From Pseudohongiella sp. (GTDB lineage: Bacteria; Pseudomonadota; Gammaproteobacteria; Pseudomonadales; Pseudohongiellaceae), in contig JAUSCD010000034.1 of the NCBI GenBank assembly GCA_030651695.1, positions 1 through 64,000 of the forward strand: DNA of 64,000 nt. The letters run 5' to 3'. Under the pieces are notes generated by a model. That model was not told the origin of the DNA. It ran no database searches and was given only the letters and a program-made list of their open reading frames with translations. Positions 1-64,000 of this stretch are shown piece by piece. Both the position numbers and the translations under genes were made by a program. The first letter of the stretch is position 1. Every line of letters starts with the position of its first letter.

Positions 1-122
1 GGCAGGATATATTTGCTTACATCGAAATGTTTTACAATCCAGTTCGTCGACACGGAACTAATGGAAATGTGTCGCCGGCCGAGTATGAAAAGAGTTACTT
101 TAAGCAGCTGGGAAGTGTCTAG
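1..122 (+). CDS. IS3-family transposase (OrfB, DDE integrase core), C-terminal fragment
   Basis: Open from the left edge in frame 3 to a TAG at 120-122, giving about 39 residues. The stretch YIEMFYNPVRRHG followed by SPAEYE is the typical C-terminal signature of IS3-family OrfB transposases, after the last acidic residue of the DDE catalytic core. The catalytic residues themselves lie upstream of the window. The protein would carry out cut-and-paste or copy-out transposition of the element whose right end is at 140. Whether the full element is intact cannot be told from here. Confidence 0.8.
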   Translation, partial: QDIFAYIEMFYNPVRRHGTNGNVSPAEYEKSYFKQLGSV

Positions 123-140
123 AGAACTGGTAGCGATTCA
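1..140 (+). mobile_element. Right end of an IS3-family insertion sequence
   Basis: The window opens inside an IS3-family element. The end of its transposase reading frame (stop at 120-122) is followed by 18 bases that finish with TGAATCGCTACCAGTTCTCT when read on the minus strand from 140. That is the TG-start terminal repeat layout of IS3-family ends. Sequence matching a vapC toxin begins directly at 141, so 140/141 is the probable insertion junction. The left end of the element lies outside the window. Confidence 0.75.
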
Positions 141-246
141 CAGCCGGAATACCAATGTCTTTAGGAGAGACAGACAGTAATTTTTGCGGAACACCTCCCA
201 ACCCTTTAAAGAAGTAAATCAGGATATTGGTATCGAGCACATACAT
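141..246 (-). pseudogene. VapC-type PIN-domain toxin, truncated by the IS element
   Basis: Reading leftward from an ATG at 246-244, the frame begins MYVLDTNILIYF, the N-terminus of VapC PIN-domain ribonucleases with the first catalytic aspartate (D5). It continues to about residue 35 (DIGIPA) and then runs into IS sequence, ending at a stop near position 100. The other PIN-domain acidic residues are missing, so the product cannot be an active nuclease. The ATG overlaps the stop of the upstream antitoxin gene as TGATG, the usual coupling of a toxin-antitoxin pair. The remnant shows that a complete vapBC-type module was here before the insertion. Confidence 0.75.
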
Positions 247-476
247 CACAGCTGCTCTCGTTTGGCATCATCATGCAAGCCCTGTCGGATATCTTCCAGC
301 GATGGAAAGTCATCCCAGGTGCCAGCCATTTCGGAGACTGAGTCTGGCCAGGCATTGGCAACTTTTTCCTGCACCAACTGTGCAATCCATTTACTTTTGG
401 ATATATGAGCTGACTTCACGGCCTCGTTCATCTTGCGTTCAATTTCATCATCCAGATAGATCGTAACCTGCCCCAT
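246..476 (-). CDS. Ribbon-helix-helix antitoxin (VapB/CopG-like)
   Basis: A 76-residue protein starting MGQVTIYLDDEIERKM, the N-terminal strand and helix of ribbon-helix-helix (CopG/MetJ-fold) DNA-binding antitoxins. The acidic C-terminal half (WDDFPSLEDIRQ) would be the toxin-binding tail. The start at 476 is chosen because GGAGGG (489-484) sits seven bases before that ATG; an ATG seven codons further upstream lacks such a site. It overlaps the truncated vapC by TGATG. With its toxin broken it is now an orphan antitoxin and may still bind its own promoter or neutralise a related toxin elsewhere. The exact RHH subfamily is not certain. Confidence 0.7.
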   Translation of the reverse strand: MGQVTIYLDDEIERKMNEAVKSAHISKSKWIAQLVQEKVANAWPDSVSEMAGTWDDFPSLEDIRQGLHDDAKREQL

Positions 477-589
477 CGCATCGCCCTCCAAAAACATATG
501 TGTGATTATATGTGTTGAATAAAAGGAATCGCAACGAAGTTTATAACCTGGCGCTGTCGATGAATTGCTAACTCTGAATTAAAGGCATA

Positions 590-628
590 GTATACCGATA
601 CATATTTCAGTTTTAATACCGGTATACC
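590..628. promoter_or_regulatory. Candidate HipB operators upstream of the first hipBA
   Basis: Two related sites lie 19-57 bp before the hipB start: TATACCGATA at 591-600 and ATACCGGTATACC at 616-628. The second holds two overlapping perfect palindromes (TACCGGTA and GGTATACC). The shared unit ATACCGRTA repeats with a 24-bp period. The position and symmetry suit autoregulation by a HipB dimer, but binding is inferred. Confidence 0.45.
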
Positions 629-646
629 ATAACTAATACATCAATC

Positions 647-952
647 ATGTCAGAGAAAAAATTCATCACTGCCTTGTCCGTCAATGCACTGGAAGACTTC
701 CAGCTGCTGGCCTCCAATATCGCCGAAGCACGCAAAGCGCGTGGTTTCAGTCAACGCGAGATGGCCAGCCGTTCCTTGATGTCACTGGCGACTTATCAGG
801 GGGTTGAACAGGCCAATCCGACAGTGTCGTTTGGTGCGGTGCTGGCTGTGCTGGATACTTTGGAGCTGACAGAAACGTTGCGGACTGTGGCGGCACCGCA
901 TCTGGATGCAACCGGGCGTGCGTTACGGGCAGGCAGGAGGATGAGGAAATGA
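647..952 (+). CDS. hipB: HipB-like XRE-family antitoxin/repressor (module 1)
   Basis: A 101-residue protein with one XRE/Cro helix-turn-helix at about residues 22-75 (IAEARKARGFSQREMASRS). A basic tail ends RAGRRMRK. Its stop overlaps the hipA start by four bases (ATGA), the typical hipBA arrangement. Family knowledge: HipB dimers bind operators in the promoter, hold HipA inactive and repress the operon. The palindromic sites at 590-628 are the likely targets. The region before the ATG has no strong ribosome site, so expression may be low. Confidence 0.8.
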   Translation: MSEKKFITALSVNALEDFQLLASNIAEARKARGFSQREMASRSLMSLATYQGVEQANPTVSFGAVLAVLDTLELTETLRTVAAPHLDATGRALRAGRRMRK

Positions 953-2172
953 GCAAGGCGATAACTACCGCCTATGTGTTTGCACAAAGCCCCTCAGGCA
1001 TTCATGAACTGGCCGGCACACTCAGCCATAACAGAACAGCCGGCTCTTTTGTTTACAGCCAACAATGGCTTGAACAATCCTGGGCCTACCCACTGGACCC
1101 GGTCAACCTGAAGCTGCAGCACGATGCAATTATCACCACCAATGCCAACAAAGTGTATCCGGTGTTCAGCGACGCCGGCCCGGATGACTGGGGCACCAAA
1201 GTATTGCTGGCAGGCCACACCCGACTTCCCGCCAATGAAACAGAACGGCTGCTGGCAACCAGCGGGCACGGTGTCGGATGTCTGCGCTTTTCACTGTCAC
1301 GATCACGTCCGAAAGAGCCGCACCCTCCTCCGTCGCTGAATTTGCTGCACGAGCTGGAAGACGCCTCTCAAAAAATTGCCAACAACCAGACGGTTGATCC
1401 GGCCTTGCTGGCCTTGTTGATACCGGCAACCTCGATGGGCGGCGCCCGACCCAAAATAACACTCCGGGAAAATGACAAAGACTACATCGCCAAATTCAGC
1501 AAACCCGGCGACATGATCAACGTTCCGCGCGTGGAATATGCAACCATGCTGCTCGCAAAACAATGCGGCATCGATATTCCTGATATCAGTCTGCAAACAC
1601 TGGGCGACAGGGATGCATTTATCATTGAGCGTTTTGACCGTTACGAAAAGCGCCAGTTGCACTACATTTCAGCACACAGCCTGTTTAACCGCGATCGTGT
1701 ACGGATTTATGACGATGCCTATGCTGACCCCTGCAGTTATATTGCACTGAGTAAAATTCTGCGCACACATGCGCGCGACTGGAATAACACTGCAAAGCAA
1801 CTATTCAGACGCATTGTGTTTAACGTGTACATCGGAAATATTGATGATCACGGCCGGAATCACGGCTGCCTTTATGATCCGGCTAATCCGGGCTGGCAGT
1901 TGTCTGCTGCGTTTGACATTGTGCCGACGGTTTCGCAAGGCCGCGAACATGCGCTGGGGATCGGGCGGTTTGGACGGCAGCGAAGTCTGGAGAATGTGAT
2001 GAGTGCAGCTGAGGGGTTTGGGTTGTCTGGGGATGAGGCCAGGGGGATTATTAATGAGGTTGTTGGGGTGGCGAATGGGTGGAGGTCGTTGTTTAGAGAC
2101 TCAGGCTTGGAAAACTCGGATATTCTACTGATTGATCGGGTAGCCGGCATTTACACGGATATCGAAATATAG
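949..2172 (+). CDS. hipA: HipA-family serine/threonine kinase toxin (module 1)
   Basis: A 407-residue HipA-fold kinase. Visible landmarks are the glycine-rich loop GGARPK (from residue 164), IERFDR, the catalytic segment GNIDDHGRN (from residue 296; D299 aligns with the catalytic Asp of Escherichia coli HipA, and H301 and N304 complete the motif), and AFD with D323 at the metal-binding position. E. coli HipA phosphorylates glutamyl-tRNA synthetase and arrests translation; the target of this homologue is unknown. It is translationally coupled to the upstream hipB. The gene appears intact. The last 150 bases are unusually G-rich compared with the rest, without breaking the frame. Confidence 0.85.
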   Translation: MSKAITTAYVFAQSPSGIHELAGTLSHNRTAGSFVYSQQWLEQSWAYPLDPVNLKLQHDAIITTNANKVYPVFSDAGPDDWGTKVLLAGHTRLPANETERLLATSGHGVGCLRFSLSRSRPKEPHPPPSLNLLHELEDASQKIANNQTVDPALLALLIPATSMGGARPKITLRENDKDYIAKFSKPGDMINVPRVEYATMLLAKQCGIDIPDISLQTLGDRDAFIIERFDRYEKRQLHYISAHSLFNRDRVRIYDDAYADPCSYIALSKILRTHARDWNNTAKQLFRRIVFNVYIGNIDDHGRNHGCLYDPANPGWQLSAAFDIVPTVSQGREHALGIGRFGRQRSLENVMSAAEGFGLSGDEARGIINEVVGVANGWRSLFRDSGLENSDILLIDRVAGIYTDIEI

Positions 2173-2417
2173 CTATGTAGTTACTCATTCGATTACCCAA
2201 TTATCCAATTGACAAACCTCAAGTCGTGCACAACACTCGCTCTCAACTTAAATAAGTGAGTAACCAATGTTTACAAGTTAGCGAAATCACTCCCATCTAT
2301 CGCGCATACGTTTAGTGTAGATGCTGCTGACTACGAAATAAATTCAGCTCTCGGGCCAGTTAAGCTGAGCATATTTTAATCAGAAGAGCATTCAAGCATT
2401 ATTTTGGAAAGGAAAAT
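2173..2417. other. Non-coding spacer before the GHKL gene
   Basis: No convincing gene between hipA and the small frame at 2418. The stretch is AT-rich. It contains a distant inverted pair GTTACTCA (2180-2187) and TGAGTAAC (2257-2264) separated by 69 bases. It presumably holds the promoter of the downstream kinase-like operon, but no unambiguous -35/-10 pair was identified. Confidence 0.4.
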
Positions 2418-2489
2418 ATGAAATCGCTCGATATGTCTTTTTTTGAAAAAGCACTTGATACTGACATTGAGCGTTCTATAGTTATTTAA
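2418..2489 (+). CDS. Possible 23-residue leader peptide of unknown function
   Basis: A short frame, MKSLDMSFFEKALDTDIERS plus three residues, starts 6 bases after GGAAAGGA and stops at 2487-2489, only 11 bases before the GHKL ATPase start. The good ribosome site and close spacing suggest translation and possibly coupling. At this length chance cannot be excluded. No family is recognised. Confidence 0.35.
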   Translation: MKSLDMSFFEKALDTDIERSIVI

Positions 2490-2500
2490 CTGGAGTCGTA

Positions 2501-4684
2501 ATGGCAATACTGAGACCCAAAGCACGGATTATTCGCACAATTGGTGACCAGCTAATCAGTGGCCCAGAAGCCGCGATTATTGAGCTTGTTAAAAATGCTT
2601 ACGACGCCGATGCCAAAAGAGTAAATGTTGAGTTTAGTTACTCATCCGTTTCAGGACTGTCACTTGTTGTAAAAGATGACGGCCATGGAATGACTTTTGA
2701 AGACATTACTGGTAGCTGGCTTGAGCCTGCTACTGATATCAAAGTTAAAAACAGGAAATCCAGAAGTGGCCAGCGAATAGTGCTGGGAGCGAAAGGCATC
2801 GGCCGATTTGCTGTGGCGCGACTAGGGCAGCTAAGCCTAATGAATTCAGTGTCCAAAAGGACATACGATAACTACTTTGAAAAGTCTGCAATACTTATTG
2901 ACTGGAATCAATTTGACTCAGATCGATACTTAGATGACATAGAAATCGATATTCAACGAGAACAAGCAAATCCAGACGAAATGCCAGGTGTGTCCATAGA
3001 AATCACAAAACTCCGCGACAGCTGGACAAAAAGCCAAATCGAAAAACTCATCATAGAGCTGAGACGCCTATCTCAGCCGTCAGAATCAGATAAGTTCAAT
3101 ATTTATCTCAACTTGGAGTGTTTCACTGTAAGCGATCATGGTTTTAACGGAAAAGACATCCTGTTCGAAAACAATCAGAATCTGGATAGCTCCGACCCTA
3201 ACGATTCAGACTCTTCCCTGATAAAGTCTTTTGCAATGGGATCAATAGCTGACTACATAGTCGAAGGTGATTTCGAAGAAGACGGAAAATTTACCGGCTT
3301 TTTCCAGATTATGAAAGGCGATGGGGTAAAGCAGGATTTATACATACCTCCGTCGCAGCCAGCATCAGATGAGAAAGCATGTGGACGAATTGAAGTTAAA
3401 CTAAATATTTTTGACAGGGAGCAAGAATCCATAGAGAAGCTGTTTGAAAGAACGAATATAAAATTTGAAAAAATAGGAATTCGTCGCGCTCGGCGGATCT
3501 TGACAGATCTATCAGGCATTTCAATCATTAGAAATAATTTCAGAATTAGGCCCTACGGTTCCCCAGATCATGATTGGCTTGGATTGCAGGCAAAGAGAGT
3601 CCAAGATCCATCTAAAAAACTGGGTTCTGATCAACTATCCGGGTATGTTGCCATTCAGGATGAGATGGTTTCCGGAATCATTGAGCGCAGCAGCAGAGAG
3701 GGGTTAGAGCTGAATGAGCATTTCAGTAGGTTAAGGTCTCTTTTGGAACAACTACTTCCACATATTGAAGAGAGGCGTTTTGAGTTCAGAGAGAAAGCAG
3801 GTTTAAGCAGACGTCCAGCCACTAACTTAGACAGAGCACGAAAAGCCGCTAATTTCACACAAACATCGAAAGCAGTAGATAAGCTTCCGCCAGAACTCAG
3901 AATCAAGATAGAAAAAGCGATCGAAAAAGACAGTGAATCTCTAAACCAGATGCTTGATGAAGTTGATAGCTATCAGAAACTCCTTCAATCACGTGCATCG
4001 CTTGGCCTAGTAGTGGCGGAGGTGATACATGAAGGGCGGCGGCAACTCAGCCCGATGATGACCTCCATCAAATCATTAAAAAATGATTGGATACATGCAT
4101 TCGAAGACAGCAGAATAGGGGAACTGTATCGAGAACAATTCCCAAGTAATTTAGACATCATTCAAAGCGCTGGCTCTGGTCTAAGCCGTCTTTTCAAACA
4201 GCTTGATCCTGTTTCCGGTCGCAGAAGAGGCCATCCAACTAATATTAATATTAAGGAGGTCGTCAACAATGCCCTTGATTCATTTCGACAATCTATATCT
4301 TCCAACCTAATACATACAGAGACGAATATACCCAACGATTTAATGTTCTTTGGTTTTAGAGAGGACTTACAAGGTGGAGCTCTCAACATTCTTGAGAACG
4401 CGATCCATTGGTTAAAAATTTCAAATTCCGACTCCAGGCGATTGACGATCGCAGCGAAGTCAAATGAAGAAAAAGTTATAATTTCATTTTCCAACAATGG
4501 GCAATCGATTGATGATTCCTATAAAGATCGTATTTTTGACGCCGGATTCTCTCTAAAATCTGATGGCACTGGGCTTGGATTGGCAATAGCGAGGGAGGCA
4601 TGTCGTGCCAGCAAAGGAGAACTTTCCTTGGACGACTCTACAGATGAAACAACATTCATTATTACCTTACCCAAAGGACCATAG
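2501..4684 (+). CDS. Double-GHKL ATPase: MORC/Hsp90-like N-terminus with histidine-kinase-like C-terminus
   Basis: A 727-residue protein with two Bergerat-fold ATPase domains. The N-terminal one (about 1-200) has ELVKNAYDAD (E28, N32, D35), DDGHGM (59-64) and GAKGIGRFA (96-104), as in Hsp90, MutL and MORC-type proteins. A middle region (200-480) has no obvious enzyme motif. A dimerisation/phosphoacceptor-like helix with VIHEGRRQLSP (H510) leads to a second HATPase domain with the N-box NILEN (629-633), DAGFS (680) and GTGLGL (689). Family knowledge: prokaryotic MORC and paraMORC GHKL proteins are described in restriction-modification neighbourhoods. It lacks membrane segments, so any sensing is cytoplasmic. 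It is followed two bases later by a receiver-domain gene and then an EcoRII-type nuclease. Phosphotransfer from H510 is inference. Confidence 0.8.
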   Translation: MAILRPKARIIRTIGDQLISGPEAAIIELVKNAYDADAKRVNVEFSYSSVSGLSLVVKDDGHGMTFEDITGSWLEPATDIKVKNRKSRSGQRIVLGAKGIGRFAVARLGQLSLMNSVSKRTYDNYFEKSAILIDWNQFDSDRYLDDIEIDIQREQANPDEMPGVSIEITKLRDSWTKSQIEKLIIELRRLSQPSESDKFNIYLNLECFTVSDHGFNGKDILFENNQNLDSSDPNDSDSSLIKSFAMGSIADYIVEGDFEEDGKFTGFFQIMKGDGVKQDLYIPPSQPASDEKACGRIEVKLNIFDREQESIEKLFERTNIKFEKIGIRRARRILTDLSGISIIRNNFRIRPYGSPDHDWLGLQAKRVQDPSKKLGSDQLSGYVAIQDEMVSGIIERSSREGLELNEHFSRLRSLLEQLLPHIEERRFEFREKAGLSRRPATNLDRARKAANFTQTSKAVDKLPPELRIKIEKAIEKDSESLNQMLDEVDSYQKLLQSRASLGLVVAEVIHEGRRQLSPMMTSIKSLKNDWIHAFEDSRIGELYREQFPSNLDIIQSAGSGLSRLFKQLDPVSGRRRGHPTNINIKEVVNNALDSFRQSISSNLIHTETNIPNDLMFFGFREDLQGGALNILENAIHWLKISNSDSRRLTIAAKSNEEKVIISFSNNGQSIDDSYKDRIFDAGFSLKSDGTGLGLAIAREACRASKGELSLDDSTDETTFIITLPKGP

Positions 4685-4686
4685 AA

Positions 4687-5862
4687 TTGGCCAATTACAG
4701 ACTTTTAATTGTTGAAGATGACCCAAGTGAAATTTCAACGTGGAAGATGCAAATACCTAGGTATGCAGCAAATCACAATACGGAATTTGAGGCCGATTTC
4801 GCTGACTCAATTTCAAATGCTGAATACTTGATAAAATCCCGGCGCTATGACGCTGCAATAGTCGATATCCGCCTCAAGGGTATCGACGGGACCAGAGATG
4901 CAGGTGCTGACGGTAACAGAGTACGAGAACTTCTCACAAACAGTGAAGTGCTTATTGTTGCTCATATAACAGGTGAACCCGGAGCTATAGAAAACAATTC
5001 TTTTGCAACATCCGGCATTATTAAGGTTTTTGAAAAAGGACAAGTCACCGATACGAAACCTCTGCACGAGGAAATCTTGGACTGGATCTCTTCACACAAG
5101 GTTATGATAGATGCCATCAGAAAGTCTAAAAAAATTATAAAAGAAAAGATGGCATCTCTATTCTTTAGTTCGATTTGGCCAAGGTGGAGAATATGGAGCT
5201 CAGTGACTGGATCGGATGATTTTATTGAAGCCAGCCTAGCAAGACATATATCCTCACATTTGTACGCTGAGCTTTTGGGTAATACTTCTGGCAAAGTTCA
5301 CCCTGAGGAGTGGTACTTTATGCCACCAAACTCCGCCAGATTTCGAGCTGGCGATATATGCAAAAAAGGGGATTCATATTTAGTTCTAATCAGCCCGAGA
5401 TGCGACTTGGAAAGGCCTAATGTTGGAGATACTCTTATTTTCGCAAATCTTCAGGATATCTCCACAATTTGGGTCGAAGAGCTTTCTAAAACCACGTCAA
5501 GGATTGATGAATGCAAAAGAATCATAAGAGAATTGGAAAACGACGCAGCAAGAGTTCAAGCTGAGAATCAAAAAATTTTAAGGGCAGAAGCCTCTTTCAG
5601 GAAACGTTTCTATGGGCACAGCGATGGCAATTTTCGTTTACACTTCATACCACCTATCGCTCTGGCAGAGAACAATATTGTTGGGCCGTTCTACATAGAT
5701 TTTAGTGATATCCACCAAGTAAAGTATGGCCATCCTGATGCTGATAGCTTGTTGGCATCCAGGGTAGCTCAGATTTCACCTGAGTTCTTACCTGCATTAG
5801 TCCAGAGATTAGGGGCGTATATAAGCAGAATTGGTTCACCAGATTACAGTCATATTTATTAA
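4687..5862 (+). CDS. Receiver-domain protein with uncharacterised C-terminal domain
   Basis: A 391-residue protein. Residues 1-130 form a response-regulator receiver domain: acidic pocket EDD (10-12), phosphoacceptor candidate D60 in AAIVDIRLKG, and a switch-like segment VAHITGEPG with a later lysine (KVFEKG). The remaining 260 residues are not a known DNA-binding output; they contain a coiled-coil-like stretch rich in E, R and K (IDECKRIIRELENDAAR). The predicted start is TTG at 4687, after AAAGGA and two bases behind the GHKL stop, so the two are surely co-expressed. It is probably the phosphotransfer partner of the preceding kinase-like protein. The C-terminus may bind the adjacent restriction enzyme or an unknown partner; that is inference. 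Confidence 0.75.
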   Translation: MANYRLLIVEDDPSEISTWKMQIPRYAANHNTEFEADFADSISNAEYLIKSRRYDAAIVDIRLKGIDGTRDAGADGNRVRELLTNSEVLIVAHITGEPGAIENNSFATSGIIKVFEKGQVTDTKPLHEEILDWISSHKVMIDAIRKSKKIIKEKMASLFFSSIWPRWRIWSSVTGSDDFIEASLARHISSHLYAELLGNTSGKVHPEEWYFMPPNSARFRAGDICKKGDSYLVLISPRCDLERPNVGDTLIFANLQDISTIWVEELSKTTSRIDECKRIIRELENDAARVQAENQKILRAEASFRKRFYGHSDGNFRLHFIPPIALAENNIVGPFYIDFSDIHQVKYGHPDADSLLASRVAQISPEFLPALVQRLGAYISRIGSPDYSHIY

Positions 5863-5876
5863 TTAGGCTTTTATTA

Positions 5877-7094
5877 GTGGGTGACGCTGATAAATTAACT
5901 TTGGGGTACTCTTTGGATATTTCAGGTTGGATCGGAGATATTGGCTCAAAAGATTGGCGAGTTTTCATTAAAAGACTTTCTGCCAATGATACAGGTGCAA
6001 CCGGCGGCCACCAAGTAGGCGTGTACATGCCAAAAGTCGTCTTGGGCGCAGTATTTCCGCAATTGACCTCAATCGGCGCCGTAAACCCAGATGTACTTTT
6101 TACAGCAATAGTTGACTCTCATGAGCTACCTGAACAACAACTTCGGGCTATTTACTACAACCAGGGAACTCGTGACGAAAAGCGTATTACACGCTGGGCA
6201 ACCGGCATGGATTATACGCCGTTGCAAGACAAAGAAATGACTGGCTCTCTCGCGATCTTTGCGTTTCATAAACCAGATACTGGGAATGCTGACTTTTTGC
6301 GCGTGTGGGTATGTGCTGATCTGGCAGAAGAGGAAATAGTAGAAGCCCACATCGGCGAACTGGATCCGTCTGATTACTGGTTTGGGTCTGGCCTTGAACT
6401 TACTGGCGTCATTCAATATTCACTTCAATCTTCTTTAACGGCTTTTCCTGAAATCTGGAAAACACAATTCCCATCCGGCAGCGAAATTATTGCACACCTG
6501 TTTACACAGGGGTTTTATTCTGACCTGACAGCAGACAAGCGACTGATAAAACGCCGCGACCATGAATACAAACTGTTTATGAGCGTAGAGTCGTGGCACA
6601 CAATGCCATTGATCAAAGCAGGCTTTGAGAACGTGAATGACTTTATCAATGTTGCGAACTCCATCGCTAACCGCAGAAAATCACGCTCAGGGAAGTCTCT
6701 TGAATTACATCTTGAGTATATCTTCAAGGAAGAAGGCCTGAATGATTTTGGCACCCAATGTAAAACCGAAGGAAACAAAAGGCCCGATTTCATTTTCCCC
6801 GGTTGTGCCGCATATCATGACATGTCATATCCAACCGAAAAACTTCGAGTGCTTGGCGTGAAAACAACAGTAAAGGATCGCTGGCGCCAAATTCTCAATG
6901 AAGCGAGAAGGATTGAAAAGCCGTTTCTTTTCACACTCCAAAATGGAGTTTCAGTGAACCAGTTTCAGGAGATGAAAGATGAAAATGTGACTTTAGTTGT
7001 CCCTGCGGAAATAAAAAAGGCTTTTCCGGCAGCAATAAGAGATGAAATCTACTCTCTGGATCAATTTATTAATGAAACAAAATCCTTGTATTAA
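5877..7094 (+). CDS. ecoRIIR: EcoRII-type (type IIE) restriction endonuclease
   Basis: A 405-residue protein very close in length and motifs to EcoRII, which cuts before CCWGG after binding a second copy of the site. The N-terminal effector-binding domain shows IKRLSANDTGATGGHQVG (31-48) and EKRITRW (101-107). The C-terminal catalytic domain shows NRRKSRSGKSLELHLE (265-280), then RPDF with D304 and VKTTVKDRW with K329 and K333, the PD-(D/E)xK-type residues of this family. The GTG start at 5877 lies 14 bases after the receiver-protein stop. The first 25 residues differ from EcoRII. The gene ends tail-to-tail against vsr, and its cognate methyltransferase is at 7574. No control (C) protein gene was seen. 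Confidence 0.93.
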   Translation: MGDADKLTLGYSLDISGWIGDIGSKDWRVFIKRLSANDTGATGGHQVGVYMPKVVLGAVFPQLTSIGAVNPDVLFTAIVDSHELPEQQLRAIYYNQGTRDEKRITRWATGMDYTPLQDKEMTGSLAIFAFHKPDTGNADFLRVWVCADLAEEEIVEAHIGELDPSDYWFGSGLELTGVIQYSLQSSLTAFPEIWKTQFPSGSEIIAHLFTQGFYSDLTADKRLIKRRDHEYKLFMSVESWHTMPLIKAGFENVNDFINVANSIANRRKSRSGKSLELHLEYIFKEEGLNDFGTQCKTEGNKRPDFIFPGCAAYHDMSYPTEKLRVLGVKTTVKDRWRQILNEARRIEKPFLFTLQNGVSVNQFQEMKDENVTLVVPAEIKKAFPAAIRDEIYSLDQFINETKSLY

Positions 7095-7571
7095 TTAATC
7101 CTGGCTTTGTAGCCCCGGTCCATCGCTGGCAGAAATTTCAACCTCAAGTTCGTTATGTATCACCCAAGTTGCAAGCATGTCTGTCACGACATCAAAAGGT
7201 ATCTTGAACTTTCCTTTTATGGCGCATTCCCAAATTATAGCAACCCGATAACCCCGCCCCAAGCAAGCCTCATAGTTCGCTCGATCCCTGACTACATTCG
7301 CGCTAATCTTCTTCCGCCAGAATTCACTATTGCTGGATGGCCATTTAAACAAATGACATTCATGTCTGTGCCAGAAGCAGCCATTGATAAACACGACGGC
7401 TTTGTATTTTTTGAATACCAGATCCGGTTTTCCCGGGAGTCCGGCGCCTCCAAGAGCATATCGAAAACCCTTATTGAACAAGGCCTTTCTGATCAGAATT
7501 TCCGGGCGAGTATCTTTGCCTCGAATACCCGACATCATTTTGCTGCGCTTTTCTGCAGAGACGACGTCCAA
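7095..7571 (-). CDS. vsr: Very short patch repair endonuclease Vsr
   Basis: A 158-residue protein with the Vsr signatures EKRSKMMSGIRGKDTRPE (7-24), LPGKPDLVF (catalytic D50) and FINGCFWHRHEC. It nicks next to T in T:G mismatches that arise when 5-methylcytosine deaminates, starting short-patch repair of the methylated site. It starts two bases after the stop of the Dcm-type methyltransferase, as in dcm-vsr operons, and protects the CCWGG sites that enzyme methylates from C-to-T mutation. Its stop abuts the stop of the restriction gene on the other strand. Confidence 0.95.
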   Translation of the reverse strand: MDVVSAEKRSKMMSGIRGKDTRPEILIRKALFNKGFRYALGGAGLPGKPDLVFKKYKAVVFINGCFWHRHECHLFKWPSSNSEFWRKKISANVVRDRANYEACLGRGYRVAIIWECAIKGKFKIPFDVVTDMLATWVIHNELEVEISASDGPGLQSQD

Positions 7572-7573
7572 CC

Positions 7574-8797
7574 CTACCCTACTAATCTGAGTTGCGGACT
7601 GGTTTCTGCAGACGACAGGATTTTCTTATTTTCTTCGATATGCGGCTTCATCATCAGAGCAATTGTTGTGATAACCGGCACTACAACCGAGTTGCCAAAC
7701 TGTTTGTATGATTGCGTGTCCGATACGGGGATTCTGAAATCACTCTTGTCCGGCTCCACGTAGCCCATCAACCGCGCACACTCAAGCGGCGTCAGTCGAC
7801 GAGGCCGTTTCCTTTTGCCGCGATCAACCAATATTTCGGAGCCGTCTTTGTAGTAACGCGCAGATAAAGTTCTTGCGACGCTATCAGGACCCACAAGCCC
7901 AAAACCGAAACCATTACCCTGTTCTTTGTGTTTCTTTGCGTAGTTCTGCAGGTACAACCAGAGTTTTTCACTCAGGATGTAATTCTTTGGAACCTGGTCA
8001 TGTGGCTCCAGAATGGAACCCATCTTCTTGTCTTTTGACGGCAGTGTCAGATTGCTCCAACTGAATCCGGTGTCTTTTCTGAAACCAACAATAAAAATAC
8101 GCTCCCGATGCTGGGGTACAAAGTGCGCGGCATCGATGATTTGCGCCTGCACACCCTCATAACCGAGTTCATCCAATGCCTCCATAATAACTTTGAAGGT
8201 TTGACCTTTATCATGGCTTTTGAGATTTTTCACGTTCTCAAGCAAAAAGGCCGCTGGCCTTTTTTCAGCAAGAATTTTTGCAACATTAAAAAACAGTGTG
8301 CCCTGCGTTGCATCTTCAAAACCATGTTTCCTGCCGAGAGAATTCTTTTTTGAAACACCCGCAATAGAAAATGGCTGGCATGGAAAACCGGCCAGCAATA
8401 CATCATGATCAGGAATATCTGATGGATTTACCTTGGTAATATCACCGGCAATTTCCTCATCAAGAGGAAGATAGTGATTTGCGGCATAAGTACGCTGGGC
8501 GTAGGCATCCCACTCGCTGGTAAACACACAGGAACCACCAATCGATTCAAAACCTTTACGAATCCCACCAATTCCTGCGAACAGATCAATAAAGGTAAAG
8601 TCAGGTTTTTCATAATGCTTGGGCCTCTGAGGCAACATTTCCCGAAGACTGAACTCATACTGATCAGGGATGTTGACGCGGCCCTTCAGCCAGCGATTTA
8701 CCTCCTCTCTCGATAAGCCAAGATGGTCCGCAACAACCTGTTGGGTAAAGATAAAACACACTCGCTCAAGCAACTTATTGATTCGTCTCTGTTCCAT
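7574..8797 (-). CDS. dcm: DNA (cytosine-5) methyltransferase, Dcm/M.EcoRII type
   Basis: A 407-residue C5-methyltransferase with ordered motifs: I DLFAGIGG (71-78), [10 protein letters not shown] (nucleophile C140), [33 protein letters not shown] and [11 protein letters not shown]. It would methylate the inner cytosine of CCWGG and protect the host from the EcoRII-like nuclease. Residues 18-42 ([20 protein letters not shown]) look like an N-terminal helix-turn-helix; related enzymes use such an extension to repress their own promoter. AAGGA lies eight bases before the ATG. An imperfect palindrome, GTGATAATATGTCAC (8826-8840), just upstream is a possible operator. It is co-transcribed with vsr. 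Confidence 0.93.
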
Positions 8798-9029
8798 AGC
8801 ACTGATCCTTCGCTGAGATATCTGCGTGATAATATGTCACACGTTATTCCCAGAGGCAAACTTAAATTGTTGTCGTTCAGATGGATTTTAGCCTAATTAC
8901 TGTTTTTATATACAGCTGTTTTTTTTACGAATCATTTTTGTGAGCAACTCTCTGTCTTGCCAACTACACTTCAAAAGTCAGCCATGTTTTTATGCCTGAC
9001 ATATCATTAACTAACAAGGAGTGTTAACC

Positions 9030-9179
9030 ATGATTGAACTTACAAACGCAGAGGTATCACAAGTCAGCGGTGGATTAGGGCCACTGGCGGTGATCGGAAT
9101 TGATCTTGCTTTAAACGGGGTGCTGATTGCCTATGCAGCCTTCATGACGTCTGACTACATGACAAGAGGCGATTCCTGA
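9030..9179 (+). CDS. Double-glycine leader peptide, candidate class II bacteriocin/microcin precursor
   Basis: A 49-residue frame with a strong ribosome site (AAGGAG at 9016-9021, eight bases before the ATG). It begins MIELTNAEVSQVSGG, a textbook double-glycine leader, and is followed by a 34-residue core starting LGPLAVIGIDLALNG with a hydrophobic centre and charged tail. Such leaders are cut after GG by the peptidase domain of an ABC exporter. No such exporter is in the window, so processing would be by genes elsewhere. A second peptide with the same 15-residue leader layout lies at 15805. A hairpin follows at 9186-9215. Antimicrobial activity is inferred from architecture alone. Confidence 0.65.
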   Translation: MIELTNAEVSQVSGGLGPLAVIGIDLALNGVLIAYAAFMTSDYMTRGDS

Positions 9180-9185
9180 TAAGCG

Positions 9186-9215
9186 CCCTGCCTGAATTCA
9201 GGCTTTCAGGCAGGG
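9186..9215. terminator. Hairpin between convergent small genes
   Basis: CCCTGCCTGAA (9186-9196) pairs perfectly with TTCAGGCAGGG (9205-9215) around an eight-base loop. It lies seven bases after the peptide stop and before the opposing small membrane gene. It lacks a strong T-run, so it may act as a processing or weak bidirectional terminator structure. Confidence 0.55.
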
Positions 9216-9236
9216 TCAAGGGTTGAGCTACAAGGT

Positions 9237-9452
9237 TCATGAAGATGACTTGATTGCCAGCACAACGCCTGACAATAGCGCGGCAACAACAGACCAGGTG
9301 ACAACTCCGCCCGACAACAGCTGATCGGGTGCAAGTAGAGATATGGCAAGAGCGCCGGATGCCATTACCAGGCAGAGTACCAGTTTCAGTGCCGGCCATG
9401 ACATTCCAGTTGAATTCAACTTGTTCGATTTAATTTTGTACTTATTGTTCAT
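9237..9452 (-). CDS. Small two-helix membrane protein; possible immunity protein
   Basis: A 71-residue protein with a basic N-terminus (MNNKYKIKSNK) and two predicted membrane helices, about residues 18-40 (WPALKLVLCLVMASGALAI) and 48-67 (GVVTWSVVAALLSGVVLAI). GAGGTG lies about eight bases before the ATG, which supports translation. It is convergent with the double-glycine peptide gene 57 bases away. Small membrane proteins of this kind often give self-immunity next to bacteriocin genes, but the opposite orientation weakens that link. No named family is recognised. Confidence 0.55.
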   Translation of the reverse strand: MNNKYKIKSNKLNSTGMSWPALKLVLCLVMASGALAISLLAPDQLLSGGVVTWSVVAALLSGVVLAIKSSS

Positions 9453-9554
9453 GACGTTTTCACCTCGATGGTTTTTTCTACGATCACATCAGGTTTATAG
9501 TTGGCACTAGCACCATAAGCAAATTCAATCATTACTGCTACAAGAGAGGCCACC

Positions 9555-9869
9555 ATGCGCCAGATCAGCCCGATCACACCCGGCGAACTGCTGAAAGAAG
9601 AGTTTCTGTATCTCATGGGGATCACTCAATACAGGCTTGCCAAAGAAATTGGCGTGCCTGCTCAACGCATCGGCGAAATCGTCGCTGGCCGGCGTTCCAT
9701 TTCTGCAGATACTGATCTGCGACTCAGCAGGTTTTTTGGTTTAACCGATGGCTACTGGTTGCGCGCACAGGTGGCTCACGATATTGAGTTGGCGAAAGAT
9801 GTACTGGCTGAGCAGCTGAAAGCCATCAAGCCCTGGAATGCTTCTGAGGATGAGACTGCCTCCGGCTGA
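9555..9869 (+). CDS. higA: HigA-family antitoxin (XRE helix-turn-helix), without adjacent higB
   Basis: A 104-residue protein with the HigA/VapI signatures ITPGELLKEEFL, the helix-turn-helix GITQYRLAKEIGVPAQRIGE and ADTDLRLSRFFGLTDGYWL. In higBA systems it binds and neutralises the RelE-fold toxin HigB and represses the operon. HigB normally lies directly upstream; here only about 100 bases separate it from the previous opposing gene, with no toxin frame in them. It is therefore an orphan antitoxin or regulator. A GAGAGG sequence sits just before the ATG. Confidence 0.8.
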   Translation: MRQISPITPGELLKEEFLYLMGITQYRLAKEIGVPAQRIGEIVAGRRSISADTDLRLSRFFGLTDGYWLRAQVAHDIELAKDVLAEQLKAIKPWNASEDETASG

Positions 9870-9890
9870 GGCGCCCACACCGGCATAGAA

Positions 9891-10010
9891 ATCCTCACAA
9901 TCATGAGGATTTCACCCAAACCAATTCACTCATATCAAAAATCCTCACAATCAAAAGGATTTCTTGCAAACCGACCTATCAAGGCGCAAAATCCTCACAA
10001 ACATGAGGAT
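9891..10010 (+). promoter_or_regulatory. Three tandem HipB operator palindromes with an exact 50-bp period
   Basis: Three 20-bp sites start at 9891, 9941 and 9991: ATCCTCACAATCATGAGGAT, ATCCTCACAATCAAAAGGAT and ATCCTCACAAACATGAGGAT. Sites 1 and 3 keep ATCCTCA...TGAGGAT arms; site 2 has a degenerate right arm. The third ends five bases before the second hipB start. E. coli HipB recognises TATCC/GGATA half-sites, so these are very likely the operators of this module. The spacing places all three on nearly the same DNA face. Confidence 0.75.
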
Positions 10011-10015
10011 TAACT

Positions 10016-10282
10016 ATGCAAATACCCGTTAAATCGGCCGACGCCGTTGGCAAAATCGTACGCGCCAGCCGCAAAGCCCAGAACATCCGTCAGGATGATG
10101 CCGCAGGCAGTATCGGTGTCAGTGAAAATTTCCTTGGCAAAATTGAGCGCGGCGGCGAATCAGTGCAATGGGGCAAACTCTTTCAGGTGCTGGATGGCCT
10201 CGGCATACGTGTTGTTCTGGACGTGCCGGAGAGTGTTGCAGACCACATTAGCCAACAACATAAATCTCAGGCTAAATCATGA
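10016..10282 (+). CDS. hipB: HipB antitoxin/repressor (module 2)
   Basis: An 88-residue XRE-family protein. The helix-turn-helix is at about residues 10-65 (GKIVRASRKAQNIRQDDAAG, then ENFLGKIERG). This closely matches canonical E. coli-type HipB, including the closing strand GIRVVLDVPE. The start at 10016 lies only five bases after the third operator palindrome, so bound HipB should block both promoter and ribosome access. The stop overlaps hipA by ATGA. It is shorter and different in sequence from the module 1 HipB, so cross-regulation is unlikely. Confidence 0.88.
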   Translation: MQIPVKSADAVGKIVRASRKAQNIRQDDAAGSIGVSENFLGKIERGGESVQWGKLFQVLDGLGIRVVLDVPESVADHISQQHKSQAKS

Positions 10283-11586
10283 ATGGCCGCTCACTGACCG
10301 CCTGGATCAACCAGACACCGGTTGGCACACTGCAGGAAGTTGATGGCCTGTGGAGTTTCCGTTACTCGAACGACTGGCTGACTAACCCGCGCTGTTTTTC
10401 ACTCAGCCCGCATTTGCCGCTGAGCTCAGAACCCTTGCCGGACGGCGCCAGTCAACGTCCCGTGCAATGGTATTTTGACAATCTTTTACCCGAGGAAGGA
10501 CAACGGGTTTTGCTTGCCCGCGATGCCCGGCTGGATGTTGCCGACGCGTTTGGTTTGCTGACTTTTTACGGTGCAGAGTCAGCCGGTTCACTGACACTGT
10601 TACCGCCCGGCACTGAACCTGTCGCTACAGAGCCATTGCAGCCGCTGACAGACATCATGTTGCATCAGCGAATTCAGCGGTTGCCAAAAGCACCGTTAAC
10701 ACAGGGCGCTGTGAAACGCATGTCGTTGGCAGGCGCTCAGCACAAACTGGCGGTGGTGTTACAAAACAATGAACTGTTTGAACCGGTCGGTGCAACGCCG
10801 TCCACACATATTCTGAAACCTGATCACCCTGACGAGGACTATCTTCACTCTGTGATCAATGAGTGGTTTGTTATGCGACTGGCAAAACGGTTGGGGCTTG
10901 ATGTGCCGGAGGTTCACAGGCGTTATGTGCCCGCCCCTGTTTATGTCATTGATCGTTTCGACCGCGTTAAAGAATCCGACGTCTGGCAACGCCGGCATGT
11001 GATCGATGCCTGTCAGTTGCTGGGGCTGGACCGCAGTTTTAAATACAACCAGGGCAGCATGGAGAATCTGGCGGCGCTGGCTAATGCCTGTCGAAGTCCT
11101 GCGGTGGCACGCTCACGCCTGTTTGCATGGCTGATCTTTAACATTCTTGTTGGCAACAGCGATGCACATCTCAAAAATCTAAGCTTCACGGTTTCTCATG
11201 AAGGCATACAACTGGCGCCTTTTTACGATCTGCTCTGCGTCGCCAGTTATGACACGCCGACTTACAACAAAAACCTTTGGCCAACGCAAACGCAGTTGGC
11301 CTGGCCGGTTTTGGGTGTACACCACTTTTGCGACATCAACCGTCAGCTACTGCTAGCTGCCGGAGCCGTATTGAATTTGACCAGAGCAACGGCTGAACGT
11401 TTGCTGGAAAATCTGCGCAGCCGCATCGTTCAGGAGGCAGATAAACTGTACGCGGAGATTGAAGCTGACAATGCAGCCATTCAGCAGATTCACCCTCACC
11501 TTACTGCCACTATGATCGCGGAAGCCCACAGCCTGCGGTCGATTGTGCACGCCATTATCAAGGACATGGCAGTACGGCTGGCATAA
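10279..11586 (+). CDS. hipA: HipA serine/threonine kinase toxin (module 2)
   Basis: A 435-residue protein of canonical HipA length and order. An N-terminal subdomain (about 1-110) includes WYFDNLLPEEG. The loop GAQHKL is at 152-157. The kinase core has VIDRFDR, catalytic GNSDAHLKN (from residue 292, D295) and PFYDLL (D317). It would phosphorylate an aminoacyl-tRNA synthetase-type target and cause growth arrest when not held by HipB. It differs clearly from module 1 HipA (407 residues), so this is not a recent duplication. The gene is intact and overlaps hipB by four bases. It ends 18 bases before a convergent esterase gene. Confidence 0.9.
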   Translation: MNGRSLTAWINQTPVGTLQEVDGLWSFRYSNDWLTNPRCFSLSPHLPLSSEPLPDGASQRPVQWYFDNLLPEEGQRVLLARDARLDVADAFGLLTFYGAESAGSLTLLPPGTEPVATEPLQPLTDIMLHQRIQRLPKAPLTQGAVKRMSLAGAQHKLAVVLQNNELFEPVGATPSTHILKPDHPDEDYLHSVINEWFVMRLAKRLGLDVPEVHRRYVPAPVYVIDRFDRVKESDVWQRRHVIDACQLLGLDRSFKYNQGSMENLAALANACRSPAVARSRLFAWLIFNILVGNSDAHLKNLSFTVSHEGIQLAPFYDLLCVASYDTPTYNKNLWPTQTQLAWPVLGVHHFCDINRQLLLAAGAVLNLTRATAERLLENLRSRIVQEADKLYAEIEADNAAIQQIHPHLTATMIAEAHSLRSIVHAIIKDMAVRLA

Positions 11587-11604
11587 AGGCCAACCGCCCG
11601 GGCT

Positions 11605-13152
11605 TCAACGGATCCCCACCTGCTCATGCGCTTGCCGCTCAGCTTTGCGCGGATCCATTTCCACCCGGCTGTTAACGTCAAACACCATCACTGAGCGCGA
11701 CTCCAGATCGTACACCGGCCATTCAGGAATGCCGGCGTGATTGGGGTTGCCGTGTCGGGCAAAGGCAATCCAGGCCTCGCTCATGGCGTCTTCCACCTTG
11801 TCAGCACCGGGACGGGCATTCGGGTTGGATGTTGCATTGTTGAACACAAACGGAATTTCAGCTCCGTGAGCAGCGCGCAGGCGTTCAGTGGCAGGGAACT
11901 CAAATATATATTGGTAAACCGGCGCCGAGGCCTGGTGCACCGATGCCAGCAAATTGGAGCCCTGAGTGAAACGTGCTGAGCGGATGCCGATAAAAATCTC
12001 CCACGGCGTTGCCTCAGGGCGCGCTTCGCGGTACTGGCTGATCAGGAATTCAGCCTGATCGCCGTAGCTGCTGCGGATGTCTTCCAGCAAAGCCTGTTCA
12101 CTCATGCCGCGGTCACTGTCCGGTGCGTACAGGGTATGCTCCTCTTTGTTGGCTCCGATCATGACCGGAATGCCTCTGGCGCTCGGCGCCGAAACATCGA
12201 TAAACATATCAGCTGGCAAGACACGGCCATCGACCACCGGACTCAGTGCAATGTCAGTGCGACCGGTCTCGGTCACAGCGGCCAGTACTGTTTCAAACGG
12301 CAAGGCCTGAAGTGCCTGCACGGAGGTCACGTTTAAACGTTGCATCACGGTTTGCGCATTCTGGGCAGCGCGTTGTGCCGGCAATCCGGTGCGGGTAGGA
12401 CCACTCTGAATGATACCTTTGTGGAACAGGCCTTTTGCCGCAGGGATACCCAGTAAAGTAGCGACTTTGGAGCCGCCGCCGGATTCACCAAAAATGGTGA
12501 CATTGTCAGGATCACCACCAAAGTTCTGAATATTGTCACGCACCCATTGCAGTGCGAGCACAGCGTCAAGCAGGCCAACGTTGCCGGAGTCAGCAAAGGC
12601 TTCACCGCCCGCTTCTGCCAGATACAGATGACCAAACACATTCAGGCGATGGTTGATACTGATCACCACCACATCCCCGCGCTCTGCCAGAGCGGGGCCA
12701 TCATACAGCGGCTCGGAGCCGGCACCGGCGTAATAACCGCGGCCGTGTAACCAGACCATCACCGGGCGGTTTGCAGAGTCAGAGGCTGGAGTCCAGACAT
12801 TCAGCACCAGGCAGTTTTCGCTCATGGGCAAAAACTCAGTGCGTTCAAGACTACGCCGGCCCGGCTCTCCGCCTTGTGGACAGACGTCACCAAAACGATC
12901 AGCGTCGCGCACCCCGTGCCAGGGCGCTACCGGCAGTGCTGGTTTGAAACGACGCTCACCACTGGTGTCCTGACCGTAGTGCACACCTTTAAATACATAA
13001 ACTTCGCGGCTGTCATGTTTAAAACCACGCAACTGCCCGGCCTGTGTATCGACTATCACGTCCGCGTAGGCCCCGGTGCTTACTAATGCCCAGCTTAATG
13101 CCAGACCCAGTAAAAGACGAATGTGTGCTGACGCGGTCTGAATGAATGGCAT
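11605..13152 (-). CDS. Secreted type B carboxylesterase
   Basis: A 515-residue alpha/beta hydrolase of the carboxylesterase type B (para-nitrobenzyl esterase) family. A signal peptide covers about residues 1-30 and ends in GAYADVIV. The oxyanion segment is MVWLHGRGYYAG, and the nucleophile elbow GESGGGSK supplies the catalytic serine. The late histidine in AHGAEIPFVF matches the family's third catalytic residue region. It would hydrolyse ester substrates in the periplasm; the natural substrate is unknown. It is convergent with hipA and monocistronic as far as can be seen. Confidence 0.88.
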   Translation of the reverse strand: MPFIQTASAHIRLLLGLALSWALVSTGAYADVIVDTQAGQLRGFKHDSREVYVFKGVHYGQDTSGERRFKPALPVAPWHGVRDADRFGDVCPQGGEPGRRSLERTEFLPMSENCLVLNVWTPASDSANRPVMVWLHGRGYYAGAGSEPLYDGPALAERGDVVVISINHRLNVFGHLYLAEAGGEAFADSGNVGLLDAVLALQWVRDNIQNFGGDPDNVTIFGESGGGSKVATLLGIPAAKGLFHKGIIQSGPTRTGLPAQRAAQNAQTVMQRLNVTSVQALQALPFETVLAAVTETGRTDIALSPVVDGRVLPADMFIDVSAPSARGIPVMIGANKEEHTLYAPDSDRGMSEQALLEDIRSSYGDQAEFLISQYREARPEATPWEIFIGIRSARFTQGSNLLASVHQASAPVYQYIFEFPATERLRAAHGAEIPFVFNNATSNPNARPGADKVEDAMSEAWIAFARHGNPNHAGIPEWPVYDLESRSVMVFDVNSRVEMDPRKAERQAHEQVGIR

Positions 13153-13276
13153 CTGATTTTGCTCCCTGCAAAGTAACTGTTTAGTTCAGATTGGTAGAGC
13201 GCCTACTGTGGCATAGAGCGCTCCTTCTATCCATAACAGATTACCGCACGTCAGAGGGCATTCACCGCTCAATTAA

Positions 13277-14071
13277 CTACTTTTTTGCGCCTACCAGATT
13301 AAACGCTGCTCCCTGTGGATCCATGCCACTGATAATAAAATCACCACCTGGCACCTCCGCCGGGCCGTAAAACACCTGGCCGCCGTTGTCGGTCACGGCT
13401 TTCGCAGCAGCATCAATATCCACAACACGGAAGTAGTAAGACCACATGGGCACCGGCATTTCTTTGGGTTTGGGCATCAAAGCGCCTATCACGCCACCGT
13501 GACGGATAAACTGATATTTACCCATCTCCCCCATGTCCATCTCTCCGTCCTGAACCCAGCCAAACAGGCTGCTGTAAAAGGTCCAGGCGCTGGCCGGATC
13601 CGTGCTTGCGAGTTCATTCCATGCACAGTGTCCGGGCCGGGGTTTGTCCGAGGCGAATGACAAGCTTGGCTCATCTCCCTCACCACGAATGACATAAAAT
13701 GGCACACCCTGCGGATCAGTAACCATGGCCATACGCCCGGCTCCCGGAATATCCATGGCTGGCATCATCACGGTTCCGCCCGCTGCAGTCAGACGCCCGA
13801 TACAGGCATCAACATCGTCTACACCGATATAACCCAGCCACACAGGAACAGCACCGCCTGCCTTCATGTCGCTGTCAATCTGCATCATGCCGCCAACAGT
13901 GTTTACCTTGTCCGAGTCGACCTCTTTGGCATTAAAAAACCAATAGTCCGGGCCCGGCATACCACTGCTGGCAATAGTCCAGCCAACAACTTTGCTGTAA
14001 AAATTGCGCGCGCCTTCGAGATCTGCAGTTAACAATTCGTACCAGATAAAATCGCCGTGTTTGTTTTCCAT
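13277..14071 (-). CDS. Two-domain VOC (glyoxalase/bleomycin-resistance fold) protein
   Basis: A 264-residue protein made of two VOC domains (about 8-125 and 135-262), each starting with a match to FIWYELLTADLEGARNFYS or AWNELASTDPASAWTFYSSL. This is the architecture of the Cfp30B/hydroxylase-like VOC family. The start at 14071 is chosen for GGAG nine bases upstream and because the longer frame would overlap the preceding gene. It is separated by one base from DUF1428, so the two are co-translated. The substrate is unknown; no assignment beyond the fold is made. Confidence 0.82.
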   Translation of the reverse strand: MENKHGDFIWYELLTADLEGARNFYSKVVGWTIASSGMPGPDYWFFNAKEVDSDKVNTVGGMMQIDSDMKAGGAVPVWLGYIGVDDVDACIGRLTAAGGTVMMPAMDIPGAGRMAMVTDPQGVPFYVIRGEGDEPSLSFASDKPRPGHCAWNELASTDPASAWTFYSSLFGWVQDGEMDMGEMGKYQFIRHGGVIGALMPKPKEMPVPMWSYYFRVVDIDAAAKAVTDNGGQVFYGPAEVPGGDFIISGMDPQGAAFNLVGAKK

Positions 14072-14072
14072 G

Positions 14073-14444
14073 TTATTTCTCCATGGTGACAACAGGAACA
14101 AAACCGCCGAAGATCATGCGTTTGCCGTCAAATGGCATAGGGTTTTTGGCATGATCCATACGTGGATCCTCAAATGTTGGTGACATCATTTTTTCAAAGG
14201 CGGCATCGCGGGTCGCTTTGTCTGGCCATTCGATCCAGGAAAAAACCACCTCCTCATCATCTGTCGCTTTAACAGCACCTTTGAAGTCGGTCACCTTGCC
14301 AAGCGGTACATCATCGCCCCAGCACTCCAGAACCCGCAGCGCACCCATTTCCAGAAACATACCGTCGGCCATCCTGGCATGATCTATAAATGCCTGTTTG
14401 TTCGCTCGCGGCACTGCAATAACAAAACCATCGACATAAGACAT
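14073..14444 (-). CDS. DUF1428 family protein
   Basis: A 123-residue protein with the family's opening MSYVDGFVIAVPRANKQAF and closing GKRMIFGGFVPV, a dimeric alpha-beta barrel (ferredoxin-like) fold. AAGGAG lies in front of the ATG. The function of DUF1428 is not established. Proteins of this kind are often neighbours of VOC proteins, as here, where the two-domain VOC gene follows after one base. A small-molecule binding or detoxification role is a guess. Confidence 0.85.
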   Translation of the reverse strand: MSYVDGFVIAVPRANKQAFIDHARMADGMFLEMGALRVLECWGDDVPLGKVTDFKGAVKATDDEEVVFSWIEWPDKATRDAAFEKMMSPTFEDPRMDHAKNPMPFDGKRMIFGGFVPVVTMEK

Positions 14445-14619
14445 GTTACTTTCTCCTTGTTTATTTTGAGAGTATCGTTGTGGTTAATAGCTATTCCTTA
14501 GTCGCTTATCAGACAACGGATTCGACGCGTCATCAAAAATAATTTTTATGCTACGGCTTCAAAAACCATCAATAACTAAAAAACACAGTTAAAACAAAAT
14601 ATTGGGAATCTCATAAAAA

Positions 14620-15651
14620 ATGAAAAATAACCGGTCTGCCATCTGCAAGTCAGCCAAGCCATCAATCATTTTACCTGCCGCCGGTGTAATCACGCTCACC
14701 ATGGCTCTGGCCGCCTGCTCACCCATTCAGCCTTCGGTGGAATTGATGGGCAGTGCGTGCACACCGGGAGTTGACTCACCGGTGACCGATACCGGTACTG
14801 GTCGTACCTGGGTACTGGACTACCCTTGTGATCTGCAGCCCGGCGAAGAAGTCACCTTCATCCTCAACCTGCATGGCGGCGGCTCAAATACGGCGTATCA
14901 ACATGCTTACTTCCCGGCATGGGAATTGAAGGAAAAATATCGTCTGGTTGTGGCAACGCCGTACTCACCCGCAGCTGTGTGGCGGCCGGAGGACGACCAG
15001 TATCTGCAGAATATTGTCACCTCCGTCACTGAAGCCGTAGGCGCAGACAATATCCGCGCATTCTGGCTGGCCGGTCATTCTCAGGGCGGGCTGACGTCGC
15101 GGCGTCTGGTGTGTACTGAATTCTTTGAAAACAAAGTGGATGGCTTTGCCAGCTTGTCTGGCGGACGCCTGGGCGGCGCACCACAACGCTCACCCAATGC
15201 AGGTCGCCCGCGCCAGGCTGATGCGCCCCCTCCGTCAGCACCCACCACGCCACCACCTGCGACGGCAGCTACACCACCTGCCGAACCTGCCTGCGACTTC
15301 TCTCATATCTATGCCATTGGCGAATATGAAATTGTTTCCTTGCCAGATACGTCCGCGCTGGCTGAGAAATACAACTGCAGCGCCCGTGTCCGCCGTGATG
15401 ACGTGGTTGATACCGAGCCCGGTAAAACCTACGACAGTCGCAGTCAGAACCCGGGAACGCGCGAATGGGGTTTGCTGCCACGACCAGGCACAGCTGAAGT
15501 GTATGAATATCCGGGCTGTGATGATGGCCGCGTAATTGCAGATGTTGTGCGCATCGATAAAGGGCATACCGAAGGTTTTGAACCCAATATCATGGATACC
15601 ATTGTGTCGCTGATGGTGAGTGCGTCGGGCGGGAAGATTCAGCGGAATTGA
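14620..15651 (+). CDS. Lipoprotein alpha/beta hydrolase (PHB-depolymerase/feruloyl-esterase-like)
   Basis: A 343-residue lipoprotein with lipobox LAAC near residue 33. It has an alpha/beta-hydrolase core with the oxyanion turn NLHGGGSN, nucleophile elbow GHSQGG and a late histidine in DKGHTEG. The layout resembles LpqC/PHB-depolymerase-type esterases. Between about residues 190 and 222 a proline- and threonine-rich insert (PPPSAPTTPPPATAATPPA) interrupts the lid region; this is unusual and could be a flexible linker. It probably acts at the outer membrane or in the periplasm on an ester polymer or aromatic ester. A rho-independent terminator follows at 15688. Confidence 0.75.
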   Translation: MKNNRSAICKSAKPSIILPAAGVITLTMALAACSPIQPSVELMGSACTPGVDSPVTDTGTGRTWVLDYPCDLQPGEEVTFILNLHGGGSNTAYQHAYFPAWELKEKYRLVVATPYSPAAVWRPEDDQYLQNIVTSVTEAVGADNIRAFWLAGHSQGGLTSRRLVCTEFFENKVDGFASLSGGRLGGAPQRSPNAGRPRQADAPPPSAPTTPPPATAATPPAEPACDFSHIYAIGEYEIVSLPDTSALAEKYNCSARVRRDDVVDTEPGKTYDSRSQNPGTREWGLLPRPGTAEVYEYPGCDDGRVIADVVRIDKGHTEGFEPNIMDTIVSLMVSASGGKIQRN

Positions 15652-15687
15652 TCAGGAAGCAAGGCTTCAATCGATTCATTTCTATTA

Positions 15688-15719
15688 GTTATCAAAATAT
15701 TATTTTTGATAACTTTTTT
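15688..15719 (+). terminator. Rho-independent terminator
   Basis: GTTATCAAAA (15688-15697) and TTTTGATAAC (15704-15713) form a perfect 10-bp stem with a six-base loop, followed by six T residues. It lies about 36 bases after the lipoprotein esterase stop and separates it from the small peptide gene at 15805. Confidence 0.85.
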
Positions 15720-15804
15720 GAGACCATTAAATCAGGCGCTGGCTGTGCTACCTGCTATAAAACAGATGCATGACCCTCAAAATTCATCAAAAAGGAGTTT
15801 GAAA

Positions 15805-16059
15805 ATGAGAGTGTTGAATTCAGCAGAAATTGAGATGGTATCTGGAGGCAGCGATATTGATCCGATGGATATCGCTATTTCCTATTCTTCGACAGTCATT
15901 TCAGCAGCCATTGGCTTTTCGGTCGCAGGACCAGTAGGTGGTCTTATCGGAGCGGCTGTGGGATTCACAGCAGGTACTGCGATGACGATTGGTTACTCTT
16001 TAGCTACCGGTGGAGGAGGCTTATATAGGGATGATCTTTATGCGTGCCACATGAGTTGA
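15805..16059 (+). CDS. Second double-glycine leader peptide, candidate bacteriocin precursor
   Basis: An 84-residue frame with AAAGGAG seven bases before the ATG. The leader MRVLNSAEIEMVSGG matches the peptide at 9030 at 7 of 15 positions, with GG at the same place. The 69-residue core is glycine- and alanine-rich with repeated small-residue spacing (AGPVGGLIGAAVGFTAG), typical of pore-forming two-peptide or Blp-like bacteriocins. One cysteine is near the C-terminus. Two further small genes follow on the same strand. No peptidase-containing ABC exporter is nearby. Antibacterial activity is inferred. Confidence 0.7.
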   Translation: MRVLNSAEIEMVSGGSDIDPMDIAISYSSTVISAAIGFSVAGPVGGLIGAAVGFTAGTAMTIGYSLATGGGGLYRDDLYACHMS

Positions 16060-16117
16060 GCACCAGATGGCTGACTAACTGAAATTTCTTATATTTTATA
16101 AAGACATGGAGTACAGA

Positions 16118-16441
16118 ATGCAGACCGCTGCAAAGGAGCAAGAGAAATTGCTTAAACAAATGGCAGTTCGTCAGGTATCAACAGGCAAAGGCTCTGCATT
16201 CTTTAACTTGTTATTTCCGTTTAGTATTTTTGTCGCATTTTCAGTTTTTTACATCGCTCCATTGACGCTGAGATCTATGCTGGAAACGCAATCTGCCTGG
16301 CTCGACACATACCTATTCTGGAGCACCCCAGTGAGCGCAATTGCCGCGTGCTCGCTCTACGGATTTCTAAGGTGTAGGCGCATCAAACCGATGATAGAGA
16401 TCCTTCGGCAGAAGATGAAAACAGGCGAATCAATTAATTAG
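16118..16441 (+). CDS. Small membrane protein; possible immunity or accessory factor
   Basis: A 107-residue protein with a charged N-terminal helix (AAKEQEKLLKQMAVRQ) and two membrane segments at about residues 28-50 and 62-83, then a basic C-terminus. GGAG six bases before the ATG at 16118 favours this start over the in-frame ATG at 16106. It lies 58 bases after the double-glycine peptide, in the position expected for a bacteriocin immunity or helper gene. No family is recognised. Confidence 0.6.
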   Translation: MQTAAKEQEKLLKQMAVRQVSTGKGSAFFNLLFPFSIFVAFSVFYIAPLTLRSMLETQSAWLDTYLFWSTPVSAIAACSLYGFLRCRRIKPMIEILRQKMKTGESIN

Positions 16442-16484
16442 ACAATGCAGAAGATACTCCCAACAACTAAGGAACATAAAACCT

Positions 16485-16643
16485 ATGCGCAAAGAATATG
16501 ATTTCGCAAAGTCGAAAAATGCCCGTGATATAGAGCATCTCGCTAAGCTTCATTCTATACCAACCGGAAAAACCCGTATCGTTGTTAAACCAGATAACAA
16601 AATAATTGGTAGCCCTAAAAAGAAAAACCAGATCATTCGATAA
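16485..16643 (+). CDS. 52-residue basic protein of unknown function
   Basis: A short frame starting MRKEYDFAKSKNARDIEHLA and ending in a lysine-rich tail. The opening recalls the N-terminus of some small CopG/BrnA-type proteins, but the rest does not continue that match. AAGGAA is present about twelve bases upstream, which is rather far. It follows the small membrane gene by 43 bases and its end overlaps the opposing DUF885 gene by 11 bases. It may be a third gene of the peptide cluster. Confidence 0.4.
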   Translation: MRKEYDFAKSKNARDIEHLAKLHSIPTGKTRIVVKPDNKIIGSPKKKNQIIR

Positions 16644-17937
16644 GATCACTTGCAGCTGTCGGCGTATTCAACAAACTCTCAAACACCGCCCAGCGATCCT
16701 CTTCATCTTTGGCGTGACGCTCAATATAGGCTCGCACAATCTCAAGACCCAATGTGTAGTTAATAACATAGGCACGGTAGGTATCGTCAAAATCAAAACT
16801 CTGCTCAGCGCGTGAACGCGACAGGAAACGATATTTCATGGCCAGTTCGATAGCCTGCTCGCGGCTTATCTCCCCGTCCAGATACTGACGGCTGATTTGA
16901 GTACGTGCATTGCCCAGCTTTCCCATCAATGTGCTGACAGCTTCAAATCTGGCGCCATCATCCGGATTCAGCCCAGCAATCGGGTATAGCGCCTGTTGTT
17001 CGTAGGCCAGACGTGATTCTCCGGGGAACGCCAGCTCCACACCAAAATTGGCGGAACCTTCTCCGAATAAACTCCCGGGCGCAAATAGCGGAAACACCTG
17101 GTACTCAAGCCAGCCATTTTCTTTGACAAATTTATTATCTACATAAAGGTTCCACACATGATGCCCGGGGTACCCTTCATGGCACCCTAGATCCAGCGCA
17201 CGCGTAATCAGGAACGGCTGATCCAGATTCACCTGAATCAACGAGCGGTTATCGCCCTGATACCAGTTGTACCCGCTCCAGGGTTTGTCAGTCACAAACT
17301 CAAGATCAAAACGTTCATCCTGCGGCAGCTCATAACGCGCTACCGTACGCGCCCGGCACTCAGCAATGGCAGCTTCCATCACCGCCGGAACTTTGTCACG
17401 CGTGACTATCAGTTTGTCTCTTAAAGCCTGAACTCTGTCACCCAGAGGTGCTTCACCTGGCAAAAGTATATCCAGCTCTGCCAGTGCCGCATCAAATTCA
17501 GCGTAATCATACTCAGGTGGTATGGCATCGTAGAGCAGTGCTGCTTCTTCGTTAAAGGAAAGCCGCTCGCCATTAGCCATACGCATACGGGTGCTGAGTG
17601 CACGTACATTACGCTGTAGTTGCCTCAACCTCGCTTCTTCTCCTGCAGCAGCCTGCGCGACGGCCAATGCTTCGGTGATCGCCGATGCTTCAGCCATCTG
17701 ATCAGACAGGGGCAATGCCGCGGCACGCGCCTGTTCACGCCATTCTGCAGGGCCTGTGTAAGCATCAACAAAATGACTGTCGATTTCACCAAACGCCAAT
17801 GCAAGTTTTACGTAACGCTCCGCTATCACATCAAGCGAGTCATCTGCATAAACCGGATGAGCTGACAGCAAGGTAAAGGCTGCGACCAACGCTGATGAAA
17901 AACGACAATTTTTGGCTGATAGAATTTTGACTACCAC
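16633..17937 (-). CDS. DUF885 family secreted protein (putative metallopeptidase-like)
   Basis: A 434-residue protein with an N-terminal signal peptide ending near HPVYA|DDSLD. The DUF885 hallmark HEGYPGHHVWN carries a zinc-binding-like HExxxHH arrangement, followed by EGSANFGVELAFP and TLMGKLGNARTQ. DUF885 members are often annotated as lipoproteins or peptidase-like proteins; activity is not established for most. The GTG at 17937 is chosen as start because AAAGG lies eight bases upstream and a signal peptide follows directly. The longer open frame to 18276 would run through the upstream mrp gene and is not credible. Confidence 0.75.
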   Translation of the reverse strand: MVVKILSAKNCRFSSALVAAFTLLSAHPVYADDSLDVIAERYVKLALAFGEIDSHFVDAYTGPAEWREQARAAALPLSDQMAEASAITEALAVAQAAAGEEARLRQLQRNVRALSTRMRMANGERLSFNEEAALLYDAIPPEYDYAEFDAALAELDILLPGEAPLGDRVQALRDKLIVTRDKVPAVMEAAIAECRARTVARYELPQDERFDLEFVTDKPWSGYNWYQGDNRSLIQVNLDQPFLITRALDLGCHEGYPGHHVWNLYVDNKFVKENGWLEYQVFPLFAPGSLFGEGSANFGVELAFPGESRLAYEQQALYPIAGLNPDDGARFEAVSTLMGKLGNARTQISRQYLDGEISREQAIELAMKYRFLSRSRAEQSFDFDDTYRAYVINYTLGLEIVRAYIERHAKDEEDRWAVFESLLNTPTAASDLIE

Positions 17938-18035
17938 AATAGTGACCTTTGTTTCAGAAAGAATTAATAAGAGAACAATCGCTACAACAGAAGCATATAG
18001 CGGGACTTTGCCCATGTCCATGTGGACTGTATGAA

Positions 18036-19790
18036 CTAGGCGATCAACATAAATACAGCAGCTACTACCATGAAAATCAACAGCAAAGCGGCACTGCGGT
18101 TTACAGTACCGCCTTGCCAGTAACGATTCCAGCGACGCTCGATTGAGCGCAGCGGCGCAGTTGGCAGATTGAATTCGAACGCAGGCAACAAGGCTTTTTT
18201 CGAGCGACGCGTAAAGTGTATGGAGTAGAGCAGAAACGGGTTTGTCATCCGCGTCAGAAAATGCGGTACTTGCCACCCGCGCCAGATCACAAAACCAGCG
18301 ACTGAAATGCCCAGCACAACAGGCCAGCTCAGTTCCACAATTTTGTAAATCGCCAGTGTTTTTAACAGTGCCTCATTCATCGGCATCCACAACCAGGGTA
18401 ACAACACGGGCATCATACTGAGGCTCGCCCACAGCACAAAACGTTGGCGCGGTATTGCCTGAGATGGAGCTTTGCTCTGAAGTCTGAACAACAGGTAGCT
18501 GGCTCTGGCGAGCAACAAGGTGCTGGTCATCGCGCCAATCTGCAACCATGGCAGCCAATACACAAGTCCGGCATTCTCCAGCACATCTTTGAGCCCGGCT
18601 TTTGCAGCGGCGCCGCTGCTGAAAATCAACCCACATAAAGCAAGTGCAGGAACCAGCAATCCGGCTATCAGAACAAATGACTGTGTCCGCCCGCTGGCCT
18701 TGCCAGACTTTAGCAAGTCTGCTGAAAGAAACAACGCAGCTTTTGCAAAACCGTGATGCACTGCGTACACCAACAATACAATCAGAAGCACTTCGCGCTG
18801 AGCCGATAACTGCCAGCTCAGCGCCAGAATAAACAACAGATAACCCATCTGGCTGACAGAGGAATATGCCAACACCTGTTTTGCATCAGTGCGCGTAAGA
18901 CCAACAACAACTCCGAAAAACGCGCTGATCAATCCGATAACCATCGCAGGCTGGCTCCAGTCGCTCAGGCTCCAGCCAGATAACCCGCTTGCCTGCGCGG
19001 ACTCAGCCGTATCGACAATTGCGCTGCTCGCCGGCTCAAATATATCAGGCAGGAACATCCACAAACCAAAAATGCCGGCTTTGATCATTGCGCCTGACAA
19101 CACTGCACTGGCGGGCGCAGGTGCTGCCGGGTGAGCCAGTGGCAACCATACGTGTAATGGCCAGAATCCCGCTTTTAACCCAAGGCCGGTTATCAACAAC
19201 AAAGCAGTCAGCGGATCAAGTGGTGCACTGACCCAATCTATAAACATGAATGAACCCTGAGCAGCATGAGCCTGCATCAACAAACCAGACAGCAACAAGA
19301 CCTCACCCAGAACTGCCAACTGCAGATAGAGTCGCCCTGCTCTGCGCGCCGCCGATGTGCCATTGTGGATAACAAGTCCATAAGCCGAGAGGCTCATCAT
19401 TGAAAAGCCAACATAAAAACTCATCGCATCCTGAGAGATTATCAGCAACAGATTGCCACTGAGCGCCAGCAACCAGAACACCCAGAATCTCTGCAGATGC
19501 TCGCCTTCTCTCATACTATCGGCTGCATACGCACCGGCCACCGCCCACAGCACAGCGGTCATGGCCAACCATGTTGTCAGCAGAACATGGTCGCCGCCCA
19601 GACTTGCTCCCGGCCATAAACCATCAGGTGAAAATGTCGCAGGCGGAAGCAGACTGAAAACCAATGCAGGTACACAGCTTACCCATATCCATGACGGAAG
19701 TTTCGTGAGCGCCTTTGGGAAGCTGATCAGCAGGAGCAGGAAAAGTAATGGCGCGAGCGGCACTGTAATCCAGAGCAGGGGTTCAATCAT
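18036..19790 (-). CDS. Third Mrp-cluster antiporter-like subunit (NuoL/M/N family)
   Basis: A 584-residue polytopic protein of the complex I antiporter-like family, last gene of the mrp operon, overlapping the previous one by ATGA. The lysine-bearing segment GLGLKAGFWPLHVWLP and the TM-helix SSVSQMGYL are conserved. At the TM5 position where its relatives carry a glutamate (E137 and E144 in the two preceding subunits) it has serine: FSMMSLSAYG, S130. It also has a long extra C-terminal part beyond 450. It may be a structural or lateral-helix-like subunit rather than an active proton channel; that is inference. Confidence 0.82.
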   Translation of the reverse strand: MIEPLLWITVPLAPLLFLLLLISFPKALTKLPSWIWVSCVPALVFSLLPPATFSPDGLWPGASLGGDHVLLTTWLAMTAVLWAVAGAYAADSMREGEHLQRFWVFWLLALSGNLLLIISQDAMSFYVGFSMMSLSAYGLVIHNGTSAARRAGRLYLQLAVLGEVLLLSGLLMQAHAAQGSFMFIDWVSAPLDPLTALLLITGLGLKAGFWPLHVWLPLAHPAAPAPASAVLSGAMIKAGIFGLWMFLPDIFEPASSAIVDTAESAQASGLSGWSLSDWSQPAMVIGLISAFFGVVVGLTRTDAKQVLAYSSVSQMGYLLFILALSWQLSAQREVLLIVLLVYAVHHGFAKAALFLSADLLKSGKASGRTQSFVLIAGLLVPALALCGLIFSSGAAAKAGLKDVLENAGLVYWLPWLQIGAMTSTLLLARASYLLFRLQSKAPSQAIPRQRFVLWASLSMMPVLLPWLWMPMNEALLKTLAIYKIVELSWPVVLGISVAGFVIWRGWQVPHFLTRMTNPFLLYSIHFTRRSKKALLPAFEFNLPTAPLRSIERRWNRYWQGGTVNRSAALLLIFMVVAAVFMLIA

Positions 19791-21301
19791 TGCACAAACT
19801 CCCTGGACACGATTAATTCACTCCAGCCCAGTGGACTGAAGATACTGCCAGCAAAAACTCCTACCAGAATTGATAACACTGCGGTGAACAGCGCCGGAAT
19901 TAACAACATCCAGTGTGTTTCAAAACGCTGGCCATAAAAATTATCCTCCTTCCAGCCCTTTGCCGGAGGTTTGCCAAACCAGCCCCGGTACAGCAGCGGC
20001 AAAAAATAAGCGGCGTTTAACAGCGCAGAGCCTGCCAGGACCAATACAACCCAGGGCTGATCAACTTCAAGCGCGCCCATTCCGAGGTACATTTTGCTGA
20101 TAAAACCGGCAATCGGAGGCACTCCTATCATACCCAGCGCGCCAACACTGAACGCAGCCATTGTCCATGGCATGCGTTTGCCAAGCCCATCCATTTCCTG
20201 AACTTTGTGAATGCCAAGGGTTTCCGCAAAATTGCCGGCACAAAAAAACAAAGTCACTTTCATCAGGCCCTGATGCACCAGATGCACAATGGCACCAACG
20301 GCGGCAACGGGCCCTGCCAGTGCCACACCCAAAGTAATATAAGACACCTGACTCACGGTGGAAAATGCCAGACGGCGTTTGATGTCCTGCTGCTGAAGCG
20401 CACGCACTGATGCATAAATCATGGTTGCCGCGGCAAGCCACAACAATGGCTGCGTCAGCGACAGCAAGGTGCTGGCCTCAACGCCATAAACGTCATAAAC
20501 AACCCGGATAATGCCAAATGCACCTGCTTTCACCACAGCAACAGCATGCAGCAGCGCACTGACCGGGGCAGGAGCCACCATCGCCTGTGGCAACCAACTG
20601 TGTAATGGTATAAGAGCGGCTTTCACCCCAAGTCCGGCGATCATCAACACAAACGCAACCTGGAATCCAAGACTGTAGTTGTCTATGTGCTGCAGCAAAT
20701 ATCCGCCCGGCACAAAATCAGGTGTGGCTATCAGTGCATGCAGCAGCGCAATACCCATCAACAACAGTGCCCCACCTCCCAGCGTGTAGGCAAGATAGAC
20801 TCGGCCGGCTCTCAGCGCAGCCGGCGTACCTCTGTGCACAACCAGAGGAAACGTGGATAACGTGAGCAGTTCATAAAACAATAAAAACGTGACCAGATTA
20901 CCGGCCAGTGCCAGTCCGACGGTAGCACTGACACAAAGACTGAAGTACCCGAAAAAGCGCGATCTCAGTGGTGAACCTTCCAGATAACCAATAGCGTAGA
21001 TGGTTGTCGCCAACCACAAAATGGATGACAGCGTAATAAACTGCAGCGACAAGGCATCACCGTGCAGCACCAGCGGTGCCAACGGCAGGAAGTTCAGTTC
21101 GAAACGGAATTCCAGGCCTTGACTGACACCTCTCAGCATCAGCCCCACCAATATCAGTTTGACCACGATACCCGTCAGGTTCAGCACAGTGCGCCGCGTT
21201 CTGGCATGCTCCGGCGTTGCAAAAATCAACAAGCCGGGGATCAGCGAACTCAGAATAATCAGCACCGGCAGCGCACTTGTCCAGGTCAGTAATGCAGACA
21301 T
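19787..21301 (-). CDS. Mrp antiporter subunit, NuoM/MrpA-N-like
   Basis: A 504-residue protein with about fourteen predicted membrane helices. Proton-pathway residues are in place: E144 in FYELLTLSTFPLVVH, lysine in GLGVKAALIPLHSWLPQA, and HLVHQGLMKVTLFFCAG. It overlaps the upstream gene by one base (TAATG) and the downstream one by four. In canonical Mrp complexes this role belongs to the N-terminal domain of MrpA; here the domain is a separate gene. It acts in the inner membrane in sodium/proton or related cation exchange. Confidence 0.85.
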   Translation of the reverse strand: MSALLTWTSALPVLIILSSLIPGLLIFATPEHARTRRTVLNLTGIVVKLILVGLMLRGVSQGLEFRFELNFLPLAPLVLHGDALSLQFITLSSILWLATTIYAIGYLEGSPLRSRFFGYFSLCVSATVGLALAGNLVTFLLFYELLTLSTFPLVVHRGTPAALRAGRVYLAYTLGGGALLLMGIALLHALIATPDFVPGGYLLQHIDNYSLGFQVAFVLMIAGLGVKAALIPLHSWLPQAMVAPAPVSALLHAVAVVKAGAFGIIRVVYDVYGVEASTLLSLTQPLLWLAAATMIYASVRALQQQDIKRRLAFSTVSQVSYITLGVALAGPVAAVGAIVHLVHQGLMKVTLFFCAGNFAETLGIHKVQEMDGLGKRMPWTMAAFSVGALGMIGVPPIAGFISKMYLGMGALEVDQPWVVLVLAGSALLNAAYFLPLLYRGWFGKPPAKGWKEDNFYGQRFETHWMLLIPALFTAVLSILVGVFAGSIFSPLGWSELIVSREFVQ

Positions 21302-22737
21302 TACACGCTACTCCCTGCCAGCAACTGGATCAGCCAGTCACCGGTTAACGCCATACCCCAGACCATCAGCGCGGGTAACAGCGCCAGCCAATGTCCAACA
21401 CGATCGGGGCGGATATCAGGTGGGTTGATACGAGCCCGGTCAAAGGAAATTGCCACTACCCGAAAAATATATGCCGCAGACACCAGTGTGCCTAGCAAAA
21501 CACCAAATGCCCACGGCCAGTTTTGTGGTTCACTCAGCAACGGTTGCAACAACACCCATTTAGCCAGAAACCCTCCGCTTGGAGGCAAACCAATCAGGCT
21601 GCCGCCGGCGACTGCAAAGGCGAACATGGCAACCGGAACTGTTTGTGTGGCGCCTCTTAATCCACTGATGCGCTTGGTTCCCAGTGTTGCCTGCATCTCA
21701 CCGGCTGCAAGGAACAGGGTGGCTTTTGCGAGACCATGAGCGATTACAAAAAGCCACAAGGCAACGTGCATCTGCGGTAATTGCCAGGTCAGCAATAAAC
21801 CCAAAGCCATCATGGCATAACCAAGCTGAGCTACTGTGGAATAAGCCACCAGTGTTTTGATATAGGGGCTGCGCATGGCGGACAGCCCGCCTGCCACCAA
21901 AGCAATCATGCCGGCAATAGCCAATACCGGGCCGATCTGCTGCGCCAGATCTACAGGTGCCACCTCGCTCCATAACAGAAAAAGAATAAACAGCGGGCCT
22001 TTTACAACCAGACCAGACAACAACGCACTCACAGCCGTCGGTGCATTGGCGTGAGCAGCAGGTAACCATAAATGCAACGGCCAAAGCGCAGCCTTCAACA
22101 TTAACCCCGCTGTCATTATCAACAACGCAATGCGGGTGAGCAGATCACTTTGCGTTTGCAATGACAACAGTACAACGTCAAGCGATCCATAACGCCCGTA
22201 AATCAGGGCCACTCCCAGCAAATAGAACAACGATGCCACCAGCGACAGAATCAGATAGTTTGCGGCCGGTTTATACGCTTTTTTGCCAGCGAGTGCGACC
22301 ATGGCAACGGCCGTAAGTCCCAATAGTTCCAGCGTGATATAGAGATTAAAAAGATCCGCGGACAACCACAGTGCCGCCAACGAGCCGTGCAGGAAACTGC
22401 TTAGCGGCCAGAAATCACGTGATACTCCTTGTCTGCTGAAAGCGGCGTACACACCAATCAGCACATGCATAAACGCGGTAAACAGCAGCAGAAGACTGCT
22501 AAGTGGATTCAGGCGCAAACGAATGGCAAGACCACTCTCCCAGCCTCCGAGCTCAAGTAATATCGTCTGATTCAATTCGGCCATTTGCATCAGCGCGAAC
22601 CAGGCAGCAACAAGACTCAAGGCACTGCAGACAATAGCAATCTGACCTGCATGACGGCTGTCAAGTTTTGGGCCGGCAAGGGTAAGCAACAAGGCACAGA
22701 ACAAAGGGACTGACAGGCTGACAAGCGCATAGGTCAC
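21301..22737 (-). CDS. mrpD: Mrp cation/proton antiporter subunit D
   Basis: A 478-residue membrane protein whose size and residue numbering fit MrpD: E137 in LYITLELLG is the glutamate required for antiport in studied MrpD proteins. Also present are LKAALWPLHLWLPAAHANAP, AYSTVAQLGYAMMALG and AHGLAKATLFLAAG. The start is GTG, overlapping the mrpC stop as GTGA. It is one of three antiporter-type subunits encoded here, and together with the small subunits it forms the inner-membrane exchange complex. Confidence 0.88.
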   Translation of the reverse strand: MTYALVSLSVPLFCALLLTLAGPKLDSRHAGQIAIVCSALSLVAAWFALMQMAELNQTILLELGGWESGLAIRLRLNPLSSLLLLFTAFMHVLIGVYAAFSRQGVSRDFWPLSSFLHGSLAALWLSADLFNLYITLELLGLTAVAMVALAGKKAYKPAANYLILSLVASLFYLLGVALIYGRYGSLDVVLLSLQTQSDLLTRIALLIMTAGLMLKAALWPLHLWLPAAHANAPTAVSALLSGLVVKGPLFILFLLWSEVAPVDLAQQIGPVLAIAGMIALVAGGLSAMRSPYIKTLVAYSTVAQLGYAMMALGLLLTWQLPQMHVALWLFVIAHGLAKATLFLAAGEMQATLGTKRISGLRGATQTVPVAMFAFAVAGGSLIGLPPSGGFLAKWVLLQPLLSEPQNWPWAFGVLLGTLVSAAYIFRVVAISFDRARINPPDIRPDRVGHWLALLPALMVWGMALTGDWLIQLLAGSSV

Positions 22738-23060
22738 GGTTTTACGTCCTCTGACAGATCACCATCACCTTTGTTCTCTGAATCCTGTGAGTGCTGAGCA
22801 ATGGCCGCTGAGGTAATCAATCTTAGTGCAAGCGCCGTTGCACTGATTGCAACAACCAGACCCGTGACTACCAGCGCATGCAGCACCGGATCTGGCGGAC
22901 TGATGCGTGCGGCCAGAGCGATCATAATCAGAAATGTACCGGCACCCATCAGATTGACAGCTATCAGACGACGGATTGAATCGGTCGTCATCAGGAGTCC
23001 ATGCAGTGCGAGCAGAAAAATTGCGGCGCCGACGATTGTGTAGAGTTGCATCGCGCTCAT
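22734..23060 (-). CDS. mrpC: Mrp antiporter subunit C (NuoK-like)
   Basis: A 108-residue protein with three membrane helices, matching MrpC/MnhC and NuoK: SIRRLIAVNLMGAGTFLIMI then VLHALVVTGLVVAISATALAL. The ATG overlaps the previous stop (ATGA) and its end overlaps mrpD (GTGA). The C-terminal 20 residues are hydrophilic and acidic (SQDSENKGDGDLSED). It is an essential small subunit in known Mrp complexes. Confidence 0.88.
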   Translation of the reverse strand: MSAMQLYTIVGAAIFLLALHGLLMTTDSIRRLIAVNLMGAGTFLIMIALAARISPPDPVLHALVVTGLVVAISATALALRLITSAAIAQHSQDSENKGDGDLSEDVKP

Positions 23061-24034
23061 GCCGACAACTCCTCGGGCTCACCAACAACAAGCAAACTCA
23101 ATGTCACAGCAATTGAAAGGGTCGCAAACACCTCGATTGCAACAATCAATGCACCTGCCCATTGCACAGGGTAAACAAGCCAGCCATCACCAAACATTAA
23201 CGTTGCCAGTGCCACACTCAGAAACACCAGTGCTCCGATATTAACAGCCAACCGAAGTAACAAAGATGACCAGCTCAGACCCGGCAATAACCCTGTCAGT
23301 CGCAAAATAACCGCAGCGGCTGCCAGCATGGCACCTGCCTGAAACGCACCACCAGCCCCATCCGCGCCGCGCCACAACAGGTACCCGCCGGTCAGTACTA
23401 ACAATGGCGCCAGGAATCTTGCCCATGCCAGCAATAAGGGCCAGGTCTGTTCTATTGTGTTAGCAACAGCTTGCTGATTTCTATTCACACCAGGATACAA
23501 CTGGCGCACACCGGTCAGCGCCAGTAACAGGACCAGTAGCTCAAGCAAGGTATCCCAGGCTCTGAAATTCAGCAGCACCGCCGTCACGGGATGTCCCACA
23601 CCGCTGTCACCCATGGCCGCTGCCACCATTTCAGGCAATGAGGCTGAGTCCGCCGTGACGTTTGCAGAAATACCAGAGCCAGCAAGCTGCAGTGAGTTGT
23701 TATTCAGTATCATGCTGGCAAACATGGCGGTCGTCACCAGCAGAAACAACAAGGAACTTCGAAACCATAACGGGCGGTGCTCGGTAGACGCTGATTCAGC
23801 AGGCAACAAGCGCGCCGCCTGGAGCAACAAAACACCGGTCAGGCCTGCACCGATCGCAGCTTCGGCCAGCGCCAGATCCGGGGCGCCCAGCCTCGCCCAG
23901 ATCAAGGCCACCACAAGGCCAAATGCAACAAACAGCGCCATCGCGTCATGCCGAGTTGGCGCGTATAGGGCGCCCCATGCCATCAACAACAACAGAGTAC
24001 TCAGGATGATGTCCGGCATCAGCTCAAACGTCAT
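23057..24034 (-). CDS. mrpB: Mrp subunit B fused to a DUF4040/MbhD-like domain
   Basis: A 325-residue membrane protein. Residues about 1-80 match the DUF4040/MbhD part of the MrpA C-terminus (WARLGAPDLALAEAAIGAGL). Residues about 190-320 match MrpB (FLAPLLVLTGGYLLWRG, GAGGAFQAGAMLAAA). Thus the pieces normally at the end of MrpA are joined to MrpB, and the large MrpA N-terminal domain is a separate gene, as in Mbh/Mbx-type modules. The ATG at 24034 (after GGGTGG) overlaps mrpG by 11 bases. Confidence 0.82.
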   Translation of the reverse strand: MTFELMPDIILSTLLLLMAWGALYAPTRHDAMALFVAFGLVVALIWARLGAPDLALAEAAIGAGLTGVLLLQAARLLPAESASTEHRPLWFRSSLLFLLVTTAMFASMILNNNSLQLAGSGISANVTADSASLPEMVAAAMGDSGVGHPVTAVLLNFRAWDTLLELLVLLLALTGVRQLYPGVNRNQQAVANTIEQTWPLLLAWARFLAPLLVLTGGYLLWRGADGAGGAFQAGAMLAAAAVILRLTGLLPGLSWSSLLLRLAVNIGALVFLSVALATLMFGDGWLVYPVQWAGALIVAIEVFATLSIAVTLSLLVVGEPEELSA

Positions 24035-24362
24035 GGTTTCCACCCTGGCGGTTCAGCTCGTCTGTGTCTGCCGCGCGTGCTTCGAGTTCCAGATTGTAAC
24101 GCGCCAGCAGCTGGCAATTCACAGCGCCCGATGCCAGCACCAGCAACCAGATTACAAACAGCAAAAGCGCTGTGCCAGGTGAACCACTTTTGAGCGCCAG
24201 ACCCAAAGTGAGCAAACCCAGTCCGAGGGTGTCAGTTTTGGTCACGGCATGCAGCCGGCTGTAAACATCGGGGAAGCGTAGCAAGCCCAAAGCGCCGGTT
24301 ACAAAAAACACGGTGCCCGCAATCATAAAAATCCAGGCAACAATAACAACCAGCCCACTCAT
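24024..24362 (-). CDS. mrpG: Mrp antiporter subunit G
   Basis: A 112-residue protein with three membrane helices and the MrpG/MnhG signature GALGLLRFPDVYSRLHAVTK followed by TLGLGLLTLGLAL. The start at 24362 is chosen because it overlaps the mrpF stop as ATGA; a longer frame to 24464 would run inside mrpF. It is a small structural subunit of the complex. Confidence 0.88.
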   Translation of the reverse strand: MSGLVVIVAWIFMIAGTVFFVTGALGLLRFPDVYSRLHAVTKTDTLGLGLLTLGLALKSGSPGTALLLFVIWLLVLASGAVNCQLLARYNLELEARAADTDELNRQGGNHDV

Positions 24363-24607
24363 TGCGTACGGCCTCTCAGCAATTGTACCAGCGCAACGGT
24401 GATCACAGCTGCCAGCAATGCCAACAGTAAGGCAACAATCCGCCAGACCGGATCCTGCTGCCATTCAGCCAGCACCAGCAGGAACGCAATACCTGTAGTA
24501 CCCAGCATCTGAATTCCCAACAGGCGGTCGGCAGTGCTGGCAGCGTGACTGATACGCCAGAGTCCGGCGACTGCAGTGATCAGAATTATGCTGCTTAACC
24601 AGATCAT
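24359..24607 (-). CDS. mrpF: Mrp antiporter subunit F
   Basis: An 82-residue protein with three membrane helices and the MrpF features ADRLLGIQMLGTTGIAFLLV and an aspartate near the second helix. It overlaps mrpE by ATGA on one side and mrpG by ATGA on the other. In studied systems MrpF is required for stable assembly and can itself affect bile-salt or cation export. Confidence 0.86.
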   Translation of the reverse strand: MIWLSSIILITAVAGLWRISHAASTADRLLGIQMLGTTGIAFLLVLAEWQQDPVWRIVALLLALLAAVITVALVQLLRGRTQ

Positions 24608-25110
24608 GTCTGATGCTCCCGAGCCCTTAACAACAGCGCCAGGTGAGACTCAAGCCTGGCAATATCACGCTGCCAGTCCGCGCGTCCGTCAAGCAGATGC
24701 ACGCGCATACGATGACCATCAATTTTTGCTGCCAGCGTACCCGGTAACAAACCGACAATTGCAGACAGGCTGAGGCTCACATCAGCAGAGTCTGTTTTGA
24801 GCTCATAGTCCACCCACGCCGGACTGATTGCCAATTTACGGGACAGCGTGCGTAAAGCCACATCAAGGCCACCCGCAACAAGCCGCTGCAGGAAAAACAA
24901 TAAAAATCCGGGAAGATGCCGCCATACCAGAGCCGGAGCGTGCAAGCGTGTTTTGTGTGAGCACACAGAAGCCAGAGCAATAAACAGGATGCCGAATCCC
25001 CAACCCTGGTTCCCGCTCAGCAAGGCCCATAATGCCGCATAAACAACTGCCCATTTCAGGGTGTCAGTTACTCCGTGTTGTGCGTGACTGAACTCAGTAA
25101 CTCCCGACAT
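24604..25110 (-). CDS. mrpE: Mrp antiporter subunit E
   Basis: A 168-residue protein, first gene of the operon. It has two or three N-terminal membrane helices (VVYAALWALLSG, GFGILFIALASV) and the MrpE/MnhE soluble end with LSAIVGLLPGTLAA and VHLLDG. The start at 25110 has a strong GGAGG six bases upstream; an in-frame ATG at 25215 has none. The eight genes from here to 18036 all overlap, so one transcript and coordinated translation are expected. Confidence 0.88.
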   Translation of the reverse strand: MSGVTEFSHAQHGVTDTLKWAVVYAALWALLSGNQGWGFGILFIALASVCSHKTRLHAPALVWRHLPGFLLFFLQRLVAGGLDVALRTLSRKLAISPAWVDYELKTDSADVSLSLSAIVGLLPGTLAAKIDGHRMRVHLLDGRADWQRDIARLESHLALLLRAREHQT

Positions 25111-25248
25111 AAAGTCCCTCCTGCCATCCAGATCAACGGCCGAGCCTAACAGGAAAAGACCCGCCATCGCCAGTCCAATTGCCTTGTCCGGGCGTATCTC
25201 AGGTGTTAACCTCAAAGCCCGTTCATGTCACATCGAGAGGTAGTTGTG

Positions 25249-25626
25249 ATGATCAAGAAAGCATGGACCATTGCCGCCGGATTGGCGACCACCGTTCTGA
25301 TTTCAGGTGCTTTTGCCCATCATGGGTGGAACTGGACACAGGACGCACAAACCGAAATGACCGGAACCATTACCAGCATCTATATCGGGCCACCCCACCC
25401 CCGTCTCGAAATTACCACAGAGGATGGCCCCTGGGCTGTTGATCTGGGCAACCCCAATCAGACCCGGAACGCCGGCTTCATAGAAGGCTCGGCAGCAGTT
25501 GGTGATCAGGTGCTGATTCGGGGACACCGCTCGGCAGATGCCAGTGAAAAACTGATCAAAGCTGTGCGTGCCACCATCGACGGGCGTCAGTATGATTTCT
25601 ACCCTGATCTGATCCGCGAAGACTGA
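25249..25626 (+). CDS. DUF6152 family secreted protein
   Basis: A 125-residue protein with a signal peptide (KKAWTIAAGLATTVLISGAFA) followed at once by HHGW, the mark of DUF6152. The mature part is a small beta-rich domain (TGTITSIYIGPPHP, GDQVLIRGHRSAD). The start at 25249 has GAGAGG eight bases upstream. It lies 11 bases before a membrane-protein gene and heads a group of exported proteins that includes a quinoprotein. Family function is unknown; copper or redox association has been suggested by context in other genomes, but nothing here proves it. Confidence 0.75.
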   Translation: MIKKAWTIAAGLATTVLISGAFAHHGWNWTQDAQTEMTGTITSIYIGPPHPRLEITTEDGPWAVDLGNPNQTRNAGFIEGSAAVGDQVLIRGHRSADASEKLIKAVRATIDGRQYDFYPDLIRED

Positions 25627-25636
25627 CAGCGCTGTC

Positions 25637-26131
25637 ATGCCAGAGCTGGCTGAGTTCTTAAGCCAATCCCTGGGGCAAATCGCCCAATGGCCGCTTGCCT
25701 TGTTTCTGAGGCAGTCGGCCTGGGCTTACCCGCTGGTCAATTCACTGCACATACTCTCAATTGGCCTGATTGTCGGGGCCATCACTACCCTGGATTTGAG
25801 ATTGCTGGGCGTGTTCCGCGAAATACCCCTTGCGATGCTCGCGCGCCCGCTTGTGCGCGTCGCACAAACAGGTGTTGTGCTGACTTTGCTGAGTGGAGTT
25901 TTGTTGTTTTCTGTGCAACCAGCGAATTACCTGAGCAACTCAGCCTTCCAGATCAAACTCGTATTGATGAGCCTGGCAATCCTGAATGCGCTGATCGTTC
26001 ACCGGCTGCCACAGTGGCAAGGCGCTCTGGACAATGACCGCATCCATCCGGTGCTTGTGACAGGCGCACTACTCTCACTTCTGTTGTGGATTCTGACCAT
26101 TTTGGCCGGGCGCTGGATTGCATTTGTCTGA
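25637..26131 (+). CDS. DUF6644-like integral membrane protein
   Basis: A 164-residue protein with four predicted membrane helices (PLVNSLHILSIGLIVGAITT, VAQTGVVLTLLSGVLLF, IKLVLMSLAILNALIVH, ALLSLLLWILTILAG). The helix-borne histidines (H in NSLHILS and VHRLP) could bind haem, as in related small membrane families, but this is inference. It directly follows DUF6152, a pairing that suggests a joint function. A hairpin follows at 26158. Confidence 0.65.
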   Translation: MPELAEFLSQSLGQIAQWPLALFLRQSAWAYPLVNSLHILSIGLIVGAITTLDLRLLGVFREIPLAMLARPLVRVAQTGVVLTLLSGVLLFSVQPANYLSNSAFQIKLVLMSLAILNALIVHRLPQWQGALDNDRIHPVLVTGALLSLLLWILTILAGRWIAFV

Positions 26132-26157
26132 ACCGTCTGCAATCAATCATTTTTCAG

Positions 26158-26174
26158 CCACAAGACACTTGTGG
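26158..26174 (+). terminator. Short hairpin after the DUF6152/DUF6644 pair
   Basis: CCACAAG (26158-26164) and CTTGTGG (26168-26174) pair around a three-base loop, followed by a T-containing stretch (TGTTTATA). It is 27 bases after the stop. It is weak as a rho-independent terminator but is the only stem in the spacer. Confidence 0.4.
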
Positions 26175-26303
26175 TGTTTATAAAGCTATGTTGCAATCCC
26201 GAACAAAATGCAGGAACCAGACAGAAAAAACCGCAGTTTAATAACAACAACCGGCCTCACCGTAATCCCCGGAAGGCCATAAAACTTGCGCAGGAGTCTT
26301 GTT

Positions 26304-27317
26304 ATGAAGAATGCAACCTATTGGTTTTCAGGCGCGCTGTTGTTCACTCTGGCATCTCCGGCCCTTGCCAACGATTATGTCGCACCGCGCACTGAATGGG
26401 GACATCCCGAGCTTCGCGGTGTATGGAACTTCAGTTCATCTATCCCGCTTCAAAGACCTGCCGCACTGGGTGACCGGGCACTTTACACAATCGAGGAAGT
26501 CCGGGCCCAGGAACAGGCACGCATTCAGCGCGAGCAGTCCGGAGTCGAGTTGACCAATCTGATCGGTGGCGTAATCGGCGGCTATAATGACTTCTGGCTT
26601 GAAACCAATCCGCTGGATTTTAATCTGCGCACCTCGCTGATTATTGATCCGCCCAATGGCCGTTTGCCACCGGTAGTGCCGGGTGCACCCATGGCATACG
26701 GCGGACTCGGGCCAGACAGCCCGGGCGAACGGCCCGTGCGATTCACTGTCGGTGGAGTAGGCAAAGCGGGTCCGGAAGACAGAGGTTTGTCAGAACGATG
26801 CCTGCTCGGATTTAACTCGGTGCCTCCGTTTGAACCCAGTCTTTACAACAACAATCTTCAGATCTTCCAGACTGAAGATCATGTAGTCATTTTTAATGAG
26901 ATGATTCATGAAGCACGTATTGTCCCGATTGACGGCAGTCCGCATATCCCGGCTAATATCACCCAGTGGAACGGGGATTCACGTGGCTACTGGGACGGCG
27001 ACACTCTGGTTGTTGAGTCACGCAACTTCAACACCAAAACCCAGAGCTTTTCCGGAATTGGAGTAAGCTCAGACAAAGTGCTGACAGAACGCTTTACACG
27101 CTCAGGCCAGGATCAGGTGGACTACCGCTTTACAGTGGAAGATTCCAAAGCCTTCACTGCACCGGTCACAGCAGAAATCCCGATGTTTCGTATGGATGGC
27201 GAACTCTACGAATATGCATGTCACGAAGGCAACTATGGTCTTGTAAATGTGTTGCAGGGTGCGCGGGTTGAAGAAGGCACATGGGACTACGAAAATAGCA
27301 GGGCCATCAGAAACTGA
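26304..27317 (+). CDS. Secreted protein of the 'GYNDFW / YACHEGNY' family, function unknown
   Basis: A 337-residue exported protein (signal peptide to about ALA|NDYV). After the signal it has ELRGVWNFSSSIPLQRP, then GGYNDFWLE, SLIIDPPNGRLPP, ERCLLGF, QTEDHVVIFNEMIHEARI, WNGDSRGYWDGDTLVVES and, near the end, YEYACHEGNYGLVN. A paralogue with the same order is at 52858. Proteins of this type are common in heterotrophic proteobacteria but uncharacterised; the YACHEGNY end has one conserved cysteine. The start has AGGAG upstream. It is followed 15 bases later by a VOC gene and then a quinoprotein. Confidence 0.6.
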   Translation: MKNATYWFSGALLFTLASPALANDYVAPRTEWGHPELRGVWNFSSSIPLQRPAALGDRALYTIEEVRAQEQARIQREQSGVELTNLIGGVIGGYNDFWLETNPLDFNLRTSLIIDPPNGRLPPVVPGAPMAYGGLGPDSPGERPVRFTVGGVGKAGPEDRGLSERCLLGFNSVPPFEPSLYNNNLQIFQTEDHVVIFNEMIHEARIVPIDGSPHIPANITQWNGDSRGYWDGDTLVVESRNFNTKTQSFSGIGVSSDKVLTERFTRSGQDQVDYRFTVEDSKAFTAPVTAEIPMFRMDGELYEYACHEGNYGLVNVLQGARVEEGTWDYENSRAIRN

Positions 27318-27332
27318 GTTACCGGACGGCTG

Positions 27333-27800
27333 ATGATTGAAATTAAAGCGCTCGACCACGTTGTTTTCAGAACCACACAGCTGGACAAAATGCTCGCATT
27401 TTATTGCGATGTATTGGGCTGCAGGATTGAGCGCGAGTTGCCGCCGGAATCAGGTCTGACACAACTAAGAGCCGGCAACTCGCTGATAGATCTGGTGACG
27501 GTGGACAGCGAGCTGGGACGGCTGGGTGGCAAACCGCCGTCTCAGGACGGACGGAATGTTGAACACGTCTGCCTGCAGATCGCCGCCTGTGATGAGGCAA
27601 CTCTGCTGAAATTTCTGGATCAACACGCGATCAGACACTCCGCTTTTGAAGACCGCTATGGCGCCCGGGGCATGGGACGATCGGTTTACATCAACGACCC
27701 CGAAGGCAACGTTATTGAGCTGACACCTCGCCAGTCCACTGAAACCAGTGGGGACGGAGGAGTAGATACTCCTCCGTCCCCCAAAAATACCCAACAATAA
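27333..27800 (+). CDS. Single-domain VOC protein with a repeat-derived C-terminal tail
   Basis: A 155-residue VOC/glyoxalase-fold protein. Residues 5-135 form the domain: DHVVFRTTQLDKMLAFYCDV, NVEHVCLQI and SVYINDPEGNVIELTP, with the metal-type ligands H8, H in EHVC and E in IELTP. The last 20 residues (SGDGGVDTPPSPK) are encoded by the palindromic repeat at 27750-27781, which has been captured in frame, so the native end was probably near residue 137. The substrate is unknown. It is likely co-transcribed with the flanking exported-protein genes. Confidence 0.78.
   Translation: MIEIKALDHVVFRTTQLDKMLAFYCDVLGCRIERELPPESGLTQLRAGNSLIDLVTVDSELGRLGGKPPSQDGRNVEHVCLQIAACDEATLLKFLDQHAIRHSAFEDRYGARGMGRSVYINDPEGNVIELTPRQSTETSGDGGVDTPPSPKNTQQ
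27750..27781. repeat. GGGGACGGAGGA palindrome, copy 1 (inside a gene)
   Basis: GGGGACGGAGGAGTA (27750-27764) pairs perfectly with TACTCCTCCGTCCCC (27767-27781) around a two-base loop. It lies within the 3' end of the VOC gene and forms its tail codons. Related copies are at 44297, 46092, 47062 and 58379. Confidence 0.85.
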
Positions 27801-27813
27801 AAAGGCTTTGTAT

Positions 27814-29562
27814 ATGATCCGACTGAAACACATTTCCCTGATGTGCGCTATTGCAGCGACATCAATCAGCTACAGCGCACTGTCCCAGACCGCCAACAAT
27901 CCTCTGCTGCAAGCCCTGACCCCGGTCACCGACGAAATGCTGCGCAATCCCCCGGCAGCAGACTGGCTTAACTGGCGCCGCACTTACGACACTTTTGGTT
28001 TCAGCCCTCTGGATCAGATCAACACCAATAACGTCAGCGGGCTTGCCGAAGCCTGGCGTGTGCCGCTGGAACCCGGCTCCAATACCCCGACACCACTGGT
28101 TCATGATGGTGTGATGTTCATGCTGGCAACCAACGACACCTTGCTCGCCATGGATGCCAGCAGCGGTGAAATGTTGTGGACGTACAGGCATGAGACGGCC
28201 GCAGGCGCCATGCCTAGCGCCAAAGTGGGCATCGCCCTGCACGGTGACATGATCATCATGCCAACCAATGATATCCATGTGCTGGCCATTAACGCCAAAA
28301 CCGGTGAACTGATCTGGGATCACGCTATTGAAGGCGCACGCATTGGTCGTCGCGCCCATCAGCTGCACGCGACGCCGCTGGTCGCTAACGGCATGGTGAT
28401 TCAGGGTGTCACCGCCACCATGGTGCCGGAAGGTGGTTATATTGTTGGTCTGGATCTGGAAACCGGTGCAGAAATCTGGCGCTTTTACGCCATTCCGCGC
28501 CCCGGTGAACCCGGTGACGAAACCTGGAATGCACTGGAACTGAGTGCCCGCAGCGGCGGATCCGTGTGGATGCCGCCGAGCTACGACCCTGAGCTGGATC
28601 TGGTTTATTTTGGGACGGCGCCGACCTATGACACAGCGTCCTTGTTAAACAAAGTTGATATTCCCGGCATCAACAATGACGGTTTATATACCAATTCCAC
28701 GGTGGCGCTGCGCTCACGCACGGGCGAGCTGGCCTGGCACTATCAACACGTCGCCAATGATCAGTGGGATCTGGACTGGACCTATGAACGCCAGATCATG
28801 TATGTCCCCGTGAACGGTGTCATGCGTAAAGCGGTGGTGACCGCAGGCAAAATGGCGCTGTTCGACGCGCTGGACGCTGCTACCGGTGAGTATCTGTACT
28901 CACTGGATCTGGGCCTGCAGAACCTGATTGCCTCCATTGATCCGGTGACCGGCGTCAAAACCATGAACCCCAACGCCGCCCCTATTGCCGAATCCACTCA
29001 GTTTGTCTGCCCGTTTGCTGCCGGTGGCCGTAACTGGCAGGCCAGTTCTTACAACCCCGACAGCAAGGTGCTGTTTATGCCTATCGCACAGATGTGCATG
29101 ATAGGCGGCCAGCTGGGCGGCAACAGCATACTCTCCACCGGAGCCTCACTGACTCCGGCGCCCTTCCCCGGACGTGAAGGTGAGTTTGGCAGACTGCAGG
29201 CCGTTAATATGGAAACCCGGGAACTACTGTGGGACTACCGGGAAATGGCTCCGCCCACTACAGCGATTGTGGCAACCGCCGGTGATGTGATTTTCGGTGG
29301 CATGCTTGATCATTCGTTCAAAGCAATCAACGCCAATAATGGTGAAATCCTCTGGCAAACCAGTACAGGTGATATTCCTGCCTCTTATCCAATCACTTAC
29401 ATGGCAAATGGCAAACAACACGTGGCTGTTGTGGTAGGCCAGCCGACAATTCATGCCGGTACGTTTATGGGTGCGGTGACTGCCATGACCGGCGGTGCTG
29501 ATGGCCCCATGGGCAAACTGCAGAATCAGGGGCCAGCGTTGATTGTGTACGCGCTGGAGTAA
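27814..29562 (+). CDS. PQQ-dependent quinoprotein dehydrogenase (beta-propeller)
   Basis: A 582-residue periplasmic protein with a signal peptide (to about ALSQ) and an eight-bladed PQQ propeller. Visible features include WRRTYDTFGFSPLDQINTNN, tryptophan-docking-type repeats LLAMDASSGEMLWTY and HVLAINAKTGELIWDH, ETGAEIWRF, and the late RELLWDYREM and NNGEILWQT. It would oxidise an alcohol or sugar with pyrroloquinoline quinone and pass electrons to the respiratory chain. No cytochrome c domain is fused and no adjacent-cysteine pair of methanol dehydrogenase type is obvious. The ATG at 27814 has AAAAAGG eight bases upstream. PQQ synthesis genes are not in the window. Confidence 0.82.
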   Translation: MIRLKHISLMCAIAATSISYSALSQTANNPLLQALTPVTDEMLRNPPAADWLNWRRTYDTFGFSPLDQINTNNVSGLAEAWRVPLEPGSNTPTPLVHDGVMFMLATNDTLLAMDASSGEMLWTYRHETAAGAMPSAKVGIALHGDMIIMPTNDIHVLAINAKTGELIWDHAIEGARIGRRAHQLHATPLVANGMVIQGVTATMVPEGGYIVGLDLETGAEIWRFYAIPRPGEPGDETWNALELSARSGGSVWMPPSYDPELDLVYFGTAPTYDTASLLNKVDIPGINNDGLYTNSTVALRSRTGELAWHYQHVANDQWDLDWTYERQIMYVPVNGVMRKAVVTAGKMALFDALDAATGEYLYSLDLGLQNLIASIDPVTGVKTMNPNAAPIAESTQFVCPFAAGGRNWQASSYNPDSKVLFMPIAQMCMIGGQLGGNSILSTGASLTPAPFPGREGEFGRLQAVNMETRELLWDYREMAPPTTAIVATAGDVIFGGMLDHSFKAINANNGEILWQTSTGDIPASYPITYMANGKQHVAVVVGQPTIHAGTFMGAVTAMTGGADGPMGKLQNQGPALIVYALE

Positions 29563-29585
29563 CAACTTAAAACGTGAAACTCATC

Positions 29586-29629
29586 ACAAGCGCCGCCATT
29601 AAACTGAAATTATTTAATGGCACGCTTGT
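29586..29629 (+). terminator. Stem-loop after the quinoprotein gene
   Basis: The segment 29586-29603 (ACAAGCGCCGCCATTAAA) pairs with 29613-29629 (TTTAATGGCACGCTTGT), with one bulge and one mismatch. It begins 24 bases after the stop. No long T-run follows, so it may be a transcript-end stabiliser rather than a classical terminator. Confidence 0.5.
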
Positions 29630-29707
29630 TCCTTAATGAAGTATTGGTATTATCAATCCAAATGAAACAGGTACCAGGAAGTTACCTGATAATTATGGAG
29701 GGATACC

Positions 29708-31726
29708 ATGAGCGAAGCATATCTTAGAAATTTCACTGTAACTTCTGTAAATCTAAAAATAACCGCACTGCTTTTTCTGGTTTTTACAATAAATTCAAAC
29801 ACTTTTCTGCATGCCCAGAGCCACTCTGAAGCCCCGCCTATCAGCACCGAAAATTTCTTCAAATTCAATGTCATAGATAACATCAAAATATCTCCCGACG
29901 GCGAGCATCTGGCGATGGTGTTCTCCGACACTAACGACGTATTTATGCGCATTGTCAATATCGACAGCGGAGCACTGGTAGCCAGTTTTACAACACGTAC
30001 CGGCACCGGGATTGCGGATTTCAACTGGGCAACCAACGAACGCATTCTGTTTTCTACGCACCAGTTTATGGGAGGACTGGAAACCCCCATGCTGACGGGT
30101 GAGATATTCGGGCTCAATATCGACAATACACGCAAGTTTCAGATGGTTGGCCCCGGCGTCGGAGACTATGCTGCGTTTATGCTTGAAAACCTTATTCCCG
30201 ACACCGGTAACAGAGTGCGCGTCACCCGCTATGAGGTAAGTAGAAACTCAATTGCGCGCAGCCGGCCCAGTTCCTTTCTGCTGGACATCAATAACCGGCC
30301 GCCCTCGGGTAGCAGCGCCATGATGAGGAATCTGCTTAACGAAGTACGCAGCCCGCTGCCATGGGGTGAATTACATTCTGATCAAACAGGCACAGTCAGA
30401 CTCGCTACCTCGGTTGATGACAATATGATGCAACAGGTGCGCTGGCGTGATGGCAGCGGACGCTGGCAGGACATCAGCGCCGACTTTATCCAATCGGTTT
30501 ATGACGGCAACTTCGAGTTTGCCGGATTCTCCGGTGAAAACGACGATTTCTATTTTCTGCAGCGCAGCGCGCATGGCACGGTTGGTCTGTACCGTTATCA
30601 GGTAGCACAACGCAGCCTGCAGGAAGTATTTGCTCATCCTCAGTTTGATCTCACACGCAATGATCTGGTGATATCCACTACCCGCGATGCCATTCTCGGC
30701 GCCAAGTTCAGCGGCTATGGCTTTGAAGTGCATTATTTTTCAGATCACCCTGAAGTTGAGTTGCAGCAGGGCTTGGATGCTGCTTACCCCGGCGAACTGG
30801 TGCGTATGACCAGCATGAGCCATGACGGCCGACGCTCCATTGTGGCGGTCGCAGGCCCCCAGCGTGCCGGTGATTTTTTTCTGCTCGACAATCACGCCCG
30901 GCAAATGATTTTTGTTGGCAGTATAAATGCAGAATTGCCTGTGGATCAGATGGCACCGGTCACTCCTTTTGGTATCCGAAGCCCGGATGGGCTGATTCTC
31001 AGCGGTTACCTGACCAAACCTGCGGATGCTGATGCCCCCCTTCCGCTGGTTATCATCCCTCACGGTGGCCCGATTGGCATGCGTGACAACTTTTTTTTAA
31101 ACCGGGAGGCCCAGTACCTGGCACATCACGGTTATGCCGTGTTACAGATCAACTTCCGGGGTTCAGGTGGTTTTGGCAAAGAGCACCTGCAGAAAGGTTT
31201 TGGTGAATGGGGCCGTGGCATGATTGACGACATCAATATGGCGCGACGCTGGGCTATACAGTCAGGTCATGCAGACGCCGGACGCGTTTGTATATACGGC
31301 GCCAGCTATGGCGCGTTTGCTGCACTGGCTTCTGCCGCACAGCATCCGGACGACTATCACTGCGCCGTGGGCTACGCCGGCATCTACAATCTGAATACCT
31401 TGTCAGAATCCGATATACCGTTTGTGCCGGGAGGCGCAAGCTACATTGCAACGGCAGTTGGCAGTGATGCTGAGGAGTTGCGTTCGCAATCGCCAGTGAA
31501 TCAGGCAACTCAAATCAAGGCGCCGGTATTTCTGGCTCATGGCGGACAGGACAAACGCGCGCCTCCCGCTCAGGCTGAAGCCATGCGCAGAGCGCTACAA
31601 CAGGCAGGTAATGAGCCCCGATGGTTGTATCAGTCAACCGAAGGCCACGGCTTCTACAACAAGGAATACCGCACAGATTTCTACAACCAGCTGCTGGACT
31701 TTATCGATCAGCATATTGGTGACTAA
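29708..31726 (+). CDS. S9 family peptidase (prolyl oligopeptidase-type), exported
   Basis: A 672-residue serine peptidase. A hydrophobic signal segment (ALLFLVFTINSNTFLHA) lies at about 23-37. A seven-bladed propeller domain fills residues 45-400, and the alpha/beta-hydrolase domain has IIPHGGP, the nucleophile GASYGAF (S533), an aspartate in GGQDKRAPP and the histidine in EGHGFYNK (H647). It is related to dipeptidyl/acyl-aminoacyl peptidases of marine bacteria and would trim proline-containing or acylated peptides in the periplasm. GGAGGG lies just before the ATG. Confidence 0.88.
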   Translation: MSEAYLRNFTVTSVNLKITALLFLVFTINSNTFLHAQSHSEAPPISTENFFKFNVIDNIKISPDGEHLAMVFSDTNDVFMRIVNIDSGALVASFTTRTGTGIADFNWATNERILFSTHQFMGGLETPMLTGEIFGLNIDNTRKFQMVGPGVGDYAAFMLENLIPDTGNRVRVTRYEVSRNSIARSRPSSFLLDINNRPPSGSSAMMRNLLNEVRSPLPWGELHSDQTGTVRLATSVDDNMMQQVRWRDGSGRWQDISADFIQSVYDGNFEFAGFSGENDDFYFLQRSAHGTVGLYRYQVAQRSLQEVFAHPQFDLTRNDLVISTTRDAILGAKFSGYGFEVHYFSDHPEVELQQGLDAAYPGELVRMTSMSHDGRRSIVAVAGPQRAGDFFLLDNHARQMIFVGSINAELPVDQMAPVTPFGIRSPDGLILSGYLTKPADADAPLPLVIIPHGGPIGMRDNFFLNREAQYLAHHGYAVLQINFRGSGGFGKEHLQKGFGEWGRGMIDDINMARRWAIQSGHADAGRVCIYGASYGAFAALASAAQHPDDYHCAVGYAGIYNLNTLSESDIPFVPGGASYIATAVGSDAEELRSQSPVNQATQIKAPVFLAHGGQDKRAPPAQAEAMRRALQQAGNEPRWLYQSTEGHGFYNKEYRTDFYNQLLDFIDQHIGD

Positions 31727-31745
31727 TACCCATCACTCCCCCTAT

Positions 31746-31793
31746 ACTCCTGTAAAACAAAAGTGAACGTATTCACCCGGCTTTTACAGGAGT
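31746..31793 (+). promoter_or_regulatory. Hairpin sequestering the ribosome site of the aldehyde dehydrogenase gene
   Basis: ACTCCTGTAAAA (31746-31757) pairs perfectly with TTTTACAGGAGT (31782-31793). Inside the loop, GTGAA (31763-31767) and TTCAC (31772-31776) pair again. The right arm contains the AGGAG ribosome site of the gene starting at 31800, so the folded form should block translation. It could be a translational switch, an operator palindrome, or the terminator of the S9 gene. Confidence 0.6.
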
Positions 31794-31799
31794 GTTTTG

Positions 31800-33341
31800 A
31801 TGTCGCATACGGAGATATTAACCGCCGCGGGCTTCTCATCTGCTGAACTATTCTCAGGCAAGCAGACCTCAGGAAAGCAGACCTCAGGAAGTCAGAGTCC
31901 CGTCGCCATAGAAGTCCACTCACCCATCGATAACAGCGCGCTTGCCAGTGTCAGGGCTACACCGCTGGCTGACATGGCTGGCATTATCGATACCTCACAA
32001 CAGGCCTTTGAACACTGGCGCACCGTGCCCGCGCCACGCCGGGGTGAACTGGTCCGCCTGTTAGGTGAAGAGCTGCGCGCAGCAAAAAATGAACTGGGCG
32101 CACTGGTCACGCTGGAAGCCGGTAAAATCCGCTCCGAAGGTCTGGGCGAAGTGCAGGAAATGATCGACATCTGCGACTTTGCCGTGGGTCTGTCTCGTCA
32201 GTTGTACGGTCTGACCATTGCGTCCGAACGCCCCGGCCACCGCATGATGGAAAGCTGGCATCCCATGGGCACCTGCGCTGTGATTTCGGCCTTTAACTTC
32301 CCGGTTGCGGTATGGGCGTGGAACGCCGCGCTGGCCCTGGTGTGCGGAAACGCGGTGATCTGGAAACCCTCTGAAAAAACACCCTTGACGGCCATTGCCA
32401 CTATGAAAATTGTGGAGCGTGCACTGACACGTTTTGGAGATGCACCTGCCGGTCTGTTGCAACTGGTGATTGGTGGTGCCGACATTGGAGACGCACTGGT
32501 CAGCAACAAACAAATTGCGATTGTATCTGCAACCGGTTCCACCCGCATGGGTTCAATTGTCGGCCCCAAAGTCGCCGCGCGTTTTGGCCGCTCAATTCTC
32601 GAGCTTGGCGGCAATAACGCCATGATAGTTGCACCGTCAGCTGATCTGGATATGGCAGTGCGCGCAATTGTGTTTTCAGCAGTGGGCACTGCCGGACAAC
32701 GCTGTACAACTTTGCGAAGACTGTTTGTACACGAATCTATCCACGACGCATTAGTAGATAAAATCAAAAAAACTTACAGCACCTTGCCCATTGGCAATCC
32801 ACTGGATGCAGACACTTTGATCGGGCCGTTGATAGATCAGCCTGCATTACAACAAATGCAAAAAGCGCTGGAACAGGCCCGGCAACAGGGTGGCAGTGTG
32901 TCCGGGGGTGAGCCCGTTACAACTGGCATCTCCGGCGGTGCGTATGTCAAACCCGCACTGGTGCTGATGCCAATACAAAGCGATGTGGTTAAACACGAGA
33001 CCTTTGCACCCATCCTGTATGTCATGAAATACAATACTCTGAATGAAGCCATTCATTTGCAAAACGATGTACCACAAGGATTGTCGTCCTGCATCTTTAC
33101 GCTCAATCTGCGTGAAGCCGAACAGTTTCTGTCGGCAGCCGGATCAGATTGTGGTATCGCCAACGTCAACATCGGCCCGTCAGGTGCAGAAATTGGCGGC
33201 GCCTTCGGTGGTGAAAAAGAAACCGGCGGCGGACGCGAAAGCGGCTCTGACGCCTGGCGCGGATATATGCGCAGGCAAACCAATACCATTAACTACTCCA
33301 GTGAATTACCACTGGCACAAGGCGTCAGGTTTGATTTTTGA
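31800..33341 (+). CDS. Aldehyde dehydrogenase, ALDH7/aminoadipate-semialdehyde type
   Basis: A 513-residue ALDH with SAFNFPVAVWAWNAALALVCG, the glutamate E268 in ELGGNNA and the nucleophile C302 in TAGQRCTTLRR, at their canonical numbers. The ALDH7-type ending EIGGAFGGEKETGGGRESGS is specific to 2-aminoadipate-6-semialdehyde (piperideine-6-carboxylate) dehydrogenases. It is followed by a saccharopine-dehydrogenase-like gene, which supports lysine breakdown to 2-aminoadipate. Near the N-terminus a 15-bp tandem repeat encodes a duplicated GKQTS, an oddity outside the conserved fold. The ATG at 31800 has AGGAG eight bases upstream, inside a hairpin. Confidence 0.85.
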   Translation: MSHTEILTAAGFSSAELFSGKQTSGKQTSGSQSPVAIEVHSPIDNSALASVRATPLADMAGIIDTSQQAFEHWRTVPAPRRGELVRLLGEELRAAKNELGALVTLEAGKIRSEGLGEVQEMIDICDFAVGLSRQLYGLTIASERPGHRMMESWHPMGTCAVISAFNFPVAVWAWNAALALVCGNAVIWKPSEKTPLTAIATMKIVERALTRFGDAPAGLLQLVIGGADIGDALVSNKQIAIVSATGSTRMGSIVGPKVAARFGRSILELGGNNAMIVAPSADLDMAVRAIVFSAVGTAGQRCTTLRRLFVHESIHDALVDKIKKTYSTLPIGNPLDADTLIGPLIDQPALQQMQKALEQARQQGGSVSGGEPVTTGISGGAYVKPALVLMPIQSDVVKHETFAPILYVMKYNTLNEAIHLQNDVPQGLSSCIFTLNLREAEQFLSAAGSDCGIANVNIGPSGAEIGGAFGGEKETGGGRESGSDAWRGYMRRQTNTINYSSELPLAQGVRFDF

Positions 33342-33436
33342 AGCGCAGCTGAGAACAGTCCGGGACGGAACAGCGGAGAGATAACAGCGCAGATAAAAAT
33401 GCAGACCGTCAAAGATAATTAAAAAGGAAGTGACAC

Positions 33437-34519
33437 ATGTCAGACCAAAAACACAGCTTTAACAAAATAGCAGTGCTGGGATTAGGCAAAGTGGGGCATC
33501 TGGCGGCAGAGCTGCTGCATGACAGCGGTTTTGAAGTCACCGGCATTGATAGTCGCCCTGTTGATGCGCCATTTTCAACAACTGTTGCTGATCTGAATAA
33601 CACTGACGGCCTGACCGATCTTTTAAAAAATCAGCAGGCGGTATTGTCCTGCCTGCCCTACCACCTGAACAAAGCCGTAAGCAGCGCCGCACATAAACTG
33701 GGTTTGCATTATTTTGATCTGACAGAAGATGTTCCCACCACCAGACATATCCGGCAGCTGGCAGAAACATCCAAAGGTGTCATGGCACCACAATGTGGTC
33801 TGGCACCGGGCTTTGTTGGAATCGTTGCTGCCGATCTGGCAAATCAATTTCAGAAAGTACGCTCCATCCGTTTGCGTGTCGGAGCGCTGCCTCAAAATCC
33901 GACGGGGCTGCTGGGTTATGCATTCAACTGGTCACCGGAAGGTGTGGTGAATGAGTATCTCAATGACTGCGAAGTCATTGAAGAAGGGGTGCTGAAATCG
34001 GTCTCCGCCATGGAGTGGATTGAGCAGATTTATATTGATGGTGTACAACTGGAAGCCTTCACCACGTCAGGTGGCCTCGGCACCATGTGTGAAACCTATC
34101 TGGGTGTGATCGACAATCTTGATTACAAAACCATGCGATACCCGGGCCACGTCAAACTGATGAATTTCTTTTTTCATGAATTGTTAATGCGTGAAAACCG
34201 CGAAGAAGCTGGACGCATTCTCACCCACGCCAAACCACCGGTGGATGAGGATGTTGTATACGTGCACGTTGCAGCAGAAGGTCAGACTGACGGCGGTCTG
34301 CGCCGAAAAGAATTTGTACGCGCGTATTATCCTTTAAACATCAACGGCAAATCGCGCACCGCCATTGCGTGGACGACATCAGCATCAGTGGTATCGGTGA
34401 TTGAAATGGTGAGAAATGGCGCCTTGCCGGACAAAGGTTTCCTGAAACAGGAATCTATCCCGCTGGCACCTTATCTGGACACCCGGACGGGCGACTTCTT
34501 CAGACAAGGTCAGCAATAA
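33437..34519 (+). CDS. Saccharopine dehydrogenase-like / lysine epsilon-dehydrogenase
   Basis: A 360-residue protein with an N-terminal Rossmann fold (IAVLGLGKVGHLAAELL) and the central segment YFDLTEDVPTTRHI, then CGLAPGFVGIVA. This matches the saccharopine dehydrogenase/lysine 6-dehydrogenase family, in which NAD(P) oxidises the epsilon-amino group of lysine to aminoadipate semialdehyde. The preceding ALDH7 would then oxidise that product. The gap of 95 bases still allows one operon. Family members also include other amino acid dehydrogenases, so the exact substrate rests on context. Confidence 0.8.
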   Translation: MSDQKHSFNKIAVLGLGKVGHLAAELLHDSGFEVTGIDSRPVDAPFSTTVADLNNTDGLTDLLKNQQAVLSCLPYHLNKAVSSAAHKLGLHYFDLTEDVPTTRHIRQLAETSKGVMAPQCGLAPGFVGIVAADLANQFQKVRSIRLRVGALPQNPTGLLGYAFNWSPEGVVNEYLNDCEVIEEGVLKSVSAMEWIEQIYIDGVQLEAFTTSGGLGTMCETYLGVIDNLDYKTMRYPGHVKLMNFFFHELLMRENREEAGRILTHAKPPVDEDVVYVHVAAEGQTDGGLRRKEFVRAYYPLNINGKSRTAIAWTTSASVVSVIEMVRNGALPDKGFLKQESIPLAPYLDTRTGDFFRQGQQ

Positions 34520-34570
34520 CTCACGCGCATGCGGGCAACCAGATGCACCGAAGCCCGCTTGTTTTTACAC

Positions 34571-37189
34571 TCAGTCCGTCATCCTGAACAGATCATCCGA
34601 TGCCTGCAGAATTTTTGCGCGCAACGGCGCTGGCAGGTCCGTGCGTTGTTGCAGAAATTGCCGGACCGTTTGTGCAGCTTCAGCAGAACTGTGTCCATCC
34701 AGTGTGGCATTTAACCAGCGCAATGGAAAAAAGATATCACCGGTACGCTGTATCTCTTCCGACAAAGTTAACGCAGCGGGCAGCATGACCAGTGAGGTTT
34801 CAGCCCGCAAAGGATGATTGATTGCACGTTGCGCATCCAATACCCATGACTCCACACGCCGGTTGCTCAACTGCGAGAATGTATCGAACAAGGCGCGCCG
34901 TTCGGCCGGATCGGTGCTGAACGCTGGCCGCACAAATTCGAAACGCGCCAACCGGTCGGGGTTAGAGATACGGGCCTGCTGCTCGTCCAGAATGGCCTGC
35001 GCCTGTGGTACTTCACGCAGTGCCAGCGCTTCGGCAAGCGTAATATACTGCTGTTCTTGCAGAGGCAAGCCGGCTGGCGTCACGTTCATTCGCCAGATTT
35101 TTTCCAGCATGCTGACACCTGACTCTGTCAGAGTCACATCCATAACCGCATTGAACCAGGCGCCTTTCTGACCCGCCGTTGGCGCCTGTTCCAGACCTTG
35201 CCACAGCAATTGTTCAATTTGCGCCGCCCGAGCCAGTCGTTCGTCTGCCGCTAAAAAGCGCCAGAACGTATTACGCAACGAGCCCAGCATCTGCTGAGTT
35301 ACCAACTCATCCTGCTCTGAACTCAGTGCCGCAGTGAGTGCATCAAAAAATCGGATGGCAGGCAAACGCTGGTCCAGCACTTCTTCCCACAGACTTTGCC
35401 AACTCACCGCACGATGTAACGGGTTTTCCAAACGTGCAGCACTTCTCAGCAAGTGCAGCACGCTCTGCTCATCCAACTCAAATCGACCGTAACTGATGCC
35501 GTCACTACCGGGCAGAATAAAGTCCGGCTGCGCAACACCAGGCAATGCCAGTTGCGCCTGATCGCCGTCAATATCTACAAAGTATTCAGTTACCGAATCA
35601 CCGCTGCCCAGCAATACACTGACCCGCTGCTGCCAATGCAGCCCACGCGTATTGTTGTCATCCAACTGACTGACCTCAATACCATCTCCGGTCCAGCGCA
35701 CCTTGATACGCGGCCGTCCCGGTTCATCCACCCAAGCCCGACTCCAGCGCAGCAGATCCTGGTCGCTTATTGCATCCAGCATGTTGATCAGATCGGTCCA
35801 GCTTGCGTTGCCAAACTGATATGCCTGCAAATACTGGCGCAGACCTTCCTGCAATGCAGCTTCCCCAATCAGCTGCTCCAGTTGCTGCATCACAACCGGT
35901 GCCTTTTGATAAATGATGGCGCCATACAACGACCCGGCATCACGCAAGTTAGCCAGTGGCTGCCGCACCGGATTGGCACCCGCGGTGCGATCAACCCCAT
36001 ACGCGGTGGGGTGATGCGCCTGGAAAAAACGCAGTGGCATGTTGAGATCAGGAAAAGATGGCCCTGCAATTTTGGCAGCCATAAAATTGGCAAACACTTC
36101 TTTCATCCACACATCATCAAACCAGCGCATGGTGACCAGATCACCAAACCACATGTGCGCGGTTTCATGTGCAATCAGACTGGCCCGCCCCAACTCCTGT
36201 GTGCGTGAGGCCGTTGGATCCAGAAACAGTGTTTCCGCGCGGTACCAGATGGCACCAGGGTGTTCCATGCCACCAAACTGGAACGCTGGCACGGCAAAAA
36301 AATCGAACTTTCCAAACGGGTAGTCGATGCCGGTGTAATCCTCCAGCCAACTCAGCGCAGTGGCATGCAAATCAAAGATAGCATCGCGGTTACGGGCGAG
36401 TTTTTCCGCATCCGTCTCACGGTGGTACATGGTAAATGTACGACCGTCACGTTCAGCAGTTTCTGTTTGCAGTTCGCCTGCTGCAAACGCGAACAAATAA
36501 CTGCTGATGGGTAGGGTCTGTGCAAACAATAATTGATGCCGGGACGGATCGCTGGCGCCCGGTGTCCGCGATTGCAGTGCACCATTGGCCAGTGCCTGCC
36601 AGTGCGAGGGAATCGTCAGGCTCAGTTCATAGCGGGCTTTGATATCGGGTTGTTCAAATACCGGGAACGCGGTGGACGCTCGATCCGGTACAAACAGTGC
36701 ATACATAAAGTCCTGTTGCCGGTTGAGTGCGGCATCGGTGCTTTGGAAACTGACTGACACCCGCTGCTCACCCGGCTGCAGCGCAGCAGAGGGGATCACG
36801 ATATGGTCAGTAACGATGTTGAAAGCCGCCGACTCACCGTTAAGCAGTACCTGAGTCACCTGTTCTGCGGGCGCTCTGAAGTCCAGCACGATAGGCAAAG
36901 TCATATCTGTTTGCGTAAAGCGGATGTCCACTTCGCCCCGCACCGGCTCGCCGGCGCTCGCCGGCACATCAAAATGCAGTTTGTATACAACATCGCTGAT
37001 TGCGGCAGATCGCAATTGCGCGAGTGTCTGCGGCACCCCAGCTGCGAGCAGATGCGGGTGATCAGTCAGGGCACGCTCAGTTGGCATAGTGTGCACCATT
37101 GTCGTTTCTTGTGGCTGCCTGCCGCAGCCGTTCAAACTTGTTGCCACACACAGCAGGCAGACTAGCTGCAAGAATTTTTGAGTCACCAC
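34571..37189 (-). CDS. M1 family aminopeptidase, lipoprotein
   Basis: An 872-residue zinc metallopeptidase. The lipobox SLNGC near residue 22 predicts lipidation. The exopeptidase motif GGMEHPG is followed by HETAHMW (H341, E342, H345) and the downstream glutamate in KEVFANF. The long C-terminal helical domain is typical of ERAP/APN-like enzymes. It would remove N-terminal residues from peptides at the cell envelope. The start is a GTG with AGGA six bases upstream. It diverges from the Nramp-like gene. Confidence 0.9.
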   Translation of the reverse strand: MVTQKFLQLVCLLCVATSLNGCGRQPQETTMVHTMPTERALTDHPHLLAAGVPQTLAQLRSAAISDVVYKLHFDVPASAGEPVRGEVDIRFTQTDMTLPIVLDFRAPAEQVTQVLLNGESAAFNIVTDHIVIPSAALQPGEQRVSVSFQSTDAALNRQQDFMYALFVPDRASTAFPVFEQPDIKARYELSLTIPSHWQALANGALQSRTPGASDPSRHQLLFAQTLPISSYLFAFAAGELQTETAERDGRTFTMYHRETDAEKLARNRDAIFDLHATALSWLEDYTGIDYPFGKFDFFAVPAFQFGGMEHPGAIWYRAETLFLDPTASRTQELGRASLIAHETAHMWFGDLVTMRWFDDVWMKEVFANFMAAKIAGPSFPDLNMPLRFFQAHHPTAYGVDRTAGANPVRQPLANLRDAGSLYGAIIYQKAPVVMQQLEQLIGEAALQEGLRQYLQAYQFGNASWTDLINMLDAISDQDLLRWSRAWVDEPGRPRIKVRWTGDGIEVSQLDDNNTRGLHWQQRVSVLLGSGDSVTEYFVDIDGDQAQLALPGVAQPDFILPGSDGISYGRFELDEQSVLHLLRSAARLENPLHRAVSWQSLWEEVLDQRLPAIRFFDALTAALSSEQDELVTQQMLGSLRNTFWRFLAADERLARAAQIEQLLWQGLEQAPTAGQKGAWFNAVMDVTLTESGVSMLEKIWRMNVTPAGLPLQEQQYITLAEALALREVPQAQAILDEQQARISNPDRLARFEFVRPAFSTDPAERRALFDTFSQLSNRRVESWVLDAQRAINHPLRAETSLVMLPAALTLSEEIQRTGDIFFPLRWLNATLDGHSSAEAAQTVRQFLQQRTDLPAPLRAKILQASDDLFRMTD

Positions 37190-37309
37190 AATTTGTCCTG
37201 TTCACTTAGCTGTTCACTTACTTGGGCACCACTGTCAGTATAGGTGCATGCGCCGATAGACTGACAGTTTCTTGAACAGGCAGCCCGGCTTCTGAAGGAA
37301 ATACTGTAT

Positions 37310-38545
37310 ATGGCAGGCCGCACTCATACAACACGTCGTTGGAGCCGTGGACCCGGCGCAATCGTGGCGGCTGCGTTTATCGGTCCGGGCACTGTCACCG
37401 TTTGCACGCTCGCCGGCGTGCAGTTCGGGTTTGCCTTGTTATGGGCGATGTTGTTATCAACGATTGCGACCATAGTGTTGCAGGACATGTCTGCACGCAT
37501 AGGCATAGTGACCGGGCGCGGGCTCGGCGAGGTTATCCGGGCCCAGTTAACCCGCCCGGCGCTCAGATTTGTAGTGCTGGCTCTGATCATGTTTGCCATC
37601 GTGGCGGGCAATGCCGCCTATGAAGCCGGTAATATCAGCGGAGCCCGTCTGGGTCTGGAGACTCTCATTGCGGATAACCGGCCTGAAATAGCGCCTCTTC
37701 TCAGCGTGCTGATCGGCGCAATCGCTTTTGGTTTTTTGTATCAGGGCAGCTACCGCGTGCTGGAACGGGTAATGGTCAGTCTGGTTTTGGTGATGAGCCT
37801 GGCTTTTTTGTTAACGGCCGTGCTCACGCGACCCGACATCCCGGCCCTGTTGCGCGGTCTGCTGATTCCGTCAGTTAACGACGCCAGCATTCTGACTATT
37901 GTCGGCCTGATTGGCACAACGGTTGTGCCCTATAACCTCTTTCTGCACGCCGCGCTGGTCAAAGAAAAATGGCAGGGTACACAACACTTGTCGGATGCGC
38001 GTTACAACAGCCTGATTGCCATCACCATGGGAGGCCTGGTATCGATGGCGATCATAGTATCAGCAGCAGCGGTCAACAGTGACGGGGTAAACAATGCAGT
38101 TGACCTGGCGCGCGGCCTGGAGCCGCTGTTTGGCAGCTTTGCCCGCTACTTTCTGAGCATGGGTTTATTTGCTGCCGGCATCACCTCTGCGATGACAGCG
38201 CCGCTGGCGGCTGCGTTTGTTGCACGCGGTTGTCTGGGCTGGAGCGACACAGAAGGCGGTTTAAAAAGTCTGCGCTTTCGTGCTGTCTGGATATTTGTAT
38301 TATTCATGGGCGTGGTGTTTTCATCGCTTGGCATCAACCCGATCGACATCATTCGCGCAGCCCAGGTAGCTAACGGCATCACTTTGCCAGTAGTTGTCGG
38401 CATCATTTTATGGCTGGTGAACCAATCATCAGTGTTAGGAGAGCATCGAAACAATCTGTTTCAGAACATTGCCGGGGGCGTGATATTTCTCGTGACGATT
38501 GCGCTTGGCGTGCGCGCAATCGTCCTCGTTGTCAACGCGCTATAA
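37310..38545 (+). CDS. Divergent Nramp-family metal transporter
   Basis: A 411-residue protein with about eleven membrane helices and an Nramp/APC fold. The canonical metal-binding DPGN of the first helix reads GPGT (residues 25-28, in AAFIGPGTVTV), so the key aspartate is missing. The helix-6 motif, usually MPH(N), reads VPYNLFLHAAL. Its substrate therefore may not be manganese or iron as in MntH; proteins related to Nramp but lacking these residues can carry other cations. It is divergent from the M1 peptidase and convergent (two bases apart) with the next gene. Confidence 0.75.
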   Translation: MAGRTHTTRRWSRGPGAIVAAAFIGPGTVTVCTLAGVQFGFALLWAMLLSTIATIVLQDMSARIGIVTGRGLGEVIRAQLTRPALRFVVLALIMFAIVAGNAAYEAGNISGARLGLETLIADNRPEIAPLLSVLIGAIAFGFLYQGSYRVLERVMVSLVLVMSLAFLLTAVLTRPDIPALLRGLLIPSVNDASILTIVGLIGTTVVPYNLFLHAALVKEKWQGTQHLSDARYNSLIAITMGGLVSMAIIVSAAAVNSDGVNNAVDLARGLEPLFGSFARYFLSMGLFAAGITSAMTAPLAAAFVARGCLGWSDTEGGLKSLRFRAVWIFVLFMGVVFSSLGINPIDIIRAAQVANGITLPVVVGIILWLVNQSSVLGEHRNNLFQNIAGGVIFLVTIALGVRAIVLVVNAL

Positions 38546-38547
38546 AG

Positions 38548-39930
38548 TTACTCTGCGCTAAGCGACACATCCACCAGTCTTGCCAACGGCAGATCTGTCT
38601 CTGGAACTATCTCCAGTTTCAGATCATATTGTCCCACTGGGAAGTCGGAGAATACCTCAACGTTGCCAACAGACAGCAGGCCTGTCACAGGATCAAATTC
38701 AGCTGCCGGCTGAGTTAGATCGGCGGCAGTTGCGGCCTGAATATCGGTCACCACAAAAGACAGAATGGTTCCTTCCTTGCGATACATTTCCAGGCGATAG
38801 TGGTTGCCATCAATCAGCACATTAGGCAGAAATAGATAGTCGTTTGCATAAGTCGCTTTGCCTGAGCTTTTATGCCTGTTCATTTCTGCACCGCGAACAA
38901 GCCAGACTCCGGTCTCTGCGCTATCCGCTGCCAACGTGGTTTCGTCGACTACCATCGTGTGCAGACCAAAGGGGCTTGAAAACCAGACAGTATCCAGCGT
39001 CTTGTCACCATACAGCGTTAACGTAACAAAGCGTGGCTGATTGTCTGTTAAAGGAATCGGATCACTCACGACTCCGTTTACAAAAAATTTACGATCCGTC
39101 TCACCGGTAGGCTGCAGAAGGTCAGTCAACTCCTGCAGAGCAGTAAGCCCGTCAATACCAAAACCAAAGCCAGACAGTCCGGTTCGTGGCATTGCAACGT
39201 CGGCTGCAAGCAACTGATTCTGGATCAGGGTTTGCACCTGATGACGGCTGGCAATACTGAATCCGTGCAAATCCCCGCCGGGCTGCAGGCGGCTCTGCAG
39301 TTGCCCGAATGTGATACCCGCCGTATTGTCAAAACGCAACCAGTCATATCCAGTATTAGGGTCATGCACGACCTTCTGGTCCTCTTGCAGCTCTAACGGC
39401 AGGCGAGGGGCAGGACTGCCTGGCCCCGGTGAGACGCCTGACGGCTTGATGATGATCGGCAGTATGTCTTCGACGTCAATAGCATACAGCTCCCCGTCAG
39501 CGGTAACGCCAGCTATACGTGCGTCGCCGTAGCCTACCTGGCCTTCAGTGAGTCCGGGTATATTGGTGTAAACATCACCCATGTGCAGCAGTACGCTACC
39601 TCCTGGCGCAATCATGCGGGATCGCGCAAACAGGCAATGCATGCGACAAAAATCGGACATATAAATCAGATCGGCATCTGAGCGCATCAGCACAGCAGAA
39701 GGGAACGGCGCTTCTATAGTCTGGTCTGAGTTATTGTGTATGCGGACGTAAACAGGAAAGGTGTCTCCGTCAGTAATTTCGGAGGGATACTCAAATGTTG
39801 CAGCTATATCCAGATCCAGAAACACCGGCCGCTGGTTCTGCGCATAGACCGGTATGACAACTGCGCTGTTGAATACACAAACAGCACAACACACTGCGAC
39901 TGATTTAACTCGCTTCAGGAACTCCCTCAT
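38548..39930 (-). CDS. Secreted beta-rich protein of unknown function
   Basis: A 460-residue exported protein (signal peptide ending near VYAQ). Residues about 40-150 look like an immunoglobulin-like domain (TFPVYVRIHNNSDQTIEAPF). At about 190-225 there is YDWLRFDNTAGITFGQLQSR followed by GFSIASRHQVQTL, a motif also seen in PEP-CTERM-associated exported proteins. No sorting signal is visible at the C-terminus. The start at 39930 has GGAG six bases upstream. No enzyme motif is recognised. Confidence 0.6.
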   Translation of the reverse strand: MREFLKRVKSVAVCCAVCVFNSAVVIPVYAQNQRPVFLDLDIAATFEYPSEITDGDTFPVYVRIHNNSDQTIEAPFPSAVLMRSDADLIYMSDFCRMHCLFARSRMIAPGGSVLLHMGDVYTNIPGLTEGQVGYGDARIAGVTADGELYAIDVEDILPIIIKPSGVSPGPGSPAPRLPLELQEDQKVVHDPNTGYDWLRFDNTAGITFGQLQSRLQPGGDLHGFSIASRHQVQTLIQNQLLAADVAMPRTGLSGFGFGIDGLTALQELTDLLQPTGETDRKFFVNGVVSDPIPLTDNQPRFVTLTLYGDKTLDTVWFSSPFGLHTMVVDETTLAADSAETGVWLVRGAEMNRHKSSGKATYANDYLFLPNVLIDGNHYRLEMYRKEGTILSFVVTDIQAATAADLTQPAAEFDPVTGLLSVGNVEVFSDFPVGQYDLKLEIVPETDLPLARLVDVSLSAE

Positions 39931-40127
39931 ATACTTCTCCATTATTGAACACAGGTCTTTTTTTTCGAACCCTGACCGTAACGCCTAAGGCGTTCACGAT
40001 CAATCGGAAAATTGGCTGAACAGTTCGGGGGATTTGCGTTTTTGTGAACTGGTTCAAAGTACTTATGGCCAGATCAGTACATCTGGCTCTACACTGTTGA
40101 CCATCAAAAACCGATAGGGTATCTGCC

Positions 40128-41663
40128 ATGAATAACAAGAACGCTGATCTGCCCCTGCTCTCCCGTCGCACCTTATTGGCCGGCGCTGCCGCTGCTGCGG
40201 GTGCCACTCTGCTGCCTTCGCTGAACAATCAAAGTCACGCACAACCAGCGGCGGTGCAATCCACTAGCGGCACGGTGGTTTTTACCAACACCACGGTAGT
40301 GACCAACGACACTGAGCGGCGTACCTTACTGAATGTCGCATTGGCCGTGCAGGGTGATCGCATCGCAGCCATTGGCGATACCGGCGACATCCTGGCGCAG
40401 TTCCCCGGCGCAGAAATTTATGATGGCAGCCGCAAGGCTTTGTTGCCGGGACTGGTGAACTGTCACGCACATTTGCAACAGGCGCTGGACAAGGGTTTTA
40501 ACGAAGACTTTGGTTTTCCCAACAGCCTGGTGCTGCCGTTTACGCCGGCCAGTCTGATTTCACGCGAAGAGTCCACCATCATGTCCATGGTTGGTGCTTT
40601 AGAAGGGCTCCGATCTGGCACAACAACCATGGTGCAGAACGTTGGCGGCATTGCCAATGACGCTGCCGCGCTGGTGACTACTGGTCAACGCTGGGTATTT
40701 GCGGAGTCCGTGCGTGATATCGAGACTGTAGATGGTCCGATGTCGCCGCCGCGACTGGCCAATAGTGTACCGCCGCGTTTTTCTGACCGACTTCGCGTTG
40801 AAGGCATGCAGCGTATTTCTGACCTGTTTGAAGCGTGGCATGGCCACGATAATGGCCGTGTGCAGGTATTCCCGGCGGCGGCGCTGGTGGAGTTGTCCTC
40901 ACCACAACTGCTGCGGGATGTACGTGAGTTTGCTGACCGGCATAATCTCGGTTACACCATCCACATGACACAATCACAGCCGGAAGTGGATTTTATGTTG
41001 CGATATCACGGCGTGCGTCCCGCCATTTTTCTGGAGCAACATGGTTATCTCGGACCAAAACTGTTTGCCGCCCATGCACGTTATGTTGATGACACTGAAA
41101 TTGCTGCGCTGGTCAGAAGCAATACTGTTGTCAGCAATCAGGCAGCGATGGCAGCCAACCGCGGCGTCAGCCCACCTATCACCGCCTTGCGTGACGCCGG
41201 TGTACGTATTTGTATGGGCACTGACAATAACAACAATGACATGTTGCATGTGATGAAAACGGCCATTTCCCTCGAACGCATACAGCGCAATGATGAGATA
41301 CCCGGCACCTTGCCGCAGCCCGAAGATATGTTAAATGACGCCTGCACCGGAGGTGCCTACGCAGTCAATCTGCCCAATGATATCGGCTCGCTTGAAGTGG
41401 GCAGAAAGGCAGATATTCTTGTACTTGATGTGATGAAGCCTCACCTGACTCCGTCTGGCCGCATACTTTCAGCATGGATACATAACGGCCAACCTTCCGA
41501 CATTGAAACGGTGATAGTGGACGGGAAATTTATCATGCGCAACCACCGTGTGCTCACCGTGGATGAAACTGCGCTCATGGAAGAAGCCTACCAAATCGGG
41601 CAGCGGGTCTGGGGTCGCATGCTGGAGAACGGGCCCATTCCATTACCGCGTTTCCCCCGCTGA
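40128..41663 (+). CDS. Tat-exported amidohydrolase (chlorohydrolase/SsnA-like)
   Basis: A 511-residue metal-dependent hydrolase. The N-terminus LSRRTLLAGAAAAAGATLL is a twin-arginine signal, so the folded enzyme is exported. Metal ligands are seen as NCHAHLQQ (HxH), TIHMTQ, AAHARYVDDTE and GTDNNN. The order fits the amidohydrolase subfamily of deaminases and chlorohydrolases such as AtzA, guanine deaminase and SsnA. The substrate is unknown. It precedes a Tat-exported dehydrogenase subunit and GMC oxidoreductases, hinting at a shared periplasmic pathway. Confidence 0.82.
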   Translation: MNNKNADLPLLSRRTLLAGAAAAAGATLLPSLNNQSHAQPAAVQSTSGTVVFTNTTVVTNDTERRTLLNVALAVQGDRIAAIGDTGDILAQFPGAEIYDGSRKALLPGLVNCHAHLQQALDKGFNEDFGFPNSLVLPFTPASLISREESTIMSMVGALEGLRSGTTTMVQNVGGIANDAAALVTTGQRWVFAESVRDIETVDGPMSPPRLANSVPPRFSDRLRVEGMQRISDLFEAWHGHDNGRVQVFPAAALVELSSPQLLRDVREFADRHNLGYTIHMTQSQPEVDFMLRYHGVRPAIFLEQHGYLGPKLFAAHARYVDDTEIAALVRSNTVVSNQAAMAANRGVSPPITALRDAGVRICMGTDNNNNDMLHVMKTAISLERIQRNDEIPGTLPQPEDMLNDACTGGAYAVNLPNDIGSLEVGRKADILVLDVMKPHLTPSGRILSAWIHNGQPSDIETVIVDGKFIMRNHRVLTVDETALMEEAYQIGQRVWGRMLENGPIPLPRFPR

Positions 41664-41854
41664 CGCCCTTGATCTGTGCAGAGTCTGGCGCAGTACGCGT
41701 GTTCCTGCCCGCTAAATGTGCAGCGGTATGTTTCGGGTATGTTTTTAGTATAAAAACAACCGTTCGCCTGCATTGTTATCCGCTATCAACAGGATTACGC
41801 TGATGTACGGATAACTAAACTATTAGCAGTGATCGTCCAGCCGGAGAATGCAAC

Positions 41855-42472
41855 ATGAATGACCGTGACACGACTGAAAGGGAACTGTCCCGCCGCCAGT
41901 TTCTGGCAGGACTCAGCACTGCGGCAAAAGGCTCATTGATTGTACTGAGCCTGCCAGCCATTTTGACGGCTTGTCGCCAGTCTGAGGAACAGGCCGTTGA
42001 GCAAGCGGACAACCCTGACAGCAGCATCCGATACAAACTACTGAGCGACGAACTGGCAACGGAACTCGATGCCATCAGTGCACGTATTGTCCCCACCGAT
42101 GAAACACCCGGTGCACGTGAAGCTGGCAGTGTGCGGTTTATGGACGTTGTGCTGGCCGACGGCCGCCTGGATCAGCTTGAAACACTGCAGACCGGTGTCA
42201 CTGCACTCAACGACAGAGCAAACAGCCAATTTGGTGTATCACTGTTCTCGGAATTGTCTGAAACCCAGCAAGACGAGTTGTTAACTGCCATCGAGACCTC
42301 ACCGTTTTTCAGTACTGTCCGTTTTCTGACCGTTGCCTCCTTGTTTGCATTTCCTCAATACGGTGGCACCGGCCCCGACGTTGGCTACAATCTGATCGGC
42401 ATGACACATGCGCATGCCTACATGCCGCCGTTTGGTTATTACGATGCTGACTACGCAGCAAGGGGTGAATGA
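41855..42472 (+). CDS. Gluconate 2-dehydrogenase subunit 3 family protein
   Basis: A 205-residue protein with a Tat signal (LSRRQFLAGLSTAAKGSL) and a possible lipobox-like cysteine (LTAC). The remainder matches the small (gamma) subunit of membrane-associated FAD dehydrogenases: LDAISARIVPTDETPGAREA and FFSTVRFLTVASLFAFPQYGG. This subunit carries the partner flavoprotein across the membrane by hitch-hiking on its Tat signal, since the GMC subunit has none. Its stop overlaps the first GMC gene (ATGA). A cytochrome c subunit is not present nearby. Confidence 0.85.
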   Translation: MNDRDTTERELSRRQFLAGLSTAAKGSLIVLSLPAILTACRQSEEQAVEQADNPDSSIRYKLLSDELATELDAISARIVPTDETPGAREAGSVRFMDVVLADGRLDQLETLQTGVTALNDRANSQFGVSLFSELSETQQDELLTAIETSPFFSTVRFLTVASLFAFPQYGGTGPDVGYNLIGMTHAHAYMPPFGYYDADYAARGE

Positions 42473-44142
42473 GCATGGCTGAGAACACCTCTGCACCCCG
42501 CTTTGCGACCAGTGAAGAAGTAGATTTTGTGATTGTAGGTTCCGGTTCCGCGGGCGGCATTATGGCCAAGGAGCTCTCAACAGCTGGTTTTACTGTCGTG
42601 GTACTGGAACAGGGCCCGCATTTGACAGCTGCTGATTTTCGCCATGATGAATGGGCAATTGATCAGAACACCGAACTGACCTGGAGTGCACGTCAGGGGC
42701 ATCCTCAATCTTTCCGGCGCAATGCAGATGAAGTCGCAGAAGCCGGCGCCGGCCGCCTGGGTTATGCACACAATGTCGGTGGCAGTAGCATTCACTACTC
42801 AGGCAACTTCTGGCGTATGCGCCCGCTTGATTTTAATGAAGCCAGTGTACGTGGCACCATTCCCGGCACCAACTTTGTAGACTGGCCGATCACCTATGAA
42901 GAACTGGAACCCTACTACACCAAAGTCGATTGGGAAATTGGTGTATCCGGGCAACAAGGTCCCTGGGATCCGCCCCGCTCACGTGACTATCCTTGCCCGG
43001 CAATGCCGGTGAAATCTTCCGATGTGTTGCTTGAGCGCGGTGCCAAAGCACTGGGTCTTACCGCCTATCCCGCGCCAGTTGCCATTCTTTCGCAGCCACA
43101 CAATGGCCGGCCCGGTTGTATCCACTGTGGATTCTGTAATGGTTACGGCTGTGAAGCGAATGCCAAGTCGTCCACTATGGTGTCAATGATTCCATTGGCA
43201 TTGGCCTCAGGAAATTGTGAGCTGCGTACTGGTTGCACAGTGGCGCGCGTTAATACTGATGACGCGGGTCGTGCCAATGAAGTCGTATATTGGGATGCCA
43301 GCGGCGCCGAACAATCACAGCGCGCCAAAGCGGTGGTGTTGTGTGCCAACGGCGCGGAAACACCGCGTTTGTTATTGTTATCTGAATCTTCTCAACACCC
43401 GGACGGTCTTGCCAACTCAAGCGGCATGGTCGGCAAAAATCTGATGTTCAATTGCCACGCTTCTGCTGTGGGTTTGTTTGAGCATCCGGTGAATGCGTGG
43501 AAAAGTATTCCGGCTACACGCGTGATACACGACTATTATGCACTCGATCCCAATCTGGGCTTTTATGGCGGTGGCGGCATCGACGGACGCCATACATCGC
43601 GTGGCGCACCGATGGCTTCGGCGATGAATGCTTTGTTTAATGGCCCAACCTGGGGTTCAGAATACAAGCGCAACCTGTCGAGGAATTTCAGTTACACCGC
43701 GGCTTTCAGTGGGCACTGCACATCGCTGCCACTGGAAACCAATACTGTGTCACTCGACCCCGGGTTAAAAGACAAGTTCGGGCGACCAGCGTTGCGCACT
43801 ACGTATATGGATCACCCGGACGATATCGCCACGGCAAAGTTTTTTATGGAGCGTTGCCTTGAGCTGATGGATGCAGCCGGTGCCATTCAGAAATACGGTT
43901 TTTATCCTGAGAATGGTCAACGTGGTTCGGTACATTTGTTGGGTACCTGTCGTATGGGTAATGACCCGGCGACGTCGGTGGTGGATCGTTATAACCGGTC
44001 GCATGATGTGCCGAATCTGTTTATGGTGGATGGCAGTAGTATGGTGACGTCTTCGCGCGGGCAGCCGACTATGACGATTATGGCGCTGGCTTTCAGGGCG
44101 GCTGACAACATAATCGGGTTTGCCCGGCGAGGGGAAATTTAA
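42469..44142 (+). CDS. GMC-family FAD oxidoreductase (gluconate/sugar dehydrogenase-like), copy 1
   Basis: A 557-residue flavoprotein. The FAD-binding VIVGSGSAGGIMAKEL lies near residue 21 and VGGSSIHYSGNFWR follows. The cysteine cluster PGCIHCGFCNGYGC is notable, and the C-terminal HLLGTCRMGNDP and GQPTMTIMALAFRAADNI complete the GMC active-site region. It is coupled to the subunit-3 gene by ATGA, so it is the likely catalytic partner and is exported with it. An alternative start at 42475 would match the start of copy 2. Copy 2 (44406) is a close tandem paralogue. Confidence 0.88.
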   Translation: MSMAENTSAPRFATSEEVDFVIVGSGSAGGIMAKELSTAGFTVVVLEQGPHLTAADFRHDEWAIDQNTELTWSARQGHPQSFRRNADEVAEAGAGRLGYAHNVGGSSIHYSGNFWRMRPLDFNEASVRGTIPGTNFVDWPITYEELEPYYTKVDWEIGVSGQQGPWDPPRSRDYPCPAMPVKSSDVLLERGAKALGLTAYPAPVAILSQPHNGRPGCIHCGFCNGYGCEANAKSSTMVSMIPLALASGNCELRTGCTVARVNTDDAGRANEVVYWDASGAEQSQRAKAVVLCANGAETPRLLLLSESSQHPDGLANSSGMVGKNLMFNCHASAVGLFEHPVNAWKSIPATRVIHDYYALDPNLGFYGGGGIDGRHTSRGAPMASAMNALFNGPTWGSEYKRNLSRNFSYTAAFSGHCTSLPLETNTVSLDPGLKDKFGRPALRTTYMDHPDDIATAKFFMERCLELMDAAGAIQKYGFYPENGQRGSVHLLGTCRMGNDPATSVVDRYNRSHDVPNLFMVDGSSMVTSSRGQPTMTIMALAFRAADNIIGFARRGEI

Positions 44143-44158
44143 GTTTTAGTGGTTGGCA

Positions 44159-44251
44159 GAAGAAGGACAGCGGGGGCGGGGAGGTTCCTCGCAACGGCGC
44201 TTTGCGCCTTATTGTTGCTCGCTCACCTCCCCGCCCCCGCTGTCCTTCTTC
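44159..44251. repeat. Cruciform repeat with conserved 39-nt core, copy A
   Basis: Perfect 27-bp arms at 44159-44185 and 44225-44251 flank a 39-base core (44186-44224). The arms end in GGGAGGT/ACCTCCC-like bases next to the core. On the minus strand the core begins GAGCGAGCAACAAT and ends GTTGCGAGGA; between them GGCGC and GCGCC form an inner stem. Copy B (47117-47219) has the same core ends but different arms. It lies between the two GMC genes. Confidence 0.85.
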
Positions 44252-44296
44252 GTCGGCTGCAGCTTTAATTTCCCCTCGCACTTTAGGAACGGGAGG

Positions 44297-44330
44297 CATG
44301 GGGTCGGAGGCGTGCGCCTCCGACCCCATG
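44297..44330. repeat. GGGGTCGGAGGC palindrome, variant of the GGGGACGGAGGA family
   Basis: CATGGGGTCGGAGGC (44297-44311) pairs perfectly with GCCTCCGACCCCATG (44316-44330) around GTGC. It follows cruciform copy A by 45 bases and precedes the second GMC gene. It resembles the other short palindromes with two substitutions in the core. Confidence 0.75.
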
Positions 44331-44405
44331 CTGGCGCTCCGGACTGAGTTCGTCTGTAGATAGTCGGCTCTAACTTTTTAGATAACAACAATACGGATTT
44401 TGACG

Positions 44406-46076
44406 ATGGCAGAGAGCAGCGCGGCAGTGTCGTTCCCTACGCGGGATGAGGTGGATTTTGTGATTGTTGGCTCTGGGGCTGCTGGCGGGATTGTGGCTAA
44501 GGAGTTGTCGACGGCTGGGTTTTCTGTGGTGGTGCTGGAACAGGGGCCGCATTTGACGGCTGCTGATTTTCATCATGATGAGTGGGGCATCGAACATAAT
44601 TTTGACTTGATGTGGGGTGCGCGTAAGGGACATCCGCAAACGGCCCGACGTAGTGAAAGTGAAGCGGCGGGGCCGGCGGGTTATGGTTTGGCGTATGCGC
44701 ATAATGTGGGTGGCAGCAGCATTCATTTTTCGGGAAATTTCTGGCGACTGCGGCCGATTGATTTTATCGAGGCCAGTGTGCGCGGCACGGTTCCCGGCAC
44801 CAACTTTGTTGATTGGCCTATCACTTATGATGAGCTGGAACCCTACTACACGAAGGTGGATTGGGAAATTGGTGTGTCTGGTTTGCAGGGGCCGTGGGAT
44901 CCGCCCCGCTCGCGTGACTACCCGTGCCCGCCCATGCCAATCAAATCTTCGGATGTGTTGCTGGAGCGCGCGGGCAAGGCGCTGGGACTGAATCCTTATC
45001 CTGCACCCGTGGCTATTTTATCGACTCCACACAATGGCCGGCCTGCCTGTATCCACTGCGGATTTTGTAACGGTTTTGGTTGTGAAGCCAACGCCAAATC
45101 GTCATCGCTGGTTACCATGATTCCGCTGGCACTGGCCTCTGGCAATTGTGAGCTACGTACCGGTTGTACTGTGTCACGTGTGAATACCAATGAGGCCGGA
45201 CGTGTCACCGAAGTTGTTTACTGGGACGATGACGGCAATGAACAGGCACAACGTGCTAAGGCTGTTGTGTTATGTGCCAACGGTGCCGAAACGCCGCGTT
45301 TGTTATTCCTGTCAGCCTCTGCTCAACATCCGGATGGCCTGGGCAATTCCAGCGGCATGGTTGGAAAAAATCTGATGTTTAATGGTTATTCTGCAGCCAT
45401 CGGACTATTTGAGCATCCGGTTAACGCGTACAAAAGTATTCCGGCCACGCGCGTGATCCATGACTTTTATGAGCTGGATCCGTCACTGGGTTTTTATGGC
45501 GGCGGTGGTATTGATGGCCGACATCCTCATCGTGGCTTGCCTATGGGCACAGCGCTGAGCGCCGGACTGTTTGATGGTCCGAGCTGGGGTAGTGGTTTCA
45601 AGCAATCGATGGCGGAAGAATTTACTCACACCGCCGCTTTTGACGGACACACAACCTCGCTGCCGATGTCGTCAAACAACGTCACACTGGATCCGGACGT
45701 CAAGGACAAATTTGGCCGTCCGGCCATTCGCACCACCTACAGCGATCATCCCGATGACATCGCCACCATGAAGTTTTTTATGGAGCGCAGCCTGGAACTG
45801 ATGGATGCAGCCGGTGCCATCAAAAAAATAGGCTATTACCCGGAACAGGGACAACAAGGCTCAGTCCACCTGCTGGGCACCTGTCGTATGGGCAATGATC
45901 CGGCGACCTCGGTGGTGGATCGTTATAACCGCTCACATGATGTGCCCAACCTGTTTATGGTGGACGGCAGCAGCATGGTGACGTCATCACGTGGACAGCC
46001 CACCATGACAATCATGGCGCTGGCATTCAGGGCGGCCGACAACATTATCCAGTTTGCACGGCGAGGTGAGATTTAA
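44406..46076 (+). CDS. GMC-family FAD oxidoreductase, copy 2
   Basis: A 556-residue close paralogue of the preceding GMC protein, with the same landmarks: FVIVGSGAAGGIVAKEL, VGGSSIHFSGNFWR, PACIHCGFCNGFGC and HLLGTCRMGNDP. The last 50 residues are almost identical to copy 1, while the middle differs (for example LSAGLFDGPSWGSGFKQS). It lacks its own subunit-3 gene and has no clear ribosome site, so it may share the upstream small subunit. The 5' end of the gene is markedly G-rich compared with its 3' half. It arose by tandem duplication. Confidence 0.87.
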   Translation: MAESSAAVSFPTRDEVDFVIVGSGAAGGIVAKELSTAGFSVVVLEQGPHLTAADFHHDEWGIEHNFDLMWGARKGHPQTARRSESEAAGPAGYGLAYAHNVGGSSIHFSGNFWRLRPIDFIEASVRGTVPGTNFVDWPITYDELEPYYTKVDWEIGVSGLQGPWDPPRSRDYPCPPMPIKSSDVLLERAGKALGLNPYPAPVAILSTPHNGRPACIHCGFCNGFGCEANAKSSSLVTMIPLALASGNCELRTGCTVSRVNTNEAGRVTEVVYWDDDGNEQAQRAKAVVLCANGAETPRLLFLSASAQHPDGLGNSSGMVGKNLMFNGYSAAIGLFEHPVNAYKSIPATRVIHDFYELDPSLGFYGGGGIDGRHPHRGLPMGTALSAGLFDGPSWGSGFKQSMAEEFTHTAAFDGHTTSLPMSSNNVTLDPDVKDKFGRPAIRTTYSDHPDDIATMKFFMERSLELMDAAGAIKKIGYYPEQGQQGSVHLLGTCRMGNDPATSVVDRYNRSHDVPNLFMVDGSSMVTSSRGQPTMTIMALAFRAADNIIQFARRGEI

Positions 46077-46091
46077 TCGGGGAAGGAAAAT

Positions 46092-46142
46092 GGGGACGGA
46101 GGACCTTGGTCCTCCGTCCCCCCCGCTTTACTCCTCCGTCCC
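46092..46142. repeat. GGGGACGGAGGA palindrome, copy with extra half-site
   Basis: GGGGACGGAGGACC (46092-46105) pairs with GGTCCTCCGTCCCC (46108-46121). A second right-hand half-site, ACTCCTCCGTCCCC, follows at 46129-46142 without a matching left half. It begins 16 bases after the second GMC gene and may also stop transcription there. Confidence 0.8.
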
Positions 46143-46238
46143 CAACTCCCCCCGATTTCGCAATTCCGGTCAGGATGACTTACTATCAGTCTTAAATCAC
46201 CACCAACTACAGAACCAATAACAACAAAGAGGACCATC

Positions 46239-47063
46239 ATGAAAAACAGATATATTTTTAAATCTCTCGCTCTGGCGCTCGCTGTGACCGCCGCGTCAGC
46301 GGCCCAGGCTGCTGACTTCGTCAGATACGAACAAAACGGCGCGATTCACTGGGGCGAACTGGTATCTGGCACCATCCATCAGCTCACAGATGCTCCTTAT
46401 CTGGGTGGCAGCCGCACCGGACAGAGCGTGGCGGAAAACAGCGTTACCCTCAAAGCCCCGGTAGACCCCAATCTCGTTGTGATGACCGCGCTGAATTTCC
46501 GCAGCCACATCCGCGGTGAACCTGCAGCCTATCCGGGATTGTTTATAGTCCCTGCCGGGTCAATCATCGGACCGGATGAGGCCATTGTCATACCGACAGA
46601 AACCACTAACTTCCATTACGAAGCCGAAGCCCTGATCGTGATTGGAAAGCGTGCTGACAATGTGTCGATAGAAGATGCTCCTGACTATATTTTTGGCGTC
46701 ACCGCTGGCAACGACGGCAGCGCGCGTGACTGGCAAAGTGCTGATCTGCAGTGGACACGCGCCAAAGGCAGCAAGACCTTTAACACGGTTGGCCCCAAAC
46801 TGGTGACAGGCCTGAATCACAACAACCTGCAAATCACCGGCCGTCTGAATGGTGAGGAACGTCAGAGCGAGAATACTTCAGACATGCTGTACAACTTCGA
46901 CTACATGGTGAGCTACATCTCCCGCTACTTCACACTGGAGCCAGGCGACGTCATCTGGTCTGGCACCATGGGCACCACACGCCCAATGGTTGCAGGCGAT
47001 GTGTATGAAGTTGAGGTAGAAGGCGTAGGTATTCTGCGTAACCCTGCAGTGCAGGGCGATTGA
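46239..47063 (+). CDS. Exported fumarylacetoacetate hydrolase-fold protein
   Basis: A 274-residue protein of the FAH family. The metal-binding acidic segment is HYEAEALIVIGKRA, followed by FGVTAGNDGSARDWQ, WTRAKGSKTF, and SGTMGTTRPMVAGD near the end. Unlike most FAH enzymes, which are cytoplasmic, it starts with a clear Sec signal peptide (SLALALAVTAASAAQA). It would hydrolyse a C-C bond in a diketo acid or decarboxylate/isomerise an oxo acid in the periplasm. The stop codon overlaps the first bases of a 26-bp palindrome. Confidence 0.82.
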   Translation: MKNRYIFKSLALALAVTAASAAQAADFVRYEQNGAIHWGELVSGTIHQLTDAPYLGGSRTGQSVAENSVTLKAPVDPNLVVMTALNFRSHIRGEPAAYPGLFIVPAGSIIGPDEAIVIPTETTNFHYEAEALIVIGKRADNVSIEDAPDYIFGVTAGNDGSARDWQSADLQWTRAKGSKTFNTVGPKLVTGLNHNNLQITGRLNGEERQSENTSDMLYNFDYMVSYISRYFTLEPGDVIWSGTMGTTRPMVAGDVYEVEVEGVGILRNPAVQGD

Positions 47064-47116
47064 GGTAATTAATGGGGACGGAGGAGTTTCACTCCTCCGT
47101 CCCCATTAATTACCTC
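47062..47116. repeat. GGGGACGGAGGA palindrome with 26-bp perfect arms
   Basis: The left arm 47062-47087 and right arm 47091-47116 are perfectly complementary around TTC. The inner half is the family core GGGGACGGAGGAGT; the outer half (GAGGTAATTAAT) is a local extension. It overlaps the stop codon of the preceding gene and abuts cruciform copy B at 47117. It probably also ends transcription from both sides. Confidence 0.88.
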
Positions 47117-47219
47117 GCCTTGAAAGAGTCTGGCGCCAGCCGGGAGGTGAGCGAGCAACAATCAGACGCGCAGCGTCGTTGCGAGGAACCTCCCGGCTGG
47201 CGCCAGACTCTTTCAAGGC
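47117..47219. repeat. Cruciform repeat with conserved 39-nt core, copy B
   Basis: Perfect 32-bp arms at 47117-47148 and 47188-47219 flank a 39-base core (47149-47187). The core begins GAGCGAGCAACAAT and ends GTTGCGAGGA, as in copy A on the opposite strand. The inner stem is GACGC/GCGTC here and GGCGC/GCGCC in copy A, a compensatory pair change. The right arm ends exactly where the next gene's stop begins. Confidence 0.88.
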
Positions 47220-48962
47220 TCACCTACGATACATAATTTCCCCACCAACTATCGTCATCACATTCTCCGCCGCCAGAATCTCCTGCGGCGACACCGTCAT
47301 AAAATCACGGTTAAAAATGGTGAAGTCCGCATACTTGCCCACCTCAACCGAACCCCGCAGATTCTCCTGAAACGAACCATGCGCCGCCCAGATGGTGAAC
47401 ATCTTTAACGCAGACTCTCGCGACACAGCCAGTTCCGGATGCCACCCGGCACCATCGGTTCCATCCAGACGTTTGCGTTCAATCGCAGCGTAGAACTCAA
47501 TACGCGGATCACCCACTTCAACCGGAGCATCGGAGCCACCAAGAATCATCAGGCCTTTGTCGACCAGCTGCTGCCATGGATAGGCATAACCCAGACGATC
47601 CGCGCCCAAGCGGTCCGGCGCAAAATTCAGGTCACCAATGCCGTGACTCGGCTGCATGGACGGCAACACGTTCATGGTGACAAAACGCTGTTGGTCACTG
47701 GGTGGAATAATCTGAGCGTGCTCCATGCGCCAGCGCAGATCCTGACTGATCCACTGATCCTGCGGGATCGCTTCCCAGGCTTCCTGATACCAGTCGAGCA
47801 AGGTGCGCACGGCGCGATCACCGATCACGTGAGTCATGATCTGGAAACCCTGCTGCAATGATGCGTGCAACACCGGCACCAGCTCTTCTTTGGTGGTGCG
47901 GTTCATAAAACCGTTGTGATCGGCGTCAGAATAATTTTCGATCAATGCAGCGCCACGTGAGCCCAGAGTACCGTCGATATAGACTTTAATACCGCGCACA
48001 TCAAACATATCGTCTGCGGTTTTTTCACGGCCACGGCGAATAAACTCATTGGCTTCCGCAATCGGGACAGCGGCATAGACGCGGTGCGCCATCTGGCCTT
48101 CAGCGTGTAACTCTTTCATCAGGTCTACAAGACGCAGGGACATACCCAGATCGTGAGTCTGAGTCCAGCCCATGGCAGCATTGGCCTGCATGCCACGCAG
48201 CAGATTGTCTTTTAAATATTCGTCGGTTTCCGGTGGCAGAATTTCACGGAACACATTCATGGCATTTGCCAATACATAACCGGTAGGGTTGCCGCCGATG
48301 TCGCGCTCAAAACGACCGCCTTCGGGGTCAGGTGTGTCGCGTGTCACACCCGCCAGCTCCAGCGCTCTGGAATTAACCAACGCAGACACACCGTCGGCCC
48401 GTGGCATGTACAAAGGTTTGTTTTGCGTGAAGGCATCCACATCGGCTTTATTGAGAAACCGTTGTTCATCAGTCCACTCGCGCTCGATCCATCCGCGCCC
48501 CTGAATCCACTCTCCTTCCGGGATGGTGGCAGCCCACTCTTCGATCCTTGCTACCGTCGCTTCCAGCGTCGGAATACCAAACAGGCTCAGGGTTTTAGTT
48601 CGACGCCCTACCCCCTCCAGATGTTGATGGCTGTCGGCAAAACCGGCGTACACCGTGTTGCCCGCCATATCCAATATCTCGGCATCGCCACACATATAGG
48701 CCCGGGCATCGGCATTGCTGCCAACAAATACAATTCGGCCATCCAGCGCAGCTGCCGCTTCAGCCGTCCACTGCGCATCATTGACGGTGTAAATCGTGGT
48801 GTTGTGTATTACCAGATCGGCGGCTTGACAAGCGGTATCCGCAGGCAGCACTGCCGAAGACACGGCTGGCGAATCTGACGCCGGAGTGGAAGGTTCACTG
48901 CATGCCGCAGCCAATAAGCTGAGAGTAAAGGCACAAGCAAGTCTGCTGCCGTTTATTTTCAT
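47220..48962 (-). CDS. YtcJ-like amidohydrolase, lipoprotein
   Basis: A 580-residue protein with lipobox LAAACS near residue 21, then an amidohydrolase of the YtcJ/NfdA type. Ligand motifs are ADSHQHLEG (HxH), THVIGDRAV, RMEHAQ and GGSDAPVEVGDP. The closing strand FTIFNRDFMTVSP is typical. Family members hydrolyse N-substituted formamides or similar amides; the substrate here is unknown. The start at 48962 has AGGA upstream and begins the signal peptide. It is convergent with the exported FAH gene across two palindromes. Confidence 0.83.
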   Translation of the reverse strand: MKINGSRLACAFTLSLLAAACSEPSTPASDSPAVSSAVLPADTACQAADLVIHNTTIYTVNDAQWTAEAAAALDGRIVFVGSNADARAYMCGDAEILDMAGNTVYAGFADSHQHLEGVGRRTKTLSLFGIPTLEATVARIEEWAATIPEGEWIQGRGWIEREWTDEQRFLNKADVDAFTQNKPLYMPRADGVSALVNSRALELAGVTRDTPDPEGGRFERDIGGNPTGYVLANAMNVFREILPPETDEYLKDNLLRGMQANAAMGWTQTHDLGMSLRLVDLMKELHAEGQMAHRVYAAVPIAEANEFIRRGREKTADDMFDVRGIKVYIDGTLGSRGAALIENYSDADHNGFMNRTTKEELVPVLHASLQQGFQIMTHVIGDRAVRTLLDWYQEAWEAIPQDQWISQDLRWRMEHAQIIPPSDQQRFVTMNVLPSMQPSHGIGDLNFAPDRLGADRLGYAYPWQQLVDKGLMILGGSDAPVEVGDPRIEFYAAIERKRLDGTDGAGWHPELAVSRESALKMFTIWAAHGSFQENLRGSVEVGKYADFTIFNRDFMTVSPQEILAAENVMTIVGGEIMYRR

Positions 48963-49108
48963 TATATGGGTCCTGTATGAAGGGTATGGCGTTAAATCAG
49001 GCCGAGAGTATAGCGCCACATCAGCACAATGTAAGCCTTGATATCAAGCACTTAACTGTTACGTAAAATTGGGGCTTGCAGATTTCCGCAAGCTCTATTA
49101 CTCTATTC

Positions 49109-49132
49109 TTCAACATTTCTTGAAATATTGAA
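49109..49132. promoter_or_regulatory. ArsR operator palindrome
   Basis: TTCAACATTTC (49109-49119) and GAAATATTGAA (49122-49132) are inverted with one mismatch around TT, ending nine bases before the arsR start. The position is ideal for autorepression by an ArsR dimer. Two other small symmetric elements lie upstream: CTTGATATCAAG (49037-49048) and GCTTGC/GCAAGC (49074-49093). Confidence 0.7.
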
Positions 49133-49141
49133 ATATAGCTT

Positions 49142-49507
49142 ATGAAGACACTTCATTCCGATCCGGCTTTGCCAAGGGCAACTGAAACCGAAGCTCTGCT
49201 GCGCTTTTCTGCGCTTTCACAGGAGACACGGCTCAGAATCGTGCGCTTGCTGGTCATGGCAGGACAAAACGGAATGCCTGCCGGCACCATCGCCACTCAG
49301 CTCGGCTCCAGCGATTCAAGGCTGTCATTTCATTTATCCCATCTGGAACATGCCGGCCTGGTGCATTCGCGCCGCGAAGGTCGCTCCATCATTTACAGCG
49401 TGGTATTTCCGGCACTGGCCGCGTTGAGTGAGTTTCTGATACAGGACTGCTGCCGGGGATTTGAGGAGAATGTAAATGAAGGCTGCAAGTCTGAATCTTG
49501 TGACTGA
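49142..49507 (+). CDS. arsR: ArsR-family arsenic-responsive repressor
   Basis: A 121-residue winged-helix protein: [19 protein letters not shown], recognition helix [19 protein letters not shown] and wing [12 protein letters not shown]. The classic ELCVCDL metal site of E. coli ArsR is absent. Instead, cysteines cluster at the C-terminus (C103, C104, C115, C120), like the C-terminal arsenite site of the Acidithiobacillus ferrooxidans protein. It should repress its own operon through the palindrome at 49109 and release on arsenite. The arsH start lies inside its 3' end (32-base overlap). Confidence 0.85.
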
Positions 49508-50189
49508 ACTGGTTGATCTGCCGTCAATCGAAAAACTCAGGGCGACCCCCTCCACCCATGCACCGCGTATATTGCTGCTGTACGGCTCTTTGCGGGAACG
49601 CTCCTACAGCAAGTTGCTGACACTGGAAGCTGAGCGGCTGTTGCAAATGATGGGCGCTGAAACCCGTGTTTTTGATCCGCACGGTTTGCCCTTGCCTGAC
49701 GGTGCTGACCCCAGCCATCCCAAGGTCAGAGAATTGTTTGAGTTGAGTATGTGGTCAGAAGGTCAGGTCTGGACCAGCCCGGAGCGCCACGGCGCCATGA
49801 CCGGTGTTATGAAGTCACAGATCGACTGGATACCGCTTGCTCTGGGCGCCATTCGTCCGACACAAGGCCGCACGCTGGCGTTGATGCAGGTGTGTGGAGG
49901 TTCACAGAGTTTTAACACCGTGAATCAGATGCGGGTGCTCGGACGCTGGATGCGTATGGTGACGATTCCCAATCAGTCTTCGGTAGCCAAAGCCTACGAC
50001 GAATTTACTGAAGAAGGTCGTATGAAACCATCGTCCTACTATGACCGTGTAGTCGATGTGATGGAGGAACTGTTAAAGTTCACCCTGTTAACGCGTGACA
50101 TTGCGCCCTACCTGACCAATCGGTACAGTGAGCGCAAAGAATCCGCAGAAAAACTTACTCAACGACTCAAGCTGGCCAACGCACTTTGA
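49476..50189 (+). CDS. arsH: ArsH organoarsenical/NADPH-dependent FMN reductase
   Basis: A 237-residue flavodoxin-fold protein with the FMN-binding [12 protein letters not shown] and the ArsH-specific [21 protein letters not shown] and [21 protein letters not shown]. Characterised ArsH proteins oxidise trivalent methyl- and aromatic arsenicals to less toxic pentavalent forms with NADPH. It overlaps arsR by 32 bases and the next gene by four, so all three are one operon. Confidence 0.92.
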
Positions 50190-51502
50190 CTCATACAGTT
50201 GCCTCTGACAATTCTGCTGGTTCCCCCGACCAGGCGGAATTGTCAGCACTTCCCAAAACCGCGCAGCCCGGAACCTCTCAAACAGGATCTCAAAATCTGC
50301 AACCCCAAAAACGCTGGATAGTCTCGGCGCTGGGCGTCATGCAAATTTTTGCCTGGGGCAGCACATTTTATCTGCCAGCAATTCTTGCGCCTTCCATTGC
50401 AGAAGAAACCGGCTGGCCGCTGGTATGGATCATCGGGTCGCTTTCTATCGGACTGATTGTTGCAGGCCTGGTGTCCCCCACTGTTGGCAACCGTATCGAC
50501 AAAAAAGGCGGGCGCTGGGTACTGACGCTGTCCTGCGCCCTGCTGAGCATTGGTTTGGTCATCACAGGTTTATCCACCAGCCTGTGGATGTATTTTGCCG
50601 GCTGGCTGATTCTGGGGATTGGTATGGGATCGGGTTTATATGACGCCGCCTTTGCCACGCTGGCACAGATTTATGGCCTCAGAGCGCGATCCGCTATCAC
50701 TACTCTGACCTTGTGGGGCGGGTTCTCCAGCACTGTTTGCTGGCCGTTATCAGTGTGGATGCTGGGACTGTTCGGCTGGCGGGCAACCTGCCTGATCTAC
50801 GCAGGCATTTTGCTGCTGGTGTGCCTGCCGCTGATTCGTAAAGTTTTACCTGCCAGAGTGCGTATCGCTAACCGGCCACGCGTCAATTCTAAAAAAACAC
50901 CGCTGCAGCTCAGCGATCTGGAGCGTAAGCAGATGCGCCTGCTCAGTTGTTCCCTGATGATTGCAGGTGCTATCGGTGCTCTGGTGTCAGTGCACTTGCT
51001 GCTGGTGCTGTCAGGCCGCGGACTGAGCATCGAACAAATGGTGGCATTAGGCGCCTTGATAGGGCCTGCGCAGGTAGCCGGGCGTTTGCTGGAAGCGGCC
51101 AATAAAGAGCGCCATCACGCACTGTGGACTCTGACCATGTCCGTGAGCCTGACAGCTGTCGGACTGCTACTGCTGGCAACCGGGTTTGAACTGACGGCCT
51201 GGGCAATTATTCTGTATGGTGCAGGCAACGGTATCTTCAGCATAGCGAAGGGCGCTATGCCTTTGTTTCTGTTTGGTAGTGACCGTTATGCGCGCATTAT
51301 GGGCCGACTGGCTCTGCCATCGCTGCTGGCACAGGCGCTGGTACCCGCGCTGGTCGCCTGGTTGCTGGCCGGTTTTGGTCCGTTGCCGACGCTGGTATTG
51401 CTGGCTGCTCTGGGACTGGCGAATATCGTCGTAGTGGTTTTGATCTGGCGTACGCGGCTACAATACGCGCCGTCTGCTACAGACCGGAACACAGGAGCAT
51501 AA
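50186..51502 (+). CDS. MFS transporter of the ars operon
   Basis: A protein of up to 438 residues with twelve membrane helices beginning at about residue 44 ([20 protein letters not shown]). Major facilitator features are [12 protein letters not shown] between helices 2 and 3 and a duplicated six-helix fold. The start is uncertain: a TTG at 50186 overlaps the arsH stop, and the first 40 residues are hydrophilic and low-complexity. In this context export of an arsenical is likely, yet it is not ArsB, Acr3 or the ArsJ type. No arsenate reductase is in the cluster. Confidence 0.78.
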
Positions 51503-51506
51503 GGGC

Positions 51507-52718
51507 GTGCATGAAATAGTACTGATCAATATCACCGGGCCGGACCGGCCGGGACTGACGGCAGCCATCACCGGCATTCTGTCGCGCTCCAATGTCAACA
51601 TTCTGGACATAGGCCAGGCTGTCATTCACGACACCCTTTCGTTTGGCATTCTGGTGGAGATGGCTGGCGACTCCGACAAATCCGATGTGCTGAAAGATGT
51701 GCTGTTCCGTGCCTCGGAGCTGGACCAGCAGGTGAAATTTACGCCGATCAGCGCCGACGATTATGCCCAGTGGGTCAACGGTCAGGGCAAACCCCGCCAC
51801 ATCGTCACACTGCTGGCTCGTCGTATTACCGCTGAACATATTGCCAGAGTCAGCACGATCACAGCACACCACGGCCTCAACATTGACCACATTGACCGTT
51901 TGTCCGGCCGCATTCCGGAAGGACTGCCAGCTGACCAGGGCAAAGGGTGTATAGAGTTTTCTGTGCGCGGAGAACCGGCCGATCCGGAACATTTACGGGC
52001 AGACTTTCTGACCATTGCACAGGAACTCAATGTTGATATCGCTTTTCAGCAAGACAGCATTTTCCGCCGTAACCGCCGCCTGGTAGTGTTTGATATGGAC
52101 TCCACGCTGATCGACGCGGAAGTCATTGATGAGTTGGCCAAAGCCGCCGGCGTCGGTGAGCAGGTTGCCGCCATCACAGAACGTGCCATGCGTGGCGAGC
52201 TGGATTTCCAGGCCAGTTTCCGTGAACGGATGGCACTGTTGAAAGGCCTGCCGGAATCCACGCTGGAAGACATTGCCCAGACTCTGCGCCTGACCGAAGG
52301 TGCTGAAACGCTGATCAGCCAGTTGCGCAGGCTGGGCTATAAAACCGCCATTCTGTCGGGTGGATTTACCTATTTTGCCGAGCGCCTGCAAAAGCGCCTG
52401 GGCATCGATTACGTTTATGCCAACACCCTGCTGGTGACAGATGGCCTGGTCACCGGCGACGTTCAGTTGCCAATTGTTGACGGCCAACGTAAAGCCGATC
52501 TGCTGCGCGAACTCGCCCAGCGTGAAGGGATCAGTCTGGAGCAGACCATTGCCGTGGGCGATGGCGCCAACGACTTGCCTATGTTGTCTATCGCCGGGCT
52601 CGGCGTTGCCTTCCGCGCCAAACCTCTGGTCAAGAAATCTGCCAAACAGGCGATCTCCACTCTGGGCCTGGATGGCATATTGTATTTGCTTGGTTTCCGG
52701 GATCGCGACGGCGTGTAA
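51507..52718 (+). CDS. serB: Phosphoserine phosphatase SerB with N-terminal ACT domains
   Basis: A 403-residue protein. Two ACT-like regulatory domains (about 1-80 and 95-180) precede a HAD phosphatase: FDMDSTLIDAEVID (nucleophile motif), LSGGFTYFAERL and GDGANDLPML. It catalyses the last step of serine biosynthesis, hydrolysing phosphoserine. The start is GTG at 51507 with AGGAG ten bases upstream. The gene lies four bases after the MFS stop, probably by chance of position rather than shared function. Confidence 0.93.
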   Translation: MHEIVLINITGPDRPGLTAAITGILSRSNVNILDIGQAVIHDTLSFGILVEMAGDSDKSDVLKDVLFRASELDQQVKFTPISADDYAQWVNGQGKPRHIVTLLARRITAEHIARVSTITAHHGLNIDHIDRLSGRIPEGLPADQGKGCIEFSVRGEPADPEHLRADFLTIAQELNVDIAFQQDSIFRRNRRLVVFDMDSTLIDAEVIDELAKAAGVGEQVAAITERAMRGELDFQASFRERMALLKGLPESTLEDIAQTLRLTEGAETLISQLRRLGYKTAILSGGFTYFAERLQKRLGIDYVYANTLLVTDGLVTGDVQLPIVDGQRKADLLRELAQREGISLEQTIAVGDGANDLPMLSIAGLGVAFRAKPLVKKSAKQAISTLGLDGILYLLGFRDRDGV

Positions 52719-52857
52719 ATACAAGCGTGTAAAAGCACCCGGAAGACGTTGGTGAATTTGTTCAGCTTTATGGCAGAACCAGCCCGAATGCACTTTACAA
52801 GTGCGTTTGACAGGGATACCGTTGGGGCCAGTTTTTATACAAATCAGGAGACCCGAT

Positions 52858-53892
52858 ATGTCTGGATTCAAGCCGCTGGCCGTCAAATCATCGCTGCCGT
52901 TGCTGGGCCTGGCGATGTCCATTGCAGCCACCGTAGCCGATGCCCAAACAACTGAGCGCCCGGACCTTTCAGGACTATGGACCAATGCCTCACTGACTAG
53001 CCTCCAGCGCCCGCAAGGGGTTGATAAACTGGTTGTGACGCCGGAAGAAGCCGCGCTGATTGTGGCCAACACCTCGGTGGCCGGGCTGCCCATTAACGAA
53101 GTTGATGCCCCTGAAGCTACTGCACCAGGCACTGCTCCGCCCGCCGGAAGTTTCGACTTTGGTCTGCGCGGATATAACGATTTCTGGATTGATCCGGGCT
53201 CCAATCTGGCGATGGTGAAAGGTGAGTTCCGCTCCTCCTATCTCATAGATCCACCGGATGGGCGCGTTCCCCGCCTGCAAACGCCCCTGGTACAAATTCA
53301 ACGCAGCTTCGGTGCGCGTTATGTCACTGGCCAGGGTAATGCAGATGGCCCGGAGGCACTGCCTTTGGCTGAGCGCTGTTTCCTCGGATTCGGCAATACT
53401 GCCGGACCCGGCATGATGGGCACACTTTATAACAGCACCTATCAGTTTGTGCAGACTGAGGACTACGTCACCATTCTGGTTGAGATGAATCACGACGCCC
53501 GCATCATTCCAATTTACGACAATGCAGAACAGGCCCGTGCCAATATCCGCCGTCCCGAACTGAACCAGTGGTTTGGGGATTCACGCGGTTGGTACGAAGA
53601 TGGTTGGCTGGTGGTCGAAACCATCAATATCAACCCTCAGCAGATGTCCGAGAGTTCAGTGCCCATCACTCCGGATGGAAAGATTACCGAGCGGTTTATG
53701 CGTTACTCCGACACGGAAATTGTGTACCAGTTCACCGTGGACGATCCCAATCTATACAGTCAACCCTGGACGGCAGAACTGAGTTACCACGCCACTGAAG
53801 GCCCCATGTACGAGTATGCCTGCCATGAAGGCAACTACGCGATGCCCGGAATTCTGGCAGGTGCGCGCAGGGCTGAGGCAGACGGGCAATAA
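52858..53892 (+). CDS. Secreted 'DLSG-W / YACHEGNY' family protein, paralogue of 26304
   Basis: A 344-residue exported protein (signal peptide to about VADAQ). It starts RPDLSGLWTNASLTSLQRP and then shows RGYNDFWID, SYLIDPPDGRVPRL, ERCFLGF, QTEDYVTILVEMNHDARI, WFGDSRGWYEDGWLVVET and YEYACHEGNYAMPG. The order of blocks equals that in the protein at 26304, so the two are diverged paralogues. No enzyme family is recognised. AGGAG lies eight bases before the ATG. A strong bidirectional terminator follows. Confidence 0.62.
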   Translation: MSGFKPLAVKSSLPLLGLAMSIAATVADAQTTERPDLSGLWTNASLTSLQRPQGVDKLVVTPEEAALIVANTSVAGLPINEVDAPEATAPGTAPPAGSFDFGLRGYNDFWIDPGSNLAMVKGEFRSSYLIDPPDGRVPRLQTPLVQIQRSFGARYVTGQGNADGPEALPLAERCFLGFGNTAGPGMMGTLYNSTYQFVQTEDYVTILVEMNHDARIIPIYDNAEQARANIRRPELNQWFGDSRGWYEDGWLVVETININPQQMSESSVPITPDGKITERFMRYSDTEIVYQFTVDDPNLYSQPWTAELSYHATEGPMYEYACHEGNYAMPGILAGARRAEADGQ

Positions 53893-53915
53893 CTGGAACG
53901 ATAGTTAAGGTTGCG

Positions 53916-53953
53916 GCATAAAAAAACGGTTTCATGGAACCGTTTTTTTATGC
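53916..53953. terminator. Bidirectional rho-independent terminator
   Basis: GCATAAAAAAACGGTT (53916-53931) pairs perfectly with AACCGTTTTTTTATGC (53938-53953) around a six-base loop. Runs of seven A and seven T make it work on both strands, between the convergent genes ending at 53892 and 53966. Confidence 0.92.
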
Positions 53954-53965
53954 CTGGCTGTTCTG

Positions 53966-55678
53966 CTAGCGCGAACTGACATCAGCTCCTGGTTTTTTTA
54001 ACTCACTGCCCAATGGGATAACCGGTATAAAAATAGTTATCAGAAACCCCAGAAGAATGATCCATAAACTTGCACTGAACATCGCTGTAATAGCATTGGA
54101 AAAAGCCAGTTTTATTCCAGTGGTGAGCGCCAGAAAGGTCTGCTCCACGTCAATGCCTGGAATCGCTTCCAGCCTTACATGCAACGCCTCCGGATTCATT
54201 GCAATTGATTGCGCCTGACTCAGATCAGCCGAGAAACCAGACATGGATGCCAGCATCGGCAATTGTTTGGGCAGCTCTGCCGTAAGATTCAATGTCAGTA
54301 GCGTACCGAATATTGCAACACCTACGGTATTACCAATCTGGCGGAAAAACTGGGTTGAGCTTGTGGCAACACCAATCTGCGATATTGGAAACGCCGCCTG
54401 GACTATCAGGTTAACCAGGCTCTGTGACGGCCCGAGCCCCAACCCGACAATAAACATGCGCCAGCTTAAGTCAGCTGCAGTTGTATGTGGGCCGATACCT
54501 GTCAGCAGGAAAACTCCGATGATCAACATAGCAGCACCGGCCACCATAAAGGGTTTGTAGTTCCCGCTTTTTGACACCAGCCGCCCGCTCACAATGCTGC
54601 TCGCCATAAGCCCTGCCATCAGAGGAAACATCGAGAATCCGCTGTTGGTAGCATTGACCCCCATCACCACTTGCATAAACAGAGGCATAAACATGACCAC
54701 ACCCAGAAATGCCATGCCTATTACAAAACTGCTGAGATTGGTAATCACAAATACACGACTTCGGAACAGCGACAAAGGCATGATGGCATCAGGCGTTCTG
54801 GCTTCTACGCGCACAAACAGCAGCAACGCAAGAAAACTCAGCGCGAACATTGACATCAGAACCGGCGAACTCCAGGGATAACGACTACCACCCCAGGTCA
54901 GCGCCAACAGGAAGGGAATGAACACCACCAGCAGCAGGAACGCACCAGCAAAATCTATGGCGCCACGAGTGCCATGATTCAGACGAGGTGTTTTAAATGC
55001 AATCATGCACAAGGCAAAAATACCCAAGGGAATATTGGCGTAAAACACCCAGCGCCAGCCTGCAATTTCATGACCAAACAAAGTCACTGTAGCGAAGTCA
55101 GTCAGGAATCCACCAAGAGCGGGCCCGACGATGCTGGCAATACCAAAAACAGCGCCAAACAGTCCCATAAATTTTGCACGCTGCAGCGGGGGATACAGAT
55201 CGGCAATAATACCGATAGCGCTGGTAAACAAGGCGGCGCCTCCAATCCCTTTGATTGCCCGGAAAACAATCAGCTGCTGCATACCAGTACCCAGCAAGGG
55301 CAAATCTCCGAACTCGCCACTGATGCCGCACAAAGCTGATCCCAACAGAAAAATGCTGATACCAATTACCAGAATCAGCTTGCGTCCATAAAGATCACCC
55401 AGCTTTCCGTAGATCGGCACCAACACAGTCGAAGCCAACATATAGGCCGTCGTCACCCAGGCGTATAACTCCAGGCCGTTAAGCTCAGCGACAATTCTGG
55501 GCATCGCCGTTGACAGAATAGTCATGTCCAGCGCAGCCAGCAGGAACACAATCAGCAGTGCAATCAAGGTGACGCGCCGGTCCTTGTCGGATACCGGCGG
55601 CTTTTGATAGACAGTCTTGGTGGAGTCTTGAAAGGATGAATCAGACACAGAGTCTGGTGAAACGGTTGTTGTGGTCAC
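53966..55678 (-). CDS. DHA2-family (EmrB/QacA-like) MFS multidrug transporter
   Basis: A 570-residue inner-membrane protein with fourteen predicted helices. DHA2 markers are [37 protein letters not shown] and the fourth-helix region [12 protein letters not shown] hydrophilic N-terminal tail of about 35 residues precedes helix 1. It would expel hydrophobic drugs in exchange for protons. No membrane-fusion partner (EmrA) or TetR-type regulator is adjacent, so it may act alone. Confidence 0.87.
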
Positions 55679-55881
55679 AGTAGTACAGCATCCAGAGAAA
55701 AATTACGGCAACAGGCAAAACAAGCTCTCATCCTACATCTGCGCTAAAATCCCCGGCAAGCACACACGACGGCATAATAGTGTTGCTGGTCGAATTTACA
55801 TGTCTGTTCATGTACTTTGACAAGGTGTTCAAGGGCCACTTGTTTTTCAACACGCTAACAACCCACGATGGCTAAGACTAT

Positions 55882-56550
55882 ATGATCAGGAAACTCCCGC
55901 GCTGGGTAGAAATTGGCGGCTTCATACTGACATTTATCGCCGGCAGTGTGAACGCTGTAGGTTTGCTTGGGTTTCAGCATGAGGCTGTATCGCACCTCAC
56001 CGGTACAGCCTCTTTGCTGGCCATGCAGGTGGCGCGTTTTGACTCGTCCAGCAGCATACATCTGTTGTTGGTCATTGTGAGCTTCCTGCTTGGAGCGATA
56101 TTCAGCGGGTTTGTCATCGGAAATACCGCGCTCAAACTTGGTCGGCGATATAGCGTTGCATTGATTACGGAAGCCATTTTCCTGCTGATCGCCATGTACC
56201 TGTTGATGGAGGGGGACTCCAGCGGACATTTTTTTGCTTCAGCGGCATGTGGGTTGCAAAATGCAATGACCAGCAGTTTTAGCGGCGCCGTAGTGCGCAC
56301 CACCCATGTATCCGGACTGTTCACTGATATTGGTATCATGCTGGGAGCCATGCTGCATGGTGAACCAGCAGACCGGCGCCGCATGTCACTTTATCTGATA
56401 CTGATCTGTGGTTTTATTCTGGGCGGTGTAGCAGGATCGCTGTTATTTTTCCGCATGGAATTTTTGTCGCTGCTTTTGCCGGCGACGCTGGCAGCGATGC
56501 TGGCCATGGCTCATATTATCTACAGGAGAAGAGCTATTTCGCCAGCCTGA
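55882..56550 (+). CDS. DUF1275/YoaK family membrane protein
   Basis: A 222-residue protein with six predicted helices and the DUF1275 marks GFILTFIAGSVNAVGLLGF, SHLTGTASLLAM, GLQNAMTSSFSGAVVRTTH and VSGLFTDIGIMLG. It looks like a small transporter, but function is unproven. The end overlaps the convergent gene at 56534 by 17 bases. Confidence 0.85.
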   Translation: MIRKLPRWVEIGGFILTFIAGSVNAVGLLGFQHEAVSHLTGTASLLAMQVARFDSSSSIHLLLVIVSFLLGAIFSGFVIGNTALKLGRRYSVALITEAIFLLIAMYLLMEGDSSGHFFASAACGLQNAMTSSFSGAVVRTTHVSGLFTDIGIMLGAMLHGEPADRRRMSLYLILICGFILGGVAGSLLFFRMEFLSLLLPATLAAMLAMAHIIYRRRAISPA

Positions 56551-58264
56551 TAAAGTGGCTGAACATTTCCGAGTCAAATTGATAACCTTGCGCGGCATCT
56601 GATTCCGGCGCAGGATTAAATGGGTTGGACGCGGAATTATCGTACACCGTTTCAGCTCTGAACACCGAACCCGCTGGAATTTTTTTCAGCTCCGCAGTGC
56701 GATATGCCAACTGCCAATTGTAATTAAAATTGGCGACGTTAATCAGTTGCTCTTCACTTCCATCCGGATAAGTGACTGTTAATGACATACTCTTGCCGCG
56801 ACTGTGCGCGTGTGGAGAATACGATTCGAGCCAGACATCATTGGCGACGGGCTCTGAGGTCAGTGTCTCAATGTGCTCAGTTGTATTTGCAGGAATCGTA
56901 AAATCAGGTTTTTCCATTGCCAGTGTGCTCAATTGCATGGCCGGTTCTGCATCATGGAAATAGAACCCGATCTGGGTTCGATCAACGGTTTCACGCCCTG
57001 ATGTGAGGTAACGCAGTTTAAAAACCAGATCCTTGTCAGCGCCCAGCAAATAACCGCTGTTCTGTGCAAAGATATCATCGGTTTCACCTGGCACATAAAC
57101 ACTGATGTAGTCGGCGTTGATTTGCGCAATCAACTCGTCCGCATCATCAGTTTGCAAGGATTTGTCTACGGCGTAAACCAGCAGACTATGTAGCACGCTT
57201 TTGTCACCCACTTTGTACGATACCGCGCTGATCCACTTGTCCTGAGGAATCTCTATATTGGTACGCTTGACCAGAAAGTCCACATTGCCTGTGGCCGGAA
57301 TCGCCTGTTCCGGCACATCAACGATCAGGTCTGGCTGCCCCAACGGCCAATCTGCAACATCAGGGCGCGTTTCCGCTAACGGATCAGTCTCACCATCGCG
57401 CGGCCCGCGCTGATCTATCCACTCGATCAACAAAGCCATTTCATAGTCGCTGAGTTCGTGGGTGTTGACCCAGTCACCCACCGAGTTATCAATTTGTCCT
57501 GGCGGCATTCGGCGTGTAATCACAGTTTCACGCATCATCGGACTCCAGCCCAACACCATCAGATGTCGGTTCATTGCCCAGGGCGCCAATCCGTTTTCAA
57601 CATGACAGAACGCGCAGCGAGCCTGAAGCAGAGGCACGATTTCGGTTTGATAAGAAATCTGACGGCCGGCAAACTGATCAAGGAAGCGGTAGCTCAGTTC
57701 AGTGCCCGACATTGTACCGGCCGGCTCTTGCAGTCGGCTCGGCCGGCGCGCTGCTCTCGCCGCCAGTAACTCAGTCAATACAGGTGTCAGCTCCTGAATA
57801 CTATTCAAACCGCGATACATGACATTGGCGGAGCCCGGATCCAGCACGATCATTTCACCCAGCACGGTGACGGCCAATGTTTTGGCCACGGTTTGCGAAC
57901 TGTCTATCAGAACAGGCAACCCGGCCGGTGATCTTTCCTGCGCTCGTATAAAGTCGGGCTCGTCGCTGGCATTAAGCAGCCATACCTGAACATTCTGGTC
58001 AGTGAATTGGTCGAGGACCGTTGAAAAATCCTCGGCAATTTGAAATGACGCGGGATCATGAAAAGAAAACGGCAGCACCACGACGGCACTGCTGTCGCGA
58101 TAACGGCTGAGTTGGTGGAACTTCCCGTTCTGGTCCAGCAATCCGAAGTCGCTGTTGCCAAAAGCGTGCTGTGGCATCCAAATGCCTGACGCAAGCATCA
58201 ATACAGCGAAGAGCAGCGGAAGACAGCTTCGCGGACTTATTTTTGTACAGCAGATGTGCAGCAT
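56534..58264 (-). CDS. Redoxin / cytochrome c / monooxygenase-like fusion protein
   Basis: A 576-residue exported protein. After a signal segment (LPLLFAVLMLASGIW), residues about 40-170 form a thioredoxin/redoxin-like fold (VVVLPFSFHDPASFQIAEDF) without a CxxC pair. Residues about 200-290 hold one c-type haem site (CAFCH) in RCAFCHVENGLAPW. The C-terminal 270 residues resemble the copper type II ascorbate-dependent monooxygenase/PHM fold, with SVLHSLLVY and SYSPHAHSRGKSM supplying histidines. It may be an exported oxidoreductase; the substrate is unknown. The three-domain arrangement occurs in other marine proteobacteria. Confidence 0.68.
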   Translation of the reverse strand: MLHICCTKISPRSCLPLLFAVLMLASGIWMPQHAFGNSDFGLLDQNGKFHQLSRYRDSSAVVVLPFSFHDPASFQIAEDFSTVLDQFTDQNVQVWLLNASDEPDFIRAQERSPAGLPVLIDSSQTVAKTLAVTVLGEMIVLDPGSANVMYRGLNSIQELTPVLTELLAARAARRPSRLQEPAGTMSGTELSYRFLDQFAGRQISYQTEIVPLLQARCAFCHVENGLAPWAMNRHLMVLGWSPMMRETVITRRMPPGQIDNSVGDWVNTHELSDYEMALLIEWIDQRGPRDGETDPLAETRPDVADWPLGQPDLIVDVPEQAIPATGNVDFLVKRTNIEIPQDKWISAVSYKVGDKSVLHSLLVYAVDKSLQTDDADELIAQINADYISVYVPGETDDIFAQNSGYLLGADKDLVFKLRYLTSGRETVDRTQIGFYFHDAEPAMQLSTLAMEKPDFTIPANTTEHIETLTSEPVANDVWLESYSPHAHSRGKSMSLTVTYPDGSEEQLINVANFNYNWQLAYRTAELKKIPAGSVFRAETVYDNSASNPFNPAPESDAAQGYQFDSEMFSHFIRLAK

Positions 58265-58378
58265 GGAACTCAGATATTCCCTGAATACGATTCACGACAT
58301 TTAAACATATTGCCCGATGCCGCGCTGACGATATCCTGAAAAATTGCTGGTGGATTTTGAAATATCTGATGAGCATGT

Positions 58379-58444
58379 TTTAATGGGGACGGAGGAGTGA
58401 GACTCCTCCGTCCCCATTAAACCCATTAAACCGCCGTCCCCATT
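58379..58444. repeat. GGGGACGGAGGA palindrome with 20-bp arms plus degenerate half-site
   Basis: Arms at 58379-58398 and 58402-58421 are perfectly complementary around GAG and include TTAATGGGGACGGAGGAGT. A second, partial right-hand unit (CCATTAAACCGCCGTCCCC) follows to 58444. It lies between divergent genes starting at 58264 and 58461, so it is not acting as a gene-end terminator. Confidence 0.82.
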
Positions 58445-58460
58445 ACAGCAGAGCCGTGCG

Positions 58461-58724
58461 ATGAGCAACGTCACATTCAACACCGGCCTTTATGGCATGA
58501 ACCTGGCGAGCCAGGGCTTGGCGCAATCTGCCCAACAGATTGCATTGGCGGGTGTACGTGGAAATGACGGCGGCGCCGACACCAATGCCGCGATCACCGG
58601 CAGCAGCAATACGGCAGAACCGTTGGTAAATCTGAAAACCAATCTGCAGCTTTTTAATGCTTCAGCCAAAGTTGTGGATACTGCTGACAATATGCTCGGC
58701 AATCTGCTTGATGTGCGTGTGTGA
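58461..58724 (+). CDS. Short flagellar rod/hook-like protein
   Basis: An 87-residue protein. The end (EPLVNLKTNLQLFNASAKVV and DTADNMLGNLLDVRV) matches the C-terminal helix of flagellar basal-body rod and hook proteins. The N-terminus (NTGLYGMNLASQGLAQSA) resembles their first helix. The middle, which in FlgE/FlgG forms the beta-rich part, is missing. No flagellar genes are nearby. It could be a degenerate or miniature family member. The ribosome site is weak. Confidence 0.55.
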   Translation: MSNVTFNTGLYGMNLASQGLAQSAQQIALAGVRGNDGGADTNAAITGSSNTAEPLVNLKTNLQLFNASAKVVDTADNMLGNLLDVRV

Positions 58725-58756
58725 ACTGCAACTATTAAGTTTTGAATAGAAGACTG

Positions 58757-59263
58757 ATGCAGACAATTCAGAGCTTTCCATCGCTAAGCCGGCCAGATGC
58801 CCGCGTATTAATCTTGGGCAGCATGCCCGGCAACGTGTCGCTGGCAGCATTTCAGTATTATGCACACCCGCGCAATGCCTTTTGGAGAATTATGGCCGAG
58901 TTGTATAACTTCGACCTTGCTGAAAGCTACGAAACCAGAGTCCAGTGTCTTCTCAATCAGAAACTTGCAGTCTGGGACGTGGCACAGCAGTGCGTCAGGC
59001 CAGGAAGTCTGGACAGCAATATTGTGGGAGATTCAGTGGTAGCAAACGACTTCAGCAGCTTTTTTTCCAGGCATCCCGATATACAACTGGTTTGCCTGAA
59101 CGGCGGGAAGGCCGCAGCGTTGTATAAAAAGCACGTGGTGCCGGAGGTGAAAAGGGCTCAAGAAATAGCGAGGCAGGTGCTTCCATCCACAAGTCCTGCT
59201 TATGCCGGGGCGAGTTACGGGCAAAAACTGGATTTGTGGCGATTGGCACTGAAAAATGGCTGA
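58757..59263 (+). CDS. Uracil/hypoxanthine-DNA glycosylase, UDG family 6 (HDG-like)
   Basis: A 168-residue UDG-superfamily protein with motif 1 LILGSMPGNVS and AFQYYAHPRNAFWRIM, and motif 2 LPSTSPAYAG. The pattern fits family 6 enzymes, which remove deaminated adenine (hypoxanthine) from DNA rather than uracil. The ATG at 58757 is preferred over a TTG five codons upstream. It is separated by 32 bases from the short rod-like gene. Confidence 0.85.
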   Translation: MQTIQSFPSLSRPDARVLILGSMPGNVSLAAFQYYAHPRNAFWRIMAELYNFDLAESYETRVQCLLNQKLAVWDVAQQCVRPGSLDSNIVGDSVVANDFSSFFSRHPDIQLVCLNGGKAAALYKKHVVPEVKRAQEIARQVLPSTSPAYAGASYGQKLDLWRLALKNG

Positions 59264-59309
59264 CACTAGGCGGCCGCGCTCCCCCTCACCGCAATGATGC
59301 GAAGGAATA

Positions 59310-60260
59310 CTAATCCATCGCCACCCGAAGAACCTGCCCTACACTCAGCAAATCACCGGCAAGATCATTGTGCGTTCGAATCGCATCAACACTGGTACGA
59401 TACCGGCTGGCAATACGCCATAGGGTTTCCCCTCGTCTTACCTGATGGGTAATTTCCTGCGGCGCCCGGGATGCTGCGGAGATCTGCTCTGTGTTGGCAC
59501 TGGCAGCAATAACACGGGCTCCGGCCACTGAGTTCCCACTGCCTGATCCGGGAACGACCAGCTTTTGTCCAACATTTATCAGGTCACCACGCAATCCATT
59601 AGCTGACCGCAGCTGAGCAACCGTAGTACCCATGGTTGATGCCACGCGAGACAGTGTATCTCCCGGACGAACTGTGTATTCACGTGACTGCCCCTGCACG
59701 CCTGCAAGATAATTTACATACGGCTCGGGGAATACAGCGACATGGTAATGCGGCGGGTTACGTTCACGGGTTACATCCAGAATCTCGTTTTCTTCCAGAG
59801 CCAGCAACGTTCTTTCAAGCCAGGTACGGCAACTCTGTTTTTGGGGGATGCGCAGATCAACAGCCATACCCGTGGGGTGAACAGAGTCGCTGGCTGCATT
59901 GGCAGGCTGACGTTCAAGCGGGCGTGTCAGACTGGTCACAGTCAGCTTCTCACCGCAGGCATTGAAGTACTGCGCAGCCAAACGCTCAATCAGGGTTTTA
60001 ACCGCTGGCCGGGCATAGGGATATGAAACGTTGTGAATTGCCACGTGCTGGCTGGGATTTACGCGCACCAATTCACCAGCCTCAACCAGCTGATTGACTG
60101 CTCGTGAAGTACCAGTAAAGGTATAACCGGCGTGCACAGCGTGTTGATGCTGTCTTTCCATGGACGCGCGCGAGCCCATCAGGCTGGCTTGCTGCGCCAG
60201 AGCGGGTACGGTAAAAACGGATAAGGTCGCCGCCACAAGTGCTGCTGTCAGGTTTTTCAT
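59310..60260 (-). CDS. LysM-domain protein with M15/DUF5715-like peptidase domain
   Basis: A 316-residue exported protein (signal peptide to about ALAQ). Residues about 20-185 resemble DUF5715 and D,D-carboxypeptidases of the LAS/M15 group, with SVHPTGMAVDLR (SxHxxGxAxD) and NPPHYHVAVF as likely zinc-binding parts. Two LysM repeats follow, YTVRPGDTLSRVASTMG (from about 196) and HQVRRGETLWRIASRY (from about 272), which bind peptidoglycan. It probably trims or recognises cell-wall peptides. The start at 60260 begins the signal peptide. Confidence 0.82.
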   Translation of the reverse strand: MKNLTAALVAATLSVFTVPALAQQASLMGSRASMERQHQHAVHAGYTFTGTSRAVNQLVEAGELVRVNPSQHVAIHNVSYPYARPAVKTLIERLAAQYFNACGEKLTVTSLTRPLERQPANAASDSVHPTGMAVDLRIPQKQSCRTWLERTLLALEENEILDVTRERNPPHYHVAVFPEPYVNYLAGVQGQSREYTVRPGDTLSRVASTMGTTVAQLRSANGLRGDLINVGQKLVVPGSGSGNSVAGARVIAASANTEQISAASRAPQEITHQVRRGETLWRIASRYRTSVDAIRTHNDLAGDLLSVGQVLRVAMD

Positions 60261-60501
60261 GCTGCCTGCCCCACAATTTGTAGTCTTTGTTATGCACAGA
60301 TTTTGCGCGAGTGACCGCATTCTCACGTTAAATATTCATTTTGTCCAGCATAAGTATGATTTTGTTCACAAAAATCTTGGCGACTACGGCGTCACTATGA
60401 TGATCAAACTTTGGAAACAGACAAAAACCTCGACCCGGAAACTTATATTATTGTTTTTATTGTAATTTTGGCAGCAGAGCCCGCCTTGGAGCATCCTGAC
60501 G

Positions 60502-61908
60502 TTACTGCCATCCGATCCCATCCCAGCAACGCCCGGGCCTTGCGACCCCTCCAGCGTCGATTTGGGCTGCTACCGGACTTGAATTTTTGCAATCCGAGCC
60601 CTTTAGCCCCTGCCGTGTTGACGTTGCGTCTATCAACTCCTTGGTGCCATCAGCTAACCTGCTTAACTGGAAACTGTCGTAGATGTCTCCGGCGGCCGTT
60701 CTCGACTCAAAACTTAGTTGCGAGCCTGAAAACCTGATGGATTGGTACAATTGCACGTCTTCTCCGGTGACCGACAGGGCTTCTGTTGCGGCCCGGGACA
60801 CCAGATTCATTTTTGGCCCAGCTACAGAAACGATATATACCGGACCTAAGGACTGATTTCCGGTGTTGGTCAGCGTACCGCGCCCGTAAACGTGATCGTG
60901 CCCTTGCAACACCAGATCAACGCCATACTGATCAAACAAAGGTTGCCAGTGCCTGGTCAGTATCGGGTTCGGAATACCATGAGACACAGAAACCATAGGG
61001 TGGTGATAAATCACTACAGTCCATAGTGAGTCATTGTCCGACAGCACCTTCGCCAGCCACCCAGCCTGAGCGATTGCGGCATTCTCATCATGAATTGCGC
61101 GCGTTGAATCAAGCACAACAAATCTCACTTTCTGATAGTCAGAATAAAACACCGTCTGCCCGAAACCGACCGGACCGTTGTCTGCTGACACAAATTGAGC
61201 ATCCCACTGTGGCACTCTCTGCGGCGGCAAAGTGGTTTCGTTGTATTCGTGATTGCCGGCTACCGGCAATTGAAGCAAGGACGGCGCGACCCAGTCCAAT
61301 GCATCGAACCACTCTCCCCAGTTGTAGTCCTGATTTCCCATGCGATCGATCATGTCACCTGCATGAATCATCAGTGCGGGGTTGCGGGTACTTAATACTG
61401 CTTGCCGGACAACCCGGGAGAACAGAGATTTGACTGAATTCTGCGCATCGCCAAAGTAAAGCACTTCAAACGGGAAGGGGGTTTCAATATCCGGCGTCCT
61501 GAACTGAAACCACTCGCTCCAGACTCCTGCCCCTTTGACGCGGTAGGCGTAAAGGGTGTTGCTCGCCAACTGCGAAAACTCAACTGCATGATGGTGCGCC
61601 AGGCCATTGCCCGCTGACAACGCCTGGGTATTCCCCCGAACGGTTTTGGCATCAACAGACAATGCCGGACTATTGCCTGACAGGACAATTTCCGCCTCCG
61701 CTATCGCAACGGATTCATCTGTACGCCAACTCACCTGGTAGCTGAGTTCCCCTTGTGTACCGGGCAGCAGAATAATCCGGTCGGGGTATGGCAAAGCCTG
61801 GTAGCGCGGATGCTCATCAAGAACCAACGTATTCTGTGCAAAAGTCTGCAATGGAAAAATTACTGTTACAACGCAGGAAAAAATTGCAACAAGAGCTTTG
61901 GTACGCAT
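60502..61908 (-). CDS. Purple acid phosphatase-like metallophosphoesterase, exported
   Basis: A 468-residue protein with a signal peptide (ALVAIFSCVVTVIFPLQTFA). A fibronectin-like N-terminal domain (about 35-150) is followed by a calcineurin-type phosphoesterase: YFGDAQNS, HAGDMIDRMG, AGNHEY, YHHPMVS and QGHDHVYGRG carry all metal ligands. This is the purple acid phosphatase arrangement; it would hydrolyse phosphomonoesters outside the cytoplasm. The ATG at 61908 (with GTGGGG upstream) is chosen over one eight codons earlier that has no ribosome site. Confidence 0.85.
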   Translation of the reverse strand: MRTKALVAIFSCVVTVIFPLQTFAQNTLVLDEHPRYQALPYPDRIILLPGTQGELSYQVSWRTDESVAIAEAEIVLSGNSPALSVDAKTVRGNTQALSAGNGLAHHHAVEFSQLASNTLYAYRVKGAGVWSEWFQFRTPDIETPFPFEVLYFGDAQNSVKSLFSRVVRQAVLSTRNPALMIHAGDMIDRMGNQDYNWGEWFDALDWVAPSLLQLPVAGNHEYNETTLPPQRVPQWDAQFVSADNGPVGFGQTVFYSDYQKVRFVVLDSTRAIHDENAAIAQAGWLAKVLSDNDSLWTVVIYHHPMVSVSHGIPNPILTRHWQPLFDQYGVDLVLQGHDHVYGRGTLTNTGNQSLGPVYIVSVAGPKMNLVSRAATEALSVTGEDVQLYQSIRFSGSQLSFESRTAAGDIYDSFQLSRLADGTKELIDATSTRQGLKGSDCKNSSPVAAQIDAGGVARPGRCWDGIGWQ

Positions 61909-61953
61909 GCTGAACCCCACTGTTTTTGACATACTGATGTTTCAGAAAAAATG

Positions 61954-61984
61954 AAACGGAGGGCATGGATCATGCCCTCCGTTT
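61954..61984 (-). terminator. Terminator of the TonB-dependent receptor gene
   Basis: AAACGGAGGGCATG (61954-61967) pairs perfectly with CATGCCCTCCGTTT (61971-61984) around three bases. On the minus strand it is followed by TCATTTTTTC. It lies 60 bases after the receptor stop. Confidence 0.88.
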
Positions 61985-62044
61985 GTACAAAGCAGTTTCA
62001 TGTTTGCAACCAAACCAGCCCGTTCAGATTTGGCCTGCTTATCA

Positions 62045-64000
62045 TCAGAAACTCATTTTTACGCCCGCGTTAAACTGACGACCATAATACACAACTGATG
62101 TCGGATTCCCACGGCTACCCTGGTACTGCACAGAAGGTGTATCAGTCAGATTTTTCAGGTTCACAAACGCACTGGTGCTCTCGGTAATCGTGTACTTGAA
62201 TGCCAGATCCCAAACTGAGGATGCCGCATTGTAACGATCCAGCGCCGGACGCCCGCCAACTGATTCCAGACGCTCCGGTAAACGGTTGTACGAAACGCGG
62301 ACACTGACCGGGCCATCAGTGTAAGACACGATTCCGTTATAGATGTAGCCTGGCGAGTTCACCAAAGGCAGATCATCTGCTGCACGGCCAGGGTATGAAC
62401 CCTGAGAATCCAGCCAGGTGTAATTGGCTTCTACACCCAGATTAGACAAGAGTCCTGGCAAGAATGACAACTCTTGCGCCCACACCAGCTCCAGACCCTT
62501 AACCTTGCCGCCATCACCATTCACACGGGTCCGTTCATCAACACCATCGGACGCCAGACGACTGGAGCTGAATACAAAGTTATCGATTTCTTTGTAGAAA
62601 GCACCAGCCGACAACACACCCAAAGGTGGCAGGAAGTATTCAGCTGTGACATCAAAATTATCAGACTCAGCTGGCTTCAGACCAGGATTACCAATAACAC
62701 GCTGGTTAAGTTGAGCATTCTCCTGACGCGACGGGATCAGATCGCCGGGCGGTGGGCGTGAAATTGCCTTGGTGACCGAGCTGCGCAAAATCAGCCGGTT
62801 ATCCATCATCGCGTAACGCGCGTGAACCCCCGGTAAAACGTTGGTGTAGCTGGCTGAGTCACTGACACGATTGACCGCGGTAACGTTACCACCTGATACG
62901 GTAACTGCATTGGCCTGACTGCTGATTTCTGTCGCTTCAACACGAACCCCGGTCAGTATCTGCAGGCCGTTAAAATCTATATCTGCCATCAGATAACCGG
63001 CGTAAATATCTTCAGCGATTGTGAAGTCGGCATTCGCCAGCGTTTCAGCAGTAAACAGCCTTGCCGCTGCTGTTTGAGTAAAGGATTGCGGGCTGGTCTT
63101 TTGCAGATTCAGATATTGTCTCCAGTCCGGGAATACAGGGATCAACACTGCACGACCGTACGAAGCGCTCATGTAATCAGCATTGGAGTACAGGTCCACC
63201 AGATTCGCTGGCGATGTTCCGGTGAGACCAGTGTAGCGAATCGTATCCGGCTGAGCTTGTGAGGCGTCCTTAAAAGTGGCACGAAGCCCGGTTTTGAGTG
63301 TCCATGGAATCGATGCGTAACCAAAATCGCGTTCAGCATGAGTATCGATACTCCACTCATCTTCAACGCGCGGCACCTGGTTAGTATCAAACTGACGGAA
63401 CTGCAAACGCGAAGGATCGCTGATATCAATGCCATTGTTAACTGTGAACGTCGGAAAGTCCGGATTCGTACGGTCATAAGTCATGTTGACGCCGTTCCAG
63501 GAGTTCACCACTTGCAAGGTTACCGGGTAGTCTTTTTTCGCTTTTGAGTATGCAAGGCGACCTTCAAGATTCCAGTCTCCTGTGCGATGTGTCACATTGC
63601 CGGTATAGAGCTGAAAAACGTTTTTAGGCTCACGGTAGAACGCAATACTGTCTACGCGGCCGCCAGTGGATGTCCCGGCTGTTGCAGAGACATTCGACTG
63701 AGTTGCAGGGTTGGGACGATAGTCGGTGCCTCGACGTTCAAGATCACGGTAGTCATAGTGGTAAATGCCGCTGAAGCTAAACTGCGTGTCATCACCCGGG
63801 CGATAATCGAATGCCAGACCCGCACCAACTTTATCCTTGGTCTCTTTTCTATCGTAATACAGTGATCGATTGATAAAATATGAGTTGGCAGCACTCACTG
63901 TGTACGCTGTGTCTACCACATCATAACCACGATGATCCCGGAAATAGAAAAGTGATGCCAGCAAACCGAACTCTTCCTGCTCACCAAAGGTATCGCCAAA
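62045..64000 (-). CDS. TonB-dependent receptor, C-terminal part
   Basis: About 651 residues, open through the right edge of the window. It consists of the outer-membrane beta-barrel with many alternating strands, the TonB-receptor segment ATEISSQANAVTVSGGNVTA, GNPGLKPAESDNFDVTAEYF, and the closing NLTDTPSVQYQGSRGNPTS with final phenylalanine (AGVKMSF). The plug domain and signal peptide lie outside the window. It is of the TonB receptor type frequent in marine bacteria for polysaccharide or metal-chelate uptake; the ligand cannot be told. It is followed by a strong terminator. Confidence 0.9.
   Translation of the reverse strand, partial: FGDTFGEQEEFGLLASLFYFRDHRGYDVVDTAYTVSAANSYFINRSLYYDRKETKDKVGAGLAFDYRPGDDTQFSFSGIYHYDYRDLERRGTDYRPNPATQSNVSATAGTSTGGRVDSIAFYREPKNVFQLYTGNVTHRTGDWNLEGRLAYSKAKKDYPVTLQVVNSWNGVNMTYDRTNPDFPTFTVNNGIDISDPSRLQFRQFDTNQVPRVEDEWSIDTHAERDFGYASIPWTLKTGLRATFKDASQAQPDTIRYTGLTGTSPANLVDLYSNADYMSASYGRAVLIPVFPDWRQYLNLQKTSPQSFTQTAAARLFTAETLANADFTIAEDIYAGYLMADIDFNGLQILTGVRVEATEISSQANAVTVSGGNVTAVNRVSDSASYTNVLPGVHARYAMMDNRLILRSSVTKAISRPPPGDLIPSRQENAQLNQRVIGNPGLKPAESDNFDVTAEYFLPPLGVLSAGAFYKEIDNFVFSSSRLASDGVDERTRVNGDGGKVKGLELVWAQELSFLPGLLSNLGVEANYTWLDSQGSYPGRAADDLPLVNSPGYIYNGIVSYTDGPVSVRVSYNRLPERLESVGGRPALDRYNAASSVWDLAFKYTITESTSAFVNLKNLTDTPSVQYQGSRGNPTSVVYYGRQFNAGVKMSF

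Follow-up and report, generated by a model that had tools for sequence, protein, structure and literature searches.

The usual picture of type II restriction is one of two free-standing enzymes. EcoRII acts alone in the known systems, and to our knowledge no described EcoRII has a kinase-receiver partner. The general idea of a two-component-like pair linked to restriction is not new: in the consulted parts of PMC8011034 (2021), which proposed it for a sister family, HEF_HK/Response_reg_2 pairs (PF19191/PF19192) are tied to restriction-modification, and the list of their neighbours includes EcoRII-C. The MORC/paraMORC GHKL proteins, in the sections seen of Iyer 2008 (PMC2292703), occur in operons with C5 methylases, Vsr, EcoRII-like nucleases, and VP1/RAV-type DNA-binding proteins. 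Portions of two further papers describe CglI/NgoAVII, in which B3-bearing R-proteins trigger a partner ATPase (PMC4267653), and VcSduA, in which a GHKL ATPase domain is fused to a Shedu nuclease and defence needs both activities (PMC12137116).

The locus studied here lies in a 64,000-nucleotide stretch from Pseudohongiella sp. (hereafter the window). An earlier note, made from the letters alone, had described a five-gene arrangement at positions 2501-8797, and its coordinates, strands, gaps, and orientations all held. On the + strand, the gene of a double-GHKL kinase-like protein (2501-4684, 727 residues) is followed after 2 bases by that of a receiver protein (4687-5862, 391 residues, TTG start) and after another 14 bases by an EcoRII homologue (5877-7094, 405 residues, GTG start). 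The genes of a Vsr very-short-patch mismatch endonuclease (7095-7571, 158 residues; Pfam Vsr, 101.2 bits) and of a Dcm-type C5-cytosine methylase (7574-8797, 407 residues; Pfam DNA_methylase, 285.5 bits) lie on the - strand, convergent to these three. The EcoRII homologue has both an EcoRII-N DNA-binding domain (residues 24-166, 147.3 bits) and an EcoRII-C nuclease domain (234-398, 215.5 bits), and together with the methylase and Vsr it gives the window the likeness of a type IIE EcoRII system. Promoter-like hexamers 5' of the kinase gene (2455-2482, + strand, 10 of 12 positions) are weak, because the scan gave fewer such sites than its shuffles.

The 727-residue protein carries the two ATPase domains that had been read in it: an N-terminal HATPase_c_3 (62.5 bits, best stretch 22-120) and, after a middle region and an H-box (HEGR) with H510, a C-terminal HATPase_c (71 bits, 628-725). 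H510 is invariant in 102/102 aligned kinases (3 of the 105 kinase-labelled frames were dropped for low coverage), as are N32, G96, K98, N629, N633, G667, G691, and G693, and both ATPase motif sets are intact. Pfam detected no HisKA-type dimerisation/phosphoacceptor domain in this protein. An N-terminal GHKL domain of HATPase_c_3 type, with conserved motifs and in a restriction-modification setting, likens it to the MORC/paraMORC proteins as they appear in the seen sections of PMC2292703; unlike them, it also has a histidine-kinase core, which contains H510, and is paired with a receiver. The top NCBIfam match of residues 11-215 is a BbrUII/HgiDII restriction-enzyme model, at 73.1 bits, far below its cut-off of 550.

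The receiver domain proposed for the 391-residue protein also stands, at a Pfam score below the cut-off (20.1 against 30.2 bits). D60 is invariant in the 76 aligned receiver homologues, other receiver-domain positions are kept in most of them (E10 in 73, D11 in 72, T/S95 in 75, K/R117 in 74), and the model of the whole protein (pLDDT 90.9) retrieves receiver domains from the PDB; receiver domains were also what the whole protein matched in a viral structure library. Of 92 receiver-labelled frames, 76 are in this alignment (A4), after a length filter and with L023, L028, L059, and L010-L012 left out. Long helices follow the receiver domain and lead to an output domain at about residues 199-391.

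The pair resembles HEF_HK/Response_reg_2, as presented in the consulted parts of PMC8011034, in features that are all found in the window: adjacent kinase-like and receiver-like genes, HATPase_c_3 with HATPase_c, a conserved His and Asp, and a neighbourhood of C5 methylase and Vsr. Membership of these two Pfam families was rejected, as both models missed the pair. The kinase had no match to PF19191 (cut-off 24.1 bits) at an E-value of 10, the single PF19191 match in the genome falling elsewhere (13.2 bits), and the receiver protein had none to PF19192 (cut-off 27 bits); as controls, the kinase of L110 scored 92.5 bits and its partner 136.7 bits, respectively. Ten relatives' proteins reached neither cut-off (L003 had 14.2 bits to PF19192). 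Because it matches neither model, we place the window pair in a sister group of HEF_HK/Response_reg_2. It differs from them in its H-box, which is mostly HEGR-like among the relatives' kinases rather than HEF; HEF is found in L111 and L112, whose receiver genes group with that of the Pfam-positive L110.

The neighbourhood census covered 90 related loci, with 14 distant viral loci (L100-L113) excluded. The receiver gene follows the kinase gene in 88 of the 90, always at a spacing of at most 30 nt (88/88 pairs), and a C5 methylase lies no more than three genes away in 76 of the 90 (58 of the 64 where three genes are present on both sides). Where the methylase is directly upstream on the same strand, it overlaps or abuts the kinase frame in 51 of 57 cases, overlaps that may be overstated because the frames run from the first start codon. 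At the level of sequence, these data support the pair as a conserved unit of two genes, with its ATPase motifs intact and a candidate phospho-His and phospho-Asp that are both invariant, and they place it with restriction-modification genes. An EcoRII enzyme adjoins the pair in 2 of the 90 loci, the window included, which rules it out as the standard partner; samples of two phyla yielded 14 further full-length EcoRII genes, of which 13 have no pair next to them and 1 does. The proposal that the pair may control or assist the nuclease is supported in part. Its link to restriction-modification, seen in the methylase, gains strength from the other EcoRII links and three fusions (below); a role chiefly as an EcoRII accessory is not supported.

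The same counts, with a methylase in most loci and the EcoRII enzyme missing from 88, suit another explanation that we consider rather unlikely. Methylase, kinase, and receiver would be a complete defence, in which the kinase detects unmodified DNA, a MazF-like output domain is the effector, and EcoRII is a second, merely neighbouring enzyme. The conservation of the output domain speaks for this: E208, G222, P237, C239, R381, G383, and P385 are invariant (76/76), D240 is kept in 66/76, and the domain is probably common to other receiver families. Cys-Asp and Arg-x-Gly are invariant in receiver sets A7 and A8, as are C239, R381, and G383 in A4, and the profile alignments found between receiver sets fall in this C-terminal domain. 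On whether HEF_HK/Response_reg_2 receivers have the same output domain, hhalign gave mixed signals: A5 matched A7 (three sequences) at an E-value of 0.0002 and a probability of 46.6%, A4 matched A7 over 34 columns at 38.6%, and the match to the third set, A8, was stronger (E-value 4.6e-08, 94.9%).

The five best Foldseek matches of the output-domain model in the PDB, all MazF or MazF-complex chains (target-normalised TM 0.65-0.71), favour the same explanation. The domain tentatively models as MazF-like, the best E-value being a weak 0.044 (target TM 0.71) and no PDB match reaching 0.001 or better; the best E-value of its profile against the PDB was 0.22. Identity with MazF/PemK found no support in the sequence (hhalign probability 0.95%), which leaves the fold likeness as a lead. 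MazF has a conserved Arg with a catalytic role before its second strand, and this residue is not conserved in the output domain, which further differs from MazF/PemK in its own invariant residues and in a helical hairpin modelled between strands. The low scores and the missing Arg weigh against the domain as a MazF-like effector, and the EcoRII-N-type fusions, which indicate a tie to DNA-site reading, weigh against a self-contained trio.

Restriction genes need tight control, and a receiver and a kinase core are both there, as expected if this were an ordinary two-component system controlling the transcription of restriction genes. We judge this markedly improbable: no Pfam family occurs in more than 3 of the 76 output domains (the 25 listed of 41 families are all weak, best E-value 0.0033), the output-domain model lacks a PDB match at the level given above, a MutL/MORC-type ATPase replaces the usual sensor domain, and the kinase fusions involve a DNA-reading domain.

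The joining of EcoRII to the pair is rare but recurrent. Three loci have the enzyme next to the pair, each with a different gene order (the window, L135 with an EcoRII of 43% identity, and L096), and an EcoRII-N-type domain is fused to the kinase N-terminus in L065 (50.4 bits), L074 (52.5 bits), and L096 (20.9 bits), the first two above and the third below the Pfam cut-off of 25 bits. The fused domain is the single EcoRII-N match in the genomes of L065 and L074. Such fusions are not described for HEF_HK/Response_reg_2 in the consulted parts of PMC8011034. The sources are metagenome assemblies for L065 and L074 and a viral contig for L096, and 395 genomes of L074's phylum held no EcoRII-N::kinase fusion besides L074's own. 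The five EcoRII-linked kinases require five changes on the kinase tree, all forced by starred branches; this is a quick tree with long branches (L065 the longest), on which the EcoRII label is no less scattered than shuffled labels. Within the window's clade the nuclease varies: EcoRII (window), Eco29kI/GIY-YIG-like (L015), GmrSD_C (L016), and LEM-3-like GIY-YIG (L014). The neighbour scan covered 116 proteins from 52 loci and a nuclease is shown for a minority of the 90 loci, so licensing a nuclease may not be what the pair does.

The cassette has a GC content of 42-45%, against 53% past base 10000, and a GC3 of 0.38-0.49, against 0.57-0.59 in three flanking genes; it looks acquired. No receiver homologue turned up in the other genomes searched from the same genus (5) and the same family (6). 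These observations, with the 13 EcoRII genes that lack a pair, are consistent with two independent defence units that happen to share a mobile low-GC cassette, the pair being functionally uncoupled from EcoRII. This is decidedly unlikely in our view, given the gaps of 2 and 14 bases on one strand, the EcoRII links on separate branches, and the fusions. That the five-gene arrangement goes beyond chance is indicated by the single C5-methylase family match in the whole genome, which is the window's Dcm, and by the depressed GC and GC3 of the cassette.

Since the family is usually found with DNA methylases, has varied nuclease neighbours, and sometimes carries a fused EcoRII-type reader, it may have a role in DNA sensing and in the control of restriction. 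The reading that we prefer, tentatively, is that the pair is a DNA-reading phospho-switch within C5-methylase restriction systems with exchangeable nucleases, coupled here to EcoRII. We infer each of its steps. With ATP, the N-terminal MutL/MORC-like GHKL domain would close on DNA under the guidance of a site reader, a part played in the window by the EcoRII N-domain in trans and in some relatives by the fused EcoRII-N-type domain, and DNA whose sites do not have the cell's 5mC mark would hold the closed state. The C-terminal kinase domain would then phosphorylate H510, and the phosphate would pass to D60. Once phosphorylated, the receiver would use its conserved output domain to license the partner nuclease (EcoRII in the window, others elsewhere) or to act alone. 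Against this we count the sufficiency of EcoRII alone in known systems, the 13 of 14 other EcoRII genes without a pair, the quick long-branched tree with an EcoRII label as scattered as shuffled ones, the metagenome or viral sources of the fusions, and the lack of further ones in the 395 genomes. The sequences display an operon-like unit and both ATPase motif sets, and we count in favour the tight pair, the methylase link, the invariant H510 and D60, the EcoRII-N fusions, the recurrent EcoRII neighbours, and the nuclease exchange, all also read from them, with the BbrUII/HgiDII match and the precedents in the portions seen of PMC4267653 and PMC12137116. CglI/NgoAVII, as described there, shows the division of labour proposed for the window, a B3-domain protein reading the site and a separate ATPase being triggered, with the differences that its ATPase is of DEAD-Z1 and its nuclease of PLD type. 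VcSduA likewise couples a GHKL ATPase to a nuclease in phage defence; it differs in that the ATPase and its own PD-(D/E)xK nuclease are parts of one fused protein, and no receiver is described in the portion seen.

If the phospho-switch reading is true, a signalling step can gate restriction, by way of a conserved kinase-receiver unit that remains alongside the methylase as nucleases are exchanged and that has also taken up a nuclease-type DNA-reading domain. The output domain would then be a place to seek a new effector or regulator, and a widespread kinase family, with relatives in many bacterial phyla and two archaeal assemblies, would gain a testable function. A more specific version is unlikely: a phosphorelay-gated restriction module whose MutL/MORC-like histidine kinase reads site methylation by means of a B3-type domain, either its own or that of a partner, His-Asp transfer switching a MazF-fold output protein that arms the locus nuclease or attacks the infected cell. 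A two-component signal that can be separated from the nuclease would in that case tell self from non-self DNA.

N-terminal extensions of at least 60 residues occur in 13 kinases, 8 of which were covered by the Pfam scan (L017, L021, L094, L103, and L107 lay outside it). Those of L017, L102/L103, and L107 seem to come from reading frames that were extended too far, and one of about 200 residues, without a Pfam match in the four scanned, is by our reading common to L018, L021, L024, L094, L095, and L096. Matches to the receiver protein numbered zero in the phage collection and three in the plasmid collection.

The five-gene layout described in the earlier note is exact in its gene positions: the kinase gene (2501-4684, + strand, 727 residues) and the receiver gene (4687-5862, +, 391 residues) form a pair followed by EcoRII (5877-7094, +), Vsr (7095-7571, -) and Dcm (7574-8797, -). 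Pfam recognises both EcoRII domains, Vsr and a C5 DNA methylase; in the 727-residue protein it detects HATPase_c_3, with 22-120 as the best stretch, and HATPase_c at 628-725. The receiver domain scores 20.1 bits, below the cut-off of 30.2. With NCBIfam, the methylase is TIGR00675 dcm (327 bits, cut-off 100.65; PRK10458 gives 512.7 bits, under its cut-off of 710), and the kinase scores best against the BbrUII/HgiDII restriction-enzyme model (73.1 bits over residues 11-215; cut-off 550). In PADLOC, the kinase has a partial top match of 29.9 bits to a restriction-enzyme model, and the receiver protein has none. The cassette looks acquired, because its GC content is low (42-45% vs 53% beyond base 10000), as is its GC3 (0.38-0.49 vs 0.57-0.59 in three flanking genes). 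The window genome has one match each for the C5-methylase family and EcoRII-C, and its one full-length receiver homologue is that of the window, a second match spanning the receiver part only. Pairs of HTH and HipA-like genes (647-2172 and 10016-11586; Couple_hipA and HipA_C in Pfam) flank the cassette on both sides.

A seven-kinase alignment served as the query against genome contigs (the best 80 of 476 relatives were kept) and viral contigs (20 loci). Adding the window and three loci from the plasmid collection brought the set to 104, from which 14 more distant viral loci (L100-L113, including the published family) were set aside. The remaining 90, window included, are top-scoring relatives and not a random sample; the seeds included methylase-linked members, and the ranking used kinase similarity only. 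The receiver gene lies directly downstream of the kinase in 88 of the 90 loci, with frames at most 30 nt apart in all 88 pairs. A C5 methylase is present in 80/90 loci, within three genes in 76/90 and directly adjacent in 68/90, and Vsr is within three genes in 37/90. Where three genes are available on both sides, the methylase is within three genes in 58 of 64 loci; the six exceptions are L010, L017, L018, L024, L066 and L089, and L010 and L089 have no C5 methylase in the stretch examined. In 57 loci the methylase immediately precedes the kinase on the same strand, and in 51 of these it overlaps or abuts the kinase frame, overlaps that may be overstated because frames run from the first start codon. 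The observation of the earlier note is real, not due to chance, and partly known. A cluster of six loci (L026, L027, L028, L059, L068, L085; one representative named by Pfam) has an HhH-GPD gene after the receiver gene, and the domain occurs in 7 of 116 scanned neighbour proteins; perhaps this protein takes the place of Vsr in the repair of deaminated 5mC.

PMC8011034 describes adjacent GHKL kinase-like and receiver-like genes as HEF_HK (PF19191) and Response_reg_2 (PF19192), linked in 91.6% of cases over 644 regions. It reports an excess of restriction-modification genes around these pairs, naming C5 methylases, Vsr and EcoRII-C, and suggests signalling that controls restriction. Two of the papers searched mention HEF_HK. 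PMC2292703 describes restriction operons with MORC and paraMORC ATPases, EcoRII-like nucleases and VP1/RAV-type DNA-binding proteins. The general idea of the earlier note, a kinase-like pair serving a restriction system, is therefore already in print. A figure legend in a 2026 paper (PMC13092281), which may concern this family or another, names HATPase and receiver among the not yet validated domains of predicted defence systems. Neither window protein matched PF19191 or PF19192. Among 10 relatives' proteins none reached either cut-off, the one weak match being in L003 (14.2 bits). The viral-contig locus L110 matched both models strongly, which shows that the test works; hence the window pair forms a group sister to the published two-component-like pairs linked to restriction. 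The literature found, in its available parts, does not describe the boundary of the window family, EcoRII-N-type fusions, nuclease exchange within one clade, or the conserved output domain with its MazF-like model.

Across 102 aligned kinases, N32, G96 and K98 are invariant in the N-terminal domain, as are H510 and, in the C-terminal domain, N629, N633, G667, G691 and G693; the residues after H510 vary (E511 in 90/102, G512 in 85/102, R513 in 80/102). In 76 aligned receivers D60 is invariant, with E10 in 73, D11 in 72, T/S95 in 75 and K/R117 in 74. The receiver protein is modelled as a receiver domain, long helices and a C-terminal output domain (pLDDT 90.9, pTM 0.84; 90.8 for the C-terminal domain by itself). 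The five best PDB matches of this domain are MazF or MazF-complex chains (best E 0.044, target TM 0.65-0.71), none at E 0.001, and sequence profiles gave no support for the MazF link. The aligned MazF proteins have a near-invariant R26 with P27 ahead of the second strand, and the output domain has no conserved counterpart of this Arg. Its own invariant residues are E208, G222, P237, C239, R381, G383 and P385. The receivers of two other sets close with a similar domain, in which Cys-Asp and Arg-x-Gly are invariant; the resemblance to the published family is weak.

The tie to EcoRII described in the earlier note is rare but recurs beyond the window (L135, L096). Among 398 genomes of the window's phylum (its own included), the whole-length receiver family occurs in four, the other 21 receiver matches covering the receiver domain only. 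Besides the window genome, these are G302 and G517, with methylase, kinase and receiver in a row, and G353, where Dcm-Vsr-EcoRII (L135) faces receiver-kinase. In a 398-genome sample of that phylum EcoRII-N is present in 13 genomes; the 12 besides the window include eight with full-length EcoRII, of which the pair adjoins that of L135, and one with a partial copy (L134). Among 395 genomes of the phylum of L074, EcoRII-N occurs in seven, L074's own among them; the other six have full-length EcoRII and the pair adjoins none (the flanks of L210 are cut, on a 4.3-kb contig; in L208 a receiver-like frame lies about 7.6 kb from EcoRII). The pair is therefore beside one of 14 other full-length EcoRII and absent beside 13. 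The main rival reading is that methylase, kinase and receiver are themselves the defence, with EcoRII a neighbour.

In some relatives an EcoRII-N-type domain is fused to the kinase. The window EcoRII, used as query, matched two other survey loci. In L065 the match lies within the kinase (residues 4-85, EcoRII-N, 50.4 bits). The L074 kinase carries the same fusion (52.5 bits). Neither of these two genomes has an EcoRII-N match besides the fused copy. The L096 kinase has a weaker match (20.9 bits, below the cut-off of 25), along with a separate EcoRII-C enzyme, for which Pfam reports no EcoRII-N domain. In a quick-method kinase tree (95 rows, LG+G4), the EcoRII label, which mixes EcoRII neighbours with EcoRII-N fusions, sits on five kinases (window, L135, L096, L065, L074) and requires five changes, every one of them forced by starred branches. 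This label is as scattered as shuffled ones (mean 4.9 changes), and L065 has the longest end branch. Five changes would fit repeated joining; the other reading is one gain of the link with many losses. Separately, six kinases (L018, L021, L024, L094, L095, L096) share a similar N-terminal extension of about 200 residues, for which Pfam gave no match in any of the four scanned. In L207 (4939-8953), a GHKL gene, a standalone EcoRII-N protein (141 aa) and a helicase-like gene stand in a row adjoining a complete Dcm-EcoRII-Vsr set; the flanking proteins read, from their sequences, as MORC-like GHKL and SWI2/SNF2-like.

Nucleases change within the window's own kinase clade (six members, support 100). 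The methylase adjoins an Eco29kI/GIY-YIG-like nuclease in L015 (Eco29kI 24.0 bits, under the cut-off of 30.8; GIY-YIG 23.7, cut-off 22.6) and a GmrSD_C protein in L016 (52.9 bits), and a LEM-3-like GIY-YIG protein is directly upstream of the kinase in L014 (29.7 bits, cut-off 27). The few proteins scanned in L017 and L022 include no nuclease. L015 also has FRG and GmrSD_N genes, at 8190-9982, directly upstream of the kinase. In the wider survey, seven loci carry a GHKL/Z1/DUF4420/AIPR set close to the pair and an eighth carries its Z1 and DUF4420 genes, as assigned from four gene clusters with one representative each named by Pfam, plus the Z1 of L050. A cluster of three has an HNH_2 protein near the pair. 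For a further 116 close neighbours, drawn from 52 loci, the 25 most frequent of 109 Pfam families include type I subunits, ResIII, GmrSD_N, HNH_2 and one HpaII, alongside unrelated genes.

The evidence is one of anatomy and association, from which we infer a possible mechanism. A GHKL clamp, aimed by an EcoRII-N-type reader, would report unmodified sites via H510 and D60 to the output domain, and the output would license the nuclease. This proposal is helped by two precedents: in CglI/NgoAVII a partner ATPase is triggered by B3-domain binding (PMC4267653), and defence by VcSduA needs both its GHKL and nuclease domains (PMC12137116). EcoRII is autoinhibited through an effector-binding fold, according to a title cited in PMC4652773, and this would offer a point of control.

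Three further frames were also seen in the window. A 23-residue frame (2418-2489, +), ending 11 nt ahead of the kinase start, may encode a leader peptide or have arisen by chance. The end of an open frame at 1-120 (+) reads like what we take to be an IS3-type transposase C-terminus. A 49-residue peptide (9030-9179, +) has what is presumably a double-glycine-type leader (EVSQVSGG) and resembles a bacteriocin precursor.
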